Below, in pieces: positions 1-64,000 of a stretch of 64,000 nt of DNA (position 1 is its first letter; each line of letters begins with the position of its first letter). Origin of the DNA: Halegenticoccus tardaugens (lineage in GTDB: Archaea > Halobacteriota > Halobacteria > Halobacteriales > Haloferacaceae); the NCBI RefSeq assembly GCF_004116405.1, contig NZ_SDIC01000006.1, forward strand, positions 186,001-250,000, written 5' to 3'. Below the pieces are notes generated by a model. It was not told the DNA's origin. It made no database searches and saw only the letters and a list, made by a program, of their open reading frames with translations. A program made the translations under genes and the position numbers.

Positions 1-797
1 ACGACGCGCGCGAGGTCCACGAGGAGGTCAAAGGCGCGGCGCGGGCCGCCTCGCGGAGCGACCCGGCACAGATCCTCGTCGGCGGTGCCGGTCTCTCCGG
101 CATCCAGGCCGCGGGCGAGATCGCGGAGTACCGCGACAAACACCGCGCGCCGATCGAGATCAAACTCGTCGAGGGGCTCGAGGAGATCTTCCCCGGGCAG
201 GATCCGGAGGTCCAGGGCGCGCTCCGAAAGCGGCTGCTCGAAAAGGACATCGAGATCCTCACCGGCGACTTCATCTCGAAAGTCGACGCCGAAACCGTCT
301 ACCTCGGCGGCGGCGAGGACGAAGAACCGGACGAACTCGCGTACGACGTGCTCCTGTGGACCGGCGGCATCACCGGACAGGAGGAGATCGCCGAGGCGAA
401 CGTCGACAAGGACGAACGGAGCAACCGCATCTTCGCGGAGTCCGACTTCCAGACGAGCGACGACCGCGTCTTCGCCATCGGCGACGCGGCGCTCGTCGAT
501 CAGGGCGGCGAGACCGTCGCGCCGCCGACCGCCCAGGCCGCCTGGCAGGCCGCAGAAGTCGCCGGCGAGAACCTCGCCCGCGCCGTCCGCGGCGCGCCCC
601 TCACGTCGTGGACCCACGAGGACAAGGGAACCGTCATCTCGGTCGGCGACAAGGCGGTCGCCCACGACGTGAAGGGGATCCCGATCAACACGTTCGGCGG
701 CCCCGGCGCGAAGACGCTGAAGAAGGCCATCGCCGCCCGCTGGATCGCCGACGTCACCTCCGTCCGCCGGGCGTACGACGCCTGGGAGTACCTGTAA
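1..797 (+). CDS. type II NADH dehydrogenase-like FAD/NAD(P) oxidoreductase (5' truncated)
   Basis: This is the C-terminal ~264 residues of a two-dinucleotide-binding-domain flavoprotein. The gene enters from the left edge and is read from base 3. A second Rossmann fold opens with the glycine-rich stretch ILVGGAGLSGIQAAGEIAE, which would bind NADH. A typical FAD-contacting segment, FAIGDAAL, follows, then PPTAQAAWQAAEVAGENL and a short C-terminal part. The family (pyridine nucleotide-disulfide oxidoreductase, NDH-2-like) passes electrons from NADH to quinone at the membrane face. No CxxxxC redox pair is visible in this part, which fits NDH-2 better than a disulfide reductase. The exact substrate is inferred, because the N-terminal FAD domain lies outside the window. 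Confidence 0.8.
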   Translation, partial: DAREVHEEVKGAARAASRSDPAQILVGGAGLSGIQAAGEIAEYRDKHRAPIEIKLVEGLEEIFPGQDPEVQGALRKRLLEKDIEILTGDFISKVDAETVYLGGGEDEEPDELAYDVLLWTGGITGQEEIAEANVDKDERSNRIFAESDFQTSDDRVFAIGDAALVDQGGETVAPPTAQAAWQAAEVAGENLARAVRGAPLTSWTHEDKGTVISVGDKAVAHDVKGIPINTFGGPGAKTLKKAIAARWIADVTSVRRAYDAWEYL

Positions 798-988
798 ACA
801 CGTCGAGACGGCGTCGCTCGGTTCGACCGTCGCCGCGTCCGTCTCGACTCGTCATTCCGTCAACGGATATTGTTTCCGACGGGTACATCTCTGCTGCTAT
901 GAGAAAATGCTAAATACCGTCTGATTCAGTTCTCACACCAGGGGCGAAACCGGCCGTCGGATCACGTCGCGTAAAAACCGCACAACCG

Positions 989-1654
989 ATGATTTCCGCC
1001 GAATTCCTCATAAAATTAGATCTGCTCAACGAATCGCTCGATCGAGCTTCGGACGTGACGCTCTCGATCGAATCGGGGCAGTTCCCGTTCGTCGGCGAGA
1101 AGAACTCCAAGCTGCTCGTCTGGGCGAGCGGGGGCGATCTCGATCGCTTCGAATCGAGCACGGAGGACGACCCGACCGTCATGGAAGTGACGCCGCTCGC
1201 GACGCGGGATTCGAAGCGGCTCTATCGGATCGACTTTCCGCGGGACGAACTGGAGTCGCTCTTCGACACCCTGTTTTACGATCACGACACGCTGCTCGTC
1301 GACGGCGTCATAACCGCCGACGGGTGGGACCTTCGGATGCGCGCGCTCGACAAATCCGCGATCTCGCGCGTCTACGACGAGTTGCAGGAACGCGGGCACG
1401 CGGTCCACTTCCACTCGATCCACTCGGAGTGCGACGATCACTCGGTCGACGCGAAACTATCCGAAGCGCAGTACGAAGCCCTCTCGGCCGCGTTCGAGCG
1501 GGGCTACTACGACGTCCCCCGGGAGACGAACCTCGAAGAGCTGGCCGAGGAGTTCCCCGTATCGAGTCAGGCGCTCTCCGAGCGCCTCCGTCGGGCGACG
1601 GCGGCCGTCCTCGAGGACGCGCTGGACGACGCCGCCGTGAACGCGGACGGGTGA
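989..1654 (+). CDS. HTH_10 (Bat-like) transcriptional regulator
   Basis: This 221-residue protein has the usual layout of haloarchaeal bacterio-opsin-activator-like regulators. An N-terminal ~155-residue alpha/beta sensing region is followed by a C-terminal HTH_10 domain (about residues 160-215). That domain is recognisable from LSEAQYEALSAAFERGYYDVPRE, written here as two parts (LSEAQYEALSAAFERG and YYDVPRETNLEELAEEF), and the recognition helix SSQALSERLRRA. No PAS or GAF domain is obvious. The gene stands alone, with a TATA-like run about 20 bases before the ATG (cgtaaaaac), which suggests a leaderless message. Family assignment is firm; the target genes are unknown. Confidence 0.85.
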   Translation: MISAEFLIKLDLLNESLDRASDVTLSIESGQFPFVGEKNSKLLVWASGGDLDRFESSTEDDPTVMEVTPLATRDSKRLYRIDFPRDELESLFDTLFYDHDTLLVDGVITADGWDLRMRALDKSAISRVYDELQERGHAVHFHSIHSECDDHSVDAKLSEAQYEALSAAFERGYYDVPRETNLEELAEEFPVSSQALSERLRRATAAVLEDALDDAAVNADG

Positions 1655-1722
1655 TCACCTCGCCGTCGCTCGATCGGTACCGCTCGCGGCCGCGAAAAAT
1701 CGAGAGGAGAGACGGAGCCGAG

Positions 1723-2256
1723 TCAGTGCGCCGGTTCCTCCGCCGGTGCGACCATGTCCTCGATCCGGAGGATGAGGATGTTGCTGGTGTCGTCTTTGCC
1801 GTCGACGACGCCGTCGATGACGAGCTTCGAAAGCGGCGTCGGGCCGACGGTGACCTCGTCGCCCTCGTGGAAGTCGCGGACCGAGCCCTGCAGGTGAATC
1901 TCGGCCCGGCAGAGCTCTGGGTGGTGGACGCTGGAGAGGTCGATCTCCTCGACGTTCGCCCCGTCGACGGGCTCGCCGTCGTGAAACAACGGTACCGACG
2001 CCGGTTCGTCCATCTGGTCGACGTCGAGCGCCTCGTACGCGTTCGCGGTCGGTTTGTAGCCGCCTTTCGGTCCCGGTACGCCCTCGACCAACTGCAGCGC
2101 CTTCAGACTCTGCATCTGGTTGCGGATCGTCCCCGGGTTTCGGTTTACCTCCGCCGCGATGTCTTCGCCCTTCACCGCGTCCTCCGTGTCCCGATACAGA
2201 TTTATCAGCGCGGTGAGGATCGTCTTCTGACTCGGCGTCAGCTCTATCGATGACAT
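1723..2256 (-). CDS. winged-helix transcriptional regulator with C-terminal beta-rich domain
   Basis: This 177-residue protein has an N-terminal winged helix (about residues 8-65). It contains SQKTILTALINLYRDTEDAV followed by a recognition region around RNPGTIRNQMQSLKALQLVE, and then the wing. The C-terminal ~100 residues are predicted to be beta-rich and include EGDEVTVGPTPLSKLVIDG. This resembles Rrf2/TrmB-like haloarchaeal regulators, but no ligand-binding family is recognised and no cysteine pattern for an Fe-S cluster is seen. A TATA-like box (ATTTAAG on the minus strand near 2280-2287) lies ~25-30 bases before the ATG. A GCGAA-acg-TTCGC inverted repeat at 2258-2270 abuts the start codon and could be an autoregulatory operator (inference). 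Confidence 0.7.
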   Translation of the reverse strand: MSSIELTPSQKTILTALINLYRDTEDAVKGEDIAAEVNRNPGTIRNQMQSLKALQLVEGVPGPKGGYKPTANAYEALDVDQMDEPASVPLFHDGEPVDGANVEEIDLSSVHHPELCRAEIHLQGSVRDFHEGDEVTVGPTPLSKLVIDGVVDGKDDTSNILILRIEDMVAPAEEPAH

Positions 2257-2441
2257 GGCGAAACGTTCGCAATAGATGTTCTTAAATGCGATGGATGACG
2301 GGCTTCGTGACGTTCACCCCGGAGCGGTCAGTTGCCGTGGAGTTCGCGCCGGAGGTTCTATTCTTTCTCGTGATTACCCTTCGTTGATATTTTCTGCCGT
2401 GATAAGATAACTCTTTACCCCGTCCGACGGGTCACTCACGC

Positions 2442-3374
2442 ATGCAGGGCAAACGAGTCCTCGTGACCGGCGGTGCGGGATTCATCGGTTCCAACCTCGC
2501 AAACCACCTCGCCCCGGAAAACGAGGTGATCGCGCTCGACGATCTGTACCTCGGCACGCCCGAGAACCTCGACGACGACGTCGAGTTCGTCGACGGCAGC
2601 GTGCTCGACGACGACCTCCCGTCGGACGTCGACGTGCTCTTTCACCTCGCGGCGCTCTCTTCGTACAAGATGCACGAGGAGAACCCCCGACTCGGGGCGC
2701 GCGTGAACGTCGAAGGCTTCGTCAACGCGGTCGAACAGGTCCGCGACGACGGCTGCGACACCGTCGTGTACGCCTCCACCTCGTCCATCTACGGCGACCG
2801 GACGGAGCCGTCGCCGGAGGACATGCCGGTCGAGGCGCAGACGGGCTACGAGGCCTCGAAGCTCGCCCGCGAGCGCTACGCCGAGTACTTCCACCACCAC
2901 TACGACATGACCATGGCCGGCATGCGCTTTTTCTCAGTGTACCAGGGGTACGCCGGCAACGAGGAACACAAGGGCGAGTACGCCAACACGGTCGCGCAGT
3001 TCACCCACCAGATCGCAAACGGCGAGCGTCCCGAACTGTTCGGCGACGGCACGCAGACGCGCGATTTCACCCACGTCGACGACATCGTCCGCGGGCTCGA
3101 ACTCGCCGCCGATCACCGCATCCACGGCATCTACAACCTCGGCACGGGCGAGAGCTACGACTTCAACGCGATGATCGAGATGATAAACGACGAACTCGGG
3201 ACGGACGTCGAACCGACGTACGTCGAGAACCCCTTCGACGTGTACGTCCACGACACCATGGCCGACTCGACGAAGATGAAGGAGGCGACCGGCTGGGAGC
3301 CGCAGATCAGCTTCGAGGAGGGCGTCGCGCGGGTGTGCGAGCCGTACCAGCGCGAGTCGGAAGCGGAGGTCTAA
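2442..3374 (+). CDS. NAD-dependent epimerase/dehydratase (UDP-sugar epimerase-like)
   Basis: This is a 310-residue extended short-chain dehydrogenase. The N-terminal NAD-binding motif GGAGFIGSNLANHL (residues ~9-22) is followed by DDLYLGTPENL. The catalytic triad is visible as the serine/threonine-rich YASTSSIYG and the YxxxK of TGYEASKLARERY. Late motifs RFFSVYQGY and GDGTQTRDFTHVDDIV are typical of UDP-glucose 4-epimerase and related enzymes. It probably makes or modifies nucleotide sugars for surface glycans or glycoprotein glycosylation. No glycosyltransferase lies beside it, so the sugar cannot be named. The upstream ~180 bases are relatively AT-rich and include a ctcttta TATA-like element. 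Confidence 0.85.
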   Translation: MQGKRVLVTGGAGFIGSNLANHLAPENEVIALDDLYLGTPENLDDDVEFVDGSVLDDDLPSDVDVLFHLAALSSYKMHEENPRLGARVNVEGFVNAVEQVRDDGCDTVVYASTSSIYGDRTEPSPEDMPVEAQTGYEASKLARERYAEYFHHHYDMTMAGMRFFSVYQGYAGNEEHKGEYANTVAQFTHQIANGERPELFGDGTQTRDFTHVDDIVRGLELAADHRIHGIYNLGTGESYDFNAMIEMINDELGTDVEPTYVENPFDVYVHDTMADSTKMKEATGWEPQISFEEGVARVCEPYQRESEAEV

Positions 3375-4666
3375 CTCGCCCGCTGCTGTTCGACGAACTC
3401 CACCGTCACGTCGACCCGTTTTCCGGTCTCGGCGGTGATCTCCGCGCCGATCTCGTCGGCCAGCCGCGGATACGTTCCGCCGTCCGGTCGGGCGACCTCG
3501 ACCGTCACCTCGCGCTGCGTTTCGACCGGACCGACGCCGCCGAACTCGACGTCGACGGCGCGCAGTTCGAGGTCGCCGTGTTCCCGTTCGAGGAGGTCCT
3601 GTACGGCGGTCTTCGTCTCGTTCTCGAAGGAGAGTTGTCCGGCCATGACCGTCCCGGGGCCGACCAGCATGACGACGAGGCTCGCCGCGAGCACGACGGC
3701 GGTCGACGAGCGCGCCAGCATCGCGAGTCTGCCCCGTCGGTCGCGCTCTCTCCACCCGTCCGGTCGGTAGCCGAGGTACCAGAAGACGCCGGCGGCGGCG
3801 ACGTTGATCGAGACGACGTTCGCGACGACGACGACCGCCGCGCCGATCGCGACCGCCGGCAGGGCCCACGCGACGCCGATGCCGACGGCGGCAGCCGCGG
3901 GGATGAGCGCGGCCGCGACGGCGACCCCGACGAGCGACACGGGGAACTCGGTCGCCAGCCCGAACGCCCCGGCCGCGCCGGCGCAGACGCCGACGACGAG
4001 CGTCAGGAGGCCGGGGGAGGTTCGACCGCTGACCTGGCTCACCGTCTCGACCGAGAGCGCGGGCGGGACGAACTGCGCCGACTTCAGGAACCACCCGAAA
4101 GCGACGGCGGCGAGTATCGCCGCGAGGAGGCTGAGAACCTGCGACCTGACGCCCGCGACGAGCATCCGACGGTCGCCGAGCGTCGTCCCGACGGCTGCGG
4201 TCAGCGCCGAGCCGACCTGCGGTGCGATGACCATGGAGCCGACGACGACGGCCGGCGAGTCGAGCAGCAGGCCGGCCGTCGCGACGAGCGCGCTCAGGAG
4301 CGTCATCGCGTAGTACGTCACCCTGTCGGGCGTCATCCGCTTCGCCTTCGCGCGGATCTCGTCGTTCGAGATGCTCTCGTCCTCCTCGCGGCCGTCGACG
4401 AACCGCCGTTCGAGTTCCTCGTAGCCCGGCGTGATCGCCGTCTCGGCGTTCGCGATGACGGCGTACGAGTCGTCGTCGAGACCCGCCTCCCGAAGTCGGT
4501 CGAGGATCGCGTCGACCGCCTGCGTCGGCAGCGGGAAGTGGACGACGACCGACTCCTCGCTCCCGTCGGTCTCCCGCGTGGCGACGTAGTCGATGCCCTC
4601 GTCCCGGAGGAGTTCTCGGATCGACCCCAACCGATCCTCCGGAACCAGAAGCTGAATGAGGCGCAT
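3371..4666 (-). CDS. TIGR00341 / DUF389 membrane protein (copy 1)
   Basis: This 431-residue protein has an N-terminal soluble region (about 1-135) starting MRLIQLLVPEDRL. A membrane core of about six segments (roughly 145-335) includes [20 protein letters not shown], followed by GSMVIAPQVG and [20 protein letters not shown]-terminal soluble domain follows. These features match the DUF389/TIGR00341 family, whose function is unknown; a transporter or sensor role has been suggested. The longer upstream reading frame is rejected because the related copy at 5819-7159 begins at the same MRLvhvfvP motif. The stop overlaps the epimerase end by 4 bases on the opposite strand. Confidence 0.85.
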   Translation of the reverse strand: MRLIQLLVPEDRLGSIRELLRDEGIDYVATRETDGSEESVVVHFPLPTQAVDAILDRLREAGLDDDSYAVIANAETAITPGYEELERRFVDGREEDESISNDEIRAKAKRMTPDRVTYYAMTLLSALVATAGLLLDSPAVVVGSMVIAPQVGSALTAAVGTTLGDRRMLVAGVRSQVLSLLAAILAAVAFGWFLKSAQFVPPALSVETVSQVSGRTSPGLLTLVVGVCAGAAGAFGLATEFPVSLVGVAVAAALIPAAAAVGIGVAWALPAVAIGAAVVVVANVVSINVAAAGVFWYLGYRPDGWRERDRRGRLAMLARSSTAVVLAASLVVMLVGPGTVMAGQLSFENETKTAVQDLLEREHGDLELRAVDVEFGGVGPVETQREVTVEVARPDGGTYPRLADEIGAEITAETGKRVDVTVEFVEQQRAS

Positions 4667-4842
4667 ACCCCGGCACTGTCGTCGCGCCACATAGGTGTGT
4701 CCGATCGGGCGACGGGGGGATCGGTCGCACCCGCAGACGGCCCCGAACGAAGATCGCACGGTCCGTCGCTTCCCGGCCGCCGCCCTCCCGTCCCGTCGAC
4801 GGAATCGGTTCCGATAAGTCGCGCGCGGCGCGACTCTCGGGC

Positions 4843-5751
4843 ATGACGCGATCCGTCCGAATCATCGGCGCACCGACCGACTACGGCGCGAACCGACGCG
4901 GCGTGGACATGGGTCCCTCGGCGATCCGCTACGCGGGACTGGCTGACGAGCTCGTCCGGGCCGGCGTCTCGACGGTCGACGCGGGCGACGTCGCCGCCCC
5001 GCGGGCCGAAGAGCGCGACCCCGACGCGACCGCCCCGCCGGCGGGCAAGGCGAAGTTCCTCCGCGAGACGGAGGAGGTCTGCGCGCGGTTGGCCGACGAG
5101 GTCGCGGCGGCGATCGACGGGGGTGAATCGCCGCTCGTCCTCGGCGGCGACCACTCGGTCGCCATCGGCACGCTCGCCGGGTCCGCCCGCGACGCGGACG
5201 TCGGCGCGATCTGGTTCGACGCCCACGGCGACCTGAACACGCCGACGACCTCCCCGAGCGGGAACGTCCACGGTATGCCGCTCGCGGCGGCGCTCGGCGT
5301 GGGGGAGTTCGCCGACCTCGACTGGGCGGTCGCCCCCGGTCTGCGCGAGCGCAACGTCGCGCTCGTCGGCCTCCGCTCGCTCGATTCGGCGGAGAAGAAG
5401 GTCATCCGCGAGAGCGACCTGACCGCGTTCACCATGTCCGACATCGACGAACGTGGCATCCCGGACGTCGTCGAGGAGGCGCTCGCCGTCGCCGGCGACG
5501 GCACGGACGGGGTTCACGTCAGCCTCGACCTCGACTGGCTCGACCCGAAGGAGGCGCCGGGCGTCGGAACGCCGGTCCGGGGGGGCGTCACCTACCGCGA
5601 GGCGCACTCCGCGATGGAGGCGGTCGCCGAGTCGGGCGCGCTGCGCTCGTTCGAACTGGTCGAGGTGAACCCGATCCTCGACGAACACAACGAGACCGCC
5701 GCGCTGGCGACCGAACTCGCCGCGAGCGCGTTCGGGAAGCGAATTCTCTAG
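4843..5751 (+). CDS. rocF: arginase
   Basis: This 302-residue member of the ureohydrolase family opens with IIGAPTDYGANRRGVDMGPS. All manganese ligand motifs are present: GGDHS, DAHGDLN and SLDLDWLDP. The substrate-loop sequence SGNVHGMPLA, following TPTTSP, resembles arginase (SGNxHG) rather than agmatinase. The enzyme would hydrolyse arginine to ornithine and urea in arginine catabolism. The C-terminal FELVEVNPILDEHNETA contributes further conserved residues. It lies between two DUF389 membrane protein genes: one ends-apart and divergent on the minus strand, one 67 bases downstream on the plus strand. Assignment as arginase rather than another ureohydrolase is likely but not proven. Confidence 0.85.
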   Translation: MTRSVRIIGAPTDYGANRRGVDMGPSAIRYAGLADELVRAGVSTVDAGDVAAPRAEERDPDATAPPAGKAKFLRETEEVCARLADEVAAAIDGGESPLVLGGDHSVAIGTLAGSARDADVGAIWFDAHGDLNTPTTSPSGNVHGMPLAAALGVGEFADLDWAVAPGLRERNVALVGLRSLDSAEKKVIRESDLTAFTMSDIDERGIPDVVEEALAVAGDGTDGVHVSLDLDWLDPKEAPGVGTPVRGGVTYREAHSAMEAVAESGALRSFELVEVNPILDEHNETAALATELAASAFGKRIL

Positions 5752-5818
5752 GTCCGACCCTCGGCGGCCTGTATATTCATGCGCCGCGGTTTTCCCCCCG
5801 CGCACCGGGAGTGTTCCC

Positions 5819-7159
5819 GTGAGGCTCGTCCACGTCTTCGTTCCGGCCGATCAGCTCCATTCCGTCCGTCGCGAACTCGAAGCGCACGACGTCGATTACG
5901 TGGCGACCCGAGGTGACGACGGGCAGGCCGACCGCACGCTCGTCCAGTTTCCCCTCCCGACGGACGCGGTGCCGGACGTGCTCGACGCCCTGCACGGGGC
6001 GGGGCTCGACGAGGACGCCTACGTCGTCGTCGGCAGCGCCGAGAGCGCGCTCACGCCGCACATGGAGTCGCTCGTCGACCGGTACGCGGAAGACTACTCG
6101 CCGCTCGCGTCGTTCGAACTCACCTCGAAGGCGCGCTCGCTCAGCCGCGACACCTACTCGTTCGTCTGGATGATCCTCCTGAGCGCGGTCATCGCCACCG
6201 CCGGCCTGCTGCTCGACTCGCCGGCCATCGTCGTCGGCTCCATGGTCATCGCGCCCATCGTCGGTCCGGTCCTCACCGCGAGCGTCGGCGCGGCCGTCGG
6301 CAACGAGCGGATGATGGCCGCGGGAATCGAACAGCAGGCGCTCGGTCTCGCGGTCGCGATCGTCGGAGCGGCCCTCACGGCCGCGTTCCTGAAGGAGTTC
6401 TCCTTCGTCTCTCCGATCCTCGAACCGAGCACGATCGAACTCATGCGGGTTCGGCTCGCGCCCAGCGCCGCCGCCGTCCTCGTCGGCGCGGCCGCCGCGG
6501 GGGCCGCCGCGTTCGGCGTCACGACGAAAGGGCCGCTGTCGCTCATCGGCGTGATGATCGCCGCGGCGCTCATCCCCGCGGCCGCGGCCACCGGCATCGG
6601 CATCGCGTGGGGGTCGCCGCTCGTCGCCGTCGGGACGCTCGTCCTCCTCCTCGTCACGATCGTCGTGATCAACGTCGTCCTGTTCGCCTCGCTGTGGGTC
6701 CTCGGCTACCGGTCGACGCCCGGATTCGACTCGCTCTTCCGCGGCGACGCCCGCCGGACCGCCGCCGTCGCCCTCGCCGCGCTCCTCCTCGTCGCGGTCG
6801 TCGGCGTCGTCTTCGCCGGAACCGCCCAGCAGATAGCGTTTCAGCGGGGGGTCCACCAGGGGACGACGGACGTCCTCTCGCAGCCGCGGTACGACGACGC
6901 GAGCGCCGCGAGCGTCTCCGTCGAGTACGCGTATCCGCCGCTCTCCTCGCAGCCGGAGACGGTGACGGTCACCGTGAACAAACCCGCCGACGAGTCGTAC
7001 GCGTCGCTCCCGAGCGACCTCGCGGACGGGATACGGAACCGGACGGGCGAGCGGCCGATCGTTCGGGTGCGGTACCAGAGTTACGAGCAGGCGCGATCGA
7101 CCCCGGCGTCCACCGCACCGACCGGACTACTCGCCCCCGCCGCCGATCCGATCGGCTGA
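5819..7159 (+). CDS. TIGR00341 / DUF389 membrane protein (copy 2)
   Basis: This 446-residue paralogue of the protein at 3371-4666 has the same start motif ([13 protein letters not shown]). The same core segments follow: [31 protein letters not shown] and [19 protein letters not shown]. The start is GTG at 5819. The ATG at 5780 lies in another frame. The N-terminal ~130 residues and a ~90-residue C-terminal domain are predicted to be soluble, with about six membrane helices between them. The last 33 bases overlap the 3' end of gyrA on the opposite strand. The copy directly follows arginase in the same direction and may be cotranscribed with it; the function is unknown. Confidence 0.85.
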
Positions 7160-9601
7160 GACGACGTCGACGGAGGCGACGGCGTCGCCGTCGTCGAGGT
7201 CCATCACGATGACGCCCATGGTGTTGCGCCCGACCGTCGAGATCCCGTCGACCGGGGTGCGCACGATCTGGCCGTCCCCGCTCATCACGACGAGGTGATC
7301 GCCCGGACCGACCGCCTCGATGGCGCAGCTCGGACCGTTGCGCTCGTTCGTCTTGATGTCGATGAGGCCCTTCCCGTTGCGCGACTGACGCCGGTAGTCG
7401 CCGATGTCGGTTCGCTTGCCGTAGCCGTTCTCCGTGACCGTGAGCAGCCAGCTGTGGGTCGCCCCGTCCACCGCGGCCACGCCGGCGACCCTGTCGTCCC
7501 CTTCGAGGCGGACGCCGCGGACGCCGCGCGCCGTGCGACCCATCGCGCGGACCTCCGACTCGTCGAAGCGGATGCTCATCCCGCCCTCGGTGGCGATCAC
7601 GAGGTCGCGCTCGCCGTCGGTCACCTCGACGTCGACCAGCGCGTCGCCGTCTTCGAGCCGGATCGCGCGGATGCCCGTCGAGAGGATGTTCCCGAACTCG
7701 TCGACGCCGGTGCGCTTTATGTAGCCGTCGCGGGTGACCATCGTCAGGAACTCGTCGTCGTCCATGTCGTCGGTGTTGACGACGGCCGCGATCTCCTCGC
7801 CGTCGCCGAGGTCGACGACGTTCACCGCCGACTTCCCGCGCGCGGTTCGGCTCATCTCCGGGATCTGGTAGGTCTTCAGCTGATAGACCCGTCCGCGGTT
7901 GGTAAAGCAGAGCAGGTAGTCGTGGCTGTTCGCGACGAACACCGACGACACGCGGTCGCTCTCCTTGAGGTCGGTTCCGATGATTCCCTTCCCCCCGCGG
8001 TTCTGCGCGCGGAACGTCGAGAGGGGCATCCGCTTTATGTAGTCGGACTCGGTGACGACCACGACGACCTCCTCCTCGGGGATGAGGTCCTCGCGGGTGA
8101 CGGTGCCCGCGTCTTCGATGATCTCGGTTCGGCGCTCGTCGGCGTACTGCGCTTTGATGTCGAGCAGTTCCTCCTCGATGACGCCGAGCAGTTCGGACTC
8201 GTCTTGCAGGATCTCCTCGAGGCGCGCGATGGTCGCCTGCACCTCTTCGTACTCCGTTTCGATCGCCTCCGCCTCCATCGAGGTGAGGCTGCCGAGCTGC
8301 ATCGAGACGATGTGTTCGACCTGCGCCTCGCTGAAGCCGTACGCGTCCATGAGCGCCGCCTTGGCGGCGTCTCGGTCCTCGGCGCCGCGGATCACGTCGA
8401 CCACGTCGTCGACGTTTTCGAGCGCCGTGAGCCGCCCTTCGAGGATGTGCGCGCGGTCTTCGGCCTCGGCCAGATCGTACTCGCTGCGCCGCCGGACGAC
8501 CTCGCGGCGGTGGTTCAGGTACTCTTCGAGGGTCTCCTTGAGGTCGAGCACCCGCGGCTGCCCGTCGACGAGCGCGAGGTTGATGACGCCGAACGTCGAT
8601 TCGAGGTGGTGTTCGAGCAGCTGGTTCTTCACCACCTCGGCCATCGCCCCGCGCTTGAGTTCGACCACGACGCGGATGCCGTCACGGTCGGACTCGTCGC
8701 GGAGGTCCCGGATCCCCTCGATCTTCCCCTCGTTTACGTCGTCGGCGATGCGCTCTATGAGCCGCGCCTTGTTCTGCTGGAAGGGGAGCTCCGTGATGAC
8801 GATCCGCTCGTCGTCCTCGCCCTCGTTTTCGACCTCGAACTCCGTGCGGACGCGGATGCGACCGCGTCCGGTCTTGTACGCCTGGTGGATGTCGTTCCGG
8901 CCGACGATCTTCGCCCCGGTCGGGAAGTCGGGACCCTTGACGTGCTCCATCAGGTCCTCGACCTCGCAGTCGGGGTGCTCGATGAGGTGGACCGTCGCGT
9001 CGATCACCTCGCCGAGGTTGTGCGGGGGGACGTTCGTGCTCATTCCGACCGCGATGCCGGAGGAGCCGTTGACGAGCAGGTTCGGGAACGCCGCCGGCAG
9101 CACCTCCGGCTCTTCGAGGCGGTCGTCGTAGTTCGGCGCGAAGTCGACGGTGTCCTTTTCGATGTCGGAGAGCAGCTCCTCGGCGATGGCGGACATCCGG
9201 GCCTCCGTGTACCGGGGCGCGGCGGGCGGGTCGCCGTCGACGGAGCCGAAGTTGCCCTGGCCGTCGACCAGCGGTTCGCGCATGGAGAAGTCCTGCGCCA
9301 TCCGCGCGAGCGCGTCGTAGATGGCCGAGTCGCCGTGCGGGTGGAAGTCGCCCATCGTCTCGCCGACGATCGACGAGGACTTCCGGTGGGTGGACCGGTT
9401 GGTGACGCCGGCCCGCTGCATCGCGTAGAGGATGCGCCGGTGGACCGGCTTCAGCCCGTCGCGCGCGTCCGGGAGCGCCCGGCCGGCGATGACGGACATC
9501 GCGTAGTCGATGTACGACTGTTCCATCTCGTCTTCGATGCGTGCGGTCGTGACCTGCGCGGCGTCGACCGCGTCCTCCGGGTTCGGGATGTCTGAACTCA
9601 T
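7127..9601 (-). CDS. gyrA: DNA gyrase subunit A
   Basis: This 824-residue protein is the breakage-reunion subunit of DNA gyrase, which introduces negative supercoils in an A2B2 complex with GyrB. The catalytic tyrosine is Tyr131 in [14 protein letters not shown]. The quinolone-resistance region reads [15 protein letters not shown] around residues 88-102. The N-terminal half holds the winged-helix and tower domains. The C-terminal half has the repeated blades of the DNA-wrapping beta-pinwheel; [15 protein letters not shown] is its GyrA-box-like motif (about residue 535). It lies 115 bases downstream of gyrB, so the two genes form a gyrB-gyrA operon. Its 3' end overlaps the convergent DUF389 gene by 33 bases. 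Confidence 0.97.
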
Positions 9602-9716
9602 CGTGTCTCTTTCGTTCGATCGATGGTCGCGCGAGCCCCCTCGGGCGTCCGTCGCCTCGGACGCTCCGCGTCGGCGTCGCCGCTATCGCTGGTGGGTCGT
9701 CGTCCGTCCATGCGGC

Positions 9717-11789
<2,073 letters not shown>

Positions 11790-11815
11790 TCACTTTCACC
11801 CCGGTGCCGAACAGG

Positions 11816-11821
11816 TTTTAA
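11816..11821 (+). promoter_or_regulatory. TATA-like box of top6B
   Basis: TTTTAA lies 29-34 bases before the top6B ATG at 11850, fitting a leaderless top6BA message. Together with the opposite box at 11664-11670 it makes the gyrB/top6B interval a two-way promoter region. Confidence 0.55.
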
Positions 11822-11849
11822 CCGTCGGTCCGATACCACACTCTACAGA

Positions 11850-14282
11850 ATGACGTCGTTCCAGTCGACACTCGGCGACGAGCCGGGGATCGCAGAGGAG
11901 TTGGCGGAGAGCCAACGCGAGATCTCCATCGCCGAGTTCTTCGAGAAGAACAAGCACATGCTCGGGTTCGACAGCGGGGCCCGAGGGCTTGTGACCGCCG
12001 TGAAGGAGGCGGTAGACAACGCGCTCGACGCCACCGAGGAGGCGGGGATCGCCCCCGACATCTACGTCGAGATCTCCGAGGTCGGCGACTACTACCGGCT
12101 CGTCGTCGAGGACAACGGTCCGGGCATCACGAAACAACAGGTCCCCAAGGTCTTCGGGAAGCTCCTCTACGGGTCTCGGTTTCACGTCAGAGAGCAGAAC
12201 CGCGGCCAGCAGGGGATCGGAATCTCGGCCGCGGTGCTCTACTCGCAGCTGACGAGCGGGAAGGCGGCGAAGATCACGAGCCGCACGCAAGGCAGCCCCG
12301 ACGCGGAGTACTTCGAACTCATCGTCGACACCGACGCGAACGAGCCCGAGATCAAGGCGTCGCGGACCGCCTCGTGGGACCGATCGCACGGGACGCGGAT
12401 CGAACTGGAGATGGAGGCCAACATGCGCGCACGCGCGCAGTTGCACGGGTACATCAAGCACACGGCGGTCGTCAACCCGCACGCGCGGATCGAACTCCGC
12501 GAGCCCGGACTGGACGGGCCGCTGAAGTTCGAGCGGGCGACCGACCGACTCCCGGCACAGACAGAGGAGATCCGTCCGCACCCCCACGGGGTCGAACTCG
12601 GGACGCTCATCAAGATGCTCGGCGCGACGAACTCGCACTCCGTCTCCGGCTTCCTCCAGGAGGAGTTCACCCGCGTCGGAAAGAAGACGGCCGACAAGGT
12701 CGTCTCCCGCTTCCGCGACCGGCACTTCGGCCGCGAGATGGCCTGGAGAGGGCCCGACGTCGCGGTCCAGTCGAACGGCGGCGACGACCTCGAAGCGGCG
12801 GTCGTCGAGTCGGTCTCGAACAAGGGGGCGGACGCGACGGCGACGTTCGCCGCGGGGATCGCGGACGTCGTCCGGAGCCGCGAGCGAACCGCCCACCACG
12901 AACTGCGGACGATCGTCGCGAACGCGGCCGACGCCGCGGAGGAGGAGACCGGAACGACGTTCGGCGACACGGTCCGCGAACGGGCGCTCGACGCCGCCTG
13001 GGGAGCGATCACGGCGCACGACGAGGCGTCCGGGATCGACCGACTGACGCCCTCTTTGTACCCCCTCGTCGACGAGGCGACGAGCACCCGGAAGGACGAC
13101 GCGACCGTGCGGGCGCTCTCGGAGCGCATCGCCCGCAAGTTCGCGGCCGAAGCGGACGGTCGACACCGCGTGACCCGACGGCGGCTCCGAGAGTACGTCG
13201 TCGCCGCGGCCGACGCGACGGCGGAGTACGACGACGCGACGGTCGGCGAGACGGCCCGGGAGAACGTCGTCGAGGCGCTCTGGGCGGCGATGCGAACCGT
13301 CCCCGACGATCCGCCGAAGGTCGCGGCGGTCGCAGAGAGTCGGGACACCGCCTCGGAGTTGCTGGAGGCGATGCGCGAGACGGACATCCTCGCGCCGCCG
13401 ACCGACTGCCTCTCGCCGATCACGGCCGAACTCGTCGAAGCGGGGCTGAAAAAGGAGTACGACGCCGACTTCTACGCGGCGGCGACCCGCGACGCCGAGG
13501 TCCACGGCGGCGACCCGTTCATCGTCGAAGCCGGCATCGCCTACGGGGGCGACCTCCCCGCGGAGGGAGGCGTCGATCTCCTCCGGTTCGCCAACCGGGT
13601 GCCGCTCGTCTACCAGCGAGGCGCGTGCGCCACGACCGACGTGATGAAGGGGATCGGCTGGCGCAACTACGGGCTCGACCAGCCCGGCGGGAGCGGGATG
13701 CCGAACGGCCCCGCGGTGGTCATGGTGCACGTCGCCTCGACGAACGTTCCCTTCACGAGCGAGTCGAAGGACGCGCTCGCGAACGTTCCCGCCATCGAGG
13801 ACGAGATCGAACTCGCGATCCGCGAGGCGGCCCGCGAGCTCAAGTCCTACCTGAACAAGCGCCGGTCGCTCCAGAAACGTCAGAAGAAACAGGACGTGCT
13901 CGGCACCATCCTCCCGCAGATGGCGGACAAGCTCGCCGAGGTGACGGGTCGCGACCGCCCGGACATCGGCGGCGCGCTGGCGCGGATCATGAACAACGTC
14001 AGCGTCGAGCGCGAGGTCGAGGACGGGACGGTCACGCTGACCGTCGAGAACCACTCCGACCGGAGCGAACAGCCGGACATCACGGACATCGTCTCCGAGG
14101 AGCCGGGCGAGTTGAACGGCGACGCCACGGTCGTCGATCTCGACGGCGAGTGGTTCGTGAAGTGGTCCCCGTCGGTGCCGGCGGGCGAGACGGCGACGCT
14201 CACCTACACGGCGGGTGAGGCGGCGGAGTTCGACATCGACGTCGACGGCGTCGAAGCGGAGAAACTCACGGTGAACGCATAA
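11850..14282 (+). CDS. top6B: DNA topoisomerase VI subunit B
   Basis: This 810-residue ATPase subunit of the archaeal type IIB topoisomerase acts with Top6A to relax and decatenate DNA. GHKL motifs are visible: [16 protein letters not shown] (N box), [18 protein letters not shown] and [14 protein letters not shown]. An H2TH region is followed by the transducer domain ending near LAKSYLNKR-like sequence ([11 protein letters not shown]). A C-terminal ~110-residue Ig-like extension starts after residue ~700 ([18 protein letters not shown]). The middle contains a ~300-residue acidic insertion that makes it longer than the ~530-residue crenarchaeal protein, as usual in haloarchaea. It overlaps top6A by one base (taATGa). 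Confidence 0.96.
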
Positions 14283-15376
14283 TGAGCGGTCAGACACAGG
14301 AAGACAGAGCGCGCGAACAGCTCATCGACCTCGCGGCGGAGTTTTACGACCAGTTTGCGGGCGGGCAGATCCCCGAGATGAAGCTGCCGACCCGGACGAA
14401 GAGCAACATCGAGTACGACGAGGACTCCGAGGTGTGGGTGTACGGCGACCGAACGAGCACCCGGAGTGCGAACAGCGTCCGCGGGGCGCGCAAGCTCCTC
14501 AAGGCCGTGTACACCATCGACTTCCTCGCGAAGCAGCTGGAGGAGGATCGCTCGTCGACCCTCCGTGAGCTGTACTACCTCTCGGAGTCCTGGGACACGA
14601 AGGAGGCGCACTTTACCGACCAGGACGAGTCGAACCAGCTCGTCGAGGACCTCGAGATCGTCAGCCACGTCACGCGCGAGGACTTCCACATGCGCCCGGA
14701 GGAGTCGGGCGCGACGCTCATGGGACCGCTCCGACTCCGCGAACAGACCCGCCGCGGCGAGCGCGAGATCCACTGCCAGGAGGACGTCGGCGAGGGCGGC
14801 TACCAGATCCCGAACAACCCCGACACCATCGAGTTCCTCGACCACGACGTCGACTTCGTCCTCTGCGTCGAGACCGGCGGGATGCGCGATCGGCTCATCG
14901 AGAACGGCTTCGACGATGAGTACAACACGCTCGTGGTGCACCTGAAGGGCCAGCCCGCCCGGGCGACCCGCCGCATCACGAAGCGGCTGCACGACGAACT
15001 CGACCTGCCGGTCGTGGTCTTCACCGACGGCGACCCGTGGTCGTACCGTATCTACGGCTCCGTCGCCTACGGGTCGATAAAGAGCGCGCACCTCTCCGAG
15101 TACCTCGCGACGCCCGAGGCGGAGTTCGTGGGCATCCAGCCGGCCGACATCGTCGAGTACGACCTGCCGACGGATCCGCTCGCGGACTCGGACGTGAACG
15201 CCCTCCAGAGCGAACTGGAGGACCCCAGGTTCCAGACCGACTACTGGCGCGAGCAGATCGAACTCCAACTCGACATCGAGAAAAAGGCCGAACAGCAGGC
15301 GCTGGCCTCGCGCGGCCTCGACTTCGTGACCGACACGTACCTCCCGCAGCGCCTCGACGAGATGGGCGTTCTGTAG
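14282..15376 (+). CDS. top6A: DNA topoisomerase VI subunit A
   Basis: This 364-residue DNA-cleaving subunit is homologous to eukaryotic Spo11. The active-site tyrosine is in [11 protein letters not shown], probably Tyr99, the second of the pair by comparison with Spo11. A Toprim domain follows, with LCVETGGM for the catalytic glutamate and [19 protein letters not shown] for the metal-binding aspartates. The C-terminus ends in a helical region ([20 protein letters not shown]). The start codon overlaps the top6B stop codon, so the two subunits are translationally coupled. Length is normal for the family. Confidence 0.96.
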
Positions 15377-15534
15377 CGCGCCGGTATCGGTATCGGAGAC
15401 GCGTTAAAAGTGCGTCGGTACCGGGGGCGGTTCTTCCCGACTCGATCGCCCGGAGACGGTCCCGGGCGCGCGACGGTCGCCGCCGGTGGAATTATATCGA
15501 AAAACAATGTAGGTTGCGCCGGTGGAGACCAGCC

Positions 15535-15657
15535 ATGGCGACCACCAACCTGGCGAACTGCCCGAACTGCGACTGGACGGGGACGCCGACTGATCTCGAC
15601 AACCGGCACGGCAGGCCGGCGTGCCCGAACTGCGGCCGACGCGTCACGCTGGCGTAG
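15535..15657 (+). CDS. 40-residue double-CPNC zinc-ribbon protein
   Basis: This small protein (MATTNLANCPNCDWTG..., 40 residues) has two CPNC motifs 23 residues apart. They form a single zinc ribbon that makes up almost the whole protein. The ATG follows a purine-rich ggtggagac sequence ~7 bases upstream, a plausible Shine-Dalgarno site. Such zinc-ribbon microproteins are common in haloarchaea. Nothing in the sequence tells whether this one binds nucleic acid or another protein. It stands alone between top6A and a convergent MBL-fold gene. Confidence 0.7.
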   Translation: MATTNLANCPNCDWTGTPTDLDNRHGRPACPNCGRRVTLA

Positions 15658-15704
15658 CCCGGCCGTCTCGGTCGGTATCGCCTTTTTCGCGTTCGATCGC
15701 CCGG

Positions 15705-16415
15705 TTAGCTCACGCCCCGCTCGTCGAGGACGACCGGCACGCCGCGGCCCGCCACGTCCGCCGCGAACGCCGCCGAGTCCGCCTCGAGGAGGTCGAACGT
15801 GTCGTAGTGGATCGGGAGCACGAGGTCGGGGTCGAGCGCCTCGGCGAGCGCGGCGGCCTCGCGGCGGTCCATCACGACCGAGCCGCCGATGTTCGCGAGG
15901 AACAGGGACGCGTCGAGGTCGCGGAACGCCTCCAGCGCGTCCGAGTCGCCCGGCCAGAACACCGTCGTGTCGCCGAGCGCGAGCAGGAAGGCCACGCCGA
16001 GCCCCCTCGGATGGTGCGGCTCGCCGTTCTCGTCGACGTGCGGACCGTCGGGTTCGTTGTACGCCGGCAGCGACCGGACCTCCGCGCCGTCGAGTTCGAG
16101 CCGTTCCGCCTCGCCGACGCGGACGACCTCGTACGGGAGGTCGTCGACGGGCGTCAGGTCGCGATCCGAGTCAGCCGCGTCGACGCCCTCGTAGACGACG
16201 ACGGTCGCGTCCTCCTTCGCGACGCGCTCGATCCCGTCGGGATCGTAGTGGTGGACGTGCGTGACGCAGACGAGGTCCCCGTCGCGGGCGTCGTAGTCGT
16301 CCAGCACGCCGTACCGACCGGGGTCGAGGTAGGCGACGAAGCCGTCCGCTGTCTCCAGCCGCGCGGTCGCGTAGCCGAGCCACTCGACGAGCGTGCCGTC
16401 GTGTCGAACAGTCAT
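15705..16415 (-). CDS. MBL-fold metallo-hydrolase
   Basis: This 236-residue metallo-beta-lactamase-fold protein is of the compact UlaG-like type. The metal-binding motif reads THVHHYDPDG (about residues 52-61). Further likely ligands occur in FWPGDSDALEAF (Asp) and PIHYDTFD (His). The N-terminus (LVEWLGYATARLET) matches the family pattern, in which a tryptophan-leucine-glycine precedes a histidine or similar residue. It is probably a cytosolic Zn- or Mn-dependent hydrolase of a phosphoester or lactone; the substrate cannot be read from sequence. It converges with the 40-residue zinc ribbon gene and lies 55 bases beyond the 3' end of DNA ligase. Confidence 0.8.
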   Translation of the reverse strand: MTVRHDGTLVEWLGYATARLETADGFVAYLDPGRYGVLDDYDARDGDLVCVTHVHHYDPDGIERVAKEDATVVVYEGVDAADSDRDLTPVDDLPYEVVRVGEAERLELDGAEVRSLPAYNEPDGPHVDENGEPHHPRGLGVAFLLALGDTTVFWPGDSDALEAFRDLDASLFLANIGGSVVMDRREAAALAEALDPDLVLPIHYDTFDLLEADSAAFAADVAGRGVPVVLDERGVS

Positions 16416-16470
16416 ACCGACCGGTACGACGCGACGGGCTAAGCCCTTTGGGTGTCACGACGTCGCGCGC

Positions 16471-18135
16471 TCACCGACTCTCCGCCAGCCGCTCGATCCG
16501 CTCCAGCGAATCGGCGTCCGCCGGATCTTTGTCCGCGCGAACCGAGACGAACCGCGGGAACCGCAGCGCGTATCCGGACGAGTACGTCGGCGACCGCTGG
16601 ATCTCCTCGTAGCCGACCTCGAACACGGTCGACGGACGGATCGTCACGTCCTTGCCCCGCTGTGATTCGATCTCGGGTTCCAGCAGCTCGGTGAGTTCGG
16701 CGAGCTTCTCGTCGGTGATGCCCGTGGCGACCTTGCCGATGGTTTCGTACCCCGACGGCGTCCGCGCCGACAGGAGGAACGTCCCGAGGAACTTCGCGCG
16801 CCGGCCCTCGCCCCACTCCGCGCCGGTGACGACGAGGTCGAGCGTCTCCACGTCGGGCTTGTGCTTCAGCCAGTTCTTCCCCCGGCGACCGGGCGAGTAG
16901 GTCGACTCGGGGTTCTTGAGCATGATCCCCTCGTGGCCGTCCTCGAGCGCCACCTCCTCGATCGCGGCGATCTCCTCCGGGTCGTCTGTGAGCGTGAGCT
17001 TCGAGACGCCGTCTGCGAGCGCGTCAGTCAGTCGCTCGTGACGTTCCACGAGCGGCGCGTCGAGGAGGTCCTCGCCGTCGACGTGGAGGCAGTCGAAGGC
17101 GTGGAGCCACAGCGTGACCTCCTCGAGCATCCGCCCGACGTCGTGCTTGCGTCTGAAGCGCCGGAGCACCTCCTGGAACGGGAGCGGACGGACGCCGTCG
17201 CCGTCGGGTCGGGGCTCGACGGCGACGACCTCGCCGTCGAGGATGGCGGGTTCTCGCAGGTTCTCCTCGACGAACGCCACGATCTCCGGGAGCGCGTCCG
17301 TCACGTCCTCCATGTTGCGCGAGAAGACGGCGACGTCGTCGCCGTCGAAGTGAACCTGCACGCGCGCCCCGTCGTACTTCGTCTCGACCGCGACCGTCTC
17401 CCACGCCTCCAGCGCGTCCGCGACGGTGCCCGCCTGCGCGAGCATCGCCTGCACCGGCCGGCCGATCTCCAGTCGGACGCGCTCCAGCCCGTCCTCCCCC
17501 TCGTCGCGGGCGAGTTCGGCCACGCGGCCGTAGTCGTTCGACACCTGCAGCGCCCGCTTTACCGCCTCCACCGGCGCGTCGAACGCCTCGGCGATGGCGT
17601 CGCGGACGGTCCCCTCGCCGACGCCGATCCGCATCTCGGAGAGGACGAGTCGCGCCAGGTAGCGCGCCTCCGCGGGCGACGAGCGGTTGAACAGCCCGAA
17701 GAGGACGTCCACCTTCCGGTCCTGGCTACCGGACCCCTCCGCCGCCGCGAGGCCGCGGAGCGAGCGGTCGACCTCGGCGACGGTCAGCCCGTCGCGTCCG
17801 CCGGTTCCGAACGACGCGAGCCCCCGCTGGCCGCCGAACTCGTAGCTCGCGGCGACCGCGCCGATCTCGCCGGTCTCCGCGAGCCGCGACTCCACGTCGT
17901 CGGCGTCGACGTTCGGGCCGGCGGCGCGGGCGATCGCCTCGTAGCAGAGGTTCGGCCCGACGTCGAGCGTCGTCGAGTCCCACGCGGGGAAGACGCGTCC
18001 CTGAACGAACCGGGCCACGATCGGCAGGTCGTCGTTCGCGTCCTCGAACAGCGCGCGAACGAGCGCCGTGATCTCGAGATCCGCCGTCTCGGCCTCGATC
18101 TCGTCGGCGCGGGCGGCGAAGTCGGCGAACTTCAT
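16471..18135 (-). CDS. ligA: ATP-dependent DNA ligase
   Basis: This 554-residue archaeal replicative ligase seals nicks through a covalent lysyl-AMP. The N-terminal DNA-binding helical domain covers about residues 1-235. The nucleotidyltransferase core has motif I at ETKYDGARVQVH (active-site Lys253), motif III-like FDCLHVDGEDLL, motif IV EGIMLKNPES and motif V NWLKHKPD. The OB domain ends with ALRFPRFVSVRADK. The start MKFADFAARADE is preferred to the longer frame, whose extra 27 residues look like intergenic translation. It is divergent from the GCS2-like gene at 18329. The gene is named lig or ligA in haloarchaea. Confidence 0.95.
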   Translation of the reverse strand: MKFADFAARADEIEAETADLEITALVRALFEDANDDLPIVARFVQGRVFPAWDSTTLDVGPNLCYEAIARAAGPNVDADDVESRLAETGEIGAVAASYEFGGQRGLASFGTGGRDGLTVAEVDRSLRGLAAAEGSGSQDRKVDVLFGLFNRSSPAEARYLARLVLSEMRIGVGEGTVRDAIAEAFDAPVEAVKRALQVSNDYGRVAELARDEGEDGLERVRLEIGRPVQAMLAQAGTVADALEAWETVAVETKYDGARVQVHFDGDDVAVFSRNMEDVTDALPEIVAFVEENLREPAILDGEVVAVEPRPDGDGVRPLPFQEVLRRFRRKHDVGRMLEEVTLWLHAFDCLHVDGEDLLDAPLVERHERLTDALADGVSKLTLTDDPEEIAAIEEVALEDGHEGIMLKNPESTYSPGRRGKNWLKHKPDVETLDLVVTGAEWGEGRRAKFLGTFLLSARTPSGYETIGKVATGITDEKLAELTELLEPEIESQRGKDVTIRPSTVFEVGYEEIQRSPTYSSGYALRFPRFVSVRADKDPADADSLERIERLAESR

Positions 18136-18328
18136 CACCCGTGGTAGTGAGCTTACGGTGTTAAGCGCCCCGACTGACGCGTCGTCGGACCACCGCTCCC
18201 GGGGCACGAGTGACACTCTGTCCCGACGGCTATACGCTGTCGCCGAACCGTCTCCTCCGCCGGCGTCGGGATCGTCCCACGGCGGCGACCCGTCGCATTC
18301 AAGGCCGTCCCTCGCGCAGAGGGTGCGT

Positions 18329-19885
18329 ATGGAAAAAGACCTCGCGGCGCAGGTCGAATCGGTGCTCGCCGTCGACGCCGAGGAGTTTCAGGCGCAAGCG
18401 GAAGCCGACGCCGAGGTCGTCAAAGCGGGGCTCCGGGAGGGCGCGTTCGACAACCACCAGTCGATCGTCGGGCTGGAGTACGAGTTCTACGCCGTCGCCG
18501 ACGGAAAGCGGTGGGCGGACGAGGGGAACGACGAGCGGACGGGGCCGGACAACACCTACGCGCTGACGCGCGTGCCGCGCCGGCTGCTCGAACTCATCGG
18601 CTTCGAGAAGGAACTCGGTCTCCACAACGCCGAGATGAGCACCAGCCCGCAGCCGTTCAACCCCCACGGCCTCCGGGCGCAGGAGTCCGAGGTACTCGCG
18701 CGGCTCAGCGCGGCGCTCGACTGCACCCGCCCCGAGGGGATGCGCCTCGTCAGCGACGCGATGTGGACGATCCCGCCGGCGGGCGAGACGGCCGGGGGCT
18801 ACCTCTCCGACAGCATCGTCGACGGGGGGATCCGCGTCGCGACGAACATGAGCGACTCGGTCCGGTACCACGCGATGGCGAACGGCGAGAACGTCGACGA
18901 CACCCTCTCGGTCGACGCACCGCACGTCTCGCTCGACGCGGACACGGTGATGCCCGAGAGCCTCATCACGTCGATTCAACCGCACTATCAGGTCTCGCAC
19001 GCGGCCGACCTCCCCGAGTACTTCAACTACGCCCTCCGGGTCGCCGGGCCGCTCCTCGCGCTCGGCGTCAACTCGCCGTTCTTCCCGCCGGACCTCTACG
19101 AGGACGTCCCCCCCGAGGAGATCCTCGCCGACGCGTGGGACGAGGGGCGGATCACCGTGTTCGAGTCGGTGCTCAACAGCCGCGGGGGCGCGGACAAGGT
19201 CACGTTCCCGCGCGACCTCGACACGGTCGAGCAGGCAGTCGACCGGGTCGTCGACGACGAGGTCATGATCCCGATGCCGGTCGATCGGGGCGACCGCTTC
19301 GACGACCGGTTCGCCACCCTCCGGACGAAACACGGCACGTACTGGCGGTGGGTTCGGCCGGTGTTCGACGGGGCGACGCGCTCGTCGGCGAACGCCCGCA
19401 TCGAGTTCCGGCCGATCCCGGCGCAGCCGACCGTCCGCGACTCGATCGCCTTCCAGGCGGCGTTCGCCGGACTGATGGAGAGTCTCCCGCGGCGCGAACA
19501 TCCCGTCGCGGATCAGGCGTGGGAGGTCGCCCGCGAGAACTTCTACGCGGCCGCCCGCGACGGCCTCGACGGCGGCCAGCGGTGGATCACCAACGCCGGG
19601 CAGGAGACGACGAACCCCGTCGAGGTGTACGACGACCTGCTCGCGCACGCGGCCGACGGGCTCACCTCCGCCGGCTGTTCGCAGTCCGAGGCCGACCGCT
19701 ACGTCGCGCCGCTCCGCGCCCGGGTTGAGGCGGCGCGAACCCCGGCGGACTGGAAGCGCGAGCGAGTTCGGACGCGACTGGAGGCCGGGGCGGACCTCGC
19801 CGACGCGATCGCGGGGATGCAGCGGACCTACATCGAGCGCCAGACGGAGTCGCTGCTCGACGGCAGCTTCGTCGACTGGGTGTGA
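18329..19885 (+). CDS. glutamate-cysteine ligase (GCS2-like) family protein
   Basis: This 518-residue protein has the GCS2/YbdK-type carboxylate-amine ligase signature SIVGLEYEFYAVADG near the N-terminus. Further motifs are GLHNAEMSTSPQPFNPHGL, ALGVNSPFFPPDL and SSANARIEFRPIPAQPTVRD. These fit glutamate or amino-acid binding and ATP-metal binding. It is longer than the ~360-residue gamma-glutamylcysteine ligase (GshA) that makes the haloarchaeal thiol gamma-glutamylcysteine. It may therefore be a paralogue with a different acceptor. Helical C-terminal residues (400-518) are unassigned. The ATG at 18329 follows gagggtgcgt; the extended upstream frame has non-coding composition. The family is secure, the exact reaction is not. 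Confidence 0.7.
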   Translation: MEKDLAAQVESVLAVDAEEFQAQAEADAEVVKAGLREGAFDNHQSIVGLEYEFYAVADGKRWADEGNDERTGPDNTYALTRVPRRLLELIGFEKELGLHNAEMSTSPQPFNPHGLRAQESEVLARLSAALDCTRPEGMRLVSDAMWTIPPAGETAGGYLSDSIVDGGIRVATNMSDSVRYHAMANGENVDDTLSVDAPHVSLDADTVMPESLITSIQPHYQVSHAADLPEYFNYALRVAGPLLALGVNSPFFPPDLYEDVPPEEILADAWDEGRITVFESVLNSRGGADKVTFPRDLDTVEQAVDRVVDDEVMIPMPVDRGDRFDDRFATLRTKHGTYWRWVRPVFDGATRSSANARIEFRPIPAQPTVRDSIAFQAAFAGLMESLPRREHPVADQAWEVARENFYAAARDGLDGGQRWITNAGQETTNPVEVYDDLLAHAADGLTSAGCSQSEADRYVAPLRARVEAARTPADWKRERVRTRLEAGADLADAIAGMQRTYIERQTESLLDGSFVDWV

Positions 19886-19904
19886 TCGAACCGCCTCCCG
19901 ACGT

Positions 19905-22103
19905 TCACGTCCGAAGCAGGTACTTGCGGTTCGGCTCGCCCTCCTCCTCGGCGAGGTAGAGCACGATCAGGTTCTCGGGGCCGCGCTCCGCGAGGTCGCG
20001 CTGGGCGCGTTCGAGGCCCCGATCCCACCCGCGAGCGCCCCGACGCGGCCGTATCGGAACGACGAGATCGGTCCCCTCGAACCGATCCCCCGAGCCGAGT
20101 TGCGACCAGCTCGACACCGTCTCGATCTCGAACGGGACCTCCGGTTCGACCGAAGCGACGAGGCGCTCGTACTGGTCGGGGTCGCCGTCGACGAGCAGGC
20201 AGTGGATCTTCGATCCGAGTTCCTCGGCGATCGTCTTCGCGGCGTGGATCCCCCCGTAGAAACCTGGGTTGGCGGCGGCGCGACCGGAGAGCACGATCAC
20301 GACCCGCTCGGTGGCGTTTATCGGCCCGTTCAGGTTCGCCACGAGCACCCGTTCCCGCGTCCGGTCCACGAGCCGCTCGATGGTCGTCCCGAAGACGCGC
20401 TGGCCGAACCCACGCCGACCGTTCCACCCGATGACGACCGTCGTGATGCGGTTGTCCCGGATCGCGCGGACGATCCCGGTGACGACGTTCGCGTCGACGC
20501 GCGTCTGCGTTTCGACCGGGACCTCGGCCCCCGCCGCGTACTCCTCCGCGCTTTCGAGCGTGCGCTCGGCGTCCGCCACCTCCGATTCGGTGTCGCTCTC
20601 GTCGGATTCGTCCGTCCCTTCCACCCCGCCCGCCCCTTCCGCCCCGCCGTTCGCGGCCGTCTGACCGCCGTCACCCGGCGTTCCCTCCCGGCGCACTCCG
20701 GCGCCGATCCCCTCGACCGACGACTCGTCCCCCTCGTCCTCGACGACCGTGAGGGCGCGGATCGGCTCGGCCGAGTCGTCGTCGCCGCGGAGGAGCATCG
20801 CGAGGTCCAAGAGCAGGTCCGCGTTCTCCGTGCGCTTCGTGAGGGGGAGCAGGATTCGCTCGGGGCGATCGCTCGGCTCGTACTCACCCTGCGCTTCGGC
20901 CTGGACGATCTCGCGCCCGAACCGTTCCGTGAGGTACGGACTCGCGACGCTGACGACGAGGATCATCAGCACGACCCCGTTGACGGTCGGTTCGCCGAAG
21001 AGTCCGATGTCCGAACCGATGAGCGTGATCGCCAGCGCCGCGGCGGCTTGTCCCGTCGATAGGCCGAACATCGTCTTCCACTCCGCCCCGTCGTACCCGT
21101 AGATGCGGCTCGCCACGATGACCGCGGCGAGCTTGCCGACGACGAGCGCCGCGATGGTGCTCCCGGCGATCAGCCAGACGTCCAGTCCGCCGAGGAACAC
21201 GCGCACGTCGACGAGCATGCCGACGGAGAGTAAGAAGAACGGGATGAAGAGGGCGTTGCCGACGAACTCGATGCGGTTCATCAGCGTGCCGGTCGAGGGG
21301 ACGAGCCGGTTCAGCGCCAGCCCCGCGAGGAACGCGCCGATGATCGCCTCGACGCCCGCGACCTCGGCGAGAAAGGAGCTCACGAAGAGCACCGCCATCA
21401 CGAACAGGAACTCGAAGTAGCTCTCCTCGTCGAGGTTGCGGAAGAACCAGCGTCCGACGCGGGGGACGGTCGTCCAGACGACCGCGAAGAAGACGACCAG
21501 CCCGCCGCCCAGCTGCGCCCAAAACGCCGCGTCGAGCTGTCCCTGCGTCGCCCCGGAGACGACGGCGAGGACCAGGAGCGCGAGCGTGTCGGTCAGGATC
21601 GTCCCGCCGATCACGGCCGTGACGGCCTCGTTTTTCACGATCCCGAGTTGGTTCACGATCGGGTACGCGAGCAGGGTGTGCGAGGCGAAGACGGACGCGA
21701 AGAGCACCGCTGCGAGCGCGGAGAAATCGAGCAGCCAGAGGCCGGCGGCGGTGCCGAGCGCCATCGGTATCGCGAAGGAGATCGCGCCGAACGTCACGCT
21801 CCGATCCGCGTTCTCGATGAAGTCGTCGAGGTCGATCTCCAACCCCGCGATGAACATCAGGTAGATGATCCCGACCTCGCCGAGGAGCACGATCGTCTCG
21901 CTCCGCCGAAGCAGGTCGAGCGCGTTTGGCCCGACGACGGCACCGGCGACGATGACGCCGATGATTCCGGGGAGTTCGTACCGTTCGAGGAGAAGCGGCG
22001 CGACGAGGAAGACGACCATCGCGAGGGCGACGATCATCACCGGATCTTCGAACGGCGGGTCGAGCGACACGCCGCCCACGAGCGGAATCATCATCTGGCG
22101 CAA
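19905..22103 (-). CDS. CPA2-type cation/proton antiporter with C-terminal UspA-like domains
   Basis: This 732-residue protein starts with a Kef/NapA-type membrane domain of about 12 helices (residues ~20-390). It is marked by YELPGIIGVIVAGAVVGPNA, FIAGLEIDLDDF, IGGTILTDTLALLVLAV (the aspartate of the transport site) and GAFLAGLALNR. A long cytoplasmic part follows: a first universal-stress-like segment, an acidic low-complexity linker (~465-510), and then VVIGWNGRRGFGQRVFGTTI, typical of the UspA nucleotide-binding loop. It likely exchanges Na+ or K+ for H+ and may be gated by nucleotide. Two methionines near the start (MRQMM) leave the exact start uncertain by a few residues. It converges with the GCS2-like gene. 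Confidence 0.85.
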   Translation of the reverse strand: MRQMMIPLVGGVSLDPPFEDPVMIVALAMVVFLVAPLLLERYELPGIIGVIVAGAVVGPNALDLLRRSETIVLLGEVGIIYLMFIAGLEIDLDDFIENADRSVTFGAISFAIPMALGTAAGLWLLDFSALAAVLFASVFASHTLLAYPIVNQLGIVKNEAVTAVIGGTILTDTLALLVLAVVSGATQGQLDAAFWAQLGGGLVVFFAVVWTTVPRVGRWFFRNLDEESYFEFLFVMAVLFVSSFLAEVAGVEAIIGAFLAGLALNRLVPSTGTLMNRIEFVGNALFIPFFLLSVGMLVDVRVFLGGLDVWLIAGSTIAALVVGKLAAVIVASRIYGYDGAEWKTMFGLSTGQAAAALAITLIGSDIGLFGEPTVNGVVLMILVVSVASPYLTERFGREIVQAEAQGEYEPSDRPERILLPLTKRTENADLLLDLAMLLRGDDDSAEPIRALTVVEDEGDESSVEGIGAGVRREGTPGDGGQTAANGGAEGAGGVEGTDESDESDTESEVADAERTLESAEEYAAGAEVPVETQTRVDANVVTGIVRAIRDNRITTVVIGWNGRRGFGQRVFGTTIERLVDRTRERVLVANLNGPINATERVVIVLSGRAAANPGFYGGIHAAKTIAEELGSKIHCLLVDGDPDQYERLVASVEPEVPFEIETVSSWSQLGSGDRFEGTDLVVPIRPRRGARGWDRGLERAQRDLAERGPENLIVLYLAEEEGEPNRKYLLRT

Positions 22104-22178
22104 CAGTACGAAATTCGATCCCTTAGCTACCCCGGCCGATCGGCCGGCGTCTCAGAAAACGGTGCGACGGCCGCCGGC

Positions 22179-22904
22179 TCAGAGCAGCTCTTCGATGTCC
22201 TTGTGGCGGTCGATCTCGACGCCGTCGGACGTCACGACGGCCACGTTGATGCCGTTTCCGGAGGCGAGATCGCGCTCGACGGCGGACTTGATCGCGCGGG
22301 CGGCGACCCCCCGGGCGTCGTCGACGGAGAGCGCGTCCTCGTAGTCCTGTTCGAGGACCCCGAGCGCGTACTGGCTGCCGGAGCCGCTGACGGTGTAGTC
22401 CTCCTCGGTCGTCCCGCCGGCGGGGTCGATGCTGTATATGTGCGATCCGTCGGCGTCGACGCCGCCGAGAATCGGCTGAACGATGAAGAACGCGCCGGAG
22501 CGAAGGAAGTTCCCGACGAGCGTCGACAGCGCTCGCATGCTCATGTTCTCGCCGCGGCGCGCCTCGTACAGGCTCGTTTCGGCCCGCAGCGAGCGAATGA
22601 GCGACTGCGCGGCGGAGACGGAGCCGGCGATGGTGAGCGCGGCCGTCGGGTGGATCTGCTCCACCTTCTGGACGTCCTTGCTCGCGACCATGTAGCCCGC
22701 GCTGGCGCGCATGTCGGTCGCGAGCACGACGCCGTCTTCGGTCTTGATGCCGACCGTCGTCGTCCCGGTCTTCATCTCCTTTTCGCTACCCTCGGCCGCC
22801 CGACGATCGGCGTCCGGGAAGTCGCCGAGTTCGGGGCCGAACACGTTCGAGTGATCGCCGTTCAGCGGTGGAAGGGAACCCGAGAAGTCGGTGGGAGTTC
22901 GCAT
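22179..22904 (-). CDS. psmB: 20S proteasome beta subunit
   Basis: This 241-residue precursor of the catalytic proteasome beta subunit has a 47-residue propeptide that ends in EMKTG. The mature protein starts at Thr48 in TGTTTVGIK. The catalytic residues are visible in mature numbering: Thr1, Asp17 (ATDMRAS) and Lys33 (VQKVEQ). SGSGSQYALGVLE is the conserved late motif. It assembles as heptameric rings between PsmA rings and degrades proteins unfolded by PAN ATPases. A strong GGAGG lies just before the ATG, and a TTTATC box lies 25-30 bases upstream. Confidence 0.96.
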   Translation of the reverse strand: MRTPTDFSGSLPPLNGDHSNVFGPELGDFPDADRRAAEGSEKEMKTGTTTVGIKTEDGVVLATDMRASAGYMVASKDVQKVEQIHPTAALTIAGSVSAAQSLIRSLRAETSLYEARRGENMSMRALSTLVGNFLRSGAFFIVQPILGGVDADGSHIYSIDPAGGTTEEDYTVSGSGSQYALGVLEQDYEDALSVDDARGVAARAIKSAVERDLASGNGINVAVVTSDGVEIDRHKDIEELL

Positions 22905-22928
22905 TACCTCCCCTTAACGTGCGGCGCT

Positions 22929-22934
22929 GATAAA
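22929..22934 (-). promoter_or_regulatory. TATA-like box of psmB
   Basis: The minus strand reads TTTATC 25-30 bases before the psmB ATG. The short interval also carries a GGAGG next to the start codon. Transcription would therefore have to begin close to or within that Shine-Dalgarno-like motif. Confidence 0.45.
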
Positions 22935-23043
22935 TGCAACCCTTCCCACTCGACTTGCCCCTGCCGTCAAGAGCCCGCGATCCGGCTCGAATACGGCCGT
23001 CGCTGATCGGTTCGGCGTTCGGACGAAAATTCCGGTGGAACCC

Positions 23044-23217
23044 TCAGTTCGAGTCCGCGTCGTCGTAGGCCGCCTCCAGCGTTTCGATGAGTCGTCCGAC
23101 GGGAAGACTGACGCCCGCGCGGCGGGCGAGCACCGCCACCGGCAGGAGCAGGATGCCGACGACGACCGTGGTCTGGTACAGTGCGAACAGGGTGAACCGG
23201 CGCAGCGATTCGATCAT
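23044..23217 (-). CDS. 57-residue small membrane protein
   Basis: This short frame on the minus strand encodes MIESLRRFTLFALYQTTVVV followed by GILLLPVAVLARRAG and an amphipathic tail ending DDADSN. One clear membrane helix of ~25 residues (about 8-32) is followed by positively charged residues and an acidic C-terminus. This is a typical haloarchaeal small membrane protein pattern. GTGAGG sits directly before the ATG. It fills the interval between psmB and the DUF555 gene. No function can be assigned; support comes from codon bias, the helix and the fit of the open frame. Confidence 0.6.
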   Translation of the reverse strand: MIESLRRFTLFALYQTTVVVGILLLPVAVLARRAGVSLPVGRLIETLEAAYDDADSN

Positions 23218-23468
23218 TTCCTCACCCGGGTGTGCCGGGAGACGTGTATATAAACCTTCTCACCCGTCTCGCGCGCTGATCGCGCCGCAGTCTATCGATT
23301 AAACCGAAGTTGCGGCGGGAGCAACTCGACTGGCCGAAGTCGCCGTCACGGGGGATGAACCGGATCGGTCACTCGGGTGCTACTCATAAGTTATCGGCAT
23401 CATCGACGAGGGATGCGCGCCGCCGCGCGAACCACAAAGCACGAAACCCCGGGGAGCGTGGTATCCGT

Positions 23469-23825
23469 ATGAGTGATTATCTCGTCGCCATGGAGGCCGC
23501 CTGGTTGGTCCGCGACGTCGACGGCGTCGACGACGCCATCGGAGTCGCCGTGAGCGAGGCCGGAAAGCGCCTCAACCAGAAGAACAAGGAGTACGTCGAG
23601 GTGGACGTGGGCGCGACCGGCTGTCCCGCCTGCGGCGAACCGTTCGACTCGGCGTTCGTCGCCGCGAACACCGCCCTCGTCGGTCTCCTGCTCGAAATCG
23701 ACGTGTTCAACGCGGACAGCGAGGAGCACGCCGCCCGCATCGCAAAGAGCGAGGTCGGCGGCGCGCTCCGGGACGTCCCGCTCGCCGTGATCGAGGTCGT
23801 CGAGACCGCGACCGACGAGGCCTGA
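23469..23825 (+). CDS. DUF555 family protein
   Basis: This 118-residue protein, MSDYLVAMEAAWLVRDVDGV..., matches the archaeal DUF555 (UPF0212) family of conserved proteins of unknown function. A CPACGEPF motif at about residues 49-56 may bind metal with another protein or as a dimer, since only one CxxC pair is present. The start at 23469 follows ggtatccgt, and the longer frame upstream lacks coding character. It precedes the HTH-CBS regulator by 51 bases on the same strand and could share its transcript, although a TATA-like run sits between them. Confidence 0.85.
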   Translation: MSDYLVAMEAAWLVRDVDGVDDAIGVAVSEAGKRLNQKNKEYVEVDVGATGCPACGEPFDSAFVAANTALVGLLLEIDVFNADSEEHAARIAKSEVGGALRDVPLAVIEVVETATDEA

Positions 23826-23876
23826 CCTCGACCCGCCGTCGAAAGCTTTTCTAATAACCTCGGGTTATACGACCGT

Positions 23877-24416
23877 ATGGAACTGCCGACGCCACAGGAT
23901 CTGCGGGAGCGGCGGACGTCGCTGGATCTCACCCAGAGCGCGCTCGCCGAGCGCGCGGGCGTCTCCCAGCCGCTCATCGCCCGCATCGAGGGCGGCGACG
24001 TCGACCCGCGCCTCTCGACGCTCCGTCGCATCGTGAATGCTCTCGACGAAGCCGAGGGGAGCGTCGTTCGCGCCGGCGACCTCATGCACGCGGAGGTAGT
24101 CAGCGTCGCCCCCGACGACTCGGTGCGCGACGCGCTGAGCCGGATGGAAGACGAAGCGTACTCGCAGCTCCCCGTGCTGCAGAACGGCATCCCCGTGGGT
24201 TCGATCAGCCAGAGCGACGTCATCCACGCCGGCGAGAACGTGGGCGACCTCCCGGTCAGCGAGGTGATGAGCGAGTCGTTCCCCACCGTCGCGCGCGACG
24301 CGACGGTCGACGAGGTCGGCAACCTGCTCGACCACTACAAGGCCGTGATGGTCACGCAGGGCGGCGAGACGGTCGGTATCATCACCGAAGCCGACATCGC
24401 GAAACAGCTGTCGTAG
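23877..24416 (+). CDS. XRE-type HTH regulator with two CBS domains
   Basis: This 179-residue protein has an N-terminal Cro/C1 helix-turn-helix (about residues 5-55: LDLTQSALAERAGVSQPLIA). A pair of CBS domains follows (about 65-120 and 122-179), seen as AGDLMHAEVVSVAPDDSVRD, PVSEVMSESFPTVARDAT and VGIITEADIAKQL. CBS pairs generally bind adenosine nucleotides, so this is probably an energy- or nucleotide-responsive transcription regulator. This architecture is widespread in archaea. Targets are unknown. The start codon is preceded by acgaccgt without a clear Shine-Dalgarno site. Confidence 0.88.
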   Translation: MELPTPQDLRERRTSLDLTQSALAERAGVSQPLIARIEGGDVDPRLSTLRRIVNALDEAEGSVVRAGDLMHAEVVSVAPDDSVRDALSRMEDEAYSQLPVLQNGIPVGSISQSDVIHAGENVGDLPVSEVMSESFPTVARDATVDEVGNLLDHYKAVMVTQGGETVGIITEADIAKQLS

Positions 24417-24575
24417 GGGGTTCGACGCGTCGCGCCCGCGGGCGAACGTTCAAATACGGGAACGCGACCACCGACGGTGTGTCCTGAACGATCACCGCGC
24501 GGCGGTCAGCGGTCGCACGGCGCGCCGCCTCGCGCTCTCCCCGTCGCCGTCCGTTCGCCATTCCGGTCGAAGACG

Positions 24576-25553
24576 CTACAGCTCCAGCCCGCGGATCGAA
24601 ACGCCTTCTCCCTCCTCGACGCGGCCGATCACCCGCCCGTCGGTCTCGTCGGCCAGCGCTCCGGCGCTCTCGGGCGCGAGCGCCGCGACGAATCCGGTGC
24701 CCATGTTGAACGTCCGGTGCATCTCCTCGTCGGAGACGCCCCCCTCCGACTGCACGAACTCGAACACCGGGTGCGGTTCGAAGGCGTCCTCGACGACGTA
24801 TCGAAAGTCGCCGAGCCGGTGCAGGTTCGTCCAGCCGCCGCCGGTGACGTGCGCCGCGGCCCGGACGCCGCGCTCGCGCATCGGATCGAGCAGGTCGGTG
24901 TAGATCCGGGTCGGCTCCAGCAGCGCCTCGCCGAGCGTCTCGTAGCCCTCGAACGGACAGGGGTCGGCGTACTCCCGGTCGAGCGTCGCGGCCTTCCGCG
25001 CGAGCGTCAGCCCGTTGGAGTGGACGCCCGACGAGCGGAAGCCGACGAGGGCGTCGCCGGCGCGAGCCTCCCCTGGAAAGAGCGCGCCCTTCGCGGCCAA
25101 TCCGGCGCACGTTCCCGCGAGGTCCAGCCCGCGGACGACCTCCGGCATCACCGCGGTCTCGCCGCCGACGAGCTCGACGTTCGCCCTCTCCGCCCCGGCG
25201 GCGAGCCCCTCGCCGACCTGCGTCGCGAACGCCTCGTTCGGTTCGTCCACGGCGAGGTAGTCGACGAACGCGACCGGTCGGACGCCCGCCGCGACGAGGT
25301 CGTTCACGTTCATCGCGACGCAGTCGACGCCGACGGTCGAGTAGTCGCCGAGTGCCTCCGCGACGAGGAGCTTCGTCCCGACGCCGTCCGTCGCGAGCGC
25401 CAGGTACCGGTCGCCGATGTCGAGGAGTCCCGCGTAGTCCCCCTCGCTCTCGCCGACTGCTCCGATGAGCGCCGCCGTCGCCGCCTCGCTCGCTTCGATG
25501 TCGACGCCCGAGTCGGCGTAGGTCAGCCCGTCGTCCCTGTCGTCCTCGCTCAT
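24576..25553 (-). CDS. purM: phosphoribosylformylglycinamidine cyclo-ligase (AIR synthetase)
   Basis: This 325-residue PurM converts FGAM and ATP to 5-aminoimidazole ribonucleotide in purine synthesis. Family motifs are clear: GLTYADSGVDIEASEAA, TDGVGTKLLVAEALGDY with VDCVAMNVNDLVAAG, VELVGGETAVMPEV and the C-terminal HVTGGGWTNLHRL. The start at MSEDDRDDG is favoured over a 9-residue longer alternative because the conserved region begins shortly after it. The protein is cytosolic and normally dimeric. No other purine gene is adjacent. Confidence 0.95.
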   Translation of the reverse strand: MSEDDRDDGLTYADSGVDIEASEAATAALIGAVGESEGDYAGLLDIGDRYLALATDGVGTKLLVAEALGDYSTVGVDCVAMNVNDLVAAGVRPVAFVDYLAVDEPNEAFATQVGEGLAAGAERANVELVGGETAVMPEVVRGLDLAGTCAGLAAKGALFPGEARAGDALVGFRSSGVHSNGLTLARKAATLDREYADPCPFEGYETLGEALLEPTRIYTDLLDPMRERGVRAAAHVTGGGWTNLHRLGDFRYVVEDAFEPHPVFEFVQSEGGVSDEEMHRTFNMGTGFVAALAPESAGALADETDGRVIGRVEEGEGVSIRGLEL

Positions 25554-25895
25554 GGGGAAAGGCGGGCGGGCGGCACGCAAAAGCCCACCGTTCGATCGCG
25601 CGTTATTCGCCCGCTAATTCGGGCGTATCTGGACGGTAACTCGGCGGTATCCTCTCGCTAATTGGAAAGAAAATTTGAGATTTCATTCAGAATATATCTT
25701 CATTCAAGCTTTCATATCAATATACTTTTATTTATCGGAGAGCGCCTCAAATCGGACGATGAATAGTATTCTGCCCTCTCGCGCGGTAGAATGGGGAGAA
25801 AACCCACAACGTTCGAGGAGTGAATCGGATGAACCGGCTGCAACGCTCGTGCGTTTATATGTCGTCCCGGCGGGTACTCACTTTCGGTGTCTTAC
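25554..25895. other. AT-rich intergenic region between purM and a small membrane gene
   Basis: No coding frame is supported here. The stretch 25660-25740 is strikingly AT-rich for this genome, with several TATA-like runs (aatatat, tttatttat). A gtttatatg box at 25854-25862 is well placed for the downstream gene. On the left it would also carry the purM promoter. Confidence 0.5.
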
Positions 25896-26165
25896 ATGTC
25901 AGGTGCGTCCTCCGCCGCCGCCGATTCCGCCGACGCGAGTCCCGGAGAGGGTCTGGCTCTCCGCACCGCCGCCCTTCGAACGGCCGCAGCCCCCGTCAGG
26001 TTCGTGGGCTTCTGGGCGGCCGTCGCGCTCCCCTTCCTGTACGTGCCGCTGCTGTACGACGGCCTCGAAGGGGGACGAACGATCGTTTTCGTCTTCCTGG
26101 TCGCGCTCAACGCTCTCGCGCTCGTCGCGGGTCACGGCCATCGACGAGCGCGCGGCGAAGCGTAG
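25896..26165 (+). CDS. small two-helix membrane protein of unknown function
   Basis: This 89-residue protein (MSGASSAAADSADASPGEGL...) has a flexible Ser/Ala/Asp-rich N-terminus. Two predicted membrane helices follow (about 34-53 FVGFWAAVALPFLYVPLLY and 62-80 TIVFVFLVALNALALVAGH), then a short basic tail. A GTG three codons upstream (25887) is an alternative start. No family is recognised. A gtttatatg TATA-like box lies ~26-35 bases before these starts, supporting expression. It converges with the ThDP-enzyme gene at 26231. Confidence 0.6.
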   Translation: MSGASSAAADSADASPGEGLALRTAALRTAAAPVRFVGFWAAVALPFLYVPLLYDGLEGGRTIVFVFLVALNALALVAGHGHRRARGEA

Positions 26166-26230
26166 TCGGCCGTCGCTCCTCCGTCGACGGCACCCCGTCC
26201 CTCGTCTCGCGCCGCCTCTCGTTTCTCCCT

Positions 26231-27805
26231 TCAATCGAGCGCGATCTCGACGAGCCGCATCTCGTCGCTCTCGACGGCCGCGACGAGCGCGTCGGCGAGT
26301 TCGGTCCACGACGTCGGCCGCGACGCCGAGACGCCGAAGCTCTCGGCGAACGCCGCGAAATCCGGATTCGAGAGGCGCGTCCCGAACGCCTCGCCCGTGT
26401 GCTCTCGTTGTTTCTCCGAGATGAGCCCGTAGTCGTCGTCGTTGAACACGATGACGGTGAAGCCGCAGTCGAGCCGCGTCGCCGTCTCCAGTTCCGCCGC
26501 GTTCATCAGGAAGCCGCCGTCGCCCGTCGCGACCACGACGTTCGAATCGACGGCGAGGTCGGCCGCCACGCCCCCCGGAACCGCGATCCCCATGCTCGCC
26601 AGTCCGTTCGAGATGATGCAGGTGTTCGGCTCGTACACCGGGAAGTGCCTGGCGATGGCCATCTTGTGGCTCCCGACGTCGGAGATCAGCACGTCGTCGT
26701 CGGCCATCGCCTCGCGCAGAATCGGAAGCGTGCGTCGGACGGAAAACGGCTCGTCGGGGTCCGGCTTGCGGCGCGCGTCCGTGAGCACGACGTCGTGGGC
26801 GTCGGTGCACCACGTGGTCCACACGTCGTCGACCGCGTCGGTGAGCCGCCGGAGCCCCATCGAGATGTCGGCGACGACTTCGACCTCCGGATTGTAGTGC
26901 TCGTACACCTCCGCGGGCTCGTGGTCGAGGTGGATCACCGTCTTCGAGCGGTCGGGGTTCCACCGCTTCGGGTCGTGCTCCGCGATGTCGTAGCCGACGG
27001 CGACCACGCAGTCCGCCTCCTCGATCGCCCCGGCGGCCTCGTCGTTCGGCCCCGAGTCGAGCGTCATGAGCGACTGATCGGACCTGTCGGACACCGCTCC
27101 CTTGCCCATGTACGTGCCGATCACGGGAACGCCGGTCCGCTCGACGAACTCCCTGAGCCGCTCGGAGGCGTGCGTTCGCACCGCGCCGTTGCCGGCGAGC
27201 ACGATCGGCCGGTCGGCGTCTCCGAGCAGGTCGGCCGCCCGTTCGATCGATTCGGCGTCGGGGTCCGGGCGTCTGACCTTGTTCCGATGCGGCAGCGGCT
27301 CGGCGTCGACGGCCGTCGCGGCGACGTCCTCGGGTATCTCGAGGTGCGTCGCGCCGGGTTTCTCGTACTCCGCGAGCTTGAACGCCTTGCGGACGGACTC
27401 GTTTATGATCTCCGTGTCGTTGAGCTGGGTGTTCCACTTCACGACTGCCTCGAACGTGTGGACCACGTCGAGCGCCTGGTGGCTCTCCTGGTGCAACCGT
27501 TCGAGCCCGCCCTGTCCCGTGATCGCCACCAGCGGCGACTTGTCGAGGTGCGCGTCCGCCACGCCCGTGAGGAGGTTCGTCGCGCCCGGCCCGAGCGTGG
27601 CGAGACAGACGCCAGCCTCGCCGGTCAACCGACCGTACACGTCTGCCATGAACGCCGCCCCCTGTTCGTGTCTCGTCGGGACGAACCGGATCGACGAGTC
27701 GCGGAGCGCGAACAGCACGTCCTCCAGTTCCTCGCCGGGGAGCCCGAACACGTACTCGACGTCCTCTGCTTCCAGACACCGGACCAGCAGGTCTGCGCCG
27801 TTCAT
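26231..27805 (-). CDS. acetolactate synthase-like thiamine-diphosphate enzyme
   Basis: This 524-residue ThDP-dependent enzyme is of the acetolactate synthase/pyruvate oxidase class. The activating glutamate is in RHEQGAAFMADVYGRL, and LATLGPGATNLLTGVADAH follows. The ThDP-binding motif GDGGFLMNAAELETA runs on to FNDDDYGLI. The N-terminal, central and C-terminal ThDP-fold domains are complete. It resembles catabolic AlsS-type proteins more than biosynthetic IlvB, since no small regulatory subunit gene lies nearby. Its ATG overlaps the stop of the aldehyde dehydrogenase (ATGA), so the two are cotranscribed and probably act in one pathway. Its true 2-oxoacid substrate is not known. Confidence 0.8.
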   Translation of the reverse strand: MNGADLLVRCLEAEDVEYVFGLPGEELEDVLFALRDSSIRFVPTRHEQGAAFMADVYGRLTGEAGVCLATLGPGATNLLTGVADAHLDKSPLVAITGQGGLERLHQESHQALDVVHTFEAVVKWNTQLNDTEIINESVRKAFKLAEYEKPGATHLEIPEDVAATAVDAEPLPHRNKVRRPDPDAESIERAADLLGDADRPIVLAGNGAVRTHASERLREFVERTGVPVIGTYMGKGAVSDRSDQSLMTLDSGPNDEAAGAIEEADCVVAVGYDIAEHDPKRWNPDRSKTVIHLDHEPAEVYEHYNPEVEVVADISMGLRRLTDAVDDVWTTWCTDAHDVVLTDARRKPDPDEPFSVRRTLPILREAMADDDVLISDVGSHKMAIARHFPVYEPNTCIISNGLASMGIAVPGGVAADLAVDSNVVVATGDGGFLMNAAELETATRLDCGFTVIVFNDDDYGLISEKQREHTGEAFGTRLSNPDFAAFAESFGVSASRPTSWTELADALVAAVESDEMRLVEIALD

Positions 27806-29217
27806 CACTCGACGAGCGTCCCCGAACCGGCCCCGTGCTGGACCCAGATCGTCTTGCGGTTGACGAACTCGCGGATGCCGTGACGGCTGAGTTCGCGTCC
27901 GTACCCGGAGTCCTTGACGCCGCCGAACGGGACGCGCGGGTCGGACTTCACCATCTCGTTGACGAAGGTACAGCCGGCCTCGAAGCGGCGGGCGAACCGC
28001 TCCCCGCGATCGAGGTCTTCGGTCCAGACGCTCGCGCCGAGACCGAACCGCGTGTCGTTCGCCTTCTCGACCGCCTCCTCCTCGTCGGCGACCCTGAACA
28101 CGGACGCGACGGGGCCGAACAGCTCCTCGGTCGCCGCGGGCGCGTCCTCGGGGATGTCGACCAGCACCGTCGGCGGGTAGTACGGTCCCTCGCGATCCAT
28201 CGGTTCGCCGCCCGTGAGCACCTCGGCCCCGGCGTCGACGGACGCCCGAACCTGCTCGTGAAGGTCGTCCATCAGGTCCTCCCGCGCCATCGGCCCGACG
28301 TCGGTGTCCTCGTCCGTCGGGTCGCCGACCGTGAACGACTCCATCTCCCCGACGAATCCGTCGAGGAACTCCTCGTAGACGTCCTCGACCACGACGAACC
28401 GCTTCGCCGCGATGCACGACTGGCCGGTGTTCTGGACGCGCGCCCACGCGGCCGTCTCGACCGTCTGCTCCATCGGGGCGTCTTCGAGGACGACGAACGG
28501 GTCGCTCCCGCCGAGTTCGAGCACCGTCTTCTTCAGGTTCTTCCCGGCGGCCTGCGAGATGGCGCGGCCGGCTCCCGAACTCCCGGTCAGGGTCGCCGCT
28601 CTCACCCGATCGTCGTCGAGGACGTCCTCGATTTTGTCCGACCCGACGAGCAGCGACTGGAACGCCCCGTCGGGGAAGCCGGCGTCCCGGAAGACCTCCT
28701 CGATCGCGAGCGCGCAGCCGGGGACGTTCGAGGCGTGTTTCAGGATCCCCACGTTCCCCGCCGCGAGTCCGGGGGCCGCAAAGCGGAACACCTGCCAGAA
28801 CGGGAAGTTCCACGGCATCACCGCGAGCACCGGCCCGAGCGGTTCGTAGCTGACGAGCGCCCGCGCTTCGGACTCCGCGCCGACGATCTCGTCTTGCAGG
28901 TGCTCTTCGGCCCGTTCGGCGTAATAATCGCACACCCACGCGCACTTTTCGACCTCGGAGCGCCCCTGCGTTATCGGCTTGCCCATCTCCTCCGTCATGA
29001 GCTCCGCGTACTCGTCGGTTCGCTCACGGAGTATCTCCGCGGCCGCCTCCAAGAGCGACCGCCGCTCCGCGAACGACGTCTCCGCCCACGCGCCCGCCGT
29101 CTCGTCCGCCCGCCGGAGCGTCGCCTCAACGTCCTCGTCGCTCGGCTCGTCGTACGTTTCGATCGTTTCGCCGGTCGCCGGATTGACGCTCTCCATGGTG
29201 TACGAGAGACCAGCCAT
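27805..29217 (-). CDS. aldehyde dehydrogenase (succinate-semialdehyde dehydrogenase type)
   Basis: This 470-residue NAD(P)-dependent aldehyde dehydrogenase carries the catalytic glutamate in LELGGSDPFVVLED and the nucleophilic cysteine in NTGQSCIAAKRFVV. The cofactor-binding stretch is VMPWNFPFWQVFRFAAPGL, with the lysine in GNVGILKHAS. The N-terminus (ESVNPATGETIETY) resembles GabD-like enzymes. A second ATG at 29196 (MESVNPATG) is an equally good start. The gene is first in a two-gene unit with the ThDP enzyme, overlapping it by 4 bases. The pair could oxidise an aldehyde released by decarboxylation of a 2-oxoacid (inference). Confidence 0.85.
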   Translation of the reverse strand: MAGLSYTMESVNPATGETIETYDEPSDEDVEATLRRADETAGAWAETSFAERRSLLEAAAEILRERTDEYAELMTEEMGKPITQGRSEVEKCAWVCDYYAERAEEHLQDEIVGAESEARALVSYEPLGPVLAVMPWNFPFWQVFRFAAPGLAAGNVGILKHASNVPGCALAIEEVFRDAGFPDGAFQSLLVGSDKIEDVLDDDRVRAATLTGSSGAGRAISQAAGKNLKKTVLELGGSDPFVVLEDAPMEQTVETAAWARVQNTGQSCIAAKRFVVVEDVYEEFLDGFVGEMESFTVGDPTDEDTDVGPMAREDLMDDLHEQVRASVDAGAEVLTGGEPMDREGPYYPPTVLVDIPEDAPAATEELFGPVASVFRVADEEEAVEKANDTRFGLGASVWTEDLDRGERFARRFEAGCTFVNEMVKSDPRVPFGGVKDSGYGRELSRHGIREFVNRKTIWVQHGAGSGTLVE

Positions 29218-29282
29218 CTGTATAGGCGTTCGTGCCGACCGATCGACTGAACAGTACGTCGGAGCGACGGCGAACGCGGGAT

Positions 29283-29918
29283 TCAAAAGAGACCGACGAC
29301 GAACAGCGCGACGAACGCGAGCGCCGCCGACGGGAAGAACACGAGCGCCCAGACGAGCTTGCTCCAGCCGAGCACCGTCCGCCCGTCGAGCGGTCCGTAC
29401 GGGATCATGTTGAACGCCGCGAGGAGGAGGTTGATCCCGAGACCCCACTGTCCGATCTGCGCGACGAGTCCCGATCCGACCGCCGCGCCGGCGACGATGA
29501 TCGGCACGCAGACGGCCCCGAGCACGAGGTTCGTGACCGGTCCCGCGAGCGCGATGAGCCCGTGCTCCCGCTTCGTCAGCATGCCTCGGTGGTGAACCGC
29601 GCCGGGCGCGGCGAACAGGAAGCCGATCATCGCGCTCATGACGGCCAGGAACAACATCCCGTAGTCGGCGCGGAACTCGGCCACCTGGCCGAACCTGACG
29701 GCGACCACTTTGTGAGCCAGTTCGTGCAGCAGGAACGCGACGCCGGCCGTGAGCAGGCTCACGACGAAGATCGTCGCGCCGCCTCCCTCCTGGACGGTCG
29801 CGAGGAATCCGCTCCCGCCGCCGGCGAAGAAGACGGCGAACGCGACGCCGAGCGCGAGCCACGCGACGACGAGGTCGCGCGTCTCGCGCGCGCTGAACCG
29901 CAGCGTGCCGACGCTCAC
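29283..29918 (-). CDS. site-2 protease-like M50 membrane metallopeptidase
   Basis: This 211-residue membrane protein has about five to six helices. It carries the zinc motif HELAH (His65, Glu66, His69) within a hydrophobic segment, and a second motif FNMIPYGPLDG holding the third metal ligand aspartate. This is the layout of minimal M50 intramembrane proteases. The start is GTG at 29918 (MSVGTLRFSARETRD), overlapping the TraB stop as GTGA. A longer frame reads through the TraB gene and is not credible. Cotranslation with TraB suggests a shared membrane-proteolysis or signalling role; the substrate is unknown. Confidence 0.85.
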   Translation of the reverse strand: MSVGTLRFSARETRDLVVAWLALGVAFAVFFAGGGSGFLATVQEGGGATIFVVSLLTAGVAFLLHELAHKVVAVRFGQVAEFRADYGMLFLAVMSAMIGFLFAAPGAVHHRGMLTKREHGLIALAGPVTNLVLGAVCVPIIVAGAAVGSGLVAQIGQWGLGINLLLAAFNMIPYGPLDGRTVLGWSKLVWALVFFPSAALAFVALFVVGLF

Positions 29919-31585
29919 GTCACCGCCCTCCAGATGGCGTCGGCGCTCCGGCCGGCCCCTTCGAGCATCAGCCGCGTGACGCCGTCGACGCCGCCCAGTT
30001 CGGCCCCGAACAGGGGGAGGATGTACGCCGTGAAGAGCACGCTCGCGATGATGCTCCCGACGTTCGTCATCGCCACGATCATGATGAGGCGAAACAGCGG
30101 CACGTCGAACATCTCCGAGACGAGTCGTTTTAGCGGTTTCTCCTCGTCGCCGAGCAGTTCGTTCAGCGTCGCGATGTCGCTCACGTTCACGCGGGTGTGT
30201 CGAAGTTCGACGTACCCCGTGAACCACCCCGGCGCGAGGAGCGGATTCACCGAGGTCATCCAGGCGACGCCGCCGCCGACGGCCGCGGAGGTCCACCGCG
30301 CGCCGGCGAGTTTCGCGAGGCCGGCGGCGAAGAGCCCGTTGACGAGGAACCACGCGCCGAAAAGCTGCAGGAGGAACGCGTTTCGGACGCCCGCCATCGC
30401 GAGGAGGAGAAAGAACGCGAGGAAGCCGACCGACATGAGGACGCCGACGATCTCGAACCACGGGACGCCGCGCTTTTTCGCGGTGCCGACGAGCGACTCC
30501 ATCGGCGGCAGCGTCTCCGGGTTCGCGAGGTACCGCTCTATCCCCTCGCGGTGGCCCGCGCCGACGACGGCGACGACGTCCGCCCCCCGCCGTCGGAGCG
30601 CGACGAGCCGGTGGGCGATGTACGCGTCGCGCTCGTCGATCAGCGCCTCCGCCCCGCCGGGGCTGAACTCGCGGAACTCTTCCATCATGACGCTCACGAC
30701 GTCGGTGTCGGTGAGCTCCGACATGTCGAACTCCTCTACGTCCTCCGGCTCGGGGGCGACGAACGGGAACACGGCCGCCGCGACGAGGCCGACGCCGAGC
30801 CCGGCGACGAGGCCCAGTCCCATGCTCCCGATCGCGTGGACGGCGAAGCTTCCGAACGCCGAGACGACCCCGTCGGCTAGTCCCAACCCCACGCCGGCGA
30901 TCAGCCCGACCGCGACGCCGCCGCCGACGGCGACGAGCAGCCGCCCTTTCCCGTCGAGGAACGCGTCGCCGACGTAGTCGAGCGCGAAGCCGACGACGAC
31001 CGCGAGCAGCAGACCGCCGGTCACGCGCGTCAACAGCGCGTCCGTCACGCCGAACGAGCCGCCGAACAGGCCGATGAGCGGGCCGAGGAACACCCCGACG
31101 AACAGGCCGGCCACGAGTCCCACGACGCGGCTGTCCGTCACGCCGAAGGCCAGCCCGCCGATCATCCTGAGCTTCTCTACGATCCCCATCCGCGCCCAGA
31201 ACCGCTGGATGGTCACCTGGATGTCGCGGTCGACGAGCGCCACGTCGAGGCCGTGGCGTTCCGCCGTCTCGATCGCCGCGAGCATGTCCGCGCCGGGTCG
31301 GACGTCGAACTTCTCGCCCAGCTGGGCCTGCACGTACGACAGCATCCAGTAGGCGATGAACTGAAAGACGGTGTTGCCCCGGAGGAGGTCGCCGGCGTCC
31401 AGATCGTCCGGCGTCTCGCCCTGCATCTGGCGGTAGCGCCCCTCGTCGAGTTCGACGGCGACGACGTCCGGACGCTCGGCCTCGATGGCTTCCTCGACCT
31501 CGCGGACGCTGTCCGCGGAGACGTGCGCCGTCCCGACGACGCGCACGCTCCCCTCGGCGGGGGGCGGCCCCGCTTTGTCACTCAT
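29915..31585 (-). CDS. TraB family protein (TraB/PrgY-like)
   Basis: This 556-residue protein has an N-terminal TraB/PrgY domain (about 1-290). Its hallmark motifs are VVGTAHVSADSVREVEEAI, VAVELDEGRYRQM and the late VVAVVGAGHREGIERYL. Between them an Ala/Gly/Val-rich membrane block (about 140-250) holds several helices. The C-terminal ~200 residues contain five or more further helices, including TSVNPLLAPGWFTGYVEL. Bacterial TraB/PrgY limits peptide pheromone production, and the Tiki/TraB fold is proposed to be a metalloprotease. In archaea the role is unknown. The downstream M50 protease gene overlaps by 4 bases. Confidence 0.85.
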   Translation of the reverse strand: MSDKAGPPPAEGSVRVVGTAHVSADSVREVEEAIEAERPDVVAVELDEGRYRQMQGETPDDLDAGDLLRGNTVFQFIAYWMLSYVQAQLGEKFDVRPGADMLAAIETAERHGLDVALVDRDIQVTIQRFWARMGIVEKLRMIGGLAFGVTDSRVVGLVAGLFVGVFLGPLIGLFGGSFGVTDALLTRVTGGLLLAVVVGFALDYVGDAFLDGKGRLLVAVGGGVAVGLIAGVGLGLADGVVSAFGSFAVHAIGSMGLGLVAGLGVGLVAAAVFPFVAPEPEDVEEFDMSELTDTDVVSVMMEEFREFSPGGAEALIDERDAYIAHRLVALRRRGADVVAVVGAGHREGIERYLANPETLPPMESLVGTAKKRGVPWFEIVGVLMSVGFLAFFLLLAMAGVRNAFLLQLFGAWFLVNGLFAAGLAKLAGARWTSAAVGGGVAWMTSVNPLLAPGWFTGYVELRHTRVNVSDIATLNELLGDEEKPLKRLVSEMFDVPLFRLIMIVAMTNVGSIIASVLFTAYILPLFGAELGGVDGVTRLMLEGAGRSADAIWRAVT

Positions 31586-31780
31586 TACCCCCGCTACAGC
31601 CCCGCCCGTTTTACCGTTGTCGGAGTTTTCGCCGTCCGAGACGGGGGTCGGGTCGCATCCGACGACCGCGGCGGCCCGCGAGTCGGCGGGGCCGCGACGC
31701 CGCCGAACCGCTCCCCGGCGTCGGCCTCGCGTCTTTGTCGTCGTGGCTACCCTTTTGGTGCCCCGCCGAGAGACGCCCGT

Positions 31781-33127
31781 ATGATCCGAAACGCGGACGA
31801 CTTGGGCGGGACCGACGCCCGAGAGATTGCCCTCGACTGCGTCGAGGCCGGCATCGAGGCCGCGACGCCCGAGCGCGTCGTCGCCGATTCCGTCTCGATC
31901 GACGGGGACGCCCTCTCCGTCGCCGGCGACCGGTACGACCTCGCCGACTTCGATCGAATCGTCGTCGTCGGCGGCGGGAAGGCCGCGGGCGGCGTCGCGC
32001 GGGCGCTCGAATCGGTCCTCGGCGATCGGCTGGCCGGCGGCGTCGTCGTCACGACGGAGCCGGCGGAGACCGACCGGATCGACGTCGTCGTCGGCGACCA
32101 CCCGGTGCCGAGCGAGCGCGGCGTCGCGGGTGCCCGGCGGGTGCTCGACCTCGCGCGGGAGGCGGACGAGCGGGCGCTCGTGCTCGCCGCGATCACCGGC
32201 GGCGCGAGCGCGCTGTTGGCCGCGCCGGCGGCGGACGTTCCGCTCGCGGACCTGCGCGCGACGACGGACGCGCTCCTCGACAGCGGCGCGGACATCCACG
32301 AGATCAACGCGGTCAGAAAGCATCTCTCCGCGATCAAGGGCGGTCGACTCGCCCGCGCGGCCGCCCCCGCGACGATCGTCGGGCTGGTTCTGAGCGACGT
32401 CGTCGGCGACGACCTGAGCGTGATCGCGAGCGGCCCGACCGCGCCGGACGACTCGACGTACGCGGACGCGCGCTCCGTGCTCGACCGCTACGGCATCGAC
32501 GCGCCCCGGTCGGTGCGCGAGCGTCTCGAACGCGGCGCGAACGGCGAGATCGAGGAGACCCCCCGCGCCGACGATCCGGCGTTCGACCGGACGACGAACC
32601 ACGTCCTCGCCGACGGCTTCACCGCGCTCGACGCCGCTCGCGACGCCGCGAGGGAGCGCGGTTACGAGGTCTGCGTGCTCTCCTCGCGAATCCGCGGCGA
32701 GGCCCGCGAAGCGGCGAAAACGCACGTCGCGGTCGGCGAGGAGGCGCTCGCCACCGGAAACCCGGTGTCCGCCCCGGCGGTGGTGCTCGCCGGCGGCGAG
32801 ACGACGGTCACTGTCCGCGGCGACGGGACCGGCGGGCCGAACCAGGAGTTCGCGCTCGCGGGGGCCGTCGAACTCGCGACCGGTCCGTTCGGGACGGCGG
32901 ACGCCGACGCGGCGCTCGCCTGCGTCGACACCGACGGAAAGGACGGAAGCACCGACGCCGCGGGGGCGCTCGTCGACGCGAAGACGGTCACGGACCTCGG
33001 CGACGCCCGCGCCGCGCTGGCGGACAACGACGCGTTCTCCCACCTCGACGGCCTGAACGCGCTGATCCGAACCGGCCCGACCGGGACGAACGTCAACGAC
33101 CTTCGCGTGTTCGTCGTCGACGCGTGA
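31781..33127 (+). CDS. glycerate 2-kinase (MOFRL/DUF4147 family)
   Basis: This 448-residue kinase has an N-terminal DUF4147 domain with VVVGGGKAAGGVARAL, AAITGGASALLAAPA, and INAVRKHLSAIKGGRLA. SDVVGDDLSVIASGPT and a C-terminal MOFRL domain (VVLAGGETTVTV, GGPNQEFALAGAVELA, DGKDGSTDAAGA) follow. It phosphorylates D-glycerate at C2 to give 2-phosphoglycerate, feeding lower glycolysis. The start at 31781 comes shortly after a ccttttggt TATA-like run. The longer frame upstream lies in the divergent TraB promoter region. It stands alone, divergent from TraB. Confidence 0.88.
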   Translation: MIRNADDLGGTDAREIALDCVEAGIEAATPERVVADSVSIDGDALSVAGDRYDLADFDRIVVVGGGKAAGGVARALESVLGDRLAGGVVVTTEPAETDRIDVVVGDHPVPSERGVAGARRVLDLAREADERALVLAAITGGASALLAAPAADVPLADLRATTDALLDSGADIHEINAVRKHLSAIKGGRLARAAAPATIVGLVLSDVVGDDLSVIASGPTAPDDSTYADARSVLDRYGIDAPRSVRERLERGANGEIEETPRADDPAFDRTTNHVLADGFTALDAARDAARERGYEVCVLSSRIRGEAREAAKTHVAVGEEALATGNPVSAPAVVLAGGETTVTVRGDGTGGPNQEFALAGAVELATGPFGTADADAALACVDTDGKDGSTDAAGALVDAKTVTDLGDARAALADNDAFSHLDGLNALIRTGPTGTNVNDLRVFVVDA

Positions 33128-33197
33128 CCGTTCCTACCAAGAGTCGTGTACTCGTTCCTCCCGATCGTCGTGTGCTCGTTCCTACCAATAGCTTTGT
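33127..33197 (+). repeat. three imperfect 24-bp direct repeats upstream of HTH regulator
   Basis: Three tandem copies of a ~24-base unit, approximately ctcgttcctaccaatagtcg, occupy 33127-33149, 33150-33173 and 33174-33197. They fill the interval between the glycerate kinase stop and the TATA-like gtttaca (33195-33201) of the next gene. They could be binding sites for that gene's own HTH product. Confidence 0.5.
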
Positions 33198-33222
33198 TTA
33201 CACGCGCCGTCTACGGCGCGTC

Positions 33223-33837
33223 ATGGCGCGACTGCTGCCCTCCACCTCCGACACCGCCGCCGTCGAGGACGCCGAACCGCGGGTCATCGGCGTCGACAGC
33301 GAGGACGCCGACGACCTCCTCTCCGCGCTCTCCTCGGAAACGTCCCGTCGATTGCTCGCCGCGCTCCACGAGGAGCCGGACACGCCCTCCGCGCTCGCGG
33401 GACGGGTCGACACGTCGCTGCAGAACGTCCAGTACCACCTCGGGAAGCTCTCCGACGCGGACCTCGTCGAGGTCGCGGACACCGTCTACTCCGAGAAGGG
33501 CCGCGAGATGAACGTGTACGCCCCCGCCGACCGCCCGCTTGTGGTCTTCGCCGGTCGAGAGGCGGACGGCGTCGGGTTGCAAGCCGCCCTGAAGCGCCTG
33601 CTCGGCGGCGTCGGCGTCCTCGGCTTTCTCAGCCTCGTCGTGCAGTACCTGCTTACCGACGGCCCGTGGCTGCCGTCGATCACGAACGCCGCCGACGGCG
33701 GCACCGGCGCTTCGGCCACCGCCGAATCGGCCGACGCCGCCGCGACGGCCGCCGGATTTCCGCCGGGGCTCGTCTTCTTTCTCGGCGGGGCGGCGGTGCT
33801 CCTCGTCGGGTTCGTCGCGTGGTACGTTCGGCCGTAG
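33223..33837 (+). CDS. ArsR-like winged-helix regulator with two C-terminal membrane helices
   Basis: This 204-residue protein has an N-terminal winged helix (about 25-95). It contains LLSALSSETSRRLLAALHEE, DTSLQNVQYHLGKLSDADLV and a wing region. A predicted membrane helix at about 128-146 (GGVGVLGFLSLVVQYLLTD), an Ala/Ser/Gly-rich linker, and a second helix at about 178-200 (GLVFFLGGAAVLLVGFVAWY) follow. Membrane-anchored ArsR-type regulators of this design are common in haloarchaea. The ATG lies ~22 bases after a gtttaca box. The signal sensed and the target genes are unknown. Confidence 0.8.
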   Translation: MARLLPSTSDTAAVEDAEPRVIGVDSEDADDLLSALSSETSRRLLAALHEEPDTPSALAGRVDTSLQNVQYHLGKLSDADLVEVADTVYSEKGREMNVYAPADRPLVVFAGREADGVGLQAALKRLLGGVGVLGFLSLVVQYLLTDGPWLPSITNAADGGTGASATAESADAAATAAGFPPGLVFFLGGAAVLLVGFVAWYVRP

Positions 33838-33864
33838 TCGTCGGTTCCCGTCGCGATCGGCCCC

Positions 33865-33909
33865 GTCGGTTTCGTAACTGTCGGTTTCGTAATTGTCGGT
33901 TTCGTAATT
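33865..33909. repeat. three tandem 15-bp repeats (gtcggtttcgtaatt)
   Basis: Three consecutive 15-base units, gtcggtttcgtaact then twice gtcggtttcgtaatt, lie in the interval between the HTH regulator and the DUF151 gene. They are not part of a supported gene. The unit length fits either slippage expansion or protein-binding sites; no array of spacers is present. Confidence 0.75.
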
Positions 33910-34031
33910 GTCGACTCTCGACACAGTCGGCCGACGGCGAGTTTCGCTCGCCGACGAAGTCGTTTCCCTCGCGCGGCTACCATTCGTATCCCGGGGGTAG
34001 CTATTCATACCTCGAACGCCAACGTGTGTTC

Positions 34032-34520
34032 ATGAATCACACTGCCGAAGTAGAGGGGATCGCCGTGGGCGTCGGCCCGGACGGCGCGAACGTTCCGGCA
34101 GTTGTGCTCTCGGCGCGCGGCGAGTACCTCCCCATCTTCGTCACGACCGATCAGGCGCAGGCGATCCAGCTCGGCCTGACGGGCGAGCCGTTCGAGCGGC
34201 CGCTGACCCACGACCTGCTCGTCGACGTCGTGACCGAGTTCGGCGGCGCGATCGACGGCGTCCGGATCGACGACCTCTCCGACGGGACGTTCTACGCCAA
34301 ACTCGACGCCGAGCGCTACGAGAACGGTCACCCCCAGAAGTTCGTCTTCGACGCCCGCCCGAGCGACGCGATCGCCATCGCGGTCCGCGCCGACTGCCCC
34401 GTCACCGTCTCCGACGAGGTGCTCGACGCCGCGGGCCGCCCCCCCTCCGCGGTCGACCTCGTCTCCGACGAAGGTCGCAGCCGCAACCCGTTCGGCGAGA
34501 TCGACGACGACGAACCGTGA
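34032..34520 (+). CDS. DUF151 (bifunctional nuclease-like) protein
   Basis: This 162-residue protein carries the DUF151 (BFN domain) pattern: VVLSARGEYLPIFVTTDQAQ, RPLTHDLLVDVVTEFGGAID, GTFYAKL and the signature FDARPSDAIAIAVRADCPV. A C-terminal acidic tail (FGEIDDDEP) is haloarchaeal decoration. Plant and bacterial relatives have been linked to nuclease activity and to defence or regulation, but the archaeal role is not established. The ATG at 34032 is chosen because the conserved region starts within 10 residues. It precedes the thioesterase gene by ~80 bases. Confidence 0.85.
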   Translation: MNHTAEVEGIAVGVGPDGANVPAVVLSARGEYLPIFVTTDQAQAIQLGLTGEPFERPLTHDLLVDVVTEFGGAIDGVRIDDLSDGTFYAKLDAERYENGHPQKFVFDARPSDAIAIAVRADCPVTVSDEVLDAAGRPPSAVDLVSDEGRSRNPFGEIDDDEP

Positions 34521-34599
34521 CGCTCCCGGACGCGGCGATGTTCTCCCCTCTGTAGGCGAATCGAGTGGCTTCTTGACGGGACGCGCCGAACCCGTTTCC

Positions 34600-35085
34600 A
34601 TGTCCGACACGGGAACCGCGACCCTCGCGGAATCGCACACGGAGATGACCGAACTGCTACTCCCGAACGACACCAACAACCTCGGCCGGGCGCTCGGCGG
34701 GGCGGTGCTTCACTGGATGGACGTTTGCGGCGCGATCGCGGCGATGCGATTTTCGAACCGCCAGTGCGTCACGGCGTCGATGGACCACGTCGACTTCATC
34801 AGCCCGATCGACCTCGGCGAGGTGGCCGTCATCGAGGGGTACGTTTTCAACACGGGTCGGACGAGCGTCGACGTGAAGGTGGACGTGCGCGCGGAGAACC
34901 CCAAGACGGACGAGGAGCGCGAGACGACGACCTCCTACTTCACCTTCGTCGCCCTCGACGACGACGGGCGGCCGACCCCCGTGCCGAAACTCGCGTGCCC
35001 GACCGAGGACGAACGGGTCCTCCGCGACGCCGCGATCGACGGCCGGAAGGCGCAACTGGAGGCGGTCGTCGAGCGGCTGGAGTAG
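34600..35085 (+). CDS. hotdog-fold acyl-CoA thioesterase
   Basis: This 161-residue hotdog-fold thioesterase is of the YciA/BFIT type. NDTNNLGRALGGAVLHWMDV holds the catalytic region, followed by VTASMDHVDFISPIDLGEVA and a C-terminal strand YFTFVALDDDGRP. It would hydrolyse acyl-CoA to free acid and CoA in the cytosol. The start MSDTGTATLAESHTEM at 34600 is preferred over an ATG 27 bases upstream because the shorter form aligns with the family and carries an acidic start typical here. The chain-length preference cannot be told. Confidence 0.85.
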   Translation: MSDTGTATLAESHTEMTELLLPNDTNNLGRALGGAVLHWMDVCGAIAAMRFSNRQCVTASMDHVDFISPIDLGEVAVIEGYVFNTGRTSVDVKVDVRAENPKTDEERETTTSYFTFVALDDDGRPTPVPKLACPTEDERVLRDAAIDGRKAQLEAVVERLE

Positions 35086-35145
35086 TTTCGCCGCCGACCC
35101 CGCGCGACGGCGACGTTTTAGGTCCCCGCGCCCCTCGACCGAGGT

Positions 35146-35601
35146 ATGGCACTCGACGTCGAGACCCCCGACCCGCCGGAGTTGAAGGAGGTCGACCCCA
35201 ACGAGTACGAGGACGCGACGATCGTCGGCGACGCCGACTACCGCCGCGAGGAACTGGGCGCGTTCCTCCGCGAAGGCGCGTGGGAGGAGGCGTTCGAGGG
35301 GTGGGCGGCGGACGCGAACGTCACCGAAGCCGAGTGGGCGATCGTCGCGGACCTCGATCTCGTCTCCGGATTCGACTTCTTCTGGGACGACTTCGCCGAC
35401 CGCGTCGGCTACCACGCGCCCGGCATCCCGGAGGACTGGAAGGAGCGGGCGGTCCACCCCGACCTCGAAAGCTGGGGGCAGGTGTCGTCGATCAACGCGG
35501 GCCTGACGGAACTCGGACAGGTCGTCTGCGACGTGCTCAAGGAGGAGTACGTCGACTGGGAGGCGGCGTACGAAGCGCCGGACGACCTGCCGGATTTTTA
35601 G
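35146..35601 (+). CDS. acidic conserved haloarchaeal protein of unknown function
   Basis: This 151-residue soluble, very acidic protein is rich in Trp, Asp and Glu. It contains GAWEEAFEGWAADANVTEAE, DFFWDDFADRVGYHAPGIPE and a helical C-terminus. No family, metal motif or signal is recognised. The codon use and acidic composition match neighbouring real genes, and the ATG lies 60 bases after the thioesterase on the same strand. The region then changes to AT-rich sequence, so this is the last normal gene before the low-GC stretch. Confidence 0.65.
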   Translation: MALDVETPDPPELKEVDPNEYEDATIVGDADYRREELGAFLREGAWEEAFEGWAADANVTEAEWAIVADLDLVSGFDFFWDDFADRVGYHAPGIPEDWKERAVHPDLESWGQVSSINAGLTELGQVVCDVLKEEYVDWEAAYEAPDDLPDF

Positions 35602-36079
35602 TAATTTATTTATCATTTCTCACCCGACAGTAACGCATCCACGAATATCGCACGACAAGTTGACCCGTGGGCAGAGAGCGTCCCGATTGACAAAGCGGTG
35701 CGCGATGACGCGTCCCGGGATGGGTGCAATTGTGATACCGCCACGGATCCGACTGAGACGACGGAGCCGCCTCGTGGTCACAAAAGACGCTCCGTGTCTT
35801 TCGAACGACACCGTGAGAAGAGCTACCAGCGCAGATGACGGTCACAGCGTTCGGGAGACGCAAGTCGTCTTCCGCAGTCCACAAGAAACGAAAAGCGTTT
35901 CTGAGGACGTTTCGAGGGTCGAAACCCTGCCAGCGTTCACGAGACCCCGTCTCGTGAGCCAACCAGAACCTTCTGTCGGGTGACGAAGACTGACTGGTTT
36001 TTCCCATGCGTGGTACCTCTCGCCTTTTACGGCGAAAAGGATGTCACACGAATCATGGGGAGCCGATCGCCTCGTTCGG
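35602..36079. other. gene-free stretch with several small perfect hairpins
   Basis: No supported gene lies here; frames in both strands lack the codon bias of the neighbours. Perfect inverted repeats are packed close together. These are AAAGAC/GTCTTT (35783-35801), GAAACG/CGTTTC (35885-35901), GGGT-cgaa-ACCC (35917-35928) and the 9-bp TCACGAGAC-ccc-GTCTCGTGA (35937-35957). The density of hairpins and the shift in base use suggest decayed mobile DNA, but no transposase remnant or terminal repeat could be recognised. Confidence 0.4.
35937..35957. repeat. 9-bp perfect inverted repeat with 3-base loop
   Basis: TCACGAGAC-ccc-GTCTCGTGA forms a perfect hairpin. It lies ~120 bases beyond the 3' end of the ferritin-like gene, which reads toward it. 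It could be a transcription terminator or a folded end of a mobile element. No run of T follows it in either direction. Confidence 0.55.
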
Positions 36080-36712
36080 TCACTCGACAATGAACTGCGA
36101 AGCTCTTTCCAGAACCTCCGAACGGGAGAGTGCCTCGTCGAACGCTTCCGGGAACGGCACTTGCTGGCCGAGTACCCGGAGGAACGAAGCGTGGCGCGCC
36201 TCGACGCTGTGGATGCTCAGTGCTGGCGGAACCAGGTCCCCATCCTCGATGAACGGGGCCGCTCCGGCGTATGCCCCGACGCCGGTGTCCTCCAGCACGA
36301 TCGCCGTGGCGATAAACTCCTCGGGATCTTCGACCGTGGAGCCGAAGTCAAACTCGGGCTCCGCGACAGGCTCTCCCCCGAGGTCCTCGACGATCGAGCC
36401 GAGCGTCTCGAAGTGAGTCTCTTCGTGGTCCCGAATCAACCCCAGGTAGTCGTAGACGTTATCTGTGATGGGTGTGCCGAACTCCCTGAGCGGACCACAG
36501 CCGACGAGTTCTTGTTCGCTGATATTATTCAGCGCCCTCTCGTAGAATCGGTACTCGAGTGCCTCGAGCGTCCGGGCGTAGTTGAGGATGGCAACGTCGT
36601 CTTCGAACTGGTCGTCGTTTTCGCCCTCCTGCTCGTCAGCCGCAAGCACCGGAGTGGAGAACGCACCACCGATAGCAAGGGCACTGAGCGCGCCTGTTCC
36701 CGCGAGAACCAT
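36080..36712 (-). CDS. ferritin-like domain protein, secretion signal probably frameshifted
   Basis: The frame encodes 210 residues: a hydrophobic start (MVLAGTGALSALAIGGAFST, then PVLAA) and a ferritin-like four-helix domain. Metal-type motifs are visible: ALEYRFYERAL, IRDHEETHFETL, an acidic DTGVGAYAGAAP segment and HSVEARHASFLRVLG. This matches the secreted Ferritin_2/DUF4439-like family. The in-frame start yields only the hydrophobic part of a Tat signal. The twin arginines lie in another frame (MTNTRRD from 36731), followed by G-ATG where GA-TTC-ATG would restore MTNTRRDFMVLAG. A TATA-like GAAAATAAC lies ~30-35 bases before 36731, pointing to that as the ancestral start. Secretion is doubtful in this form. 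Confidence 0.65.
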   Translation of the reverse strand: MVLAGTGALSALAIGGAFSTPVLAADEQEGENDDQFEDDVAILNYARTLEALEYRFYERALNNISEQELVGCGPLREFGTPITDNVYDYLGLIRDHEETHFETLGSIVEDLGGEPVAEPEFDFGSTVEDPEEFIATAIVLEDTGVGAYAGAAPFIEDGDLVPPALSIHSVEARHASFLRVLGQQVPFPEAFDEALSRSEVLERASQFIVE

Positions 36713-36731
36713 CTCTACGAGTGTTTGTCAT

Positions 36732-37289
36732 GTTTGAACGTTGCGCCGGCCGGCCGGTGTCGTTATTTTCGGTGGGCACCACGAAAGCAAGTTCAGAGCG
36801 AATTCGTTTAGTTATTCAGAGTATACACGCTCAGAGAGTCATTTCGGAATTAGTAGGTCACTCTTATCACAGAGTACGACAATATAAGGGAGATGTGATA
36901 GATTGGTGTACAATGATTTTCTATCGTCCGCAAGCCCATCGTATACCGAGAACGACGAACCGAAAATCGTTCGTGGGGCCTGTAACCCATTCTAACAGTG
37001 GATTAATTCGTTCTTATAAAAGATATTATATTTATACAGGACATTTTTTATATTTATTATATTACATAGACAAGAATAGTGTATTTCATCTCCGTGTAAA
37101 ATAACAAGTTCCTGTTCCACGTCGTGGACGATGCACATGGAGAGGAGTTCGCGAGGAACGATCCGTTATACGGCTTACCATATGAAACCTATCGGTCGTG
37201 GTTCTTCACTGAGACGAACGAACTGATTCGATCCTCGGCGTTTCGTCTCCGGCGCATTCTTTACGCCCTGACGAGAACCGACCGGACAG
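36732..37289. other. low-GC gene-free region with inverted repeats
   Basis: This stretch is the most AT-rich in the window, especially 36990-37110 (runs such as atattatatttata). No coding frame is supported. It holds the promoter of the ferritin-like gene (GAAAATAAC on the minus strand near 36760-36770). It also has a TATCACA/TGTGATA inverted repeat (36865-36900) and a TCCAC-gtc-GTGGA hairpin (37116-37128). The composition differs sharply from both flanks and suggests a horizontally acquired or decayed segment. Confidence 0.5.
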
Positions 37290-37740
37290 GTGAGCGTCTA
37301 TCTACTCGAAGCATCACTTCGCCATCTCGGTCGTCGTCGGCGCGCTCGTCGTCCTCCTCCTCGACTCGCCGTTTCCGGCGTGGTTCGTCGTCGCCTACGC
37401 CGCCGTCGTCGGCGTCGGCATCGACTTCGATCACTTCCTCGTCGCCCGCCTGAACACCGGCGAGTGGCGGGCGGCGAAGGGGTGTCTCCGAAACCCGACG
37501 CGGGTGGTCGCCGGCCAGGACGACATCTTCGAGGAGGGCGAGGTGGGGACGCTCCGTCGACTCCTGAGCCACGTCGTCATCGGCGGCGTCGCCGTGCTCG
37601 CCCTCTCCCTCTCGAGCCCCTTTCTCGCCCTCCTGACCGCGGTCACGCTGTACGCCCACCTCCTCGCGGACCTCGTCTGGGACGTCCACCTCGAACGGGA
37701 GCGCGGCTCGCCCGACGTGCCGACCGCCTCGCGGGAGTGA
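37290..37740 (+). pseudogene. YdjM-like membrane protein gene, frameshifted by TCTA duplication
   Basis: The frame that ends at 37740 reads ...YSKHHFAISVVVGALVVLLL..., GVGIDFDHFLVARLN, ..., LYAHLLADLVWDVHLE. This pattern (HHF, DFDH, HLLADLxWD) matches YdjM/DUF457-type membrane metal-dependent hydrolases with about three to four helices. It has no ATG, GTG or TTG before 37504, and an in-frame stop lies at 37291-37293. A GTG at 37290 begins MSVY in another frame. Removing one copy of the tandem TCTATCTA (near 37297-37304) would join it as MSVYSKHHF. The gene is thus either recently inactivated or subject to slippage at this repeat. Confidence 0.6.
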
Positions 37741-37887
37741 GGCACGGACGAGGGCGACGGCGGCCGACGCGTTCGATCCGTTCGGCGCGTCCCGTCGTAT
37801 CCCCCGCCGTCACCGCGCCGCCCCTCGGTCCGACACCTCCGGTGCAGGACCACCGTTTTGATATACGCAGCGGATCACAGAACCGGT

Positions 37888-40800
37888 ATGGAAGACCTCA
37901 GCGACCAGTACGCCCCCGAGGAGGTCGAGTCCTCGGCGGAGGCGCACTGGGAGGAACACGACGCCTACGAGGCGACGAGGGAGGCGCACGCCGACGACCC
38001 GCCCTTCTTTTTCGTCGACGGGCCGCCGTACACCTCAGGGCAGATGCACCTCGGGACGGCGTGGAACAAGACCCTGAAGGACGCCGTCATCCGCTACAAG
38101 CGGATGTGCGGCCACCGGGTGACCGACCGCCCCGGCTACGACATGCACGGGCTCCCCATCGAGGTCAAGGTCGAGCAGGAACTCGGCTTCGAGAACAAGC
38201 GCGACATCGAGGAACTGGGCGTCGAGGCGTTCATCGAGGAGTGCAAGACGTTCGCCGAGCGCAACCGCGAGGCCATGGACGAGGACTTCGAGTCGATGGG
38301 CGTCTGGATGGACTGGGACGACCCCTACAAGACGCTCAGCCCCGAGTACATGGAGGCCACGTGGTGGGCGTTCGAGCGGGTCCACGAGAACGGCCTCGTC
38401 AACCGGGGCAAGCGCGCCGTCAACCAGTGCCCCCGCTGTGAGACCGCCATCGCCGACAACGAGGTCGAGTACCACGAGATCGAGTCGCCCAGCATCTACG
38501 TGAAGTTCCCCCTGCGGGACCGCGAGGGCTCTCTCGTCATCTGGACCACCACCCCGTGGACCATCCCGGCGAACACGTTCGTCGCCGTCGACGGCGAGAT
38601 GACGTACCAGGCCGTCCGCGCGGAGAAGGACGGAGAGGGCGAGGCTCGGAGCGCCTCGGAGAGTTCGAGCGGCGACGAGCCGCGAGAGAGCGAACTGCTC
38701 TACCTCGCCGAACCCGTCGTCGAGGAGGTCCTGAAGAAGGGCCGCTACGACGACTACGAGGTCGTCGACGAGGTCGCGGGCGAGGAGATGGTCGGCTGGG
38801 AGTACGACCACCCCCTTGCCGAGGAGGTCCCCGACCACGTCGACTTCGAGGGCGCGCTGCAGGTGTACACCGCCGACTACGTCGAGGCCGACAGAACCGG
38901 TCTCGTCCACTCCGCGCCGGGACACGGCCAGGAGGACTTCCAGCGCGGCCGGGAACTCGGGCTGGAGATCTTCTCGCCCGTCGCCGGCAACGGCGAGTAC
39001 ACAGAGGAAGCCGGAAAGTACGCCGGGACGTTCGTCCGCGACGCGAACGACGAGATCATCGCCGATCTCGACTCGAAGGATCTGCTCCTCGCCAGCGGGA
39101 CGCACAGCCACCGGTACGGCCAGTGCTGGCGCTGCGACACCGACATCGTGTTCCTCGCCACCGACCAGTGGTTCATCACGGTCACGGACGTGAAGGACGA
39201 CCTCCTCGCGAACATCGACGACAGCGAGTGGCACCCGCAGTGGGCGCGGGACAACCGCTTTCGCAACTTCGTCGAGGACGCGCCGGACTGGAACGTCTCC
39301 CGGCAGCGCTACTGGGGCATTCCGCTGCCCATCTGGGTGCCCGAGGACGCCGACGGCGACGTCTCCGCCGAGGAGGTAATCGTCGTCGGCACCCGCGAGG
39401 AGCTCGCAGAGCGAGTCGATCAGGACGTCGACCCCGACGAGATGGACCTCCACCGCCCGGCGGTCGACGACCTGACCATCACCGAGGGGGGAACGACCTA
39501 CCGACGGGTCCCGGACGTGTTCGACGTGTGGATCGACTCCTCCGTCGCCTCGTGGGGGACGCTGAACTACCCGAGCGAGACGGACGAGTTCGAGGAGCTG
39601 TGGCCCGCGGACCTCATCATCGAGGCGCACGACCAGACCCGCGGCTGGTTCTGGTCGCAACTCGGGATGGGGACCGCCGCCGTCGGCGAGGTGCCCTACG
39701 AGGAGGTCCTGATGCACGGGTTCGCCAACGACAAGGACGGACGGAAGATGTCCAAGTCGGTCGGCAACATCGTCACGCCGCACGAGGCGATCGAGCGCGC
39801 GGGGCGCGACCCCCTCAGGGCGTACCTGCTCAGTCACGACCAGCAGGGCGCGGACCTCGCGTTCGAGTGGGACGGCCTCGCGGACACGCAGGCCACCCTC
39901 AACATCCTCTGGAACGTCTTCCGTTTCCCGCTGCCGTACATGCGGCTGGACGGGTACGATCCGGCCGAGGCCGACCTGTCGGACGGGGACCTCACCGTGG
40001 TCGACGAGTGGGTGCTCTCGCGCCTGCAGTCGGTGAAAGCGGAGGTGGCGCGGGCGTGGGACGACTACGAGATTCACGTCGCGCTGAACGCGCTCTTCGA
40101 CTTCCTGACGGACGACGTCTCGCGCTTCTACGTGAAGGCGATCCGCGAGCGGATGTGGGAGGAGGAGGACTCCGCCTCCAAGCGCGGCGCGTACGCGACG
40201 CTCTCCGTCGTCCTCCTCGAAACGGTGCGGCTCCTCGCGCCCTTCACGCCGTTCCTCGCAGAGGAGATGTACCAGCACCTCGACGGGGGCGAGGCGACGG
40301 TCCACATGCTCTCGCAACCCGAGTTCGACGCCGACCGCCACGACCCCGAACTGGAGGAGAACATGGCCGTCCTCCGGAAGGTCGAGGAGGCCGCCGCGAA
40401 CGCCCGCCAGCAGGGGGGTCGGAAGCTTCGCTGGCCCGTCCAGCGCGTGATCGTCGAGACGGACGACGAGCGCGTGGCCGACGCGGTTCGCTCGCTCGAC
40501 GAACTGCTCCTCGACCGCGTCAACGCCCGGTCGCTGGAGGTCACGGAGGAGTTCGACGAACTCATAGAGCGCGCCGAACCGCAGATGAGCGTCATCGGGC
40601 CGGCGTTCGGCGGCGACGCGCAGAAGATCATGGGCGCGGTGCAGGGCAAGACCCGCGACGAGATCGAGTCGGGGGTGACGGTCGACGGCGAGACGTACGA
40701 CCTCACGGACGAGATGGTCGCCTACCGCGCGGAGCCGCCGGCGGACGTCTCCGGCGCGGAGTTCGAGGGCGGATCGGTGTACGTCGACACGGCGCTCACC

Positions 40801-41211
40801 GAGGACATCGAAGCCGAGGGGTACGCCCGCGACGTCGTCCGCCGGGTACAGGAGATGCGAAAACAGCTCGACCTCGACGTGGAAGAGCGCATCCGGACCC
40901 GCCTCGACGTCGCCGACGAGCGCGTCCGCGAGCTCGTCGACCGCCACCGGGAGTTCGTCGCCGAGGAGACCCGGACGGCCGAGTTCGTGGACGAGCCGTC
41001 GGATGTGGGCGACGTCGTCGCGGACGTCGATCTCGACGGTGACGAGACCGTCTCGGACGTCGATCTCGACGACGACGATGTCGTCTCGAACTTCGATCTC
41101 GACGGCGATGAAGCCGTCTCGAACTTCGATCTCGTCGAAACGTGGGACGTCGAGGGCGTGACCGTCACCATCGGGATCCAGCGCCTCGAAGCCGAAGAAC
41201 AGGCGGCTTGA
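37888..41211 (+). CDS. ileS: isoleucyl-tRNA synthetase
   Basis: This 1107-residue class I synthetase charges tRNA-Ile and edits valine. The HIGH-type signature is GPPYTSGQMHLGTAWNKTL and the KMSKS loop is DGRKMSKSVGNIV. The editing CP1 domain lies between them (DYVEADRTGLVHSAPGHGQE). The start MEDLSDQYAPEEVES at 37888 is preferred to an ATA/ATG-rich upstream extension. Two haloarchaeal insertions are seen: an acidic Ser/Glu linker (EKDGEGEARSASESSSGDEP) in the editing domain, and near the C-terminus three tandem 11-residue repeats (DVDLDGDETVS type). The C-terminus ends ETWDVEGVTVTIGIQRLE. Confidence 0.96.
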   Translation: MEDLSDQYAPEEVESSAEAHWEEHDAYEATREAHADDPPFFFVDGPPYTSGQMHLGTAWNKTLKDAVIRYKRMCGHRVTDRPGYDMHGLPIEVKVEQELGFENKRDIEELGVEAFIEECKTFAERNREAMDEDFESMGVWMDWDDPYKTLSPEYMEATWWAFERVHENGLVNRGKRAVNQCPRCETAIADNEVEYHEIESPSIYVKFPLRDREGSLVIWTTTPWTIPANTFVAVDGEMTYQAVRAEKDGEGEARSASESSSGDEPRESELLYLAEPVVEEVLKKGRYDDYEVVDEVAGEEMVGWEYDHPLAEEVPDHVDFEGALQVYTADYVEADRTGLVHSAPGHGQEDFQRGRELGLEIFSPVAGNGEYTEEAGKYAGTFVRDANDEIIADLDSKDLLLASGTHSHRYGQCWRCDTDIVFLATDQWFITVTDVKDDLLANIDDSEWHPQWARDNRFRNFVEDAPDWNVSRQRYWGIPLPIWVPEDADGDVSAEEVIVVGTREELAERVDQDVDPDEMDLHRPAVDDLTITEGGTTYRRVPDVFDVWIDSSVASWGTLNYPSETDEFEELWPADLIIEAHDQTRGWFWSQLGMGTAAVGEVPYEEVLMHGFANDKDGRKMSKSVGNIVTPHEAIERAGRDPLRAYLLSHDQQGADLAFEWDGLADTQATLNILWNVFRFPLPYMRLDGYDPAEADLSDGDLTVVDEWVLSRLQSVKAEVARAWDDYEIHVALNALFDFLTDDVSRFYVKAIRERMWEEEDSASKRGAYATLSVVLLETVRLLAPFTPFLAEEMYQHLDGGEATVHMLSQPEFDADRHDPELEENMAVLRKVEEAAANARQQGGRKLRWPVQRVIVETDDERVADAVRSLDELLLDRVNARSLEVTEEFDELIERAEPQMSVIGPAFGGDAQKIMGAVQGKTRDEIESGVTVDGETYDLTDEMVAYRAEPPADVSGAEFEGGSVYVDTALTEDIEAEGYARDVVRRVQEMRKQLDLDVEERIRTRLDVADERVRELVDRHREFVAEETRTAEFVDEPSDVGDVVADVDLDGDETVSDVDLDDDDVVSNFDLDGDEAVSNFDLVETWDVEGVTVTIGIQRLEAEEQAA
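41023..41136 (+). repeat. 33-bp tandem repeat inside ileS
   Basis: Three in-frame 33-base units at 41023-41055, 41056-41088 and 41089-41121, plus a partial fourth, encode DVDLDGDETVS, DVDLDDDDVVS, NFDLDGDEAVS and NFDLVET. The copies differ at a few positions, which argues against a very recent or artefactual expansion. Confidence 0.85.
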
Positions 41212-41260
41212 ATCGAGAGCGAACGGCCCGATCCGGGACGGTCGCGACCGCAACCCGGGG

Positions 41261-42103
41261 CTATTTCTTCTTTCGCGATCCCTGCCGGAGCGTCGAGTAT
41301 CGCCGCACCGCGTTCATGTCCGCCCGATCGCTCGACGGCACGGTCGAAACGTGGGACCGACCGCGTCCGCCGACGCCAGACGACGCGCCGCCCGCGTCCG
41401 CTTCGTCCGCTTCGTCTTCGCTCTCCGATTCGTCCGCTTCGTCGCCCTCCTCGTCGCGTTCGTCCCCCTCGCTGACGGATTTGAGCGCGTCCGTGACCCC
41501 GCGAAGCTTGTCGGAGAGGTCCGAGACGGAGCCGAGACCGCTCTCGTCGTCCGTTTCCTCGCCTTCGTCGGCGTCGCGCGCTCCGGTGCCGCTTTCGTCG
41601 GCATCCTCGCCATCGCCGCTCTCGTCCGCGTCGCCCTCGGCCTCGCCCTCTTCGTCTTGGTCGGGTAAAAACTCGGACAACAACCCGCTCAGGCTCGTAC
41701 CCTCCTTCCCCCCGCCTCCGTCGCCGTCCGCGGCGTCGGCGTCGGGGAAGGTCGCGAGCCGCTCTTCGAGCTCTCCGTCGTCTCCCGTCGCCGCGGCTTC
41801 GAGGCGGTTCAGCCAGAGGAGTTTGCGCAGCCGGACGAGCGGCTCGGGGTCGGCGCGGGCGACGATGCCGGGGAGGTCGGACGGCTCGATCTCCTCCGGC
41901 AGGTCGGTGAATCCCGCCGCCGCGAGCAGGTCTTCGAGCGATGCGCGTTCGAGCGCGTCCCCGCCCTCCCGAGCGATGCGCCGGAGTTCCTCCCGGTCGT
42001 CCTCGGAGAGTTCCGGTCCGCCGTCTCCCCCCGTCGCCGACTCCACGCGGTCTTCGACGTCCACGAGGAGTTCTTCGAGCGTTTCCGCCTGTTCGTTCGT
42101 CAT
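41261..42103 (-). CDS. acidic cluster protein D, unknown function
   Basis: This 280-residue protein is last in a four-gene minus-strand cluster. The N-terminal ~125 residues are predicted helical (TLEELLVDVEDRVESATG, ERASLEDLLAAAGFTDLPEE, LVRLRKLLWLNRLEAA). A long Asp/Glu/Gly/Ser linker (about 125-240) follows. The C-terminus switches to basic (AVRRYSTLRQGSRKKK). No known domain, signal or membrane segment is recognised. It starts 55 bases after protein C stops and ends 49 bases from the convergent ileS. The helix-acidic linker-basic tail layout suggests a scaffold or adaptor, but that is inference. Confidence 0.6.
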   Translation of the reverse strand: MTNEQAETLEELLVDVEDRVESATGGDGGPELSEDDREELRRIAREGGDALERASLEDLLAAAGFTDLPEEIEPSDLPGIVARADPEPLVRLRKLLWLNRLEAAATGDDGELEERLATFPDADAADGDGGGGKEGTSLSGLLSEFLPDQDEEGEAEGDADESGDGEDADESGTGARDADEGEETDDESGLGSVSDLSDKLRGVTDALKSVSEGDERDEEGDEADESESEDEADEADAGGASSGVGGRGRSHVSTVPSSDRADMNAVRRYSTLRQGSRKKK

Positions 42104-42158
42104 GGTGAATCGGGTACGCGAATCGGTTCGGGTCGAGTACGGCTCCCCCGCGACTCTC

Positions 42159-42968
42159 TCAGTCCGTCTCTTCCCCCTCCGATTCGTCCTCCCCTTCGGG
42201 TTCGCTTTCCGCCTCCGTTTCGCTTTCGGCCGCCACGTCCTCGGAGAACCGTTCCGCGATCCGCTCGGTCATTTCGTCCTTGCCGAGGTTGGCCTTGACG
42301 CCGACCTGCTTCGCGAGCGACTGGAGGTCCCGGTACGACATGACGTCGAGGAGTTCGCGGTACGTCTCCGCTTTCAACTCTCCGAGGTCGTCCTCCGAGA
42401 GGTCGCCGAGTTCGATCGGGACGGCTTCGTCCGTCCCGCTTTCGGCCTCTCCCTCTTGCGCTTCGGTTCCCTCCTCCGTCTCGCCCTTTTCCTCTTCGGT
42501 CGCTTCGGCTTCGGCCTCCTCGGCTTCGTCCTCCTCCGTCTCGTCTTCCTCCGTCTCGTCCGCTTCGACCGCCGTCTCCTCCGTTTCCTCTGGCCCCGCC
42601 GCCCCCTCGGCGAGTTCGGTCAGCCGGTCTTCGAGCGCGTCGCGGAAGCCGCTCGTCTCCGCCGCCGTCCGCAGCGCGGTCCAGAACGCTTCGAGCACGC
42701 GTTCGAGCGACGACGGCGTCGCTCCGTCGCCCTCGTCGCGTTCCTCGCTCTTCCTCGACGGGGCGTCCCGGACGCGCCTCCCGGCGCGCCGACCGACCTC
42801 GCGTCCGGCCGTCGCCCCGACCGCGCCGCCGACCGCCTTTCCGAGCTTCGCGCCGTCTATCTTCTCGGCGACGTTTCCCTCGCCGATCAGATCGCCGACG
42901 TCGAGTTGCTCGTCCAGTTCGTCCCTGATGGCCCGCTTGATCGCCGACCCGCTCCCGTCCTCGCTCAC
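42159..42968 (-). CDS. acidic cluster protein C with glycine-zipper and SAP/Rho-N-like motif
   Basis: This 269-residue protein has an N-terminal helical segment (AIKRAIRDELDEQLDVGDLI), then a glycine-zipper-like stretch, KLGKAVGGAVGATAGREVG followed by RRAGRRVRD. A helix (LERVLEAFWTALRTAAETSG) and a Glu-rich linker (~125-185) follow. A compact C-terminal motif, SYRDLQSLAKQVGVKANLGK then DEMTERIAERF, resembles SAP or Rho N-terminal nucleic-acid-binding motifs. An acidic tail closes the protein. Glycine zippers favour helix packing in membranes or oligomers. It lies 69 bases after B and 55 before D in the same orientation. Function unknown. Confidence 0.6.
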   Translation of the reverse strand: MSEDGSGSAIKRAIRDELDEQLDVGDLIGEGNVAEKIDGAKLGKAVGGAVGATAGREVGRRAGRRVRDAPSRKSEERDEGDGATPSSLERVLEAFWTALRTAAETSGFRDALEDRLTELAEGAAGPEETEETAVEADETEEDETEEDEAEEAEAEATEEEKGETEEGTEAQEGEAESGTDEAVPIELGDLSEDDLGELKAETYRELLDVMSYRDLQSLAKQVGVKANLGKDEMTERIAERFSEDVAAESETEAESEPEGEDESEGEETD

Positions 42969-43037
42969 GGCTCACCACCGCCGGCTCTCCGCGTGTCCGT
43001 CGGCGCGGGGCGCTGGACCGGACGGGGCACTCCCGAT

Positions 43038-43373
43038 TCACCCCTCCTCGTCCGTCTCGCTGGTCTCATCGTCGTCCCCGTTTCCGTCGTCGCTCCCCTC
43101 GGCCTCGTCGCTTTCGGCCGCCTCGTCGTCCCCCTCGGCTCGACCTTCGGACCGCAGGACGTTCGCGGCCAGCCACGTACCGAGGAGGCCGCCGAGCCAC
43201 TCGCCGAGGTGTCGGCCGACGAGCTCGCCCAGCCGACCGCCGATCGCCTCGGCGGCGGACTCGCCCCCTTCGAGCGCGCCTTCGAGCTCCGTCCCCTCGA
43301 AGATGTCCTCGAAGTCCACGTTCTCGCCGACCTCGTCGACGCCGACCGCTTCCACCAGCGTTTCGTCGCTCAC
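43038..43373 (-). CDS. acidic cluster protein B, short glycine-zipper protein
   Basis: This 111-residue protein starts at a GTG that overlaps the stop of protein A (GTGA). Residues ~1-40 are acidic and helical (VDFEDIFEGTELEGALEGGE). Residues ~44-72 form an amphipathic Gly-spaced helix (AIGGRLGELVGRHLGEWLGG, then LLGTWLAANVL). The rest is a Glu/Asp/Ser tail. The Gly-xxx-Gly spacing parallels that in protein C, suggesting the two associate with each other or with a membrane surface. No database family can be named from sequence alone. Confidence 0.6.
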   Translation of the reverse strand: MSDETLVEAVGVDEVGENVDFEDIFEGTELEGALEGGESAAEAIGGRLGELVGRHLGEWLGGLLGTWLAANVLRSEGRAEGDDEAAESDEAEGSDDGNGDDDETSETDEEG

Positions 43374-44032
43374 GCGTCGGCCCCCTCCCCGCCGTTGTCG
43401 TCGCCGCTCGACTTGCCGTCGAAGAGCTGGCGGACGAGTTCCTTGAGCAACTGCGTGAGCAGTTCCTCGAGCGGCAGCTCTTTCACGATGTCGCCGAGCA
43501 CGCCCCGAACCCGCTCCGCGAGCGACGAGACGAACCCCTTCGAATCGTCGTCGTCGTCCCCGCCTCCGAAGAGACCCCCGAGCAACCCGCCGGGGAGGAG
43601 GTCGTCGAGCCCGCCGCCGTTCAACAGGTTCGCGACCGCCGAGAGGAGATTGCCGACCAGCCGACCCTCGCCCGGGACGGCCGAGACGTCGAGGACGACC
43701 TCGTCGAGGTCGAGCTCCAGACCGAGGAGGTTCAAGAACAGCCCCTCGAGGTCGAGAAACAGGACCGTAGCCCCTTCCTCCTCGCCTTCGCTCTCTTCTC
43801 CTTCGCCCTCCTCTTCGCCGTCCTCACTACCTTCCTCCTCTCCGCCGTCCTCGCCTTCCTCTTCGCCGTTGCTCTCTTCTTCTCCCTCGTCTTCCTCCCC
43901 GCCGTCTGTCAGGAGCCGAACCTCCGTCAACGACCCCCGCGGGGCGGCGGACGGTTCGTCGAATTCGGGGTTGAGGACGCGGATCTTCTGTACCTGTTCG
44001 CTCTCGGGGGAACCTCTTCTCTCGGCGGTCAT
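43370..44032 (-). CDS. acidic cluster protein A with LLG-rich hydrophobic domain
   Basis: This 220-residue protein is first in the cluster. After MTAERRGSPESEQVQKIRVL comes a short conserved-looking region (LNPEFDEPSAAPRGSLTEVR). An almost pure Glu/Gly stretch (~47-86) follows. Next is a hydrophobic domain, LFLDLEGLFLNLLGLELDLD then EVVLDVSAVPGEGRLVGNLL. A Gly-rich turn and an amphipathic helix (ELPLEELLTQLLKELVRQLF) close the protein. The LLGL...VPGxGxLxGNLL pattern recalls a motif that I remember from many bacterial and archaeal hypothetical proteins, but its function is not known. The ATG at 44032 is chosen over a longer frame because a TATA-like box lies at 44063-44070. Confidence 0.6.
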   Translation of the reverse strand: MTAERRGSPESEQVQKIRVLNPEFDEPSAAPRGSLTEVRLLTDGGEEDEGEEESNGEEEGEDGGEEEGSEDGEEEGEGEESEGEEEGATVLFLDLEGLFLNLLGLELDLDEVVLDVSAVPGEGRLVGNLLSAVANLLNGGGLDDLLPGGLLGGLFGGGDDDDDSKGFVSSLAERVRGVLGDIVKELPLEELLTQLLKELVRQLFDGKSSGDDNGGEGADA

Positions 44033-44062
44033 GTAGTACTCACAACAAAACACACGCGTTTT

Positions 44063-44070
44063 GATTAAAT
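44063..44070 (-). promoter_or_regulatory. TATA-like box of the acidic four-gene cluster
   Basis: The minus strand reads ATTTAATC 31-38 bases before the ATG of protein A, the expected distance for a haloarchaeal promoter with a leader of under ten bases. No equally good box precedes B, C or D, so one transcript is likely. Confidence 0.55.
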
Positions 44071-44260
44071 CCCTACTGGCCGCTCCCGGACGGCCGACCG
44101 GAACGACGGCCGACCCGCGAGAGTTCGTTCCCCCCACCCCGGGTGACAGAACGGCGGAGCGCTCGCCTCCGGACCGCGGAGGGGTTTTGTCCGCTCGGCA
44201 CTTCGTCCCTCACGTGATGCAGGACCTCACTCGCCTCCGTCGAATCGGGGTGCGTCGAAC

Positions 44261-45505
44261 GTGAGACGGTCGACCGCGCTCGTGATCGGCGGCGGGGTGA
44301 CCGGCGTCGGCGTCGCGCGCGACCTCGCGATGCGGGGCGTGGACGTGACGCTGATCGAACGCGGCGGGCTGTCGAGCGGCACGTCGGGCAGATCTCACGG
44401 ATTGCTCCACAGCGGCGCGCGCTACGCCGAGGCCGACCCGCTCGGCGCGGAGGAGTGCATCGTCGAGAATCGCACCCTCCGGGAGATCGCCGGCGAGTGC
44501 GTCGCCGACACCGGCGGCTTCTTCGTCCAGGTCGACGGGGACGACCGCGACTACTACGAGCGGAAGCTTCGGGCCTGCCGCGACCTGGGCATCGACGCCG
44601 AGGACGTCGACGTCGAGGTCGCGCGGAACGCCGTGCCGGACCTCGCGGACGACGTCGTCCGGGTGATGCGCGTCCCGGACGCGGTCGTCTACCCCTCCCG
44701 CCTCGTCGCCGCGACGGCCGAGAGCGCCGCCGAGCACGGCGCGGAGATTCGTACGCACGCGCCGCTGGAGGGGCTGCGCGTCGAAGACGGGCGGATCGTC
44801 GCCGCCGACGTCGGCGGGAGCGTCGGCGGGCGAATCGAGGCCGAGTACGTCGTCAACGCCGCGGGCGCGTGGGCGGGCCGGTGCGCCGCCCTCGCCGGCG
44901 TCGAGGTGCGGATGCGCCCGACGAAGGGCGTGATGGTCAGCGTGGACTACCCGGGGCTCGGGCCGGTGCTCAACCGCTGTCGAAAACCCGACGACGGCGA
45001 CATCGTCGTCCCCCACGAGTCCGAGGCCGTCCTCGGGACGACCAGCGTCGAGGTGGACGACCCCGACGAGTTCGACGAGGAACCGTGGGAGGTCGAGACG
45101 ACCGTCGAGCAGTGCGCCCGGATGCTCCCGGCGGTCGCCGACGCGCCCGTCGTCCGGACGTGGTGGGGCGTCCGTCCGCTGTACGCGCCCGACGAGGAGG
45201 CGAGGCGGGAGGCGGACGAGGACGCGCGCGGCATCTCGCGCGACTTCGTCCTGCTCGATCACGCCGCGGGCGGCGTGGAGAACTTCGCCACCATCGTCGG
45301 CGGGAAGCTCACGACGTACCGGGGGATGGCCGAGGCGACGGCCGACCTGACGTGCGAGAAGCTCGGCGTCGAGGCGACCTGCGAGACGATGAACGAGCGG
45401 CTGCCGGGCGCGGACGATCCGGCGGCGCTGGACGAGCTGGTGAAAAAGTACGACGCGCGGTCGCCGTCGGACGAGGACGTGGTCGCCGAACCGGACGCCC
45501 GGTAG
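44261..45505 (+). CDS. short GlpA-like FAD-dependent glycerol-3-phosphate dehydrogenase paralogue
   Basis: This 414-residue DAO-family flavoprotein opens with the FAD motif [58 protein letters not shown] and GGKLTTYRGMAE follow, all typical of GlpA/GlpD. It lacks the C-terminal ~150 residues that carry the cysteine-rich BFD-like [2Fe-2S] domain present in the 586-residue GlpA at 48198-49958. The start is GTG at 44261. It converges with glpC, 5 bases apart, rather than being in an operon with it. It may oxidise glycerol-3-phosphate or a related 2-hydroxyacid and pass electrons to the neighbouring GlpC-type carrier (inference). Confidence 0.75.
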   Translation: MRRSTALVIGGGVTGVGVARDLAMRGVDVTLIERGGLSSGTSGRSHGLLHSGARYAEADPLGAEECIVENRTLREIAGECVADTGGFFVQVDGDDRDYYERKLRACRDLGIDAEDVDVEVARNAVPDLADDVVRVMRVPDAVVYPSRLVAATAESAAEHGAEIRTHAPLEGLRVEDGRIVAADVGGSVGGRIEAEYVVNAAGAWAGRCAALAGVEVRMRPTKGVMVSVDYPGLGPVLNRCRKPDDGDIVVPHESEAVLGTTSVEVDDPDEFDEEPWEVETTVEQCARMLPAVADAPVVRTWWGVRPLYAPDEEARREADEDARGISRDFVLLDHAAGGVENFATIVGGKLTTYRGMAEATADLTCEKLGVEATCETMNERLPGADDPAALDELVKKYDARSPSDEDVVAEPDAR

Positions 45506-45510
45506 GTCGC

Positions 45511-46923
45511 TTACGTCAGCGCCTCTTCGAGAACCTGCAGGGGGTGGCGGATCTCGTACCCCGTCCCGTGTTCCATCTGCATCGAGCAGGTCGGACACTC
45601 CGTCATGCCGACGTCGCCCGTCGCGTGCTCCATGTGCTCGAACATCTCCTCGCCGATCGCCATCGACGTGTCGTACTTCTCCGACTTCCAGCCGTAGGTG
45701 CCCGAGATGCCGGAGCAGGAGGGCCCGACGTCCTCGATCGTCACGCCGTCGAGGTCGCGGAACAGTTCGACCGCCTGCCGGTCGAGCCCCTGGTTGCGAG
45801 CGTGACACGGCGCGTGGTACGCGTAGGTCTGCTCCGAGACCGAGGCGTCCGCGAGCGCCCCCTCCAGATCCTCGTGGATGCGGAGGTACTCGATCGCCTC
45901 GTAGGTGTGGTTCGAGAGGTCCTCGACGCCGTCCATCGAGAACAGCTCGGGGTACTCCTGCCGGAGCGACATCGAACAGGAGGTGCACGACGCGATGACG
46001 TCGTACCCCTCCTCGATCAGCCCGGAGAAGCTCTCGGCGTTGACGCCGGCGGCGCGCCGCGCGTCCGCCAGCATCCCGTTCGCGAACATGGGCGTCCCCG
46101 AGCAGCGCTGCGGCGGGGCGACGACCTCGTAGCCGAACGACTCGAAGACGCGGACGAGCGCCTTGCCGACCTCGGGGGTGTTGTAGTTCGAGTAACAGCC
46201 GTGGAAGTACGCGACGCGCTTTTTCTCCGCGTCGGCACCGTCGATCCCGCCGGCCCGGGCCCGCGCTCGCTCGTTTCGCGCGTTCCGCGCTCGTTCCCTC
46301 GACGCGGCCGCGCCGCCTCGCTCCGCTCTCGCCTCCTGCGCTCGCTTTTTCGAGGCGGCCGCGCCGCCTCGCTCGTCCCACCACTCGCGGAACGTCTGCT
46401 CCGCGAACGCCGGGAACTCGCGCTCCGACGTGATCCCGAGCACCGTCTCGTTGAACAGCTTGGTGATCCCGAGCCCCATCACGAAGTTCGTGAGGCGCGG
46501 CACCTTGCTCCCCAGCTCGGCCATCGTCCGGTAGTTGGCGAGGATGCGGTTGCGGACGTACTCCCGGGATCGTTTGTCCATCCCCGCTTCGACGTACTCG
46601 CCGCGGGCCGCGTTGTGCATCTGGCTCAGCGGCACCGACGACGGGCAGGCGTTGTCGCAGCGCATGCAGTTCGAACAGGACATGACCGAGGGGTCGATGT
46701 CCTCGTCGCCCTTGCGCTTTAACCGCCACTGCTCCGGTCCCTGGAACTTCGGTCCCGGGAACTCGTCGTCCACCTCGGCGACCGGGCAGACCGAGTCGCA
46801 CGTCGTGCACTTGTAGCAGTCGTCCGCCCCCGGGCGGAGATCCATCTCGTCCGCCTCCGGGAACACCTGTACCGGCTCGAAGTCGTCGTCCGCGCCCGTC
46901 GCGGGTCGTTCTGCGTCGCTCAT
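45511..46923 (-). CDS. glpC: anaerobic-type glycerol-3-phosphate dehydrogenase subunit C
   Basis: This 470-residue Fe-S subunit anchors GlpAB and passes electrons to the membrane quinone pool. Two ferredoxin-type clusters are seen: CYKCTTCDSVCPVAE and CSNCMRCDNACPSSV. Two CCG (heterodisulfide reductase-like) motifs follow: HGCYSNYNTPEVGKALVRVF with PQRCSGTP, and YHAPCHARNQGLDRQAVELF with PSCSGISG. Between them sits an unusual basic, Ala/Arg-rich insertion of 17-residue repeats (RGGAAASKKRAQEARAE type). The start at 46923 lies 17 bases after the glpB stop. The gene is last in glpA-glpB-glpC. Confidence 0.9.
   Translation of the reverse strand: MSDAERPATGADDDFEPVQVFPEADEMDLRPGADDCYKCTTCDSVCPVAEVDDEFPGPKFQGPEQWRLKRKGDEDIDPSVMSCSNCMRCDNACPSSVPLSQMHNAARGEYVEAGMDKRSREYVRNRILANYRTMAELGSKVPRLTNFVMGLGITKLFNETVLGITSEREFPAFAEQTFREWWDERGGAAASKKRAQEARAERGGAAASRERARNARNERARARAGGIDGADAEKKRVAYFHGCYSNYNTPEVGKALVRVFESFGYEVVAPPQRCSGTPMFANGMLADARRAAGVNAESFSGLIEEGYDVIASCTSCSMSLRQEYPELFSMDGVEDLSNHTYEAIEYLRIHEDLEGALADASVSEQTYAYHAPCHARNQGLDRQAVELFRDLDGVTIEDVGPSCSGISGTYGWKSEKYDTSMAIGEEMFEHMEHATGDVGMTECPTCSMQMEHGTGYEIRHPLQVLEEALT
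46287..46375 (-). repeat. 51-bp tandem repeat inside glpC
   Basis: Two copies with a 51-base period start at 46287 and 46338, each holding a NotI-like GCGGCCGC core. They encode 17-residue units beginning ERGGAAAS, with a third partial unit ERARARAGG. The frame stays open and the unit lies between the ferredoxin and CCG parts of GlpC, a place that can tolerate a linker. Confidence 0.8.
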
Positions 46924-46939
46924 GTCGTGTCCTCGTCGC

Positions 46940-48208
46940 TCATGTGGTAGCCTCTCCCGCGTTGCGGCCCGCGACCAGCCCGGTCGCGAGCGAGACGCCG
47001 CCGCCAGATTTCTCCGCCGCGAAGTCCGCGCCGCCGAGCACGCTGCCCGCGGCCCGGAGGTTCGAAAAGCGCGCGTCGCCGCCCTCGTCGGTCGGCCGGA
47101 GTTCGGCGTCGGGGACGACCCCGAACCGCGCGAACGCGTGGTCGCCGAACGCGTCGCCGTCGAACCAGTCGTACCGGTCCGGGGCGTGCGGGACGCGACA
47201 GTCGAAGATCGGCTCCCGAACCCGCTCGCGGTCCGAGTCGATCCCCTTGCCGACGAGCCCGCCCGTCGCCAGCACGAACTGCTCCGCGTGGTACGGGACG
47301 CGCTGCCCCTTGCGGTCGACGTACACGGCCCGAACCCGCCCGCCGTCGGCCTCGTAGTCGACGACCGGGTTGCCGGTGCTGATCCTGACGCCCGCCTCGT
47401 CGAGCGCCTCGTAGAGCCGGTCCTCCAGCGCCAACCCGAGGAGGCTCGGCGGCCCCGTCGGAACCTCGAACACCGCCGCGCCAAGTTCGGCCGCCAGTTC
47501 GGCGCGAACCTCGTCCGCGCGCTCGTCGCCGAGCAGCGCGGGGAACCCGACCCGCTCCGCGGAGCCGAGGTGGGGGGCGACCGTCTCCGCGAGCGCCCGG
47601 CGAACGCGCGTTCCGTCCGCGCGCTCGTCGCGGTCGAGCGACCTCGAAAAGCGCGTCAGCTTCGCGTCCGCCCGGAAGCGCCGCGGGAACGACACGGTGA
47701 CCCCCTCGACCGAGAAGGGGACGCCCGCGGCCGACAGGTGGCGGGCGGCGAGCGGCGCGTCGAAGTCCGTGAGCGACTCGAAGCCGACGAGGAGCGCGTC
47801 GCGCGAATCGCTCGCCAGCCCCGACGCGGCGCGCGCGGGGTACCGCGCGGTCGGCTTGATCGTCCCGCCGTGGGTGAGGACGAGCGCGTTCGCGTCGGTG
47901 TGCCCGCCGCGGTAGGCGTCGCCGGTCACCTCGTCGAACAGCGCGAGCCCCTCGCGGACGGCGTCCGCGCCGACGACGCCGTAGGGGTGGTCCGCCGGGA
48001 GTTCGGCGATCGCCTCGAACGGGTCCGCGATCGGTCCGTCCCCGTTGGGCGCGTAGCCGAGCGCGTCGACCAGCCCGCTCGCGAAGCGGAGGGTGCTCTT
48101 CTTGTAGGAGACGAGCCGGACGGACGCGCCCGTCTCCGCCGCGGAGAGCGCCGCCGCGGAGCCGGCGAGGCCGCCGCCGACGACGAGCACGTCCTCGCTA
48201 ATCGGCAC
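46940..48208 (-). CDS. glpB: anaerobic-type glycerol-3-phosphate dehydrogenase subunit B
   Basis: This 422-residue flavoprotein subunit of GlpABC has the FAD motif [20 protein letters not shown] at the N-terminus and [20 protein letters not shown] with [12 protein letters not shown] late, as in GlpB. It helps transfer electrons from GlpA to GlpC. The start is GTG at 48208, overlapping the end of glpA by 11 bases. The stop lies 17 bases before the glpC start. It belongs to the divergently transcribed glpABC operon facing glpK. Confidence 0.9.
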
Positions 48209-49958
48209 GGTCGCCTCCCGCCGCGCCGCCGTCGGTGGCGGCGCGGTCGTCGCCCGCGTCGCTCGCGCCGACGCCCGCCGTCGCCGCGGGGCCGGCGTCG
48301 AACGCGGCGAAGTCGACGACCTCGTCGCGGGCGGCCGGGTCGCCGTCGCGGTTCATCGTCGTCGCGTGCAGCGCGTACTTCAGCATCGCCTGCGAGAGCT
48401 GCTCGCCCCACAGCGCGTGCCGCTCGCCCTTCCAGCGCTCCTGGTACAGCTCGTCGAGCGCCGAGCGGACGGTGAACTCGTCGTGGTCGGGGTGGAGTTC
48501 CTGCGCCATCCGGTGACAGCAGAACGCGCCCTGACAGTTGCCCATGGAGGCGCGGGTGCGAATGCGGACCGCGTTGAGGTCGGTCCCCGAGCCCTCGATG
48601 GCGTCGTGGATTTCCGCGCGCGTGACCGCCTCGCAGTCGCAGACGACCGGGTTCGGACCGTCCCACTCGCCGAGGACCTCGCGTGAGCGCGAGCCGAGTC
48701 GCTGGGTGCTCCGCCGCGCGATCGGCGAGCGGAGGCCGAACGACTCCATGTAGTCGTCGAGGACGCCCGCGTCCTCGCTGCCCGGCAGCGGCACCTCCGC
48801 GGTTCGGCACGTCGCCTCGACGCCGAGCTTCTCGCAGACGTGATCGGAGATCTTCTCCGCCATCATCCGGTAGGTCGTGAACTTCCCGCCGACGATGCTC
48901 GTCATGCCCGGCAGGCCGTCGCGCTCCTCGTGATCGAGCAGGAAGAAGTCGCGGGTGATGTCCGTCGGATCGACCGTCCCGGTGCCCGGCGGCTCGTAGA
49001 GGGGACGAACGCCCCAGAACGAGCGGATGGTGCGCGCCTCCCGCAGGATCGGCACCAGTTCGGAGAGGGTGTCGACCATGAGGTCCACCTCCCAGCCCTC
49101 CTCGGGGTAGTCGTCGGGGTCGTCGACCTCCTCGTCCGTCGTCCCGAGGATGGCGGTGGTCTCGTGGGGGACGATGATGTCGGCGTCGCCCTTCGGCCGA
49201 CAGCGGTTGATCACGGTGTCCACCTGCCGGGTGTTCATGATGACCATGACGCCCTTCGAGGGGCGGACTTCGACGCTCACGTCGGCCATGTCGCCGATCT
49301 GTCCGGCCCACGCCCCCGACGCGTTCACCACGTAGTCCGCGCGGATCTCCTCGGTCGTACCTGGTGCGTCGTGAACTCGTTTCCCCGGCCCGGCGGCGTG
49401 CTCGACCTCGGCGCCGACGACCTCGTCGCCCTCCCTGAGCACGTCGACCACCTCGGCGTGCGTCTCGATCCGCGCGCCGTGTTCCTCCGCGCTGGCCGCG
49501 TTCGCGACGCAGAGCCGGAACGGGTCGATCGCCCCGTCGGGGACGCGGATCGCGCGCGTTACGTCCCTCGCGAGGTACGGCTCGATCGCGCGAGCCTCCT
49601 CGCCGGACAGTTCCTCGGCGGGGATGCCGCACTCGCGACAGCCCGCCAGTTTCTCCTCGAAGTAATCGTCGGGGTCCTCGGGGCGCTGGACGAACAGCCC
49701 GCCCGTCATCTCGACGCAGTGGTTCGCGATGTCGCGAAGGACGCGGTTCTCCTCGATGCACTCCTTCGCGCTCGCCTGATCGGAGACGGCGTAGCGCCCG
49801 CCGCTGTGGAGCAGACCGTGCATGCGCCCGGTCGTCCCGTGGGTGAGGTTCCCTCGCTCGACGAGCGTCACGTCCACGCCCCGCATCGCGAGGTCGCGGG
49901 CGATCCCCGTCCCGGTCGAGCCGCCCCCGATGATCACCGCCGTCGGTGCTTCTGTCAT
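48198..49958 (-). CDS. glpA: anaerobic-type glycerol-3-phosphate dehydrogenase subunit A
   Basis: This 586-residue catalytic subunit oxidises glycerol-3-phosphate to dihydroxyacetone phosphate with FAD. The N-terminal motif is [59 protein letters not shown] and [12 protein letters not shown] follow. A C-terminal BFD-like [2Fe-2S] domain is present, with [17 protein letters not shown] and [16 protein letters not shown]. The last ~60 residues form an acidic Ala/Gly-rich tail. It is first in the glpABC operon, facing glpK across a 275-base divergent region. A GTAGG-N10-CCTAC inverted repeat (49969-49988) sits just before the start. Confidence 0.95.
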
Positions 49959-50146
49959 CGGTCTACCCGTAGGTTGGCCCCCGCCTACTTTACTTTACCT
50001 CTAACGCGCCCCCGAACGTAAACTAGTTCCCGACTGGAACGACCCGATCTCACGAACCCGAAACATCGCTTGATTCGACCTGAATACGCGTAATATACAC
50101 AGATATCATTATGGAAAATTGAACAGATACGGTTGTTAGAGTAAGG

Positions 50147-50154
50147 TTTATAAT
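50147..50154 (+). promoter_or_regulatory. TATA-like box of glpK
   Basis: TTTATAAT is the clearest TATA-like element in the 275-base glpA/glpK interval. Transcription would start about 25 bases on, near 50178, leaving a leader of ~55 bases before the glpK ATG at 50234. Confidence 0.6.
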
Positions 50155-50175
50155 GATACTCCATTCAGTTTACGT

Positions 50176-50212
50176 GTGGAACGGCACCGTCGATAAAGAA
50201 CGGCCGTGCCAC
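50176..50212 (+). promoter_or_regulatory. inverted repeat at the predicted glpK transcription start
   Basis: GTGGAACGGC-N17-GCCGTGCCAC pairs over ten positions with one mismatch. It begins at the predicted start of transcription and ends 21 bases before the ATG. It is well placed for a repressor such as the haloarchaeal GlpR (not encoded here), or could fold in the leader RNA. Confidence 0.5.
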
Positions 50213-50233
50213 CTGCGGGAGTGGTGACTACAC

Positions 50234-51772
50234 ATGACAGACCGATACGTCGGCGCGATCGACCAGGGGACGACCGGTACGCGGTTCATGGTGTTCGACC
50301 ACAGCGGACAGGTCGTCGCCAACGCGTACGAGAAGCACGAACAGATCTACCCGGAGCCCGGATGGGTCGAGCACGACCCGCTCGAAATCTGGGAGAACAC
50401 GCAGTCCGTCATCCAGGAGGCGCTGTCCAAGGCCGACCTCGGTCCCGACCAGCTCGCAGCCCTCGGGGTGACGAACCAGCGCGAAACGACGCTGCTCTGG
50501 GACGCCGAGTCGGGGCGACCCGTCCACAACGCCATCGTGTGGCAGGACCGCCGGACGACCGACCGCGTCGAGGAACTGGAGGCCGCGGACCGGGTCGGCA
50601 CGATACGCGAGAAGACCGGCCTGGAGGCCGACGCCTACTTCTCGGCGACGAAGGCCGAGTGGCTTCTCGACAACGCCGACCCGATCAAGCTCCAGCGCGC
50701 CCGGCCGCAGGACATCCGCGACCGCGCCCGCGAGGGCGAGATCCTCTTCGGCACGATCGACACGTGGATCATCTACAACCTGACGGGCAACCACATCACG
50801 GACGTCACGAACGCGTCGCGGACGATGCTGTTCAACATCCACGACATGGACTGGGACGACGAACTCCTCGCCGAATTCGACGTCCCGCGCGCGAGCCTCC
50901 CGGAGGTCCGGCCGTCCAGCGACGACGAGTACTACGGCCACACCGACCCCGACGGGTTCCTCGGGGCGGAAGTGCCCGTCGCGGGCGCGCTCGGCGACCA
51001 GCAGGCGGCGCTCTTCGGCCAGACCTGCTTCGACGCGGGGGACGCGAAGAACACCTACGGTACGGGCTCGTTCTTCCTGATGAACACCGGCAACGAGGCG
51101 GTCGAAAGCGAACACGGGCTGCTCACGACCGTCGGCTTCCAGCGCTCCGGCGAGCCGGTCCAGTACGCGCTCGAAGGGGCCATCTTCATCACCGGCGCGG
51201 CGATCGAGTTCCTCGAAGACCTCGAACTCATCGACGACGCCGCGGAGACGGCCGAACTCGCCCGCAGCGTCGACTCGACGGACGGCGTCTACTTCGTGCC
51301 CGCGCTGACCGGGCTCGGCGCGCCGCACTGGGACGGCCGCGCCCGCGGCACCATCGTCGGGATGACCCGCGGTACCCGAAAGGAACACATCGTCCGCGCG
51401 ACGCTCGAATCCATCGCGTTCCAGACCCGCGACGTCGCGGAGGCGATGGAGGCCGACAGCGGCATCGAACTCGGCGACCTCCGCGTCGACGGCGGCGCGG
51501 TCAAGAACAACTTCCTCTGTCAGCTCCAGGCGAACATCGTCGGCTCGACGATCGTCCGTCCCGAGGTCGACGAGACGACCGCTCTCGGATCGGCGTACGC
51601 AGCCGGCCTCGCGGTCGGCTACTGGGAGACCGTCGACGAACTCCGAAACAACTGGCAGATCGACCGCGAGTTCGAACCGGACGCGAGCGCGAGGGACGTC
51701 GACGGTCGCTACGCGCGCTGGGGCGAGGCCGTCGAGCGCTCGCTCGACTGGGCCAGAGACGGGGGTGAGTAG
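50234..51772 (+). CDS. glpK: glycerol kinase
   Basis: This 512-residue FGGY kinase phosphorylates glycerol to sn-glycerol-3-phosphate with ATP. Family motifs are YVGAIDQGTTGTRFMVFDHS at the N-terminus, GVTNQRETTLLWD, DTWIIYNLTG, AGALGDQQAALFGQTCFDAG with NTYGTGSFFLMNTG, and the C-terminal LRVDGGAVKNNFLCQLQANI. Length is normal. It is followed after 3 bases by glpX, so the two are cotranscribed. It faces the glpABC operon across a shared regulatory region. Together they form the main glycerol breakdown pathway. Confidence 0.97.
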   Translation: MTDRYVGAIDQGTTGTRFMVFDHSGQVVANAYEKHEQIYPEPGWVEHDPLEIWENTQSVIQEALSKADLGPDQLAALGVTNQRETTLLWDAESGRPVHNAIVWQDRRTTDRVEELEAADRVGTIREKTGLEADAYFSATKAEWLLDNADPIKLQRARPQDIRDRAREGEILFGTIDTWIIYNLTGNHITDVTNASRTMLFNIHDMDWDDELLAEFDVPRASLPEVRPSSDDEYYGHTDPDGFLGAEVPVAGALGDQQAALFGQTCFDAGDAKNTYGTGSFFLMNTGNEAVESEHGLLTTVGFQRSGEPVQYALEGAIFITGAAIEFLEDLELIDDAAETAELARSVDSTDGVYFVPALTGLGAPHWDGRARGTIVGMTRGTRKEHIVRATLESIAFQTRDVAEAMEADSGIELGDLRVDGGAVKNNFLCQLQANIVGSTIVRPEVDETTALGSAYAAGLAVGYWETVDELRNNWQIDREFEPDASARDVDGRYARWGEAVERSLDWARDGGE

Positions 51773-51775
51773 GCC

Positions 51776-52849
51776 GTGACGGCACCGCTTCAGCTCGACC
51801 TCGCTGCCTTCGTCGATCCGACGCTGCTCCTCGCGGCGCTCGCGGGCGGCGCGTTCGGCGCGGCGCTCGGCGCGCTCCCGGCGTTCATCTTCACCGGGTT
51901 CATGGTCATCGCCGGGCAGGTCGCGGAGTACGTCAACCCCGACGCGGCGGGCATCACGACCGCGGTCGCCTTCGGACCGCCGTTCTCCCCGGCCATCAGC
52001 TTCGCCGGCGGGGCGGCCGCCGCCGCCTACGCCGCAAAGCGAGGGTACATGGACACCGGCTTCGACTACCACGAGGCGAAGAACATCGCCTTCGCGCAGG
52101 GGACGAAGCCGGACGTGCTCGCCGTCGGTGCCGTCTTCGGCGTCGTCGGCTTCTGGCTGACGGAGCTCTCCAACGCCTTCCTCCTGCCGTGGGACAGCAT
52201 CGCGATGGGCGTCACGCTCTCGGCGCTCATTCACCGGGTCGCCTTCGGGTACGCCATCATCGGCGACCGCGGCGGCAGTCTGCTCGACATGTCGCCGTTC
52301 GAGCGCGAGGAGACGCGCGTGATCGGCGATTCCGCGACCGACGGGGGCGACGACGCGGCGACCGACGGCGGGACCGCGACCGGAAAGACGCGATTCGCCG
52401 TCGAGCCGTGGCTCCCCCACCAGTACAAGTGGTCGGGCGTCGCCACCATCGGCGTCTTCGGCGGTCTCCTCGGGGCGTTCATCGCCCTGGAGACGGGGCT
52501 CGTCTTCATGGGATTCGGCATCAGCGCCGCGACGCTCGTGTTCCTCAACTGCGGCGTCGAGAAGATCCCGGTGACGCACCACATCACGCTCATCGGCGCC
52601 GCCGGGGCCGTCGCGGCCGTCGGCGGCGATCCGGCCGGGGCGACGACGCTCGGCCTCGTCGCCGGCGGCGTCTTCGGCGTGATCTCGGCGCTGTTCGGCG
52701 AGGCGTTCCAGCGCGTGTTCTACGCTCACGGCGACACCCACTGGGACCCGCCCGCCGCGGCCATCGTCCTCGGGTCGCTCCTCATCGGGCTCCTCGCGAT
52801 CGTCGGCGTGCTTCCGGATTCGTCGTACGTTCCGACGCTCGGCCTCTGA
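51776..52849 (+). CDS. glpX: GlpX-type putative glycerol transporter
   Basis: This 357-residue multi-pass membrane protein is predicted to have ~8 helices. It includes FGAALGALPAFIFTGFMVIA, AVAFGPPFSPAISFAGGAAA and EKIPVTHHITLIGAAGAVAA. An acidic cytoplasmic loop with a short repeat (ATDGGDDAATDGGTATG) splits it in two halves with related Gly/Ala-rich helices. It has no similarity to the GlpF aquaporin (no NPA motifs). From memory, the same protein lies beside glpK in Haloferax and is regarded as a glycerol uptake candidate. The name glpX there is unrelated to fructose-bisphosphatase GlpX. The start is GTG at 51776, 3 bases after glpK. Confidence 0.75.
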   Translation: MTAPLQLDLAAFVDPTLLLAALAGGAFGAALGALPAFIFTGFMVIAGQVAEYVNPDAAGITTAVAFGPPFSPAISFAGGAAAAAYAAKRGYMDTGFDYHEAKNIAFAQGTKPDVLAVGAVFGVVGFWLTELSNAFLLPWDSIAMGVTLSALIHRVAFGYAIIGDRGGSLLDMSPFEREETRVIGDSATDGGDDAATDGGTATGKTRFAVEPWLPHQYKWSGVATIGVFGGLLGAFIALETGLVFMGFGISAATLVFLNCGVEKIPVTHHITLIGAAGAVAAVGGDPAGATTLGLVAGGVFGVISALFGEAFQRVFYAHGDTHWDPPAAAIVLGSLLIGLLAIVGVLPDSSYVPTLGL

Positions 52850-53026
52850 GCCGAGTCGAACGTTTTCGTCGGCACCGCCCATGAGACCGAGTACCCACAC
52901 CGTCGGCCGCTCCCGGCCAGCGCGCGCATCGCGAACCGACCGGCCGCCGCGGATCGACCCAACCGATCTCGCCGGGGAGCGAGACCACCCGGCGCGCGAC
53001 CGAAGCGCCGACCCCGTTGGTATCAC

Positions 53027-54205
53027 ATGAACCTCAAAGAGCGAATCGCGCGGCGACAGCGCACCGACCGCGAGCCGCGGCTCGTCCACGACCCCGACGC
53101 GGTTGACCCGACCGTCCACCCCGCCGAACCGACCGGCCGGGGGCCGGTGCTCGAACAGTTGCTCGACCACCTCGACCCCGTCTTCGACGGCGGCCTCCCG
53201 CCGGACCTCTACGTCTGGGGACCGAAGGGCGGGGGTAAATCGGCCGTGCTCTCGGCGCTGTTCGAGCACCTCTCGGAGCTACGCGGCGGATCGCGGTCGG
53301 TCATCCTCACCACGACGCGCGCCGAGGAGCCGCGGACGACGGCGTTCGTGTACGTCGACGCGAGGCGCGCGAAGAGCGACTTCGGCCTGTACCACGCCGT
53401 GCTCGACGCCCTCGTGGAGGAGTCGATCCCCGAGCAGGGCGTCGGGACGGCGCAGCTCCGAACCCGCCTCCGGGAGGAACTCCGCGAGGCCGACCGCGGC
53501 GTCGTCGTCGCGGTCGACCACGTGGGAGAACCGGAAACGCTCTCGCTTTCTGCCGTCTCCGACCTGTTCGAGGCGCGCGGCGACGCCGTGTCGCTCGTCG
53601 CCGTCGGCAGGGACCGTCCGGAGGCCGTCGCCTGCGACGCCGCGGCGATCCGAGTCCCGCCGTACCGCCGCCACGCGCTCGCGGACGTCCTCACGAGCCG
53701 CATTTCGACCGGGCTGGCGAGGCACGCGCTGACGCACGAACAGGTCCGCGAGATGGCCGAGTGGGCCGACGGCGACGCCCACGACGCGCTCGCCGCCGTG
53801 TTCGGCGCCGCCGACGCGGCGATGCGGGCCGGCCACCGGAATGTCCTCCCGGAGGACCTCGACGCCGGCATCGAGGCCGTCCCGAAGCCTGGCGTCTCGC
53901 TCGGCCGGGTGCTCGCGCTGTCGACGAACCGCCGCCGCGTGCTTCGTCGGCTCCTGAAGCTCGACGCCGAACAGCGGCGCTCCGTGGGGGTCGCCGCCGA
54001 GGCCGTCGCCGCGTCCGGGGGGATCGACCTCTCGGAGGCGACGGTCACGCGCATCCTGTACGAACTCGCGGAGCGCGGGATCACCCGCCGGATCACCGTC
54101 GAGGACGCGGCGGGGATCGGTCGCCCGCCGAGCCGGCTCGAACCGCGCTTTGCGACCGCCGTCTTCGAGCGGCTGTCCGAACTGGACGACGGCGAACTGC
54201 GGTGA
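53027..54205 (+). CDS. Orc1/Cdc6-like AAA ATPase, divergent
   Basis: This 392-residue protein begins like archaeal Orc1/Cdc6 (MNLKERIARRQRTDREPRL). It has a Walker A motif GPKGGGKSA (residues 65-73). The Walker B region reads VVVAVDHVGEPE, where the usual second acidic residue is histidine. An arginine-sensor region and a winged-helix C-terminus (about 290-392, with LSEATVTRILYELAERGITR) follow. True replication initiators carry DE in Walker B and sit by origin repeats; none are seen here. It lies between glpX and ptsH in the same direction, so a regulatory or plasmid-derived role is possible. Confidence 0.75.
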   Translation: MNLKERIARRQRTDREPRLVHDPDAVDPTVHPAEPTGRGPVLEQLLDHLDPVFDGGLPPDLYVWGPKGGGKSAVLSALFEHLSELRGGSRSVILTTTRAEEPRTTAFVYVDARRAKSDFGLYHAVLDALVEESIPEQGVGTAQLRTRLREELREADRGVVVAVDHVGEPETLSLSAVSDLFEARGDAVSLVAVGRDRPEAVACDAAAIRVPPYRRHALADVLTSRISTGLARHALTHEQVREMAEWADGDAHDALAAVFGAADAAMRAGHRNVLPEDLDAGIEAVPKPGVSLGRVLALSTNRRRVLRRLLKLDAEQRRSVGVAAEAVAASGGIDLSEATVTRILYELAERGITRRITVEDAAGIGRPPSRLEPRFATAVFERLSELDDGELR

Positions 54206-54295
54206 GGCTTCGCGCAACCTCGGCGACGCTTCTCCCGGACGCGCGCGGCGATCGGAAACGGAACGAGTAAAGAGGCGGCCCGCCGAACGCCGGCC

Positions 54296-54565
54296 ATGGA
54301 CCGAACCGTCACCGTCGTCCCCGAGGCGGGACTGCACGCCCGCCCGGCGGCGACGTTCGTCGAGACCGCCAGCGAGTACGACGCGACCGTCACCATTTCG
54401 CCCGCCGACGGGGACGCGAACCCGGTCGACGCGAGCAGCATGCTCGCCGTGACCGGCCTCGGCGTCAAGAGCGGCGAGGACGTTCGACTCGTCGCCGAGG
54501 GCGACGACGCCGAGGCGGCCCTCGACGCGCTGGAGGACGTCCTCTCGACGCCGGAGAGCGGGTAG
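54296..54565 (+). CDS. ptsH: HPr phosphocarrier protein
   Basis: This 89-residue HPr has the phosphorylated histidine at His14 in EAGLHARPAATF. The conserved VDASSMLAVTGLGVKSGEDV stretch corresponds to the Ser46 region. It carries phosphate from enzyme I to EIIA-type domains. Here the likely acceptor is DhaM, whose gene converges with it 50 bases away. No enzyme I gene lies in the window. From memory, Haloferax keeps a second HPr (ptsH2) beside dhaKLM, which this resembles. Confidence 0.92.
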   Translation: MDRTVTVVPEAGLHARPAATFVETASEYDATVTISPADGDANPVDASSMLAVTGLGVKSGEDVRLVAEGDDAEAALDALEDVLSTPESG

Positions 54566-54615
54566 GACGAGGAAAAAAGGCGGGAGAGGCGGGAGGTCGC
54601 GGGCGGCCGGTCCGA

Positions 54616-55020
54616 TCAGGACGCTTTCCGGTACTCCCTCGCCTCCTCCGCGGCGTCGACCACGGAGTCGATCGTGGCCTTCGACCCCGAGGCGTTCACG
54701 GCCGCGTTGAGCGCCCCCTCGAGGATCGGCGCGTCGGCGATCCGAATCTCGCAATCCAACGTCTCCTCGGCCATCTCGACGGCGAGTTCGGCGTTCATCA
54801 CCGCGCTGCCGAGATCGACGAGCACCACCACGTCGTCGCCGCGTTCGCCGGCCGCGGCCTCGATGGCCTCCCTGATCCGGGGGGCGCTGGTGCCGATCCC
54901 TCCCTCGCCGTCCCCGCCCGCGGGCTCGATCCTCGCGTCCGCGCCGCCCATCTGCGCGGCGATCTCGCAGATCCCCTCCGCCGCCTTCGCGCTGTGGGAG
55001 ACGACCACCAGCCCGACCAT
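54616..55020 (-). CDS. dhaM: dihydroxyacetone kinase phosphotransfer subunit DhaM (EIIA domain)
   Basis: This 134-residue EIIA-mannose-type protein has the phosphorylated histidine at His9 in GLVVVSHSAKAAEGICEIA. DVVVLVDLGSAVMNAELAVE marks the central fold. It contains only the EIIA domain, unlike the longer E. coli DhaM with fused HPr and EI parts, so it depends on the separate HPr encoded just beyond. It passes phosphate to ADP bound in DhaL. Its ATG overlaps the dhaL stop codon by a base. Confidence 0.9.
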   Translation of the reverse strand: MVGLVVVSHSAKAAEGICEIAAQMGGADARIEPAGGDGEGGIGTSAPRIREAIEAAAGERGDDVVVLVDLGSAVMNAELAVEMAEETLDCEIRIADAPILEGALNAAVNASGSKATIDSVVDAAEEAREYRKAS

Positions 55021-55733
55021 CAGTCGTCCTCCGGGGTGGGTTCCTCTTCGGGCTCCTCGGGCGACTCCGCGTCGACCTCGACCTCGCCTTCGAGGTGCTC
55101 CTCCGCGGTCGCCAACAGCTCCTCCATGATGAACAGGGTGCTCGTCGCGCCGGGGTCCTGGTGGCCGACGGAGCGCCAGTCGAGGTAGGAGGCGCGGCCC
55201 TTCCGCGCCTTGATCGGCGTCGTAAAGCGGACGCCGCGCTCGCAGGCGTCGACGGCCTTCGCCAGCGCCGACAGCGGCGGCAGATCGTCCTGTTCGATCG
55301 ACTTCTTGTACGTGTGGACCGCTGGCGTGAGCGCGTCCACCATCGTCTTCGCCCCCACCTCCGCCTTTCCGCGCTCCCGTACCTTTTCGAGGTACGCCTC
55401 CGCGAAGGCGACGCTCGTCTCCGCGGTGATCCCCTCCGAGAGGGTCGCGCTCGCGCTCATGATCGACCCGCCGTACAGCGGCCCGGACGCCCCGCCGACC
55501 TCCGAGATGATCGTCATCCCGACGGTCTTTACGACGTCAGAGACGTCGGCGTCGTCCATCTCGGCGGTCTTCTCCTTCACCGCTCGGAACCCCCGGTCCA
55601 TGTTCGCCCCGTGGTCGGCGTCGCCGATCGCCGAGTCGAGTTCGGTGAGGTACGTCTTCTCCTCGGCGATGCGTCTCGCAACGTTGTCGACGGCGGCGAG
55701 AACCGCCTCGCGCTGGGTCTCCGTGTCGGCCAT
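55020..55733 (-). CDS. dhaL: dihydroxyacetone kinase ADP-binding subunit DhaL
   Basis: This 237-residue protein has the Mg-ADP-binding aspartates in SAIGDADHGANMDRGFRAVK. GGASGPLYGGSIMSASATL (subunit fold) and a late RKGRASYLDWRSVGHQDPG follow. An acidic Glu/Pro tail (about 207-237) is a haloarchaeal extension. DhaL holds ADP as cofactor, is rephosphorylated by DhaM and donates to dihydroxyacetone bound in DhaK. The start at 55733 is chosen because family similarity begins right after it. It lies 298 bases downstream of dhaK. Confidence 0.92.
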   Translation of the reverse strand: MADTETQREAVLAAVDNVARRIAEEKTYLTELDSAIGDADHGANMDRGFRAVKEKTAEMDDADVSDVVKTVGMTIISEVGGASGPLYGGSIMSASATLSEGITAETSVAFAEAYLEKVRERGKAEVGAKTMVDALTPAVHTYKKSIEQDDLPPLSALAKAVDACERGVRFTTPIKARKGRASYLDWRSVGHQDPGATSTLFIMEELLATAEEHLEGEVEVDAESPEEPEEEPTPEDD

Positions 55734-56031
55734 ACGGGTATGCGGGTCGGAGCCGGCAAAGCGTTTGTGCAACGCGGGTTCGAGCGCAGGCGGACACAGG
55801 AAGAAACGGGTCTCTCGGTCGAGTCGATCTCCCTCGCCGACGTTTATACGCGAAAGGCCGGCGAGTACGGCCGGTACTGTCTGGTCGTTCACGCGTACCA
55901 CTGCGCCGTAACCGGCGGTGAATTCCGGCGGGAGTCGCGGGGGAGGTCCGCACCGTCGCCGACCGTCCTTCGCACTGGCCGATCGGAACGCGTTCAGCGA
56001 GGAAACGGCGTCAAAAACGAGCGCCGCCGGG
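55734..56031. other. 298-base gap between dhaK and dhaL
   Basis: No coding frame is supported. dhaK and dhaL are usually close together, so this spacing is long. The minus strand has TATA-like runs (for example CGTATAAAC near 55847-55855) that could give dhaLM a promoter of their own. Confidence 0.35.
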
Positions 56032-57033
56032 CTACTCGGTCACCGTCAGCGCGGGCGTGTCCGCGGGCGCGCCGAGCAGCTCCTTCAGCTCCTCGTCGAC
56101 CGCGCACACCGTGATCGAACAGCCCATCATGTCGAGCGAGGTCATGTAGTCGCCGACCCACGCGTCCCACGTTTCGAGGCCCTCTTCGCCCATCAGCTCC
56201 TGGAGGCGGCGGTTGACGACGAAGAGTTCCATGAGCGGCGTGCCGCCCATCCCGTTGACGATGGTCAGGACCTGCCGACCCTCGTCGAGGTCGAGGTCGT
56301 CGAGGACGCGCCCCGCGAGATGCTCCGTGATCTCGTCGGCGGACATCATCTCGGTGCGCTGGGTGCCCGGTTCGCCGTGGATGCCGATGCCGAGTTCGAT
56401 CTCGTCCTCGCCGAGGTCGAACGTCGGTTCGCCCTTCTCGGGCGTCACGCAGGAGGTCAGCGCCGTTCCCATCGTGCCGACGTTCTCGACGACCTTCTCG
56501 GCGACGGCTTTTACCTCCCCGAGGTCGCCGCCCCCGGCGGCCTTCGCGCCGGCGGCCTTGTGGACGAGGATCGTCCCCGCGACGCCCCGGCGGCCGCTCG
56601 TGTACAGCGAGTCCTCGACCGCCACGTCGTCGTCGACGACGACCTGCTCGACCTCGACGCCCTCCATGTCGGCCATCTCGGCGGCCGTGTCGAAGTTCAT
56701 CACGTCGCCCTCGTAATTTTTGACGACGCAGAGGACGCCCTCGCCGCCGTCGCACGCCTCCACCATCGCGTGTAACTGGTCCGCCGTCGGCGACGTGAAC
56801 ACCTCGCCCGCCGCGGCCCCGTCCAACATCCCGTCGCCGATGTAGCCGGCGTGGGTCGGCTCGTGGCCGCTGCCGCCCCCGGAGACGATTCCGACCTTCC
56901 CCTCCACGGGCGCGTCCTCGCGGACGAGCACCTCCATCCCCTCCAGCCGGCGGAGTCGGTTCGGGTACGCGGCCACCATGCCGTCCAGCATCTCGTCGAC
57001 GACGTCCGACGGGTCGTTGATGAGTTTCTTCAT
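56032..57033 (-). CDS. dhaK: dihydroxyacetone kinase substrate-binding subunit DhaK
   Basis: This 333-residue DhaK binds dihydroxyacetone covalently through His219 in LGIGIHGEPGTQR. Further motifs are SGGGSGHEPTHAGYIGDGML and LCVVKNYEGDVMNFD. With DhaL and DhaM it phosphorylates dihydroxyacetone to dihydroxyacetone phosphate using PTS phosphate rather than ATP. The start is the ATG at 57033; a frame reading further upstream is not coding. An inverted repeat, CGTGG-N7-CCACG, ends 4 bases upstream, and a TTTTTACAC box lies ~30 bases upstream. Confidence 0.93.
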   Translation of the reverse strand: MKKLINDPSDVVDEMLDGMVAAYPNRLRRLEGMEVLVREDAPVEGKVGIVSGGGSGHEPTHAGYIGDGMLDGAAAGEVFTSPTADQLHAMVEACDGGEGVLCVVKNYEGDVMNFDTAAEMADMEGVEVEQVVVDDDVAVEDSLYTSGRRGVAGTILVHKAAGAKAAGGGDLGEVKAVAEKVVENVGTMGTALTSCVTPEKGEPTFDLGEDEIELGIGIHGEPGTQRTEMMSADEITEHLAGRVLDDLDLDEGRQVLTIVNGMGGTPLMELFVVNRRLQELMGEEGLETWDAWVGDYMTSLDMMGCSITVCAVDEELKELLGAPADTPALTVTE

Positions 57034-57037
57034 AGTA

Positions 57038-57054
57038 CGTGGTATCAATCCACG
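57038..57054 (-). promoter_or_regulatory. inverted repeat between TATA box and dhaK start
   Basis: CGTGG-attgata-CCACG (minus strand) sits between the TATA-like CTTTTTACAC (57059-57068) and the ATG at 57033. This is where transcription would begin. A repressor bound there would block initiation. The arms do not match those at glpK, so a different regulator or loose consensus is likely. Confidence 0.45.
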
Positions 57055-57366
57055 CGTTGTGTAAAAAGCGTTTGTAGCGCCGGAACGCGGCTCCGAGCCG
57101 CGGACGCGTCGCCCTCCGCGCGCGCGGCGGTTCGTTCCCGGCTCCCGGACTGTCAGGTCGGCAGTCCGACGAGTACAAGTCCCGGAAGCGCCTAGAGCAT
57201 GCGCGTTCTCCGGCGCGCACGGCGCTCGACGGGCGCACGACCGGCGCGGAACCGCTCTCGTCAACGTGTACCTCAAGTCATCTTCGGCGAGAGCGTCGCA
57301 CAGCGCGGTCCGGCGCTCGACGTCCGTACTCGATCCCTTTATTTCGACGGCCCCGAACGCTCTTTT
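57055..57366. other. divergent promoter region between dhaK and phosphoglycolate phosphatase
   Basis: No gene is supported. The left end carries the dhaK promoter elements. On the right, TTTATTT at 57338-57344 lies 23-29 bases before the phosphatase ATG at 57367 and is a good TATA box for a leaderless message. The centre is GC-rich with no clear motif. Confidence 0.45.
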
Positions 57367-58032
57367 ATGACCCCACCGCTCGCGCTCGACATCGACGGGA
57401 CGCTCACTACCCCCGAGGGGACGATCGACCCGCGCTTCTTCGACGTGTTGCCGGCGTGGGACGCGCCGGTCGTCCTCGCCACCGGGAAGGCGTTCCCGTA
57501 CCCCGTCGCGCTCTGTCACTTCCTCGGCGTTCCAGAGACCGTCGTCGCCGAGAACGGCGGCGTCGTCCTCGCCGCCGAGGAGGTCTCCTTCGTCGGCGAC
57601 CGCGAGCGCGCGCGGGCCGCCGCGGAGGCGTTCGAGGAACGCGGCGGCGACCTCGGCTGGGGGGCGGCCGACACGATAAACCGGTGGCGGGAGACGGAGA
57701 TCGCCGTCGACGTCGCCGCCGACGAGGCGCTCCTCCGGGAGGTCGCCGCCGAGTACGGGATGGAGGTGTTCGACACCGGCTACGCGTACCACCTCAAAGC
57801 GCCCGGCGTGGAGAAGGGCAACGGCCTCCGGGAGGTCGCCGAGATCCTCGGCCTCGACGCCGGCGAGTTCGTCGCCGTCGGCGACTCGGAGAACGACGTC
57901 TCGCTGTTCGAGGTCGCGGGCGACTCCTACGCGCTCGCCAACGCGGACGAGCGGGCGCGGGCGGCCGCCGCCGCGATCGTCGACGGGTCGTACAGCGAGG
58001 GGACGCTCTCGGTGCTCGAATCGCTCCGTTGA
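57367..58032 (+). CDS. phosphoglycolate phosphatase (HAD family, archaeal type)
   Basis: This 221-residue HAD-family phosphatase has nucleophile Asp8 and Asp10 in LALDIDGTLTTPEG. The threonine is in VLATGKAFPY and the motif IV aspartates are in FVAVGDSENDVSLFEVAGD. The lysine in KGNGLREVAE fits the conserved KG motif. Its size matches archaeal TIGR01487-type phosphoglycolate phosphatases. It removes phosphate from 2-phosphoglycolate or related small phosphoesters in the cytosol. The ATG at 57367 is chosen because the conserved DxD motif starts within eight residues. Confidence 0.85.
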   Translation: MTPPLALDIDGTLTTPEGTIDPRFFDVLPAWDAPVVLATGKAFPYPVALCHFLGVPETVVAENGGVVLAAEEVSFVGDRERARAAAEAFEERGGDLGWGAADTINRWRETEIAVDVAADEALLREVAAEYGMEVFDTGYAYHLKAPGVEKGNGLREVAEILGLDAGEFVAVGDSENDVSLFEVAGDSYALANADERARAAAAAIVDGSYSEGTLSVLESLR

Positions 58033-58035
58033 TCC

Positions 58036-58341
58036 CTACTCTTCGACCGCCCCGGCGCGCCACGCGCCGAACGGTTCCAGGACGTCGGCTTCGTCGAACC
58101 GCTCCACGCACGGAACCTCGTGGGGGTGGCGCTCGACCACGCGCGCCTCCAGCGCCGGGTACCGCTCCGGCGTCGTCTTCGCGAGCAGGATCACCTCCTC
58201 GTCGTCGTGCACCTCCCCCTCCCACCGGTAGACGGAGGCGCAGGGGACGCGGTTGACGCAGGCGGCGAGTCGTTCCTCCACGAGCGTCCGGGCGAGGTCG
58301 TCCGCCGCGTCGGGCGGCGCGGTGATGTACGCTGTGACCAT
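58036..58341 (-). CDS. cutA: CutA divalent-cation tolerance protein
   Basis: This 101-residue CutA1 family protein has the typical N-terminus MVTAYITAPPDAADDLARTL, followed by EERLAACVNRVPCASVYRWE and TTPERYPALEARVVERHPHE. Family members are trimeric ferredoxin-like proteins linked to copper tolerance, although a general metal-handling role is unproven. It converges with phosphoglycolate phosphatase, 3 bases apart. Confidence 0.92.
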   Translation of the reverse strand: MVTAYITAPPDAADDLARTLVEERLAACVNRVPCASVYRWEGEVHDDEEVILLAKTTPERYPALEARVVERHPHEVPCVERFDEADVLEPFGAWRAGAVEE

Positions 58342-58482
58342 GTGCGATCCTCGATCGCGGTTCCCTTGATTCTACAGGGACGCCCCCGCCGCCGACCGTT
58401 CATTCGGGATGCGGACGACGGACGGACCGACCTCGGCCGAGAGAGCACTCTTTGCGGTGGCGACCGTACCGCCCTTCCGTCC

Positions 58483-59868
58483 ATGACCACGTTCGACCTG
58501 CTCGTGCTCGGCGGCGGAACCGGCAACATCGTCGCGTCGGCGGCGGCGGACGCGGGGCTCGACGTCGCCCTCGTCGAGCGCGATCGACTCGGAGGAACCT
58601 GTCTCAACCGCGGTTGCAACCCATCGAAGAAGCTGATCCACCGCGCGAACGTCGTCGAGACCGTCCGCGAGGCGGGATCGTACGGTATCGACGCCTCCGT
58701 CGACGGGATCGACTTTCGCGGCATCGTCGAGGCGGTGAACGCCGAGGTCGCGCGCGAGGCGGAGGCGAAGGCCGAGCGCGCCCGCGAGGACGAGAACCTG
58801 ACGCTCTATCGATCCGAGGGACGGTTCGTCGACGAGCGGACCGTCGAGGTCGACGCCGACGGCGGGACGACCGTCACCGGCGAGCGGGTCGTCCTCGCCG
58901 GCGGCTCCCGCCCGACGGTCCCCGACTCCATCGACGGGACGGACGACGCGGCGTTTCTGACGAGCGACGAGGCGCTTCGACTCGACGCGTGCCCGGAGCG
59001 CCTCGTCGTCGTCGGTGGCGGCTACATCGCCGTCGAGATGAGCCACTTCTTCGCCGAGATGGGCGCGGAGGTCACGATCGTCGGCCGCGGCGACGCGCTT
59101 CTCGCCCGCGAGGACCGCGACGTCGCCGAACGGCTGACCGAGGCCTACGGGCGGAAGCACGACCTCTACCTCGGCTACGAGGCGACCGCGCTCCGGACGG
59201 CGGGCGAGGGGACGACGGTCGTCGCCGAGGCGGACGACGAGGAGATCGAAGTTCGGGGCGACGAGGTGCTCCTGGCCGTCGGACGCCGGCCCAACTCCGA
59301 CGGGTGGAACGTCGCGGCCGGCGGTATCGAGACCGACGACCGCGGGTTCGTCGAGACGAACGAGTACCTCGAAACGTCGGCCGACGGCGTGTGGGCCATC
59401 GGCGACATCGCGGGAAACTACATGCTCAAACACTCCGGCGACAAGGAGGCCGAGTACGCCGTCGAGAACGCCGTCCGCGGGAACCGGACCGCGGTCGAAT
59501 ATCCCGGGATGGCCCACGCCGTCTTCGGATCGCCGGAGGTCGCGAGCCTCGGGCGGACCGAATCGGAACTCGACGACGAACGATCCTACGCGGTCGGAAC
59601 GTACGAGTACGACGAAACGGCGCTGGGGTCGGCCCTCTCGCCCGACGTCGGGTACGCGAAAGCCATCGTCGGGGCCGACGGCGAGATCCTGGGCTTTCAC
59701 ATCGTCGGCCCGCACGCGTCGATACTCGTCCACGAGGTGAGCACCGCGGTCGCGGCGGGCGCCGACGCGACCCGGCTCGCCGAGACGATCCACGTCCACC
59801 CCGCGCTCTCGGAAGTGGTCCAGGGAGCGTTCCGCGGCGTCCGCGACGTCGCCCCGTCGGGCGTCTGA
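58483..59868 (+). CDS. flavin-dependent disulfide oxidoreductase (dihydrolipoyl dehydrogenase-like)
   Basis: This 461-residue class I disulfide reductase has the FAD motif LVLGGGTGNIVASAAADAGL and the redox-active cysteines in GGTCLNRGCNPSKKLIHRA (CxxxxC). The NAD(P) motif is VVVGGGYIAVEMSHFFAEMG, and AIGDIAGNYMLKHSGDKEA follows. The C-terminal catalytic HxxxxE is in HVHPALSEVVQGA. The Asn-Pro-Ser in place of the usual Ile/Val-Pro-Thr after the second cysteine sets it apart from lipoamide dehydrogenase and recalls mycothione reductase-like enzymes. The physiological disulfide in haloarchaea might be bis-gamma-glutamylcystine or lipoamide; this is open. Confidence 0.8.
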   Translation: MTTFDLLVLGGGTGNIVASAAADAGLDVALVERDRLGGTCLNRGCNPSKKLIHRANVVETVREAGSYGIDASVDGIDFRGIVEAVNAEVAREAEAKAERAREDENLTLYRSEGRFVDERTVEVDADGGTTVTGERVVLAGGSRPTVPDSIDGTDDAAFLTSDEALRLDACPERLVVVGGGYIAVEMSHFFAEMGAEVTIVGRGDALLAREDRDVAERLTEAYGRKHDLYLGYEATALRTAGEGTTVVAEADDEEIEVRGDEVLLAVGRRPNSDGWNVAAGGIETDDRGFVETNEYLETSADGVWAIGDIAGNYMLKHSGDKEAEYAVENAVRGNRTAVEYPGMAHAVFGSPEVASLGRTESELDDERSYAVGTYEYDETALGSALSPDVGYAKAIVGADGEILGFHIVGPHASILVHEVSTAVAAGADATRLAETIHVHPALSEVVQGAFRGVRDVAPSGV

Positions 59869-59911
59869 GGCGGGCGGTCGAGACGTTCGCGCCCGTCATC
59901 CCGGGCGGATT

Positions 59912-59947
59912 TCCGTATATCTATCCGTATATCTATCCGTATATCTC
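59912..59947. repeat. three tandem 12-bp repeats (tccgtatatcta)
   Basis: Two perfect copies of tccgtatatcta and a third ending in c lie at 59912-59923, 59924-59935 and 59936-59947, followed by a related ccggatatacc. They are AT-rich islands between two convergent genes (the disulfide reductase and a zinc-finger microprotein). They could form part of a bidirectional termination region. Confidence 0.8.
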
Positions 59948-59997
59948 ACCGGATATACCAACGTCGACTCCGACGACGATCCGATCCGAGCGGCGGT

Positions 59998-60183
59998 TCA
60001 CTCCTCCTCGAACGGGACGAAGGTGCCGTTTATGTTCCACTCGTGGATGCAGTAGACGCTGCCGACCCGTTCGTCGCCGTCCTCGCGCGCGGCGATGCGC
60101 CAGCTTCCGTCCTCCCACACCTCGCGCCGCCCGCAGCGTTCGCAGGCGCGCTCCGTCGGCCGGCGAAGTCGCGTGTCGCTCAT
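59998..60183 (-). CDS. 61-residue CxxC zinc-finger-like small protein
   Basis: This 61-residue protein reads MSDTRLRRPTERACERCGRR then EVWEDGSWRIAAREDG and a C-terminal CIHEWNINGTFVPFEEE. Cys-x2-Cys (CERC) and a later Cys-x-His could make a treble-clef-like zinc site. The ending HEWNINGTFVPFEEE looks like a conserved haloarchaeal motif. The longer in-frame extension upstream is not coding. Function unknown; such zinc-finger microproteins are frequent in haloarchaea. Confidence 0.65.
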   Translation of the reverse strand: MSDTRLRRPTERACERCGRREVWEDGSWRIAAREDGDERVGSVYCIHEWNINGTFVPFEEE

Positions 60184-60292
60184 ACGAGAACGGGGGGCCG
60201 CGAGGGATTTAACCCTGACTTCGGCGGCAGGCGTTCGCCCCGCCGCCGCCGCGCACCGGTAGAGCGAAGTCTTGCATGATCGTTCGAACGGT

Positions 60293-60610
60293 ATGGTCAA
60301 ACTGATCGAACTGCTGGTCCGCAAGGAGGGACTGTCCCACGACGAGTTCGTCGACTACTGGTTCGAGACCCACGGTCCGATCGCGAAGGAGCTTCCGGGG
60401 CTGCGACGGTACGTCACCTCGGTGCCGAAGGACCCCGAGCGCGCGGGCTACGACGGCGTCCTCGAACTCGTCTTCGAAGACACGGCGGCGCTCGCGGCGG
60501 CGTTCGACTCCGAGGCCGGCGAACGGACGATGGCCGACGCCGAGAACTTCATCGAGGTGGGGGCGGGCCCGCGGCTCGTCGTCGACGAGACGGTTCAGTT
60601 CGAGGTCTGA
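60293..60610 (+). CDS. EthD-family dimeric alpha/beta-barrel protein
   Basis: This 105-residue protein matches the EthD family (dimeric alpha/beta barrel). MVKLIELLVRKEGLSHDEFV with DYWFETHGPIAKELPGLRRY at the N-terminus is typical, including the HGP motif. Members of the superfamily range from monooxygenases to dehydratases; this one lacks evidence for a specific reaction. The start at 60293 (MVKLIE) follows a plausible leaderless position and avoids a 7-residue extension. Confidence 0.8.
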   Translation: MVKLIELLVRKEGLSHDEFVDYWFETHGPIAKELPGLRRYVTSVPKDPERAGYDGVLELVFEDTAALAAAFDSEAGERTMADAENFIEVGAGPRLVVDETVQFEV

Positions 60611-60663
60611 GACCCGTCCGGCTCGCCGGCCGAGCGTTCCGAACCTGCGGCGTCGTCCCCCGT

Positions 60664-61230
60664 CTACGGGTACGACTTCCGTTTCGACCCTTCGTGTTCC
60701 GGCCGGACGCGGTCGACGTATCCTCGCTCGCGGTCGAACAGCGACTCCAGCGGCGCGGCGAGCACGAACTCCTCCGCGGTCGTCTCGCCGAAGCGCGCGC
60801 TCCGCCGTTCGACCTCTTCGAACCCGCGCGCCTCGTAGAACTTCCGCCCGACCCGGTTGTCCGCGAGGACGACCGCCCGGAGCTCTTCGTGGCCCGCGTC
60901 CCAGAGGTTCGCGGCGACCGCGGCGAGCAGCCAGCTTCCGATGCCGCTGTACCAGAACACGCGTCGAGCGTAGATCCGGTGGAGGATCGCGCGACCCTCG
61001 CCGTCGACGCCGCCGTGGGCGAAGGCGACGATCTCGCTCGCGTCCGCGCCGACGTAGAACGGGTCCTCGCCGTCGATCTCCGCTCGAATCGTCTCCTCGT
61101 CGTACCACTCGTCGAGCGTCCGGTCGATCACCTCCGCGGGAAGGATCCCTTCGTACGCCTCGTGCCACGCCTCGCGCGCCACGTTCACGACCATCGGCGC
61201 GTCCCCTGCGGTTGCGCGTCGAACGTCCAT
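60664..61230 (-). CDS. GNAT family N-acetyltransferase
   Basis: This 188-residue protein starts MDVRRATAGDAPMVVNVARE, a typical GNAT N-terminus. The acetyl-CoA-binding region includes HRIYARRVFWYSGIGSWLLA in place of the usual Q/RxxGxG/A, and the C-terminal VLADNRVGRKFYEARGFEEV is the classical GNAT motif B. It likely acetylates an amine of a small molecule or protein; the substrate is unknown. A basic tail (HEGSKRKSYP) closes it. It is divergent from the methyltransferase gene at 61307. Confidence 0.82.
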   Translation of the reverse strand: MDVRRATAGDAPMVVNVAREAWHEAYEGILPAEVIDRTLDEWYDEETIRAEIDGEDPFYVGADASEIVAFAHGGVDGEGRAILHRIYARRVFWYSGIGSWLLAAVAANLWDAGHEELRAVVLADNRVGRKFYEARGFEEVERRSARFGETTAEEFVLAAPLESLFDRERGYVDRVRPEHEGSKRKSYP

Positions 61231-61306
61231 GCCGCGACCGTTGTAACGACTCGGTATATGCTTTCTGTGACCGGTTTTTTAATGTAACCTCCGACGTACG
61301 TCCGCT

Positions 61307-61861
61307 ATGGGCTTTCACACCTACGACGTGGGGCGCGCCGACGCGCTCGAGGACGAAGGGCGCTACCGGTTCTGTTCGCGCGAGGAGCTGCTCTCGCTCG
61401 TGCGTCCCCACGGCGACGCGGTCGTCGCGGACCTCGGTTCCGGGACCGGCTTCTACACCGACGACGTCGCCCCCGCCGTCGAGACGCTGTACGCGGTCGA
61501 CGTGCAGGAGGAGATGCACGACCTGTACCGCGCGAAAGGCGTCCCCGAGTCGGTCGAGTTCGTCACGGCGGACGTCGCGGACCTCCCCTTCGACGACGGC
61601 GCGCTCGACGCCGCCTTCTCGACGATGACCTACCACGAGTTCGCGGGCCCGGAGAGCCTCGCCGAGCTTCGACGGACGATCCGCCCCGGCGGGCGACTCG
61701 TCACCGTCGACTGGTCGGCCGACGGCGAGGGCGAGGCGGGTCCGCCGGTCGACGAGCGGTACGACCTCGCCGACGCGGTCGCCGCGCTCTCCGAGGCGGG
61801 GTTCGCGATCGAGTCGGCGGAGACCAGGACGGAGACGTTCGTCTGCGTCGCCCGCCGGTGA
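61307..61861 (+). CDS. class I SAM-dependent methyltransferase
   Basis: This 184-residue methyltransferase has motif I VVADLGSGTGFYTDDVAPAV, the acidic motif II around LYAVDVQEEMHDL, and the motif IV-V region ALDAAFSTMTYHEFAGPESL. It is of the small Methyltransf_11 type that acts on quinone precursors or small molecules. The N-terminal MGFHTYDVGRADAL is short and soluble. A ttttttaatg TATA-like run lies ~25-35 bases before the ATG. The substrate is unknown. Confidence 0.85.
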   Translation: MGFHTYDVGRADALEDEGRYRFCSREELLSLVRPHGDAVVADLGSGTGFYTDDVAPAVETLYAVDVQEEMHDLYRAKGVPESVEFVTADVADLPFDDGALDAAFSTMTYHEFAGPESLAELRRTIRPGGRLVTVDWSADGEGEAGPPVDERYDLADAVAALSEAGFAIESAETRTETFVCVARR

Positions 61862-61965
61862 GGCGGAGCGTCGTATCACTCCCACGGCCGACGCTCAGCG
61901 GGTAGACGGCCGGTTCCTGTGAGAAACGCGTCGGTACCGCTTCGACGGGGGCCGACCCCCGTCGG

Positions 61966-62259
61966 CTACGCCTCCGCGAACCGTTCGGACGAAACGTACT
62001 GGTTCTCCCATTTGCGTCGTTCCTCGAGTTGTTCGCGCCCGTACTCCGAGAGGCTGTAGGAGTTCGTCCGCCGGTCGATCGTCCCCTTCTCGACGTACCC
62101 TCGCTGGACGAGCACGTCCAGATTCGGGTACAGCCGTCCGTGGTTGATCTCCTCGTCGAACCGCGTTTCGAGCTCTTCCTTCACGTCCTGCCCCGACGGT
62201 TCGTCGAAGCCGGCGATCACGTACACGAGGTCGCGCTGGAACCCTGTCAAGTCGAACAT
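61966..62259 (-). CDS. PadR family transcriptional regulator
   Basis: This 97-residue winged-helix protein of the PadR family begins MFDLTGFQRDLVYVIAGFDE. The recognition part includes INHGRLYPNLDVLVQRGYVE, and GTIDRRTNSYSLSEYGREQL is the wing. This matches the short PadR type widespread in haloarchaea. It probably acts as a dimeric repressor. A palindrome ATGT-t-ACAT lies ~45-50 bases upstream within the AT-rich leader and could be its operator. Confidence 0.88.
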   Translation of the reverse strand: MFDLTGFQRDLVYVIAGFDEPSGQDVKEELETRFDEEINHGRLYPNLDVLVQRGYVEKGTIDRRTNSYSLSEYGREQLEERRKWENQYVSSERFAEA

Positions 62260-62686
62260 GCCTGTCGGTGGGATAGATCGCCCCCTCGCATAGTTATCTG
62301 CATGTTACATAGTGTTAATAATATCCGTAGGGACGAAACCGACGCCCCTCGGCGCTCGCGGGCTTCGTTTCGGTCTGTTCCTCCCATCGCGGCTCGGCCT
62401 CGTCCGAGGGCGGGTTCACCTCCGGCGGCGGACGTCGCGACGAACTGTGTGCGAGTCGCATCTCGGCGACCCTTTCGGCGGGTAAGCCGATCATACACCC
62501 GGACCGGCGGGTCGGCGATCTCGCCGGCGGGCCGTCGTTCGACGAGTCAGCTGGTCGGTATCGCGCGACGGGACGCGCTCGTAACGCGCCCCTACCGCGC
62601 GTTCCTTCGCGGTAACCGGTCGCTAGCGGCGCGGCGACTTCGCGCCCGTTCGGCCGTCGCGAACGGATCGCGGTGCCCCACCGCCT
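62260..62686. other. gene-free interval between PadR and DUF368 genes
   Basis: No coding frame is supported. The left end (62290-62330) is AT-rich and carries the PadR-gene promoter (gttaataatat, ATGTTACAT). The remainder is GC-rich without recognised motifs, RNA gene or repeats and looks like simple spacer. Confidence 0.45.
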
Positions 62687-63649
62687 TCAATACTCGATGT
62701 CCGCGGCGTAGCGGTCGACGAGGACGACCGCGACCGCGCCGACCACGCCGGCCGCGGCGAACGCGAGGACGACCTCCGTCGTCCACGCGGCCTCTTTGCT
62801 CACCTCGACGATCGGCGCGCGGAGCGCCCCGACGATGAGGCTCACGAGGAACACGAGCGTCGCCTCGCGGTAGTGCTCCAGCGCCCACCGGACGACGTGC
62901 GAGATCGTGAAGAGGCCGATCACGGCCCCCGTGACGAACGTCACGACCACGATTCCCGGTTCGACCACCCTGCCCACGTCGCCGCCGGTGAGGACGGCGA
63001 GCACGCTGTCGATGAACACGGACAGCGTGGTCACCATGCGCTCGTACTGCCCGAGGAGGATCAAGAGGAGCGACCCCGAGATCCCCGGCAGGATCATCGC
63101 GCTCACCGCGATCGCCCCGGCGACGAGGACGACGAGGTAGCTCCCCCCGAGGTTTCCGGCCGCCTCCCCGGAGATGAGAAAGGCGAGGACGAATCCCGCG
63201 ATCGCGGCCGCGACCCTGCCGGGCGTGTCGAGCCTGACCTCGCCGTAGAGGACGAGCGCCGACGCGGCGATGAGCCCGAAGAAGAACCCGAACGTCTCCA
63301 CGGTGTAGTGTTCGAGCGTGAATTCGAGCGCGCGCGTGATGGTCGCGACGGCGGTGAAGATGCCCGTCCCAAGCACCAGGAGGAACAGGCCGTCCATCTC
63401 GAAGAACGCGTCCCGGGCGTCCGGGCGTTCGCTCGGCTTCACCCCCTTTACTACCCGCAGAACGCGCTCCGGGCCGATCGCCGTCACCGCGCCGATGAGC
63501 CGCTCGTAGATCCCCGTGATGAGGGCGATGGTGCCGCCCGAGACGCCGGGGACCGCGTCCGCGGCACCCATGCAAAAGCCCTTGAGGTACACGACGATCC
63601 ACGTGCGGACCCCGTCGGCTCGCAACCCCGTTCGAACGTCACCCGCCAT
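62687..63649 (-). CDS. DUF368 family membrane protein
   Basis: This 320-residue protein has ~8 predicted membrane helices. The DUF368 signature FCMGAADAVPGVSGGTIALI near the N-terminus is repeated as the related MILPGISGSLLLILLG in the second half, the inverted-repeat layout seen in the family. From memory, bacterial relatives (DUF368/PopT) have been implicated in flipping the lipid carrier undecaprenyl phosphate. By analogy it could recycle dolichyl phosphate for glycosylation, which is inference. It is a minus-strand gene preceded by ~160 bases of spacer. Confidence 0.87.
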   Translation of the reverse strand: MAGDVRTGLRADGVRTWIVVYLKGFCMGAADAVPGVSGGTIALITGIYERLIGAVTAIGPERVLRVVKGVKPSERPDARDAFFEMDGLFLLVLGTGIFTAVATITRALEFTLEHYTVETFGFFFGLIAASALVLYGEVRLDTPGRVAAAIAGFVLAFLISGEAAGNLGGSYLVVLVAGAIAVSAMILPGISGSLLLILLGQYERMVTTLSVFIDSVLAVLTGGDVGRVVEPGIVVVTFVTGAVIGLFTISHVVRWALEHYREATLVFLVSLIVGALRAPIVEVSKEAAWTTEVVLAFAAAGVVGAVAVVLVDRYAADIEY

Positions 63650-63810
63650 CGGCGGTCTCCCGTCGCCGCGGGTTGCGCGCCGTCAGCGCATCCGTCGGTG
63701 CGTCCGCCGTCGATGCCGCGCCGCGCCGCGGTCCGCCGAACCGTCGGCTACGGTCGCCTCTGCCGCCTGCGCCGTCGGTGACGGGAGGCTCGTCGTCGGC
63801 GTCTCCGCCC

Positions 63811-63999
63811 TCAGTACCTGACCGCGCTCGCGACGAGCGCGGGGCGCGGTTCGGCGAGGGACGCCGCCCCGACGTCGTTCGTCTGCTCGCTACCATCGCT
63901 ACCGTTCCCGCTTTCTGTGTCGTTGTCATCGGTGTCGCTGTCGGCCGCGCTCTCGTTGCCGTCGGTTTCGTTTTCGGACGACGAGTCGTTACCGTTCTG
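63811..63999 (-). CDS. acidic low-complexity protein, C-terminal fragment
   Basis: This open frame enters from the right edge on the minus strand and ends at a TGA at 63811-63813. It has 62 residues. Most of it is Asn/Asp/Ser/Glu/Gly/Thr-rich (QNGNDSSSENETDGNESAAD...), ending in AEPRPALVASAVRY. Such linkers are typical of surface or secreted haloarchaeal proteins and contain N-glycosylation-type sequons (NDS, NET, NES). It could also be non-coding; the gene start lies outside the window. Confidence 0.45.
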   Translation of the reverse strand, partial: QNGNDSSSENETDGNESAADSDTDDNDTESGNGSDGSEQTNDVGAASLAEPRPALVASAVRY

Positions 64000-64000
64000 G

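Follow-up and report, generated by a model that had tools for sequence, protein, structure and literature searches.

A four-gene module associated with haloarchaeal gas-vesicle clusters that lack GvpC

Four neighbouring genes for acidic proteins in Halegenticoccus tardaugens, here called A to D, very probably belong to one module associated with gas vesicles, the buoyancy organelles, and it is likely that this module is an accessory one dedicated to the GvpC-less type of haloarchaeal gas vesicle. The window, which is the whole stretch of 64,000 nucleotides analysed, corresponds to positions 186001-250000 of haloarchaeal contig C11 in this genome (G000), and the features concerned are the following.

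43370..44032, minus strand: gene A, 220 aa; open reading frame of a conserved family, dN/dS 0.21
43038..43373, minus strand: gene B, 111 aa; open reading frame of a conserved family, with a GTGA overlap with A
42159..42968, minus strand: gene C, 269 aa; open reading frame of a conserved family, found in 95 of 96 A-bearing genomes
41261..42103, minus strand: gene D, 280 aa; open reading frame of a conserved family, with homology to gene X of gvp operons
44065..44081, minus strand: promoter block GGCCAGTAGGGATTTAA with a TATA-like stretch; identical in Halegenticoccus soli

The first-pass annotation of four minus-strand genes of 220, 111, 269 and 280 residues was confirmed, as was the coupling of the first two, A ending in GCG TGA and B beginning with GTG AGC. 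The TATA-like box that it placed ahead of the genes was found as ATTTAATC about 45 nt before the start of A, within the 17-nt block GGCCAGTAGGGATTTAA (44081-44065), and its Glu/Asp-rich linkers and glycine zippers are likewise present, the former as long acidic stretches in all four proteins and the latter in B and C. The genes are flanked by ileS (37888-41211, plus strand) and a glycerol-3-phosphate dehydrogenase gene (44282, plus strand). In H. soli of the same genus (G001) they occupy the equivalent site in unchanged order, with amino-acid identities of 78 (A), 68 (B), 66 (C) and 53% (D) and dN/dS values of 0.21, 0.31, 0.35 and 0.52, respectively, and A-D are thus genuine proteins under purifying selection. 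Scans of A-D, X and GvpI against Pfam and NCBIfam gave nothing above cut-off, Pfam scans of A-D, and of the alignments of A and C, contained no phasin match, and a PDB sequence search with profiles of A-D returned no credible match. The four proteins did not each turn out to belong to an unrelated known family. No homologue of A was found in the plasmid collection.

The link of A-D to gas vesicles is well supported. Gene A was found in 11 of 40 relatives, with C at the same site in mostly those same genomes, and a scan of named genomes yielded 65 haloarchaeal loci. Annotation with home-made profiles showed the order A-B-C-D in most A loci, in dozens of genomes, so that the expected recurrence of the genes as a set was observed, and this conserved synteny together with co-inheritance across haloarchaea bears out the proposal of a coherent system. 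Co-occurrence was counted for A and gvpA (PF00741) in the same 292 Halobacteria genomes, where the first pass gave A in 98, PF00741 in 120 and both in 96. Two candidates for A without gvp (G015 and G190) were marginal matches to acidic linkers that a deeper A profile did not confirm, and gvp is therefore present in all 96 A genomes, compared with 120 of the full 292 (Fisher 1e-54, with counts inflated by related genomes); 95 of the 96 also have C. Kinship was handled by a genus-level test alone, in which A occurs in 35 of 78 genera, all within the 48 gvp genera (p 1e-11). No case of A-D without gvp was seen among the 292 genomes. Homologues were not scattered singly in general, the exceptions being the core of A and the C-terminal half of C, which do occur alone elsewhere: C was matched in 10 gvp-minus genomes, strongly in three (G031, G033 and G297), and in these three the match covers only the SAP/acidic half.

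Physical linkage points the same way. Approximately 18 of 73 A loci adjoin gvp genes, some within the operon, and in 4 of the first 10 relatives the A-D genes stand directly beside a gas-vesicle cluster, Pfam identifying GvpA, O, F, G, H, J, K and L in such clusters. Five loci (L031, L081, L083, L086 and L100) have A, in some cases accompanied by B, in the operon itself, placed between gvpF/gvpH and X, and the cases of A in the operon include G027 and several Halocatena-type loci. The majority of genomes, H. tardaugens included, have A-D at a distance from gvp; in H. tardaugens a complete gvpA-O / F-G-H-X-J-K-L-M cluster is located on another contig (L063; gvpK read by eye). The earlier remark that no gas-vesicle partner is present thus holds inside the 64-kb window, which contains no gvp genes and from which the remark arose, but not for the genome. 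Compared with the classical gvpACNO-DEFGHIJKLM cluster of Halobacterium and Haloferax mediterranei, the A-D type has the same core of GvpA, F, G, H, J, K, L, M and O; it differs in being without GvpC, in having an extended GvpI (X), in missing GvpN in 36 of 96 A genomes (profile search) and in the addition of A-D, either next to gvp or at another locus. Clusters without gvpC/D/E are already known from some haloarchaea (PMC4390858, PMC3403918).

Some peculiarities of the gvp genes themselves were observed in these genomes. Orphan gvpA genes lie far from the complete cluster in H. tardaugens (L064 9219-9494, C7:47350) and in G036 (L074 8296-8559). The GvpO of GvpC-less clusters often has an N-terminal cysteine/histidine domain, DUF5763 (L030 11169-11627 and L063 12054-12671 among others), and in L031 and L068 a different acidic extension takes its place.

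The distribution of A-D excludes that of GvpC. A strong GvpC match (PF05465) was detected in 11 of the 292 genomes, all of them gvp-positive, and neither A nor C is present in any of the 11 (A/GvpC exclusion within gvp-positive genomes, p 2e-9). A marginal GvpC match (E 7e-4) was obtained in one genome with A, G248. Both types are found even within one genus (g43), G047 having A and G051 having GvpC, and a search of the H. tardaugens genome gave no GvpC. GvpN (TIGR02640) is present in 11/11 GvpC genomes and in 60/96 A genomes. Similar to A-D, GvpC, the outer reinforcing protein, is accessory, hydrophilic and helix-rich, and the two are mutually exclusive across genomes; they differ in that no sequence relation is detectable and the Halo_GVPC repeats (PF05465) have no match in A-D. 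Thirteen gvp-positive genomes have neither A nor a strong GvpC (among them G007, G091, G141, G171, G193, G199, G246, G251, G265, G268, G285 and G290), and A-D may therefore not be essential.

Gene D ties the module to the gvp operon by homology. In GvpC-less clusters a gene of 263-371 aa, X, stands between gvpH and gvpJ and encodes a helical N-domain, an acidic linker and a GvpI C-terminus (E 1e-12 against GvpI), for example:

L063, 9231-10124: gene X, between gvpH and gvpJ
L030, 13410-14204: gene X, between gvpH and gvpJ

D consists of a five-helix N-domain, an acidic linker and a tail, STVPSSDRADMNAVRRYST, and its family retains the helical domain and a tail of the form STVPSSxRADMxxxxRxSTMP. 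The structural model of D shows a helical domain with pLDDT >90 over most of residues 1-120 and disorder in the remainder, and a fold search of PDB and BFVD gave nothing with E <0.1. Profile comparison aligned D with X over 234 columns (HHalign 99.5%, E 2.7e-23), and the N-domain (E 1.3e-14) and the tail (E 1.5e-10) were each significant by themselves, so the acidic linkers do not account for the match. No significant match was obtained when D was compared directly with GvpI, and the box RYS...RIYGxRF at the end of GvpI was absent from the D tails inspected; D was therefore classed as a paralogue of X, the gvp-operon gene that carries GvpI, and not as GvpI. Common to D and X (the Nmag_0338 type) are a helical N-domain and an STVP...RxST tail, whereas D is acidic overall, not basic, and is usually found outside the gvp operon with A-C. 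Nmag_0338 of Natrialba magadii has been described as distantly homologous to gvpI and extended at the N-terminus by >200 residues (PMC3403918). In Halobacterium, loss of GvpI results in extremely long vesicles and loss of GvpC in long, weak ones, and GvpI binds GvpH, GvpF and GvpL (PMC4390858, PMC7688916). The earlier view of D as an adaptor falls short of this relationship, and there is a good chance that D acts like GvpI/X. In Haladaptatus (L098, L109 and L117) a second compact module was noticed, in which an X/D-like gene adjoins A and B, in two of the three also C, apart from the main A-B-C-D operon.

B and C are related to each other. B combines the motif NVDFEDIFEGT (NVDFEELFEGT in the family consensus) with a glycine zipper and an acidic tail, and is paralogous to the N-terminal part of C (HHalign 99.7%, E 5e-26), which has a glycine zipper, an acidic linker and a SAP-like motif near its C-terminus. 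B is fused to the SAP-like end of C in G036 and G038. The SAP/Rho-N-like motif of the first-pass annotation stands as far as its sequence, SYRELQSxAKxVGVKANLSREEM, is strongly conserved in the family, but the assignment to PF18953 is below threshold (18.6 bits against a cut-off of 26.3; E 0.0015). The bridging of C to nucleic acid proposed in that annotation is hypothetical. C, and by eye B, also shows local likeness to the Pfam motifs Gly-zipper_Omp, Rick_17kDa_Anti and SAP_new25, with every one of these matches below the curated cut-off.

In A, a DGGE motif at the N-terminus is followed by an acidic linker, the core VLFLDLEGLFLNLLGLELDLDEVVLDVSAVPGEGRLVGNLLSAVANLL and C-terminal helices, and all of these, the core in the form LLGL...GNLLGNLL, are conserved across the family. 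A beta hairpin (88-117) and a helix (125-138) were predicted with low confidence (pLDDT 55), and a fold search of this weak model against PDB gave no usable match. The predicted hairpin-helix and the likeness of LLGLEV to VVGIEI prompted a comparison of A with GvpA, and the idea of a divergent GvpA was rejected: the A core aligned with the GvpA/J/M profiles (PF00741) at an HHalign probability of <1%, and the GvpA score was within that of column shuffles. A has no detectable relation to GvpA or GvpC. The core, as LLGL...GNLLGNLLSAVAGLL, was also seen in secreted proteins of Salipaludibacillus (Bacillota; L106 9680-10267 and L122) with no gvp genes recognised nearby, and the domain is thus not confined to a gas-vesicle setting.

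Promoter similarity supports, and does not prove, that A-D and gvpA are co-regulated, since the sequences compared are related and the promoter test is phylogenetically redundant. Ahead of A, the two Halegenticoccus genomes have the identical block GGCCAGTAGGGATTTAA, which resembles the gvpA promoter block GGCCAGTGCGATTAA of H. tardaugens (C9:511663), and in both GGCCAGT-N4-TTAA is found upstream of gvpA at a comparable distance. Genome-wide, the block shows no enrichment (4 sites in each genome with the spacings that were tried), so that promoter sharing in Halegenticoccus is only suggestive. TTGC/GCA repeats and CCAA near -55 are common to the A and gvpA promoters of Natrialbaceae-type and Haladaptatus-type genomes. 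With a matrix built from 33 gvpA upstreams, 29 A upstreams scored above 432 controls at widths 20 (p 3e-10) and 24 (p 5e-12), mostly with matches near -55, and not significantly so at width 16; the reverse test, from an A matrix to gvpA, was weaker.

It is very improbable that A-D have no functional tie to gas vesicles and that both were simply inherited or transferred in the same lineages. Related genomes do inflate the counts and most A-D operons are unlinked to gvp, but gvp in every A genome with support at the genus level, recurrent adjacency to and insertion in the gvp operon, the homology of D and X, and exclusion with GvpC even inside one genus all speak against such a coincidence. A regulatory function, in which C would bind DNA by its SAP-like motif and the module would replace the missing regulators GvpD/GvpE, also seems unlikely. 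The conserved motif would suit a regulator, as would the frequent separation of the module from gvp, and clusters of the GvpC-less type have been reported without gvpD/E (PMC4390858, PMC3403918). However, the SAP match of C is under the cut-off, the proteins are strongly acidic, the glycine zippers and the A core are unlike regulators, the relative of D is an assembly protein (X/GvpI), and some GvpC-bearing species, such as Haloquadratum, are also without gvpDE (PMC5496347).

A little less unlikely is that the GvpC-less cluster and A-D make not a buoyant vesicle but a gvp-derived compartment, small, few in number or without a gas filling, for which A-D would be the specific coat. The accessory set is entirely different, GvpN is missing in over a third of A genomes (36/96), and the species named with this cluster type were reported as gas-vesicle-negative under laboratory conditions (PMC4390858), so that the system as a whole may not be expressed or may have another product. 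Against this, the core genes GvpA, F, G, J, K, L, M and O are present, are recognised by the standard gas-vesicle families, and have been described as enough for vesicles (PMC4390858).

We therefore favour a function on the vesicle itself, where A-D probably stand in for GvpC by forming or controlling the outer surface of the vesicle and its size. The shell or coat assembly proposed earlier is a plausible reading; the coat role is what we infer. D would dock on the gas-vesicle assembly complex via its STVP tail and helical domain, like GvpI/X, and help to limit or shape the growth of the shell. B and C, through their glycine-zipper helices, and A, through its hairpin-plus-helix core, could bind the vesicle surface, and the long Glu/Asp linkers would form an outer brush that is soluble and repulsive in the salt-rich cytoplasm. 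As a set, A-D would do the job that GvpC has in Halobacterium, namely reinforcing and shaping the vesicles and keeping them apart. That A-C are a surface layer replacing GvpC is a tentative proposal with nearly even chances, and somewhat more tentatively, the GvpC-less cluster and the module could together mark a second, previously unobserved class of gas vesicle in archaea, or of gvp-derived compartment. Its outer coat would be a wholly different one, made of A, B and C, and D would be a duplicated regulator of size resembling GvpI.

In the open-access literature we found no earlier description of the four-gene module, its mutual exclusion with GvpC or the relation of D to X. According to a recent review, GvpC is one of the genes that every gvp cluster conserves (PMC9501494); an earlier review leaves open why many haloarchaea have GvpC-less clusters and no visible vesicles (PMC4390858). 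The present results give these clusters their missing second locus and four new proteins that attempts at expressing or testing them should include. Gas vesicles are applied in ultrasound imaging and antigen display, and A-D provide four new candidates for the control of vesicle surface or size, and a named, testable replacement for GvpC. If a second vesicle class does exist, it would be the commoner haloarchaeal type, with 96 of the 120 gvp-bearing genomes in our sample.
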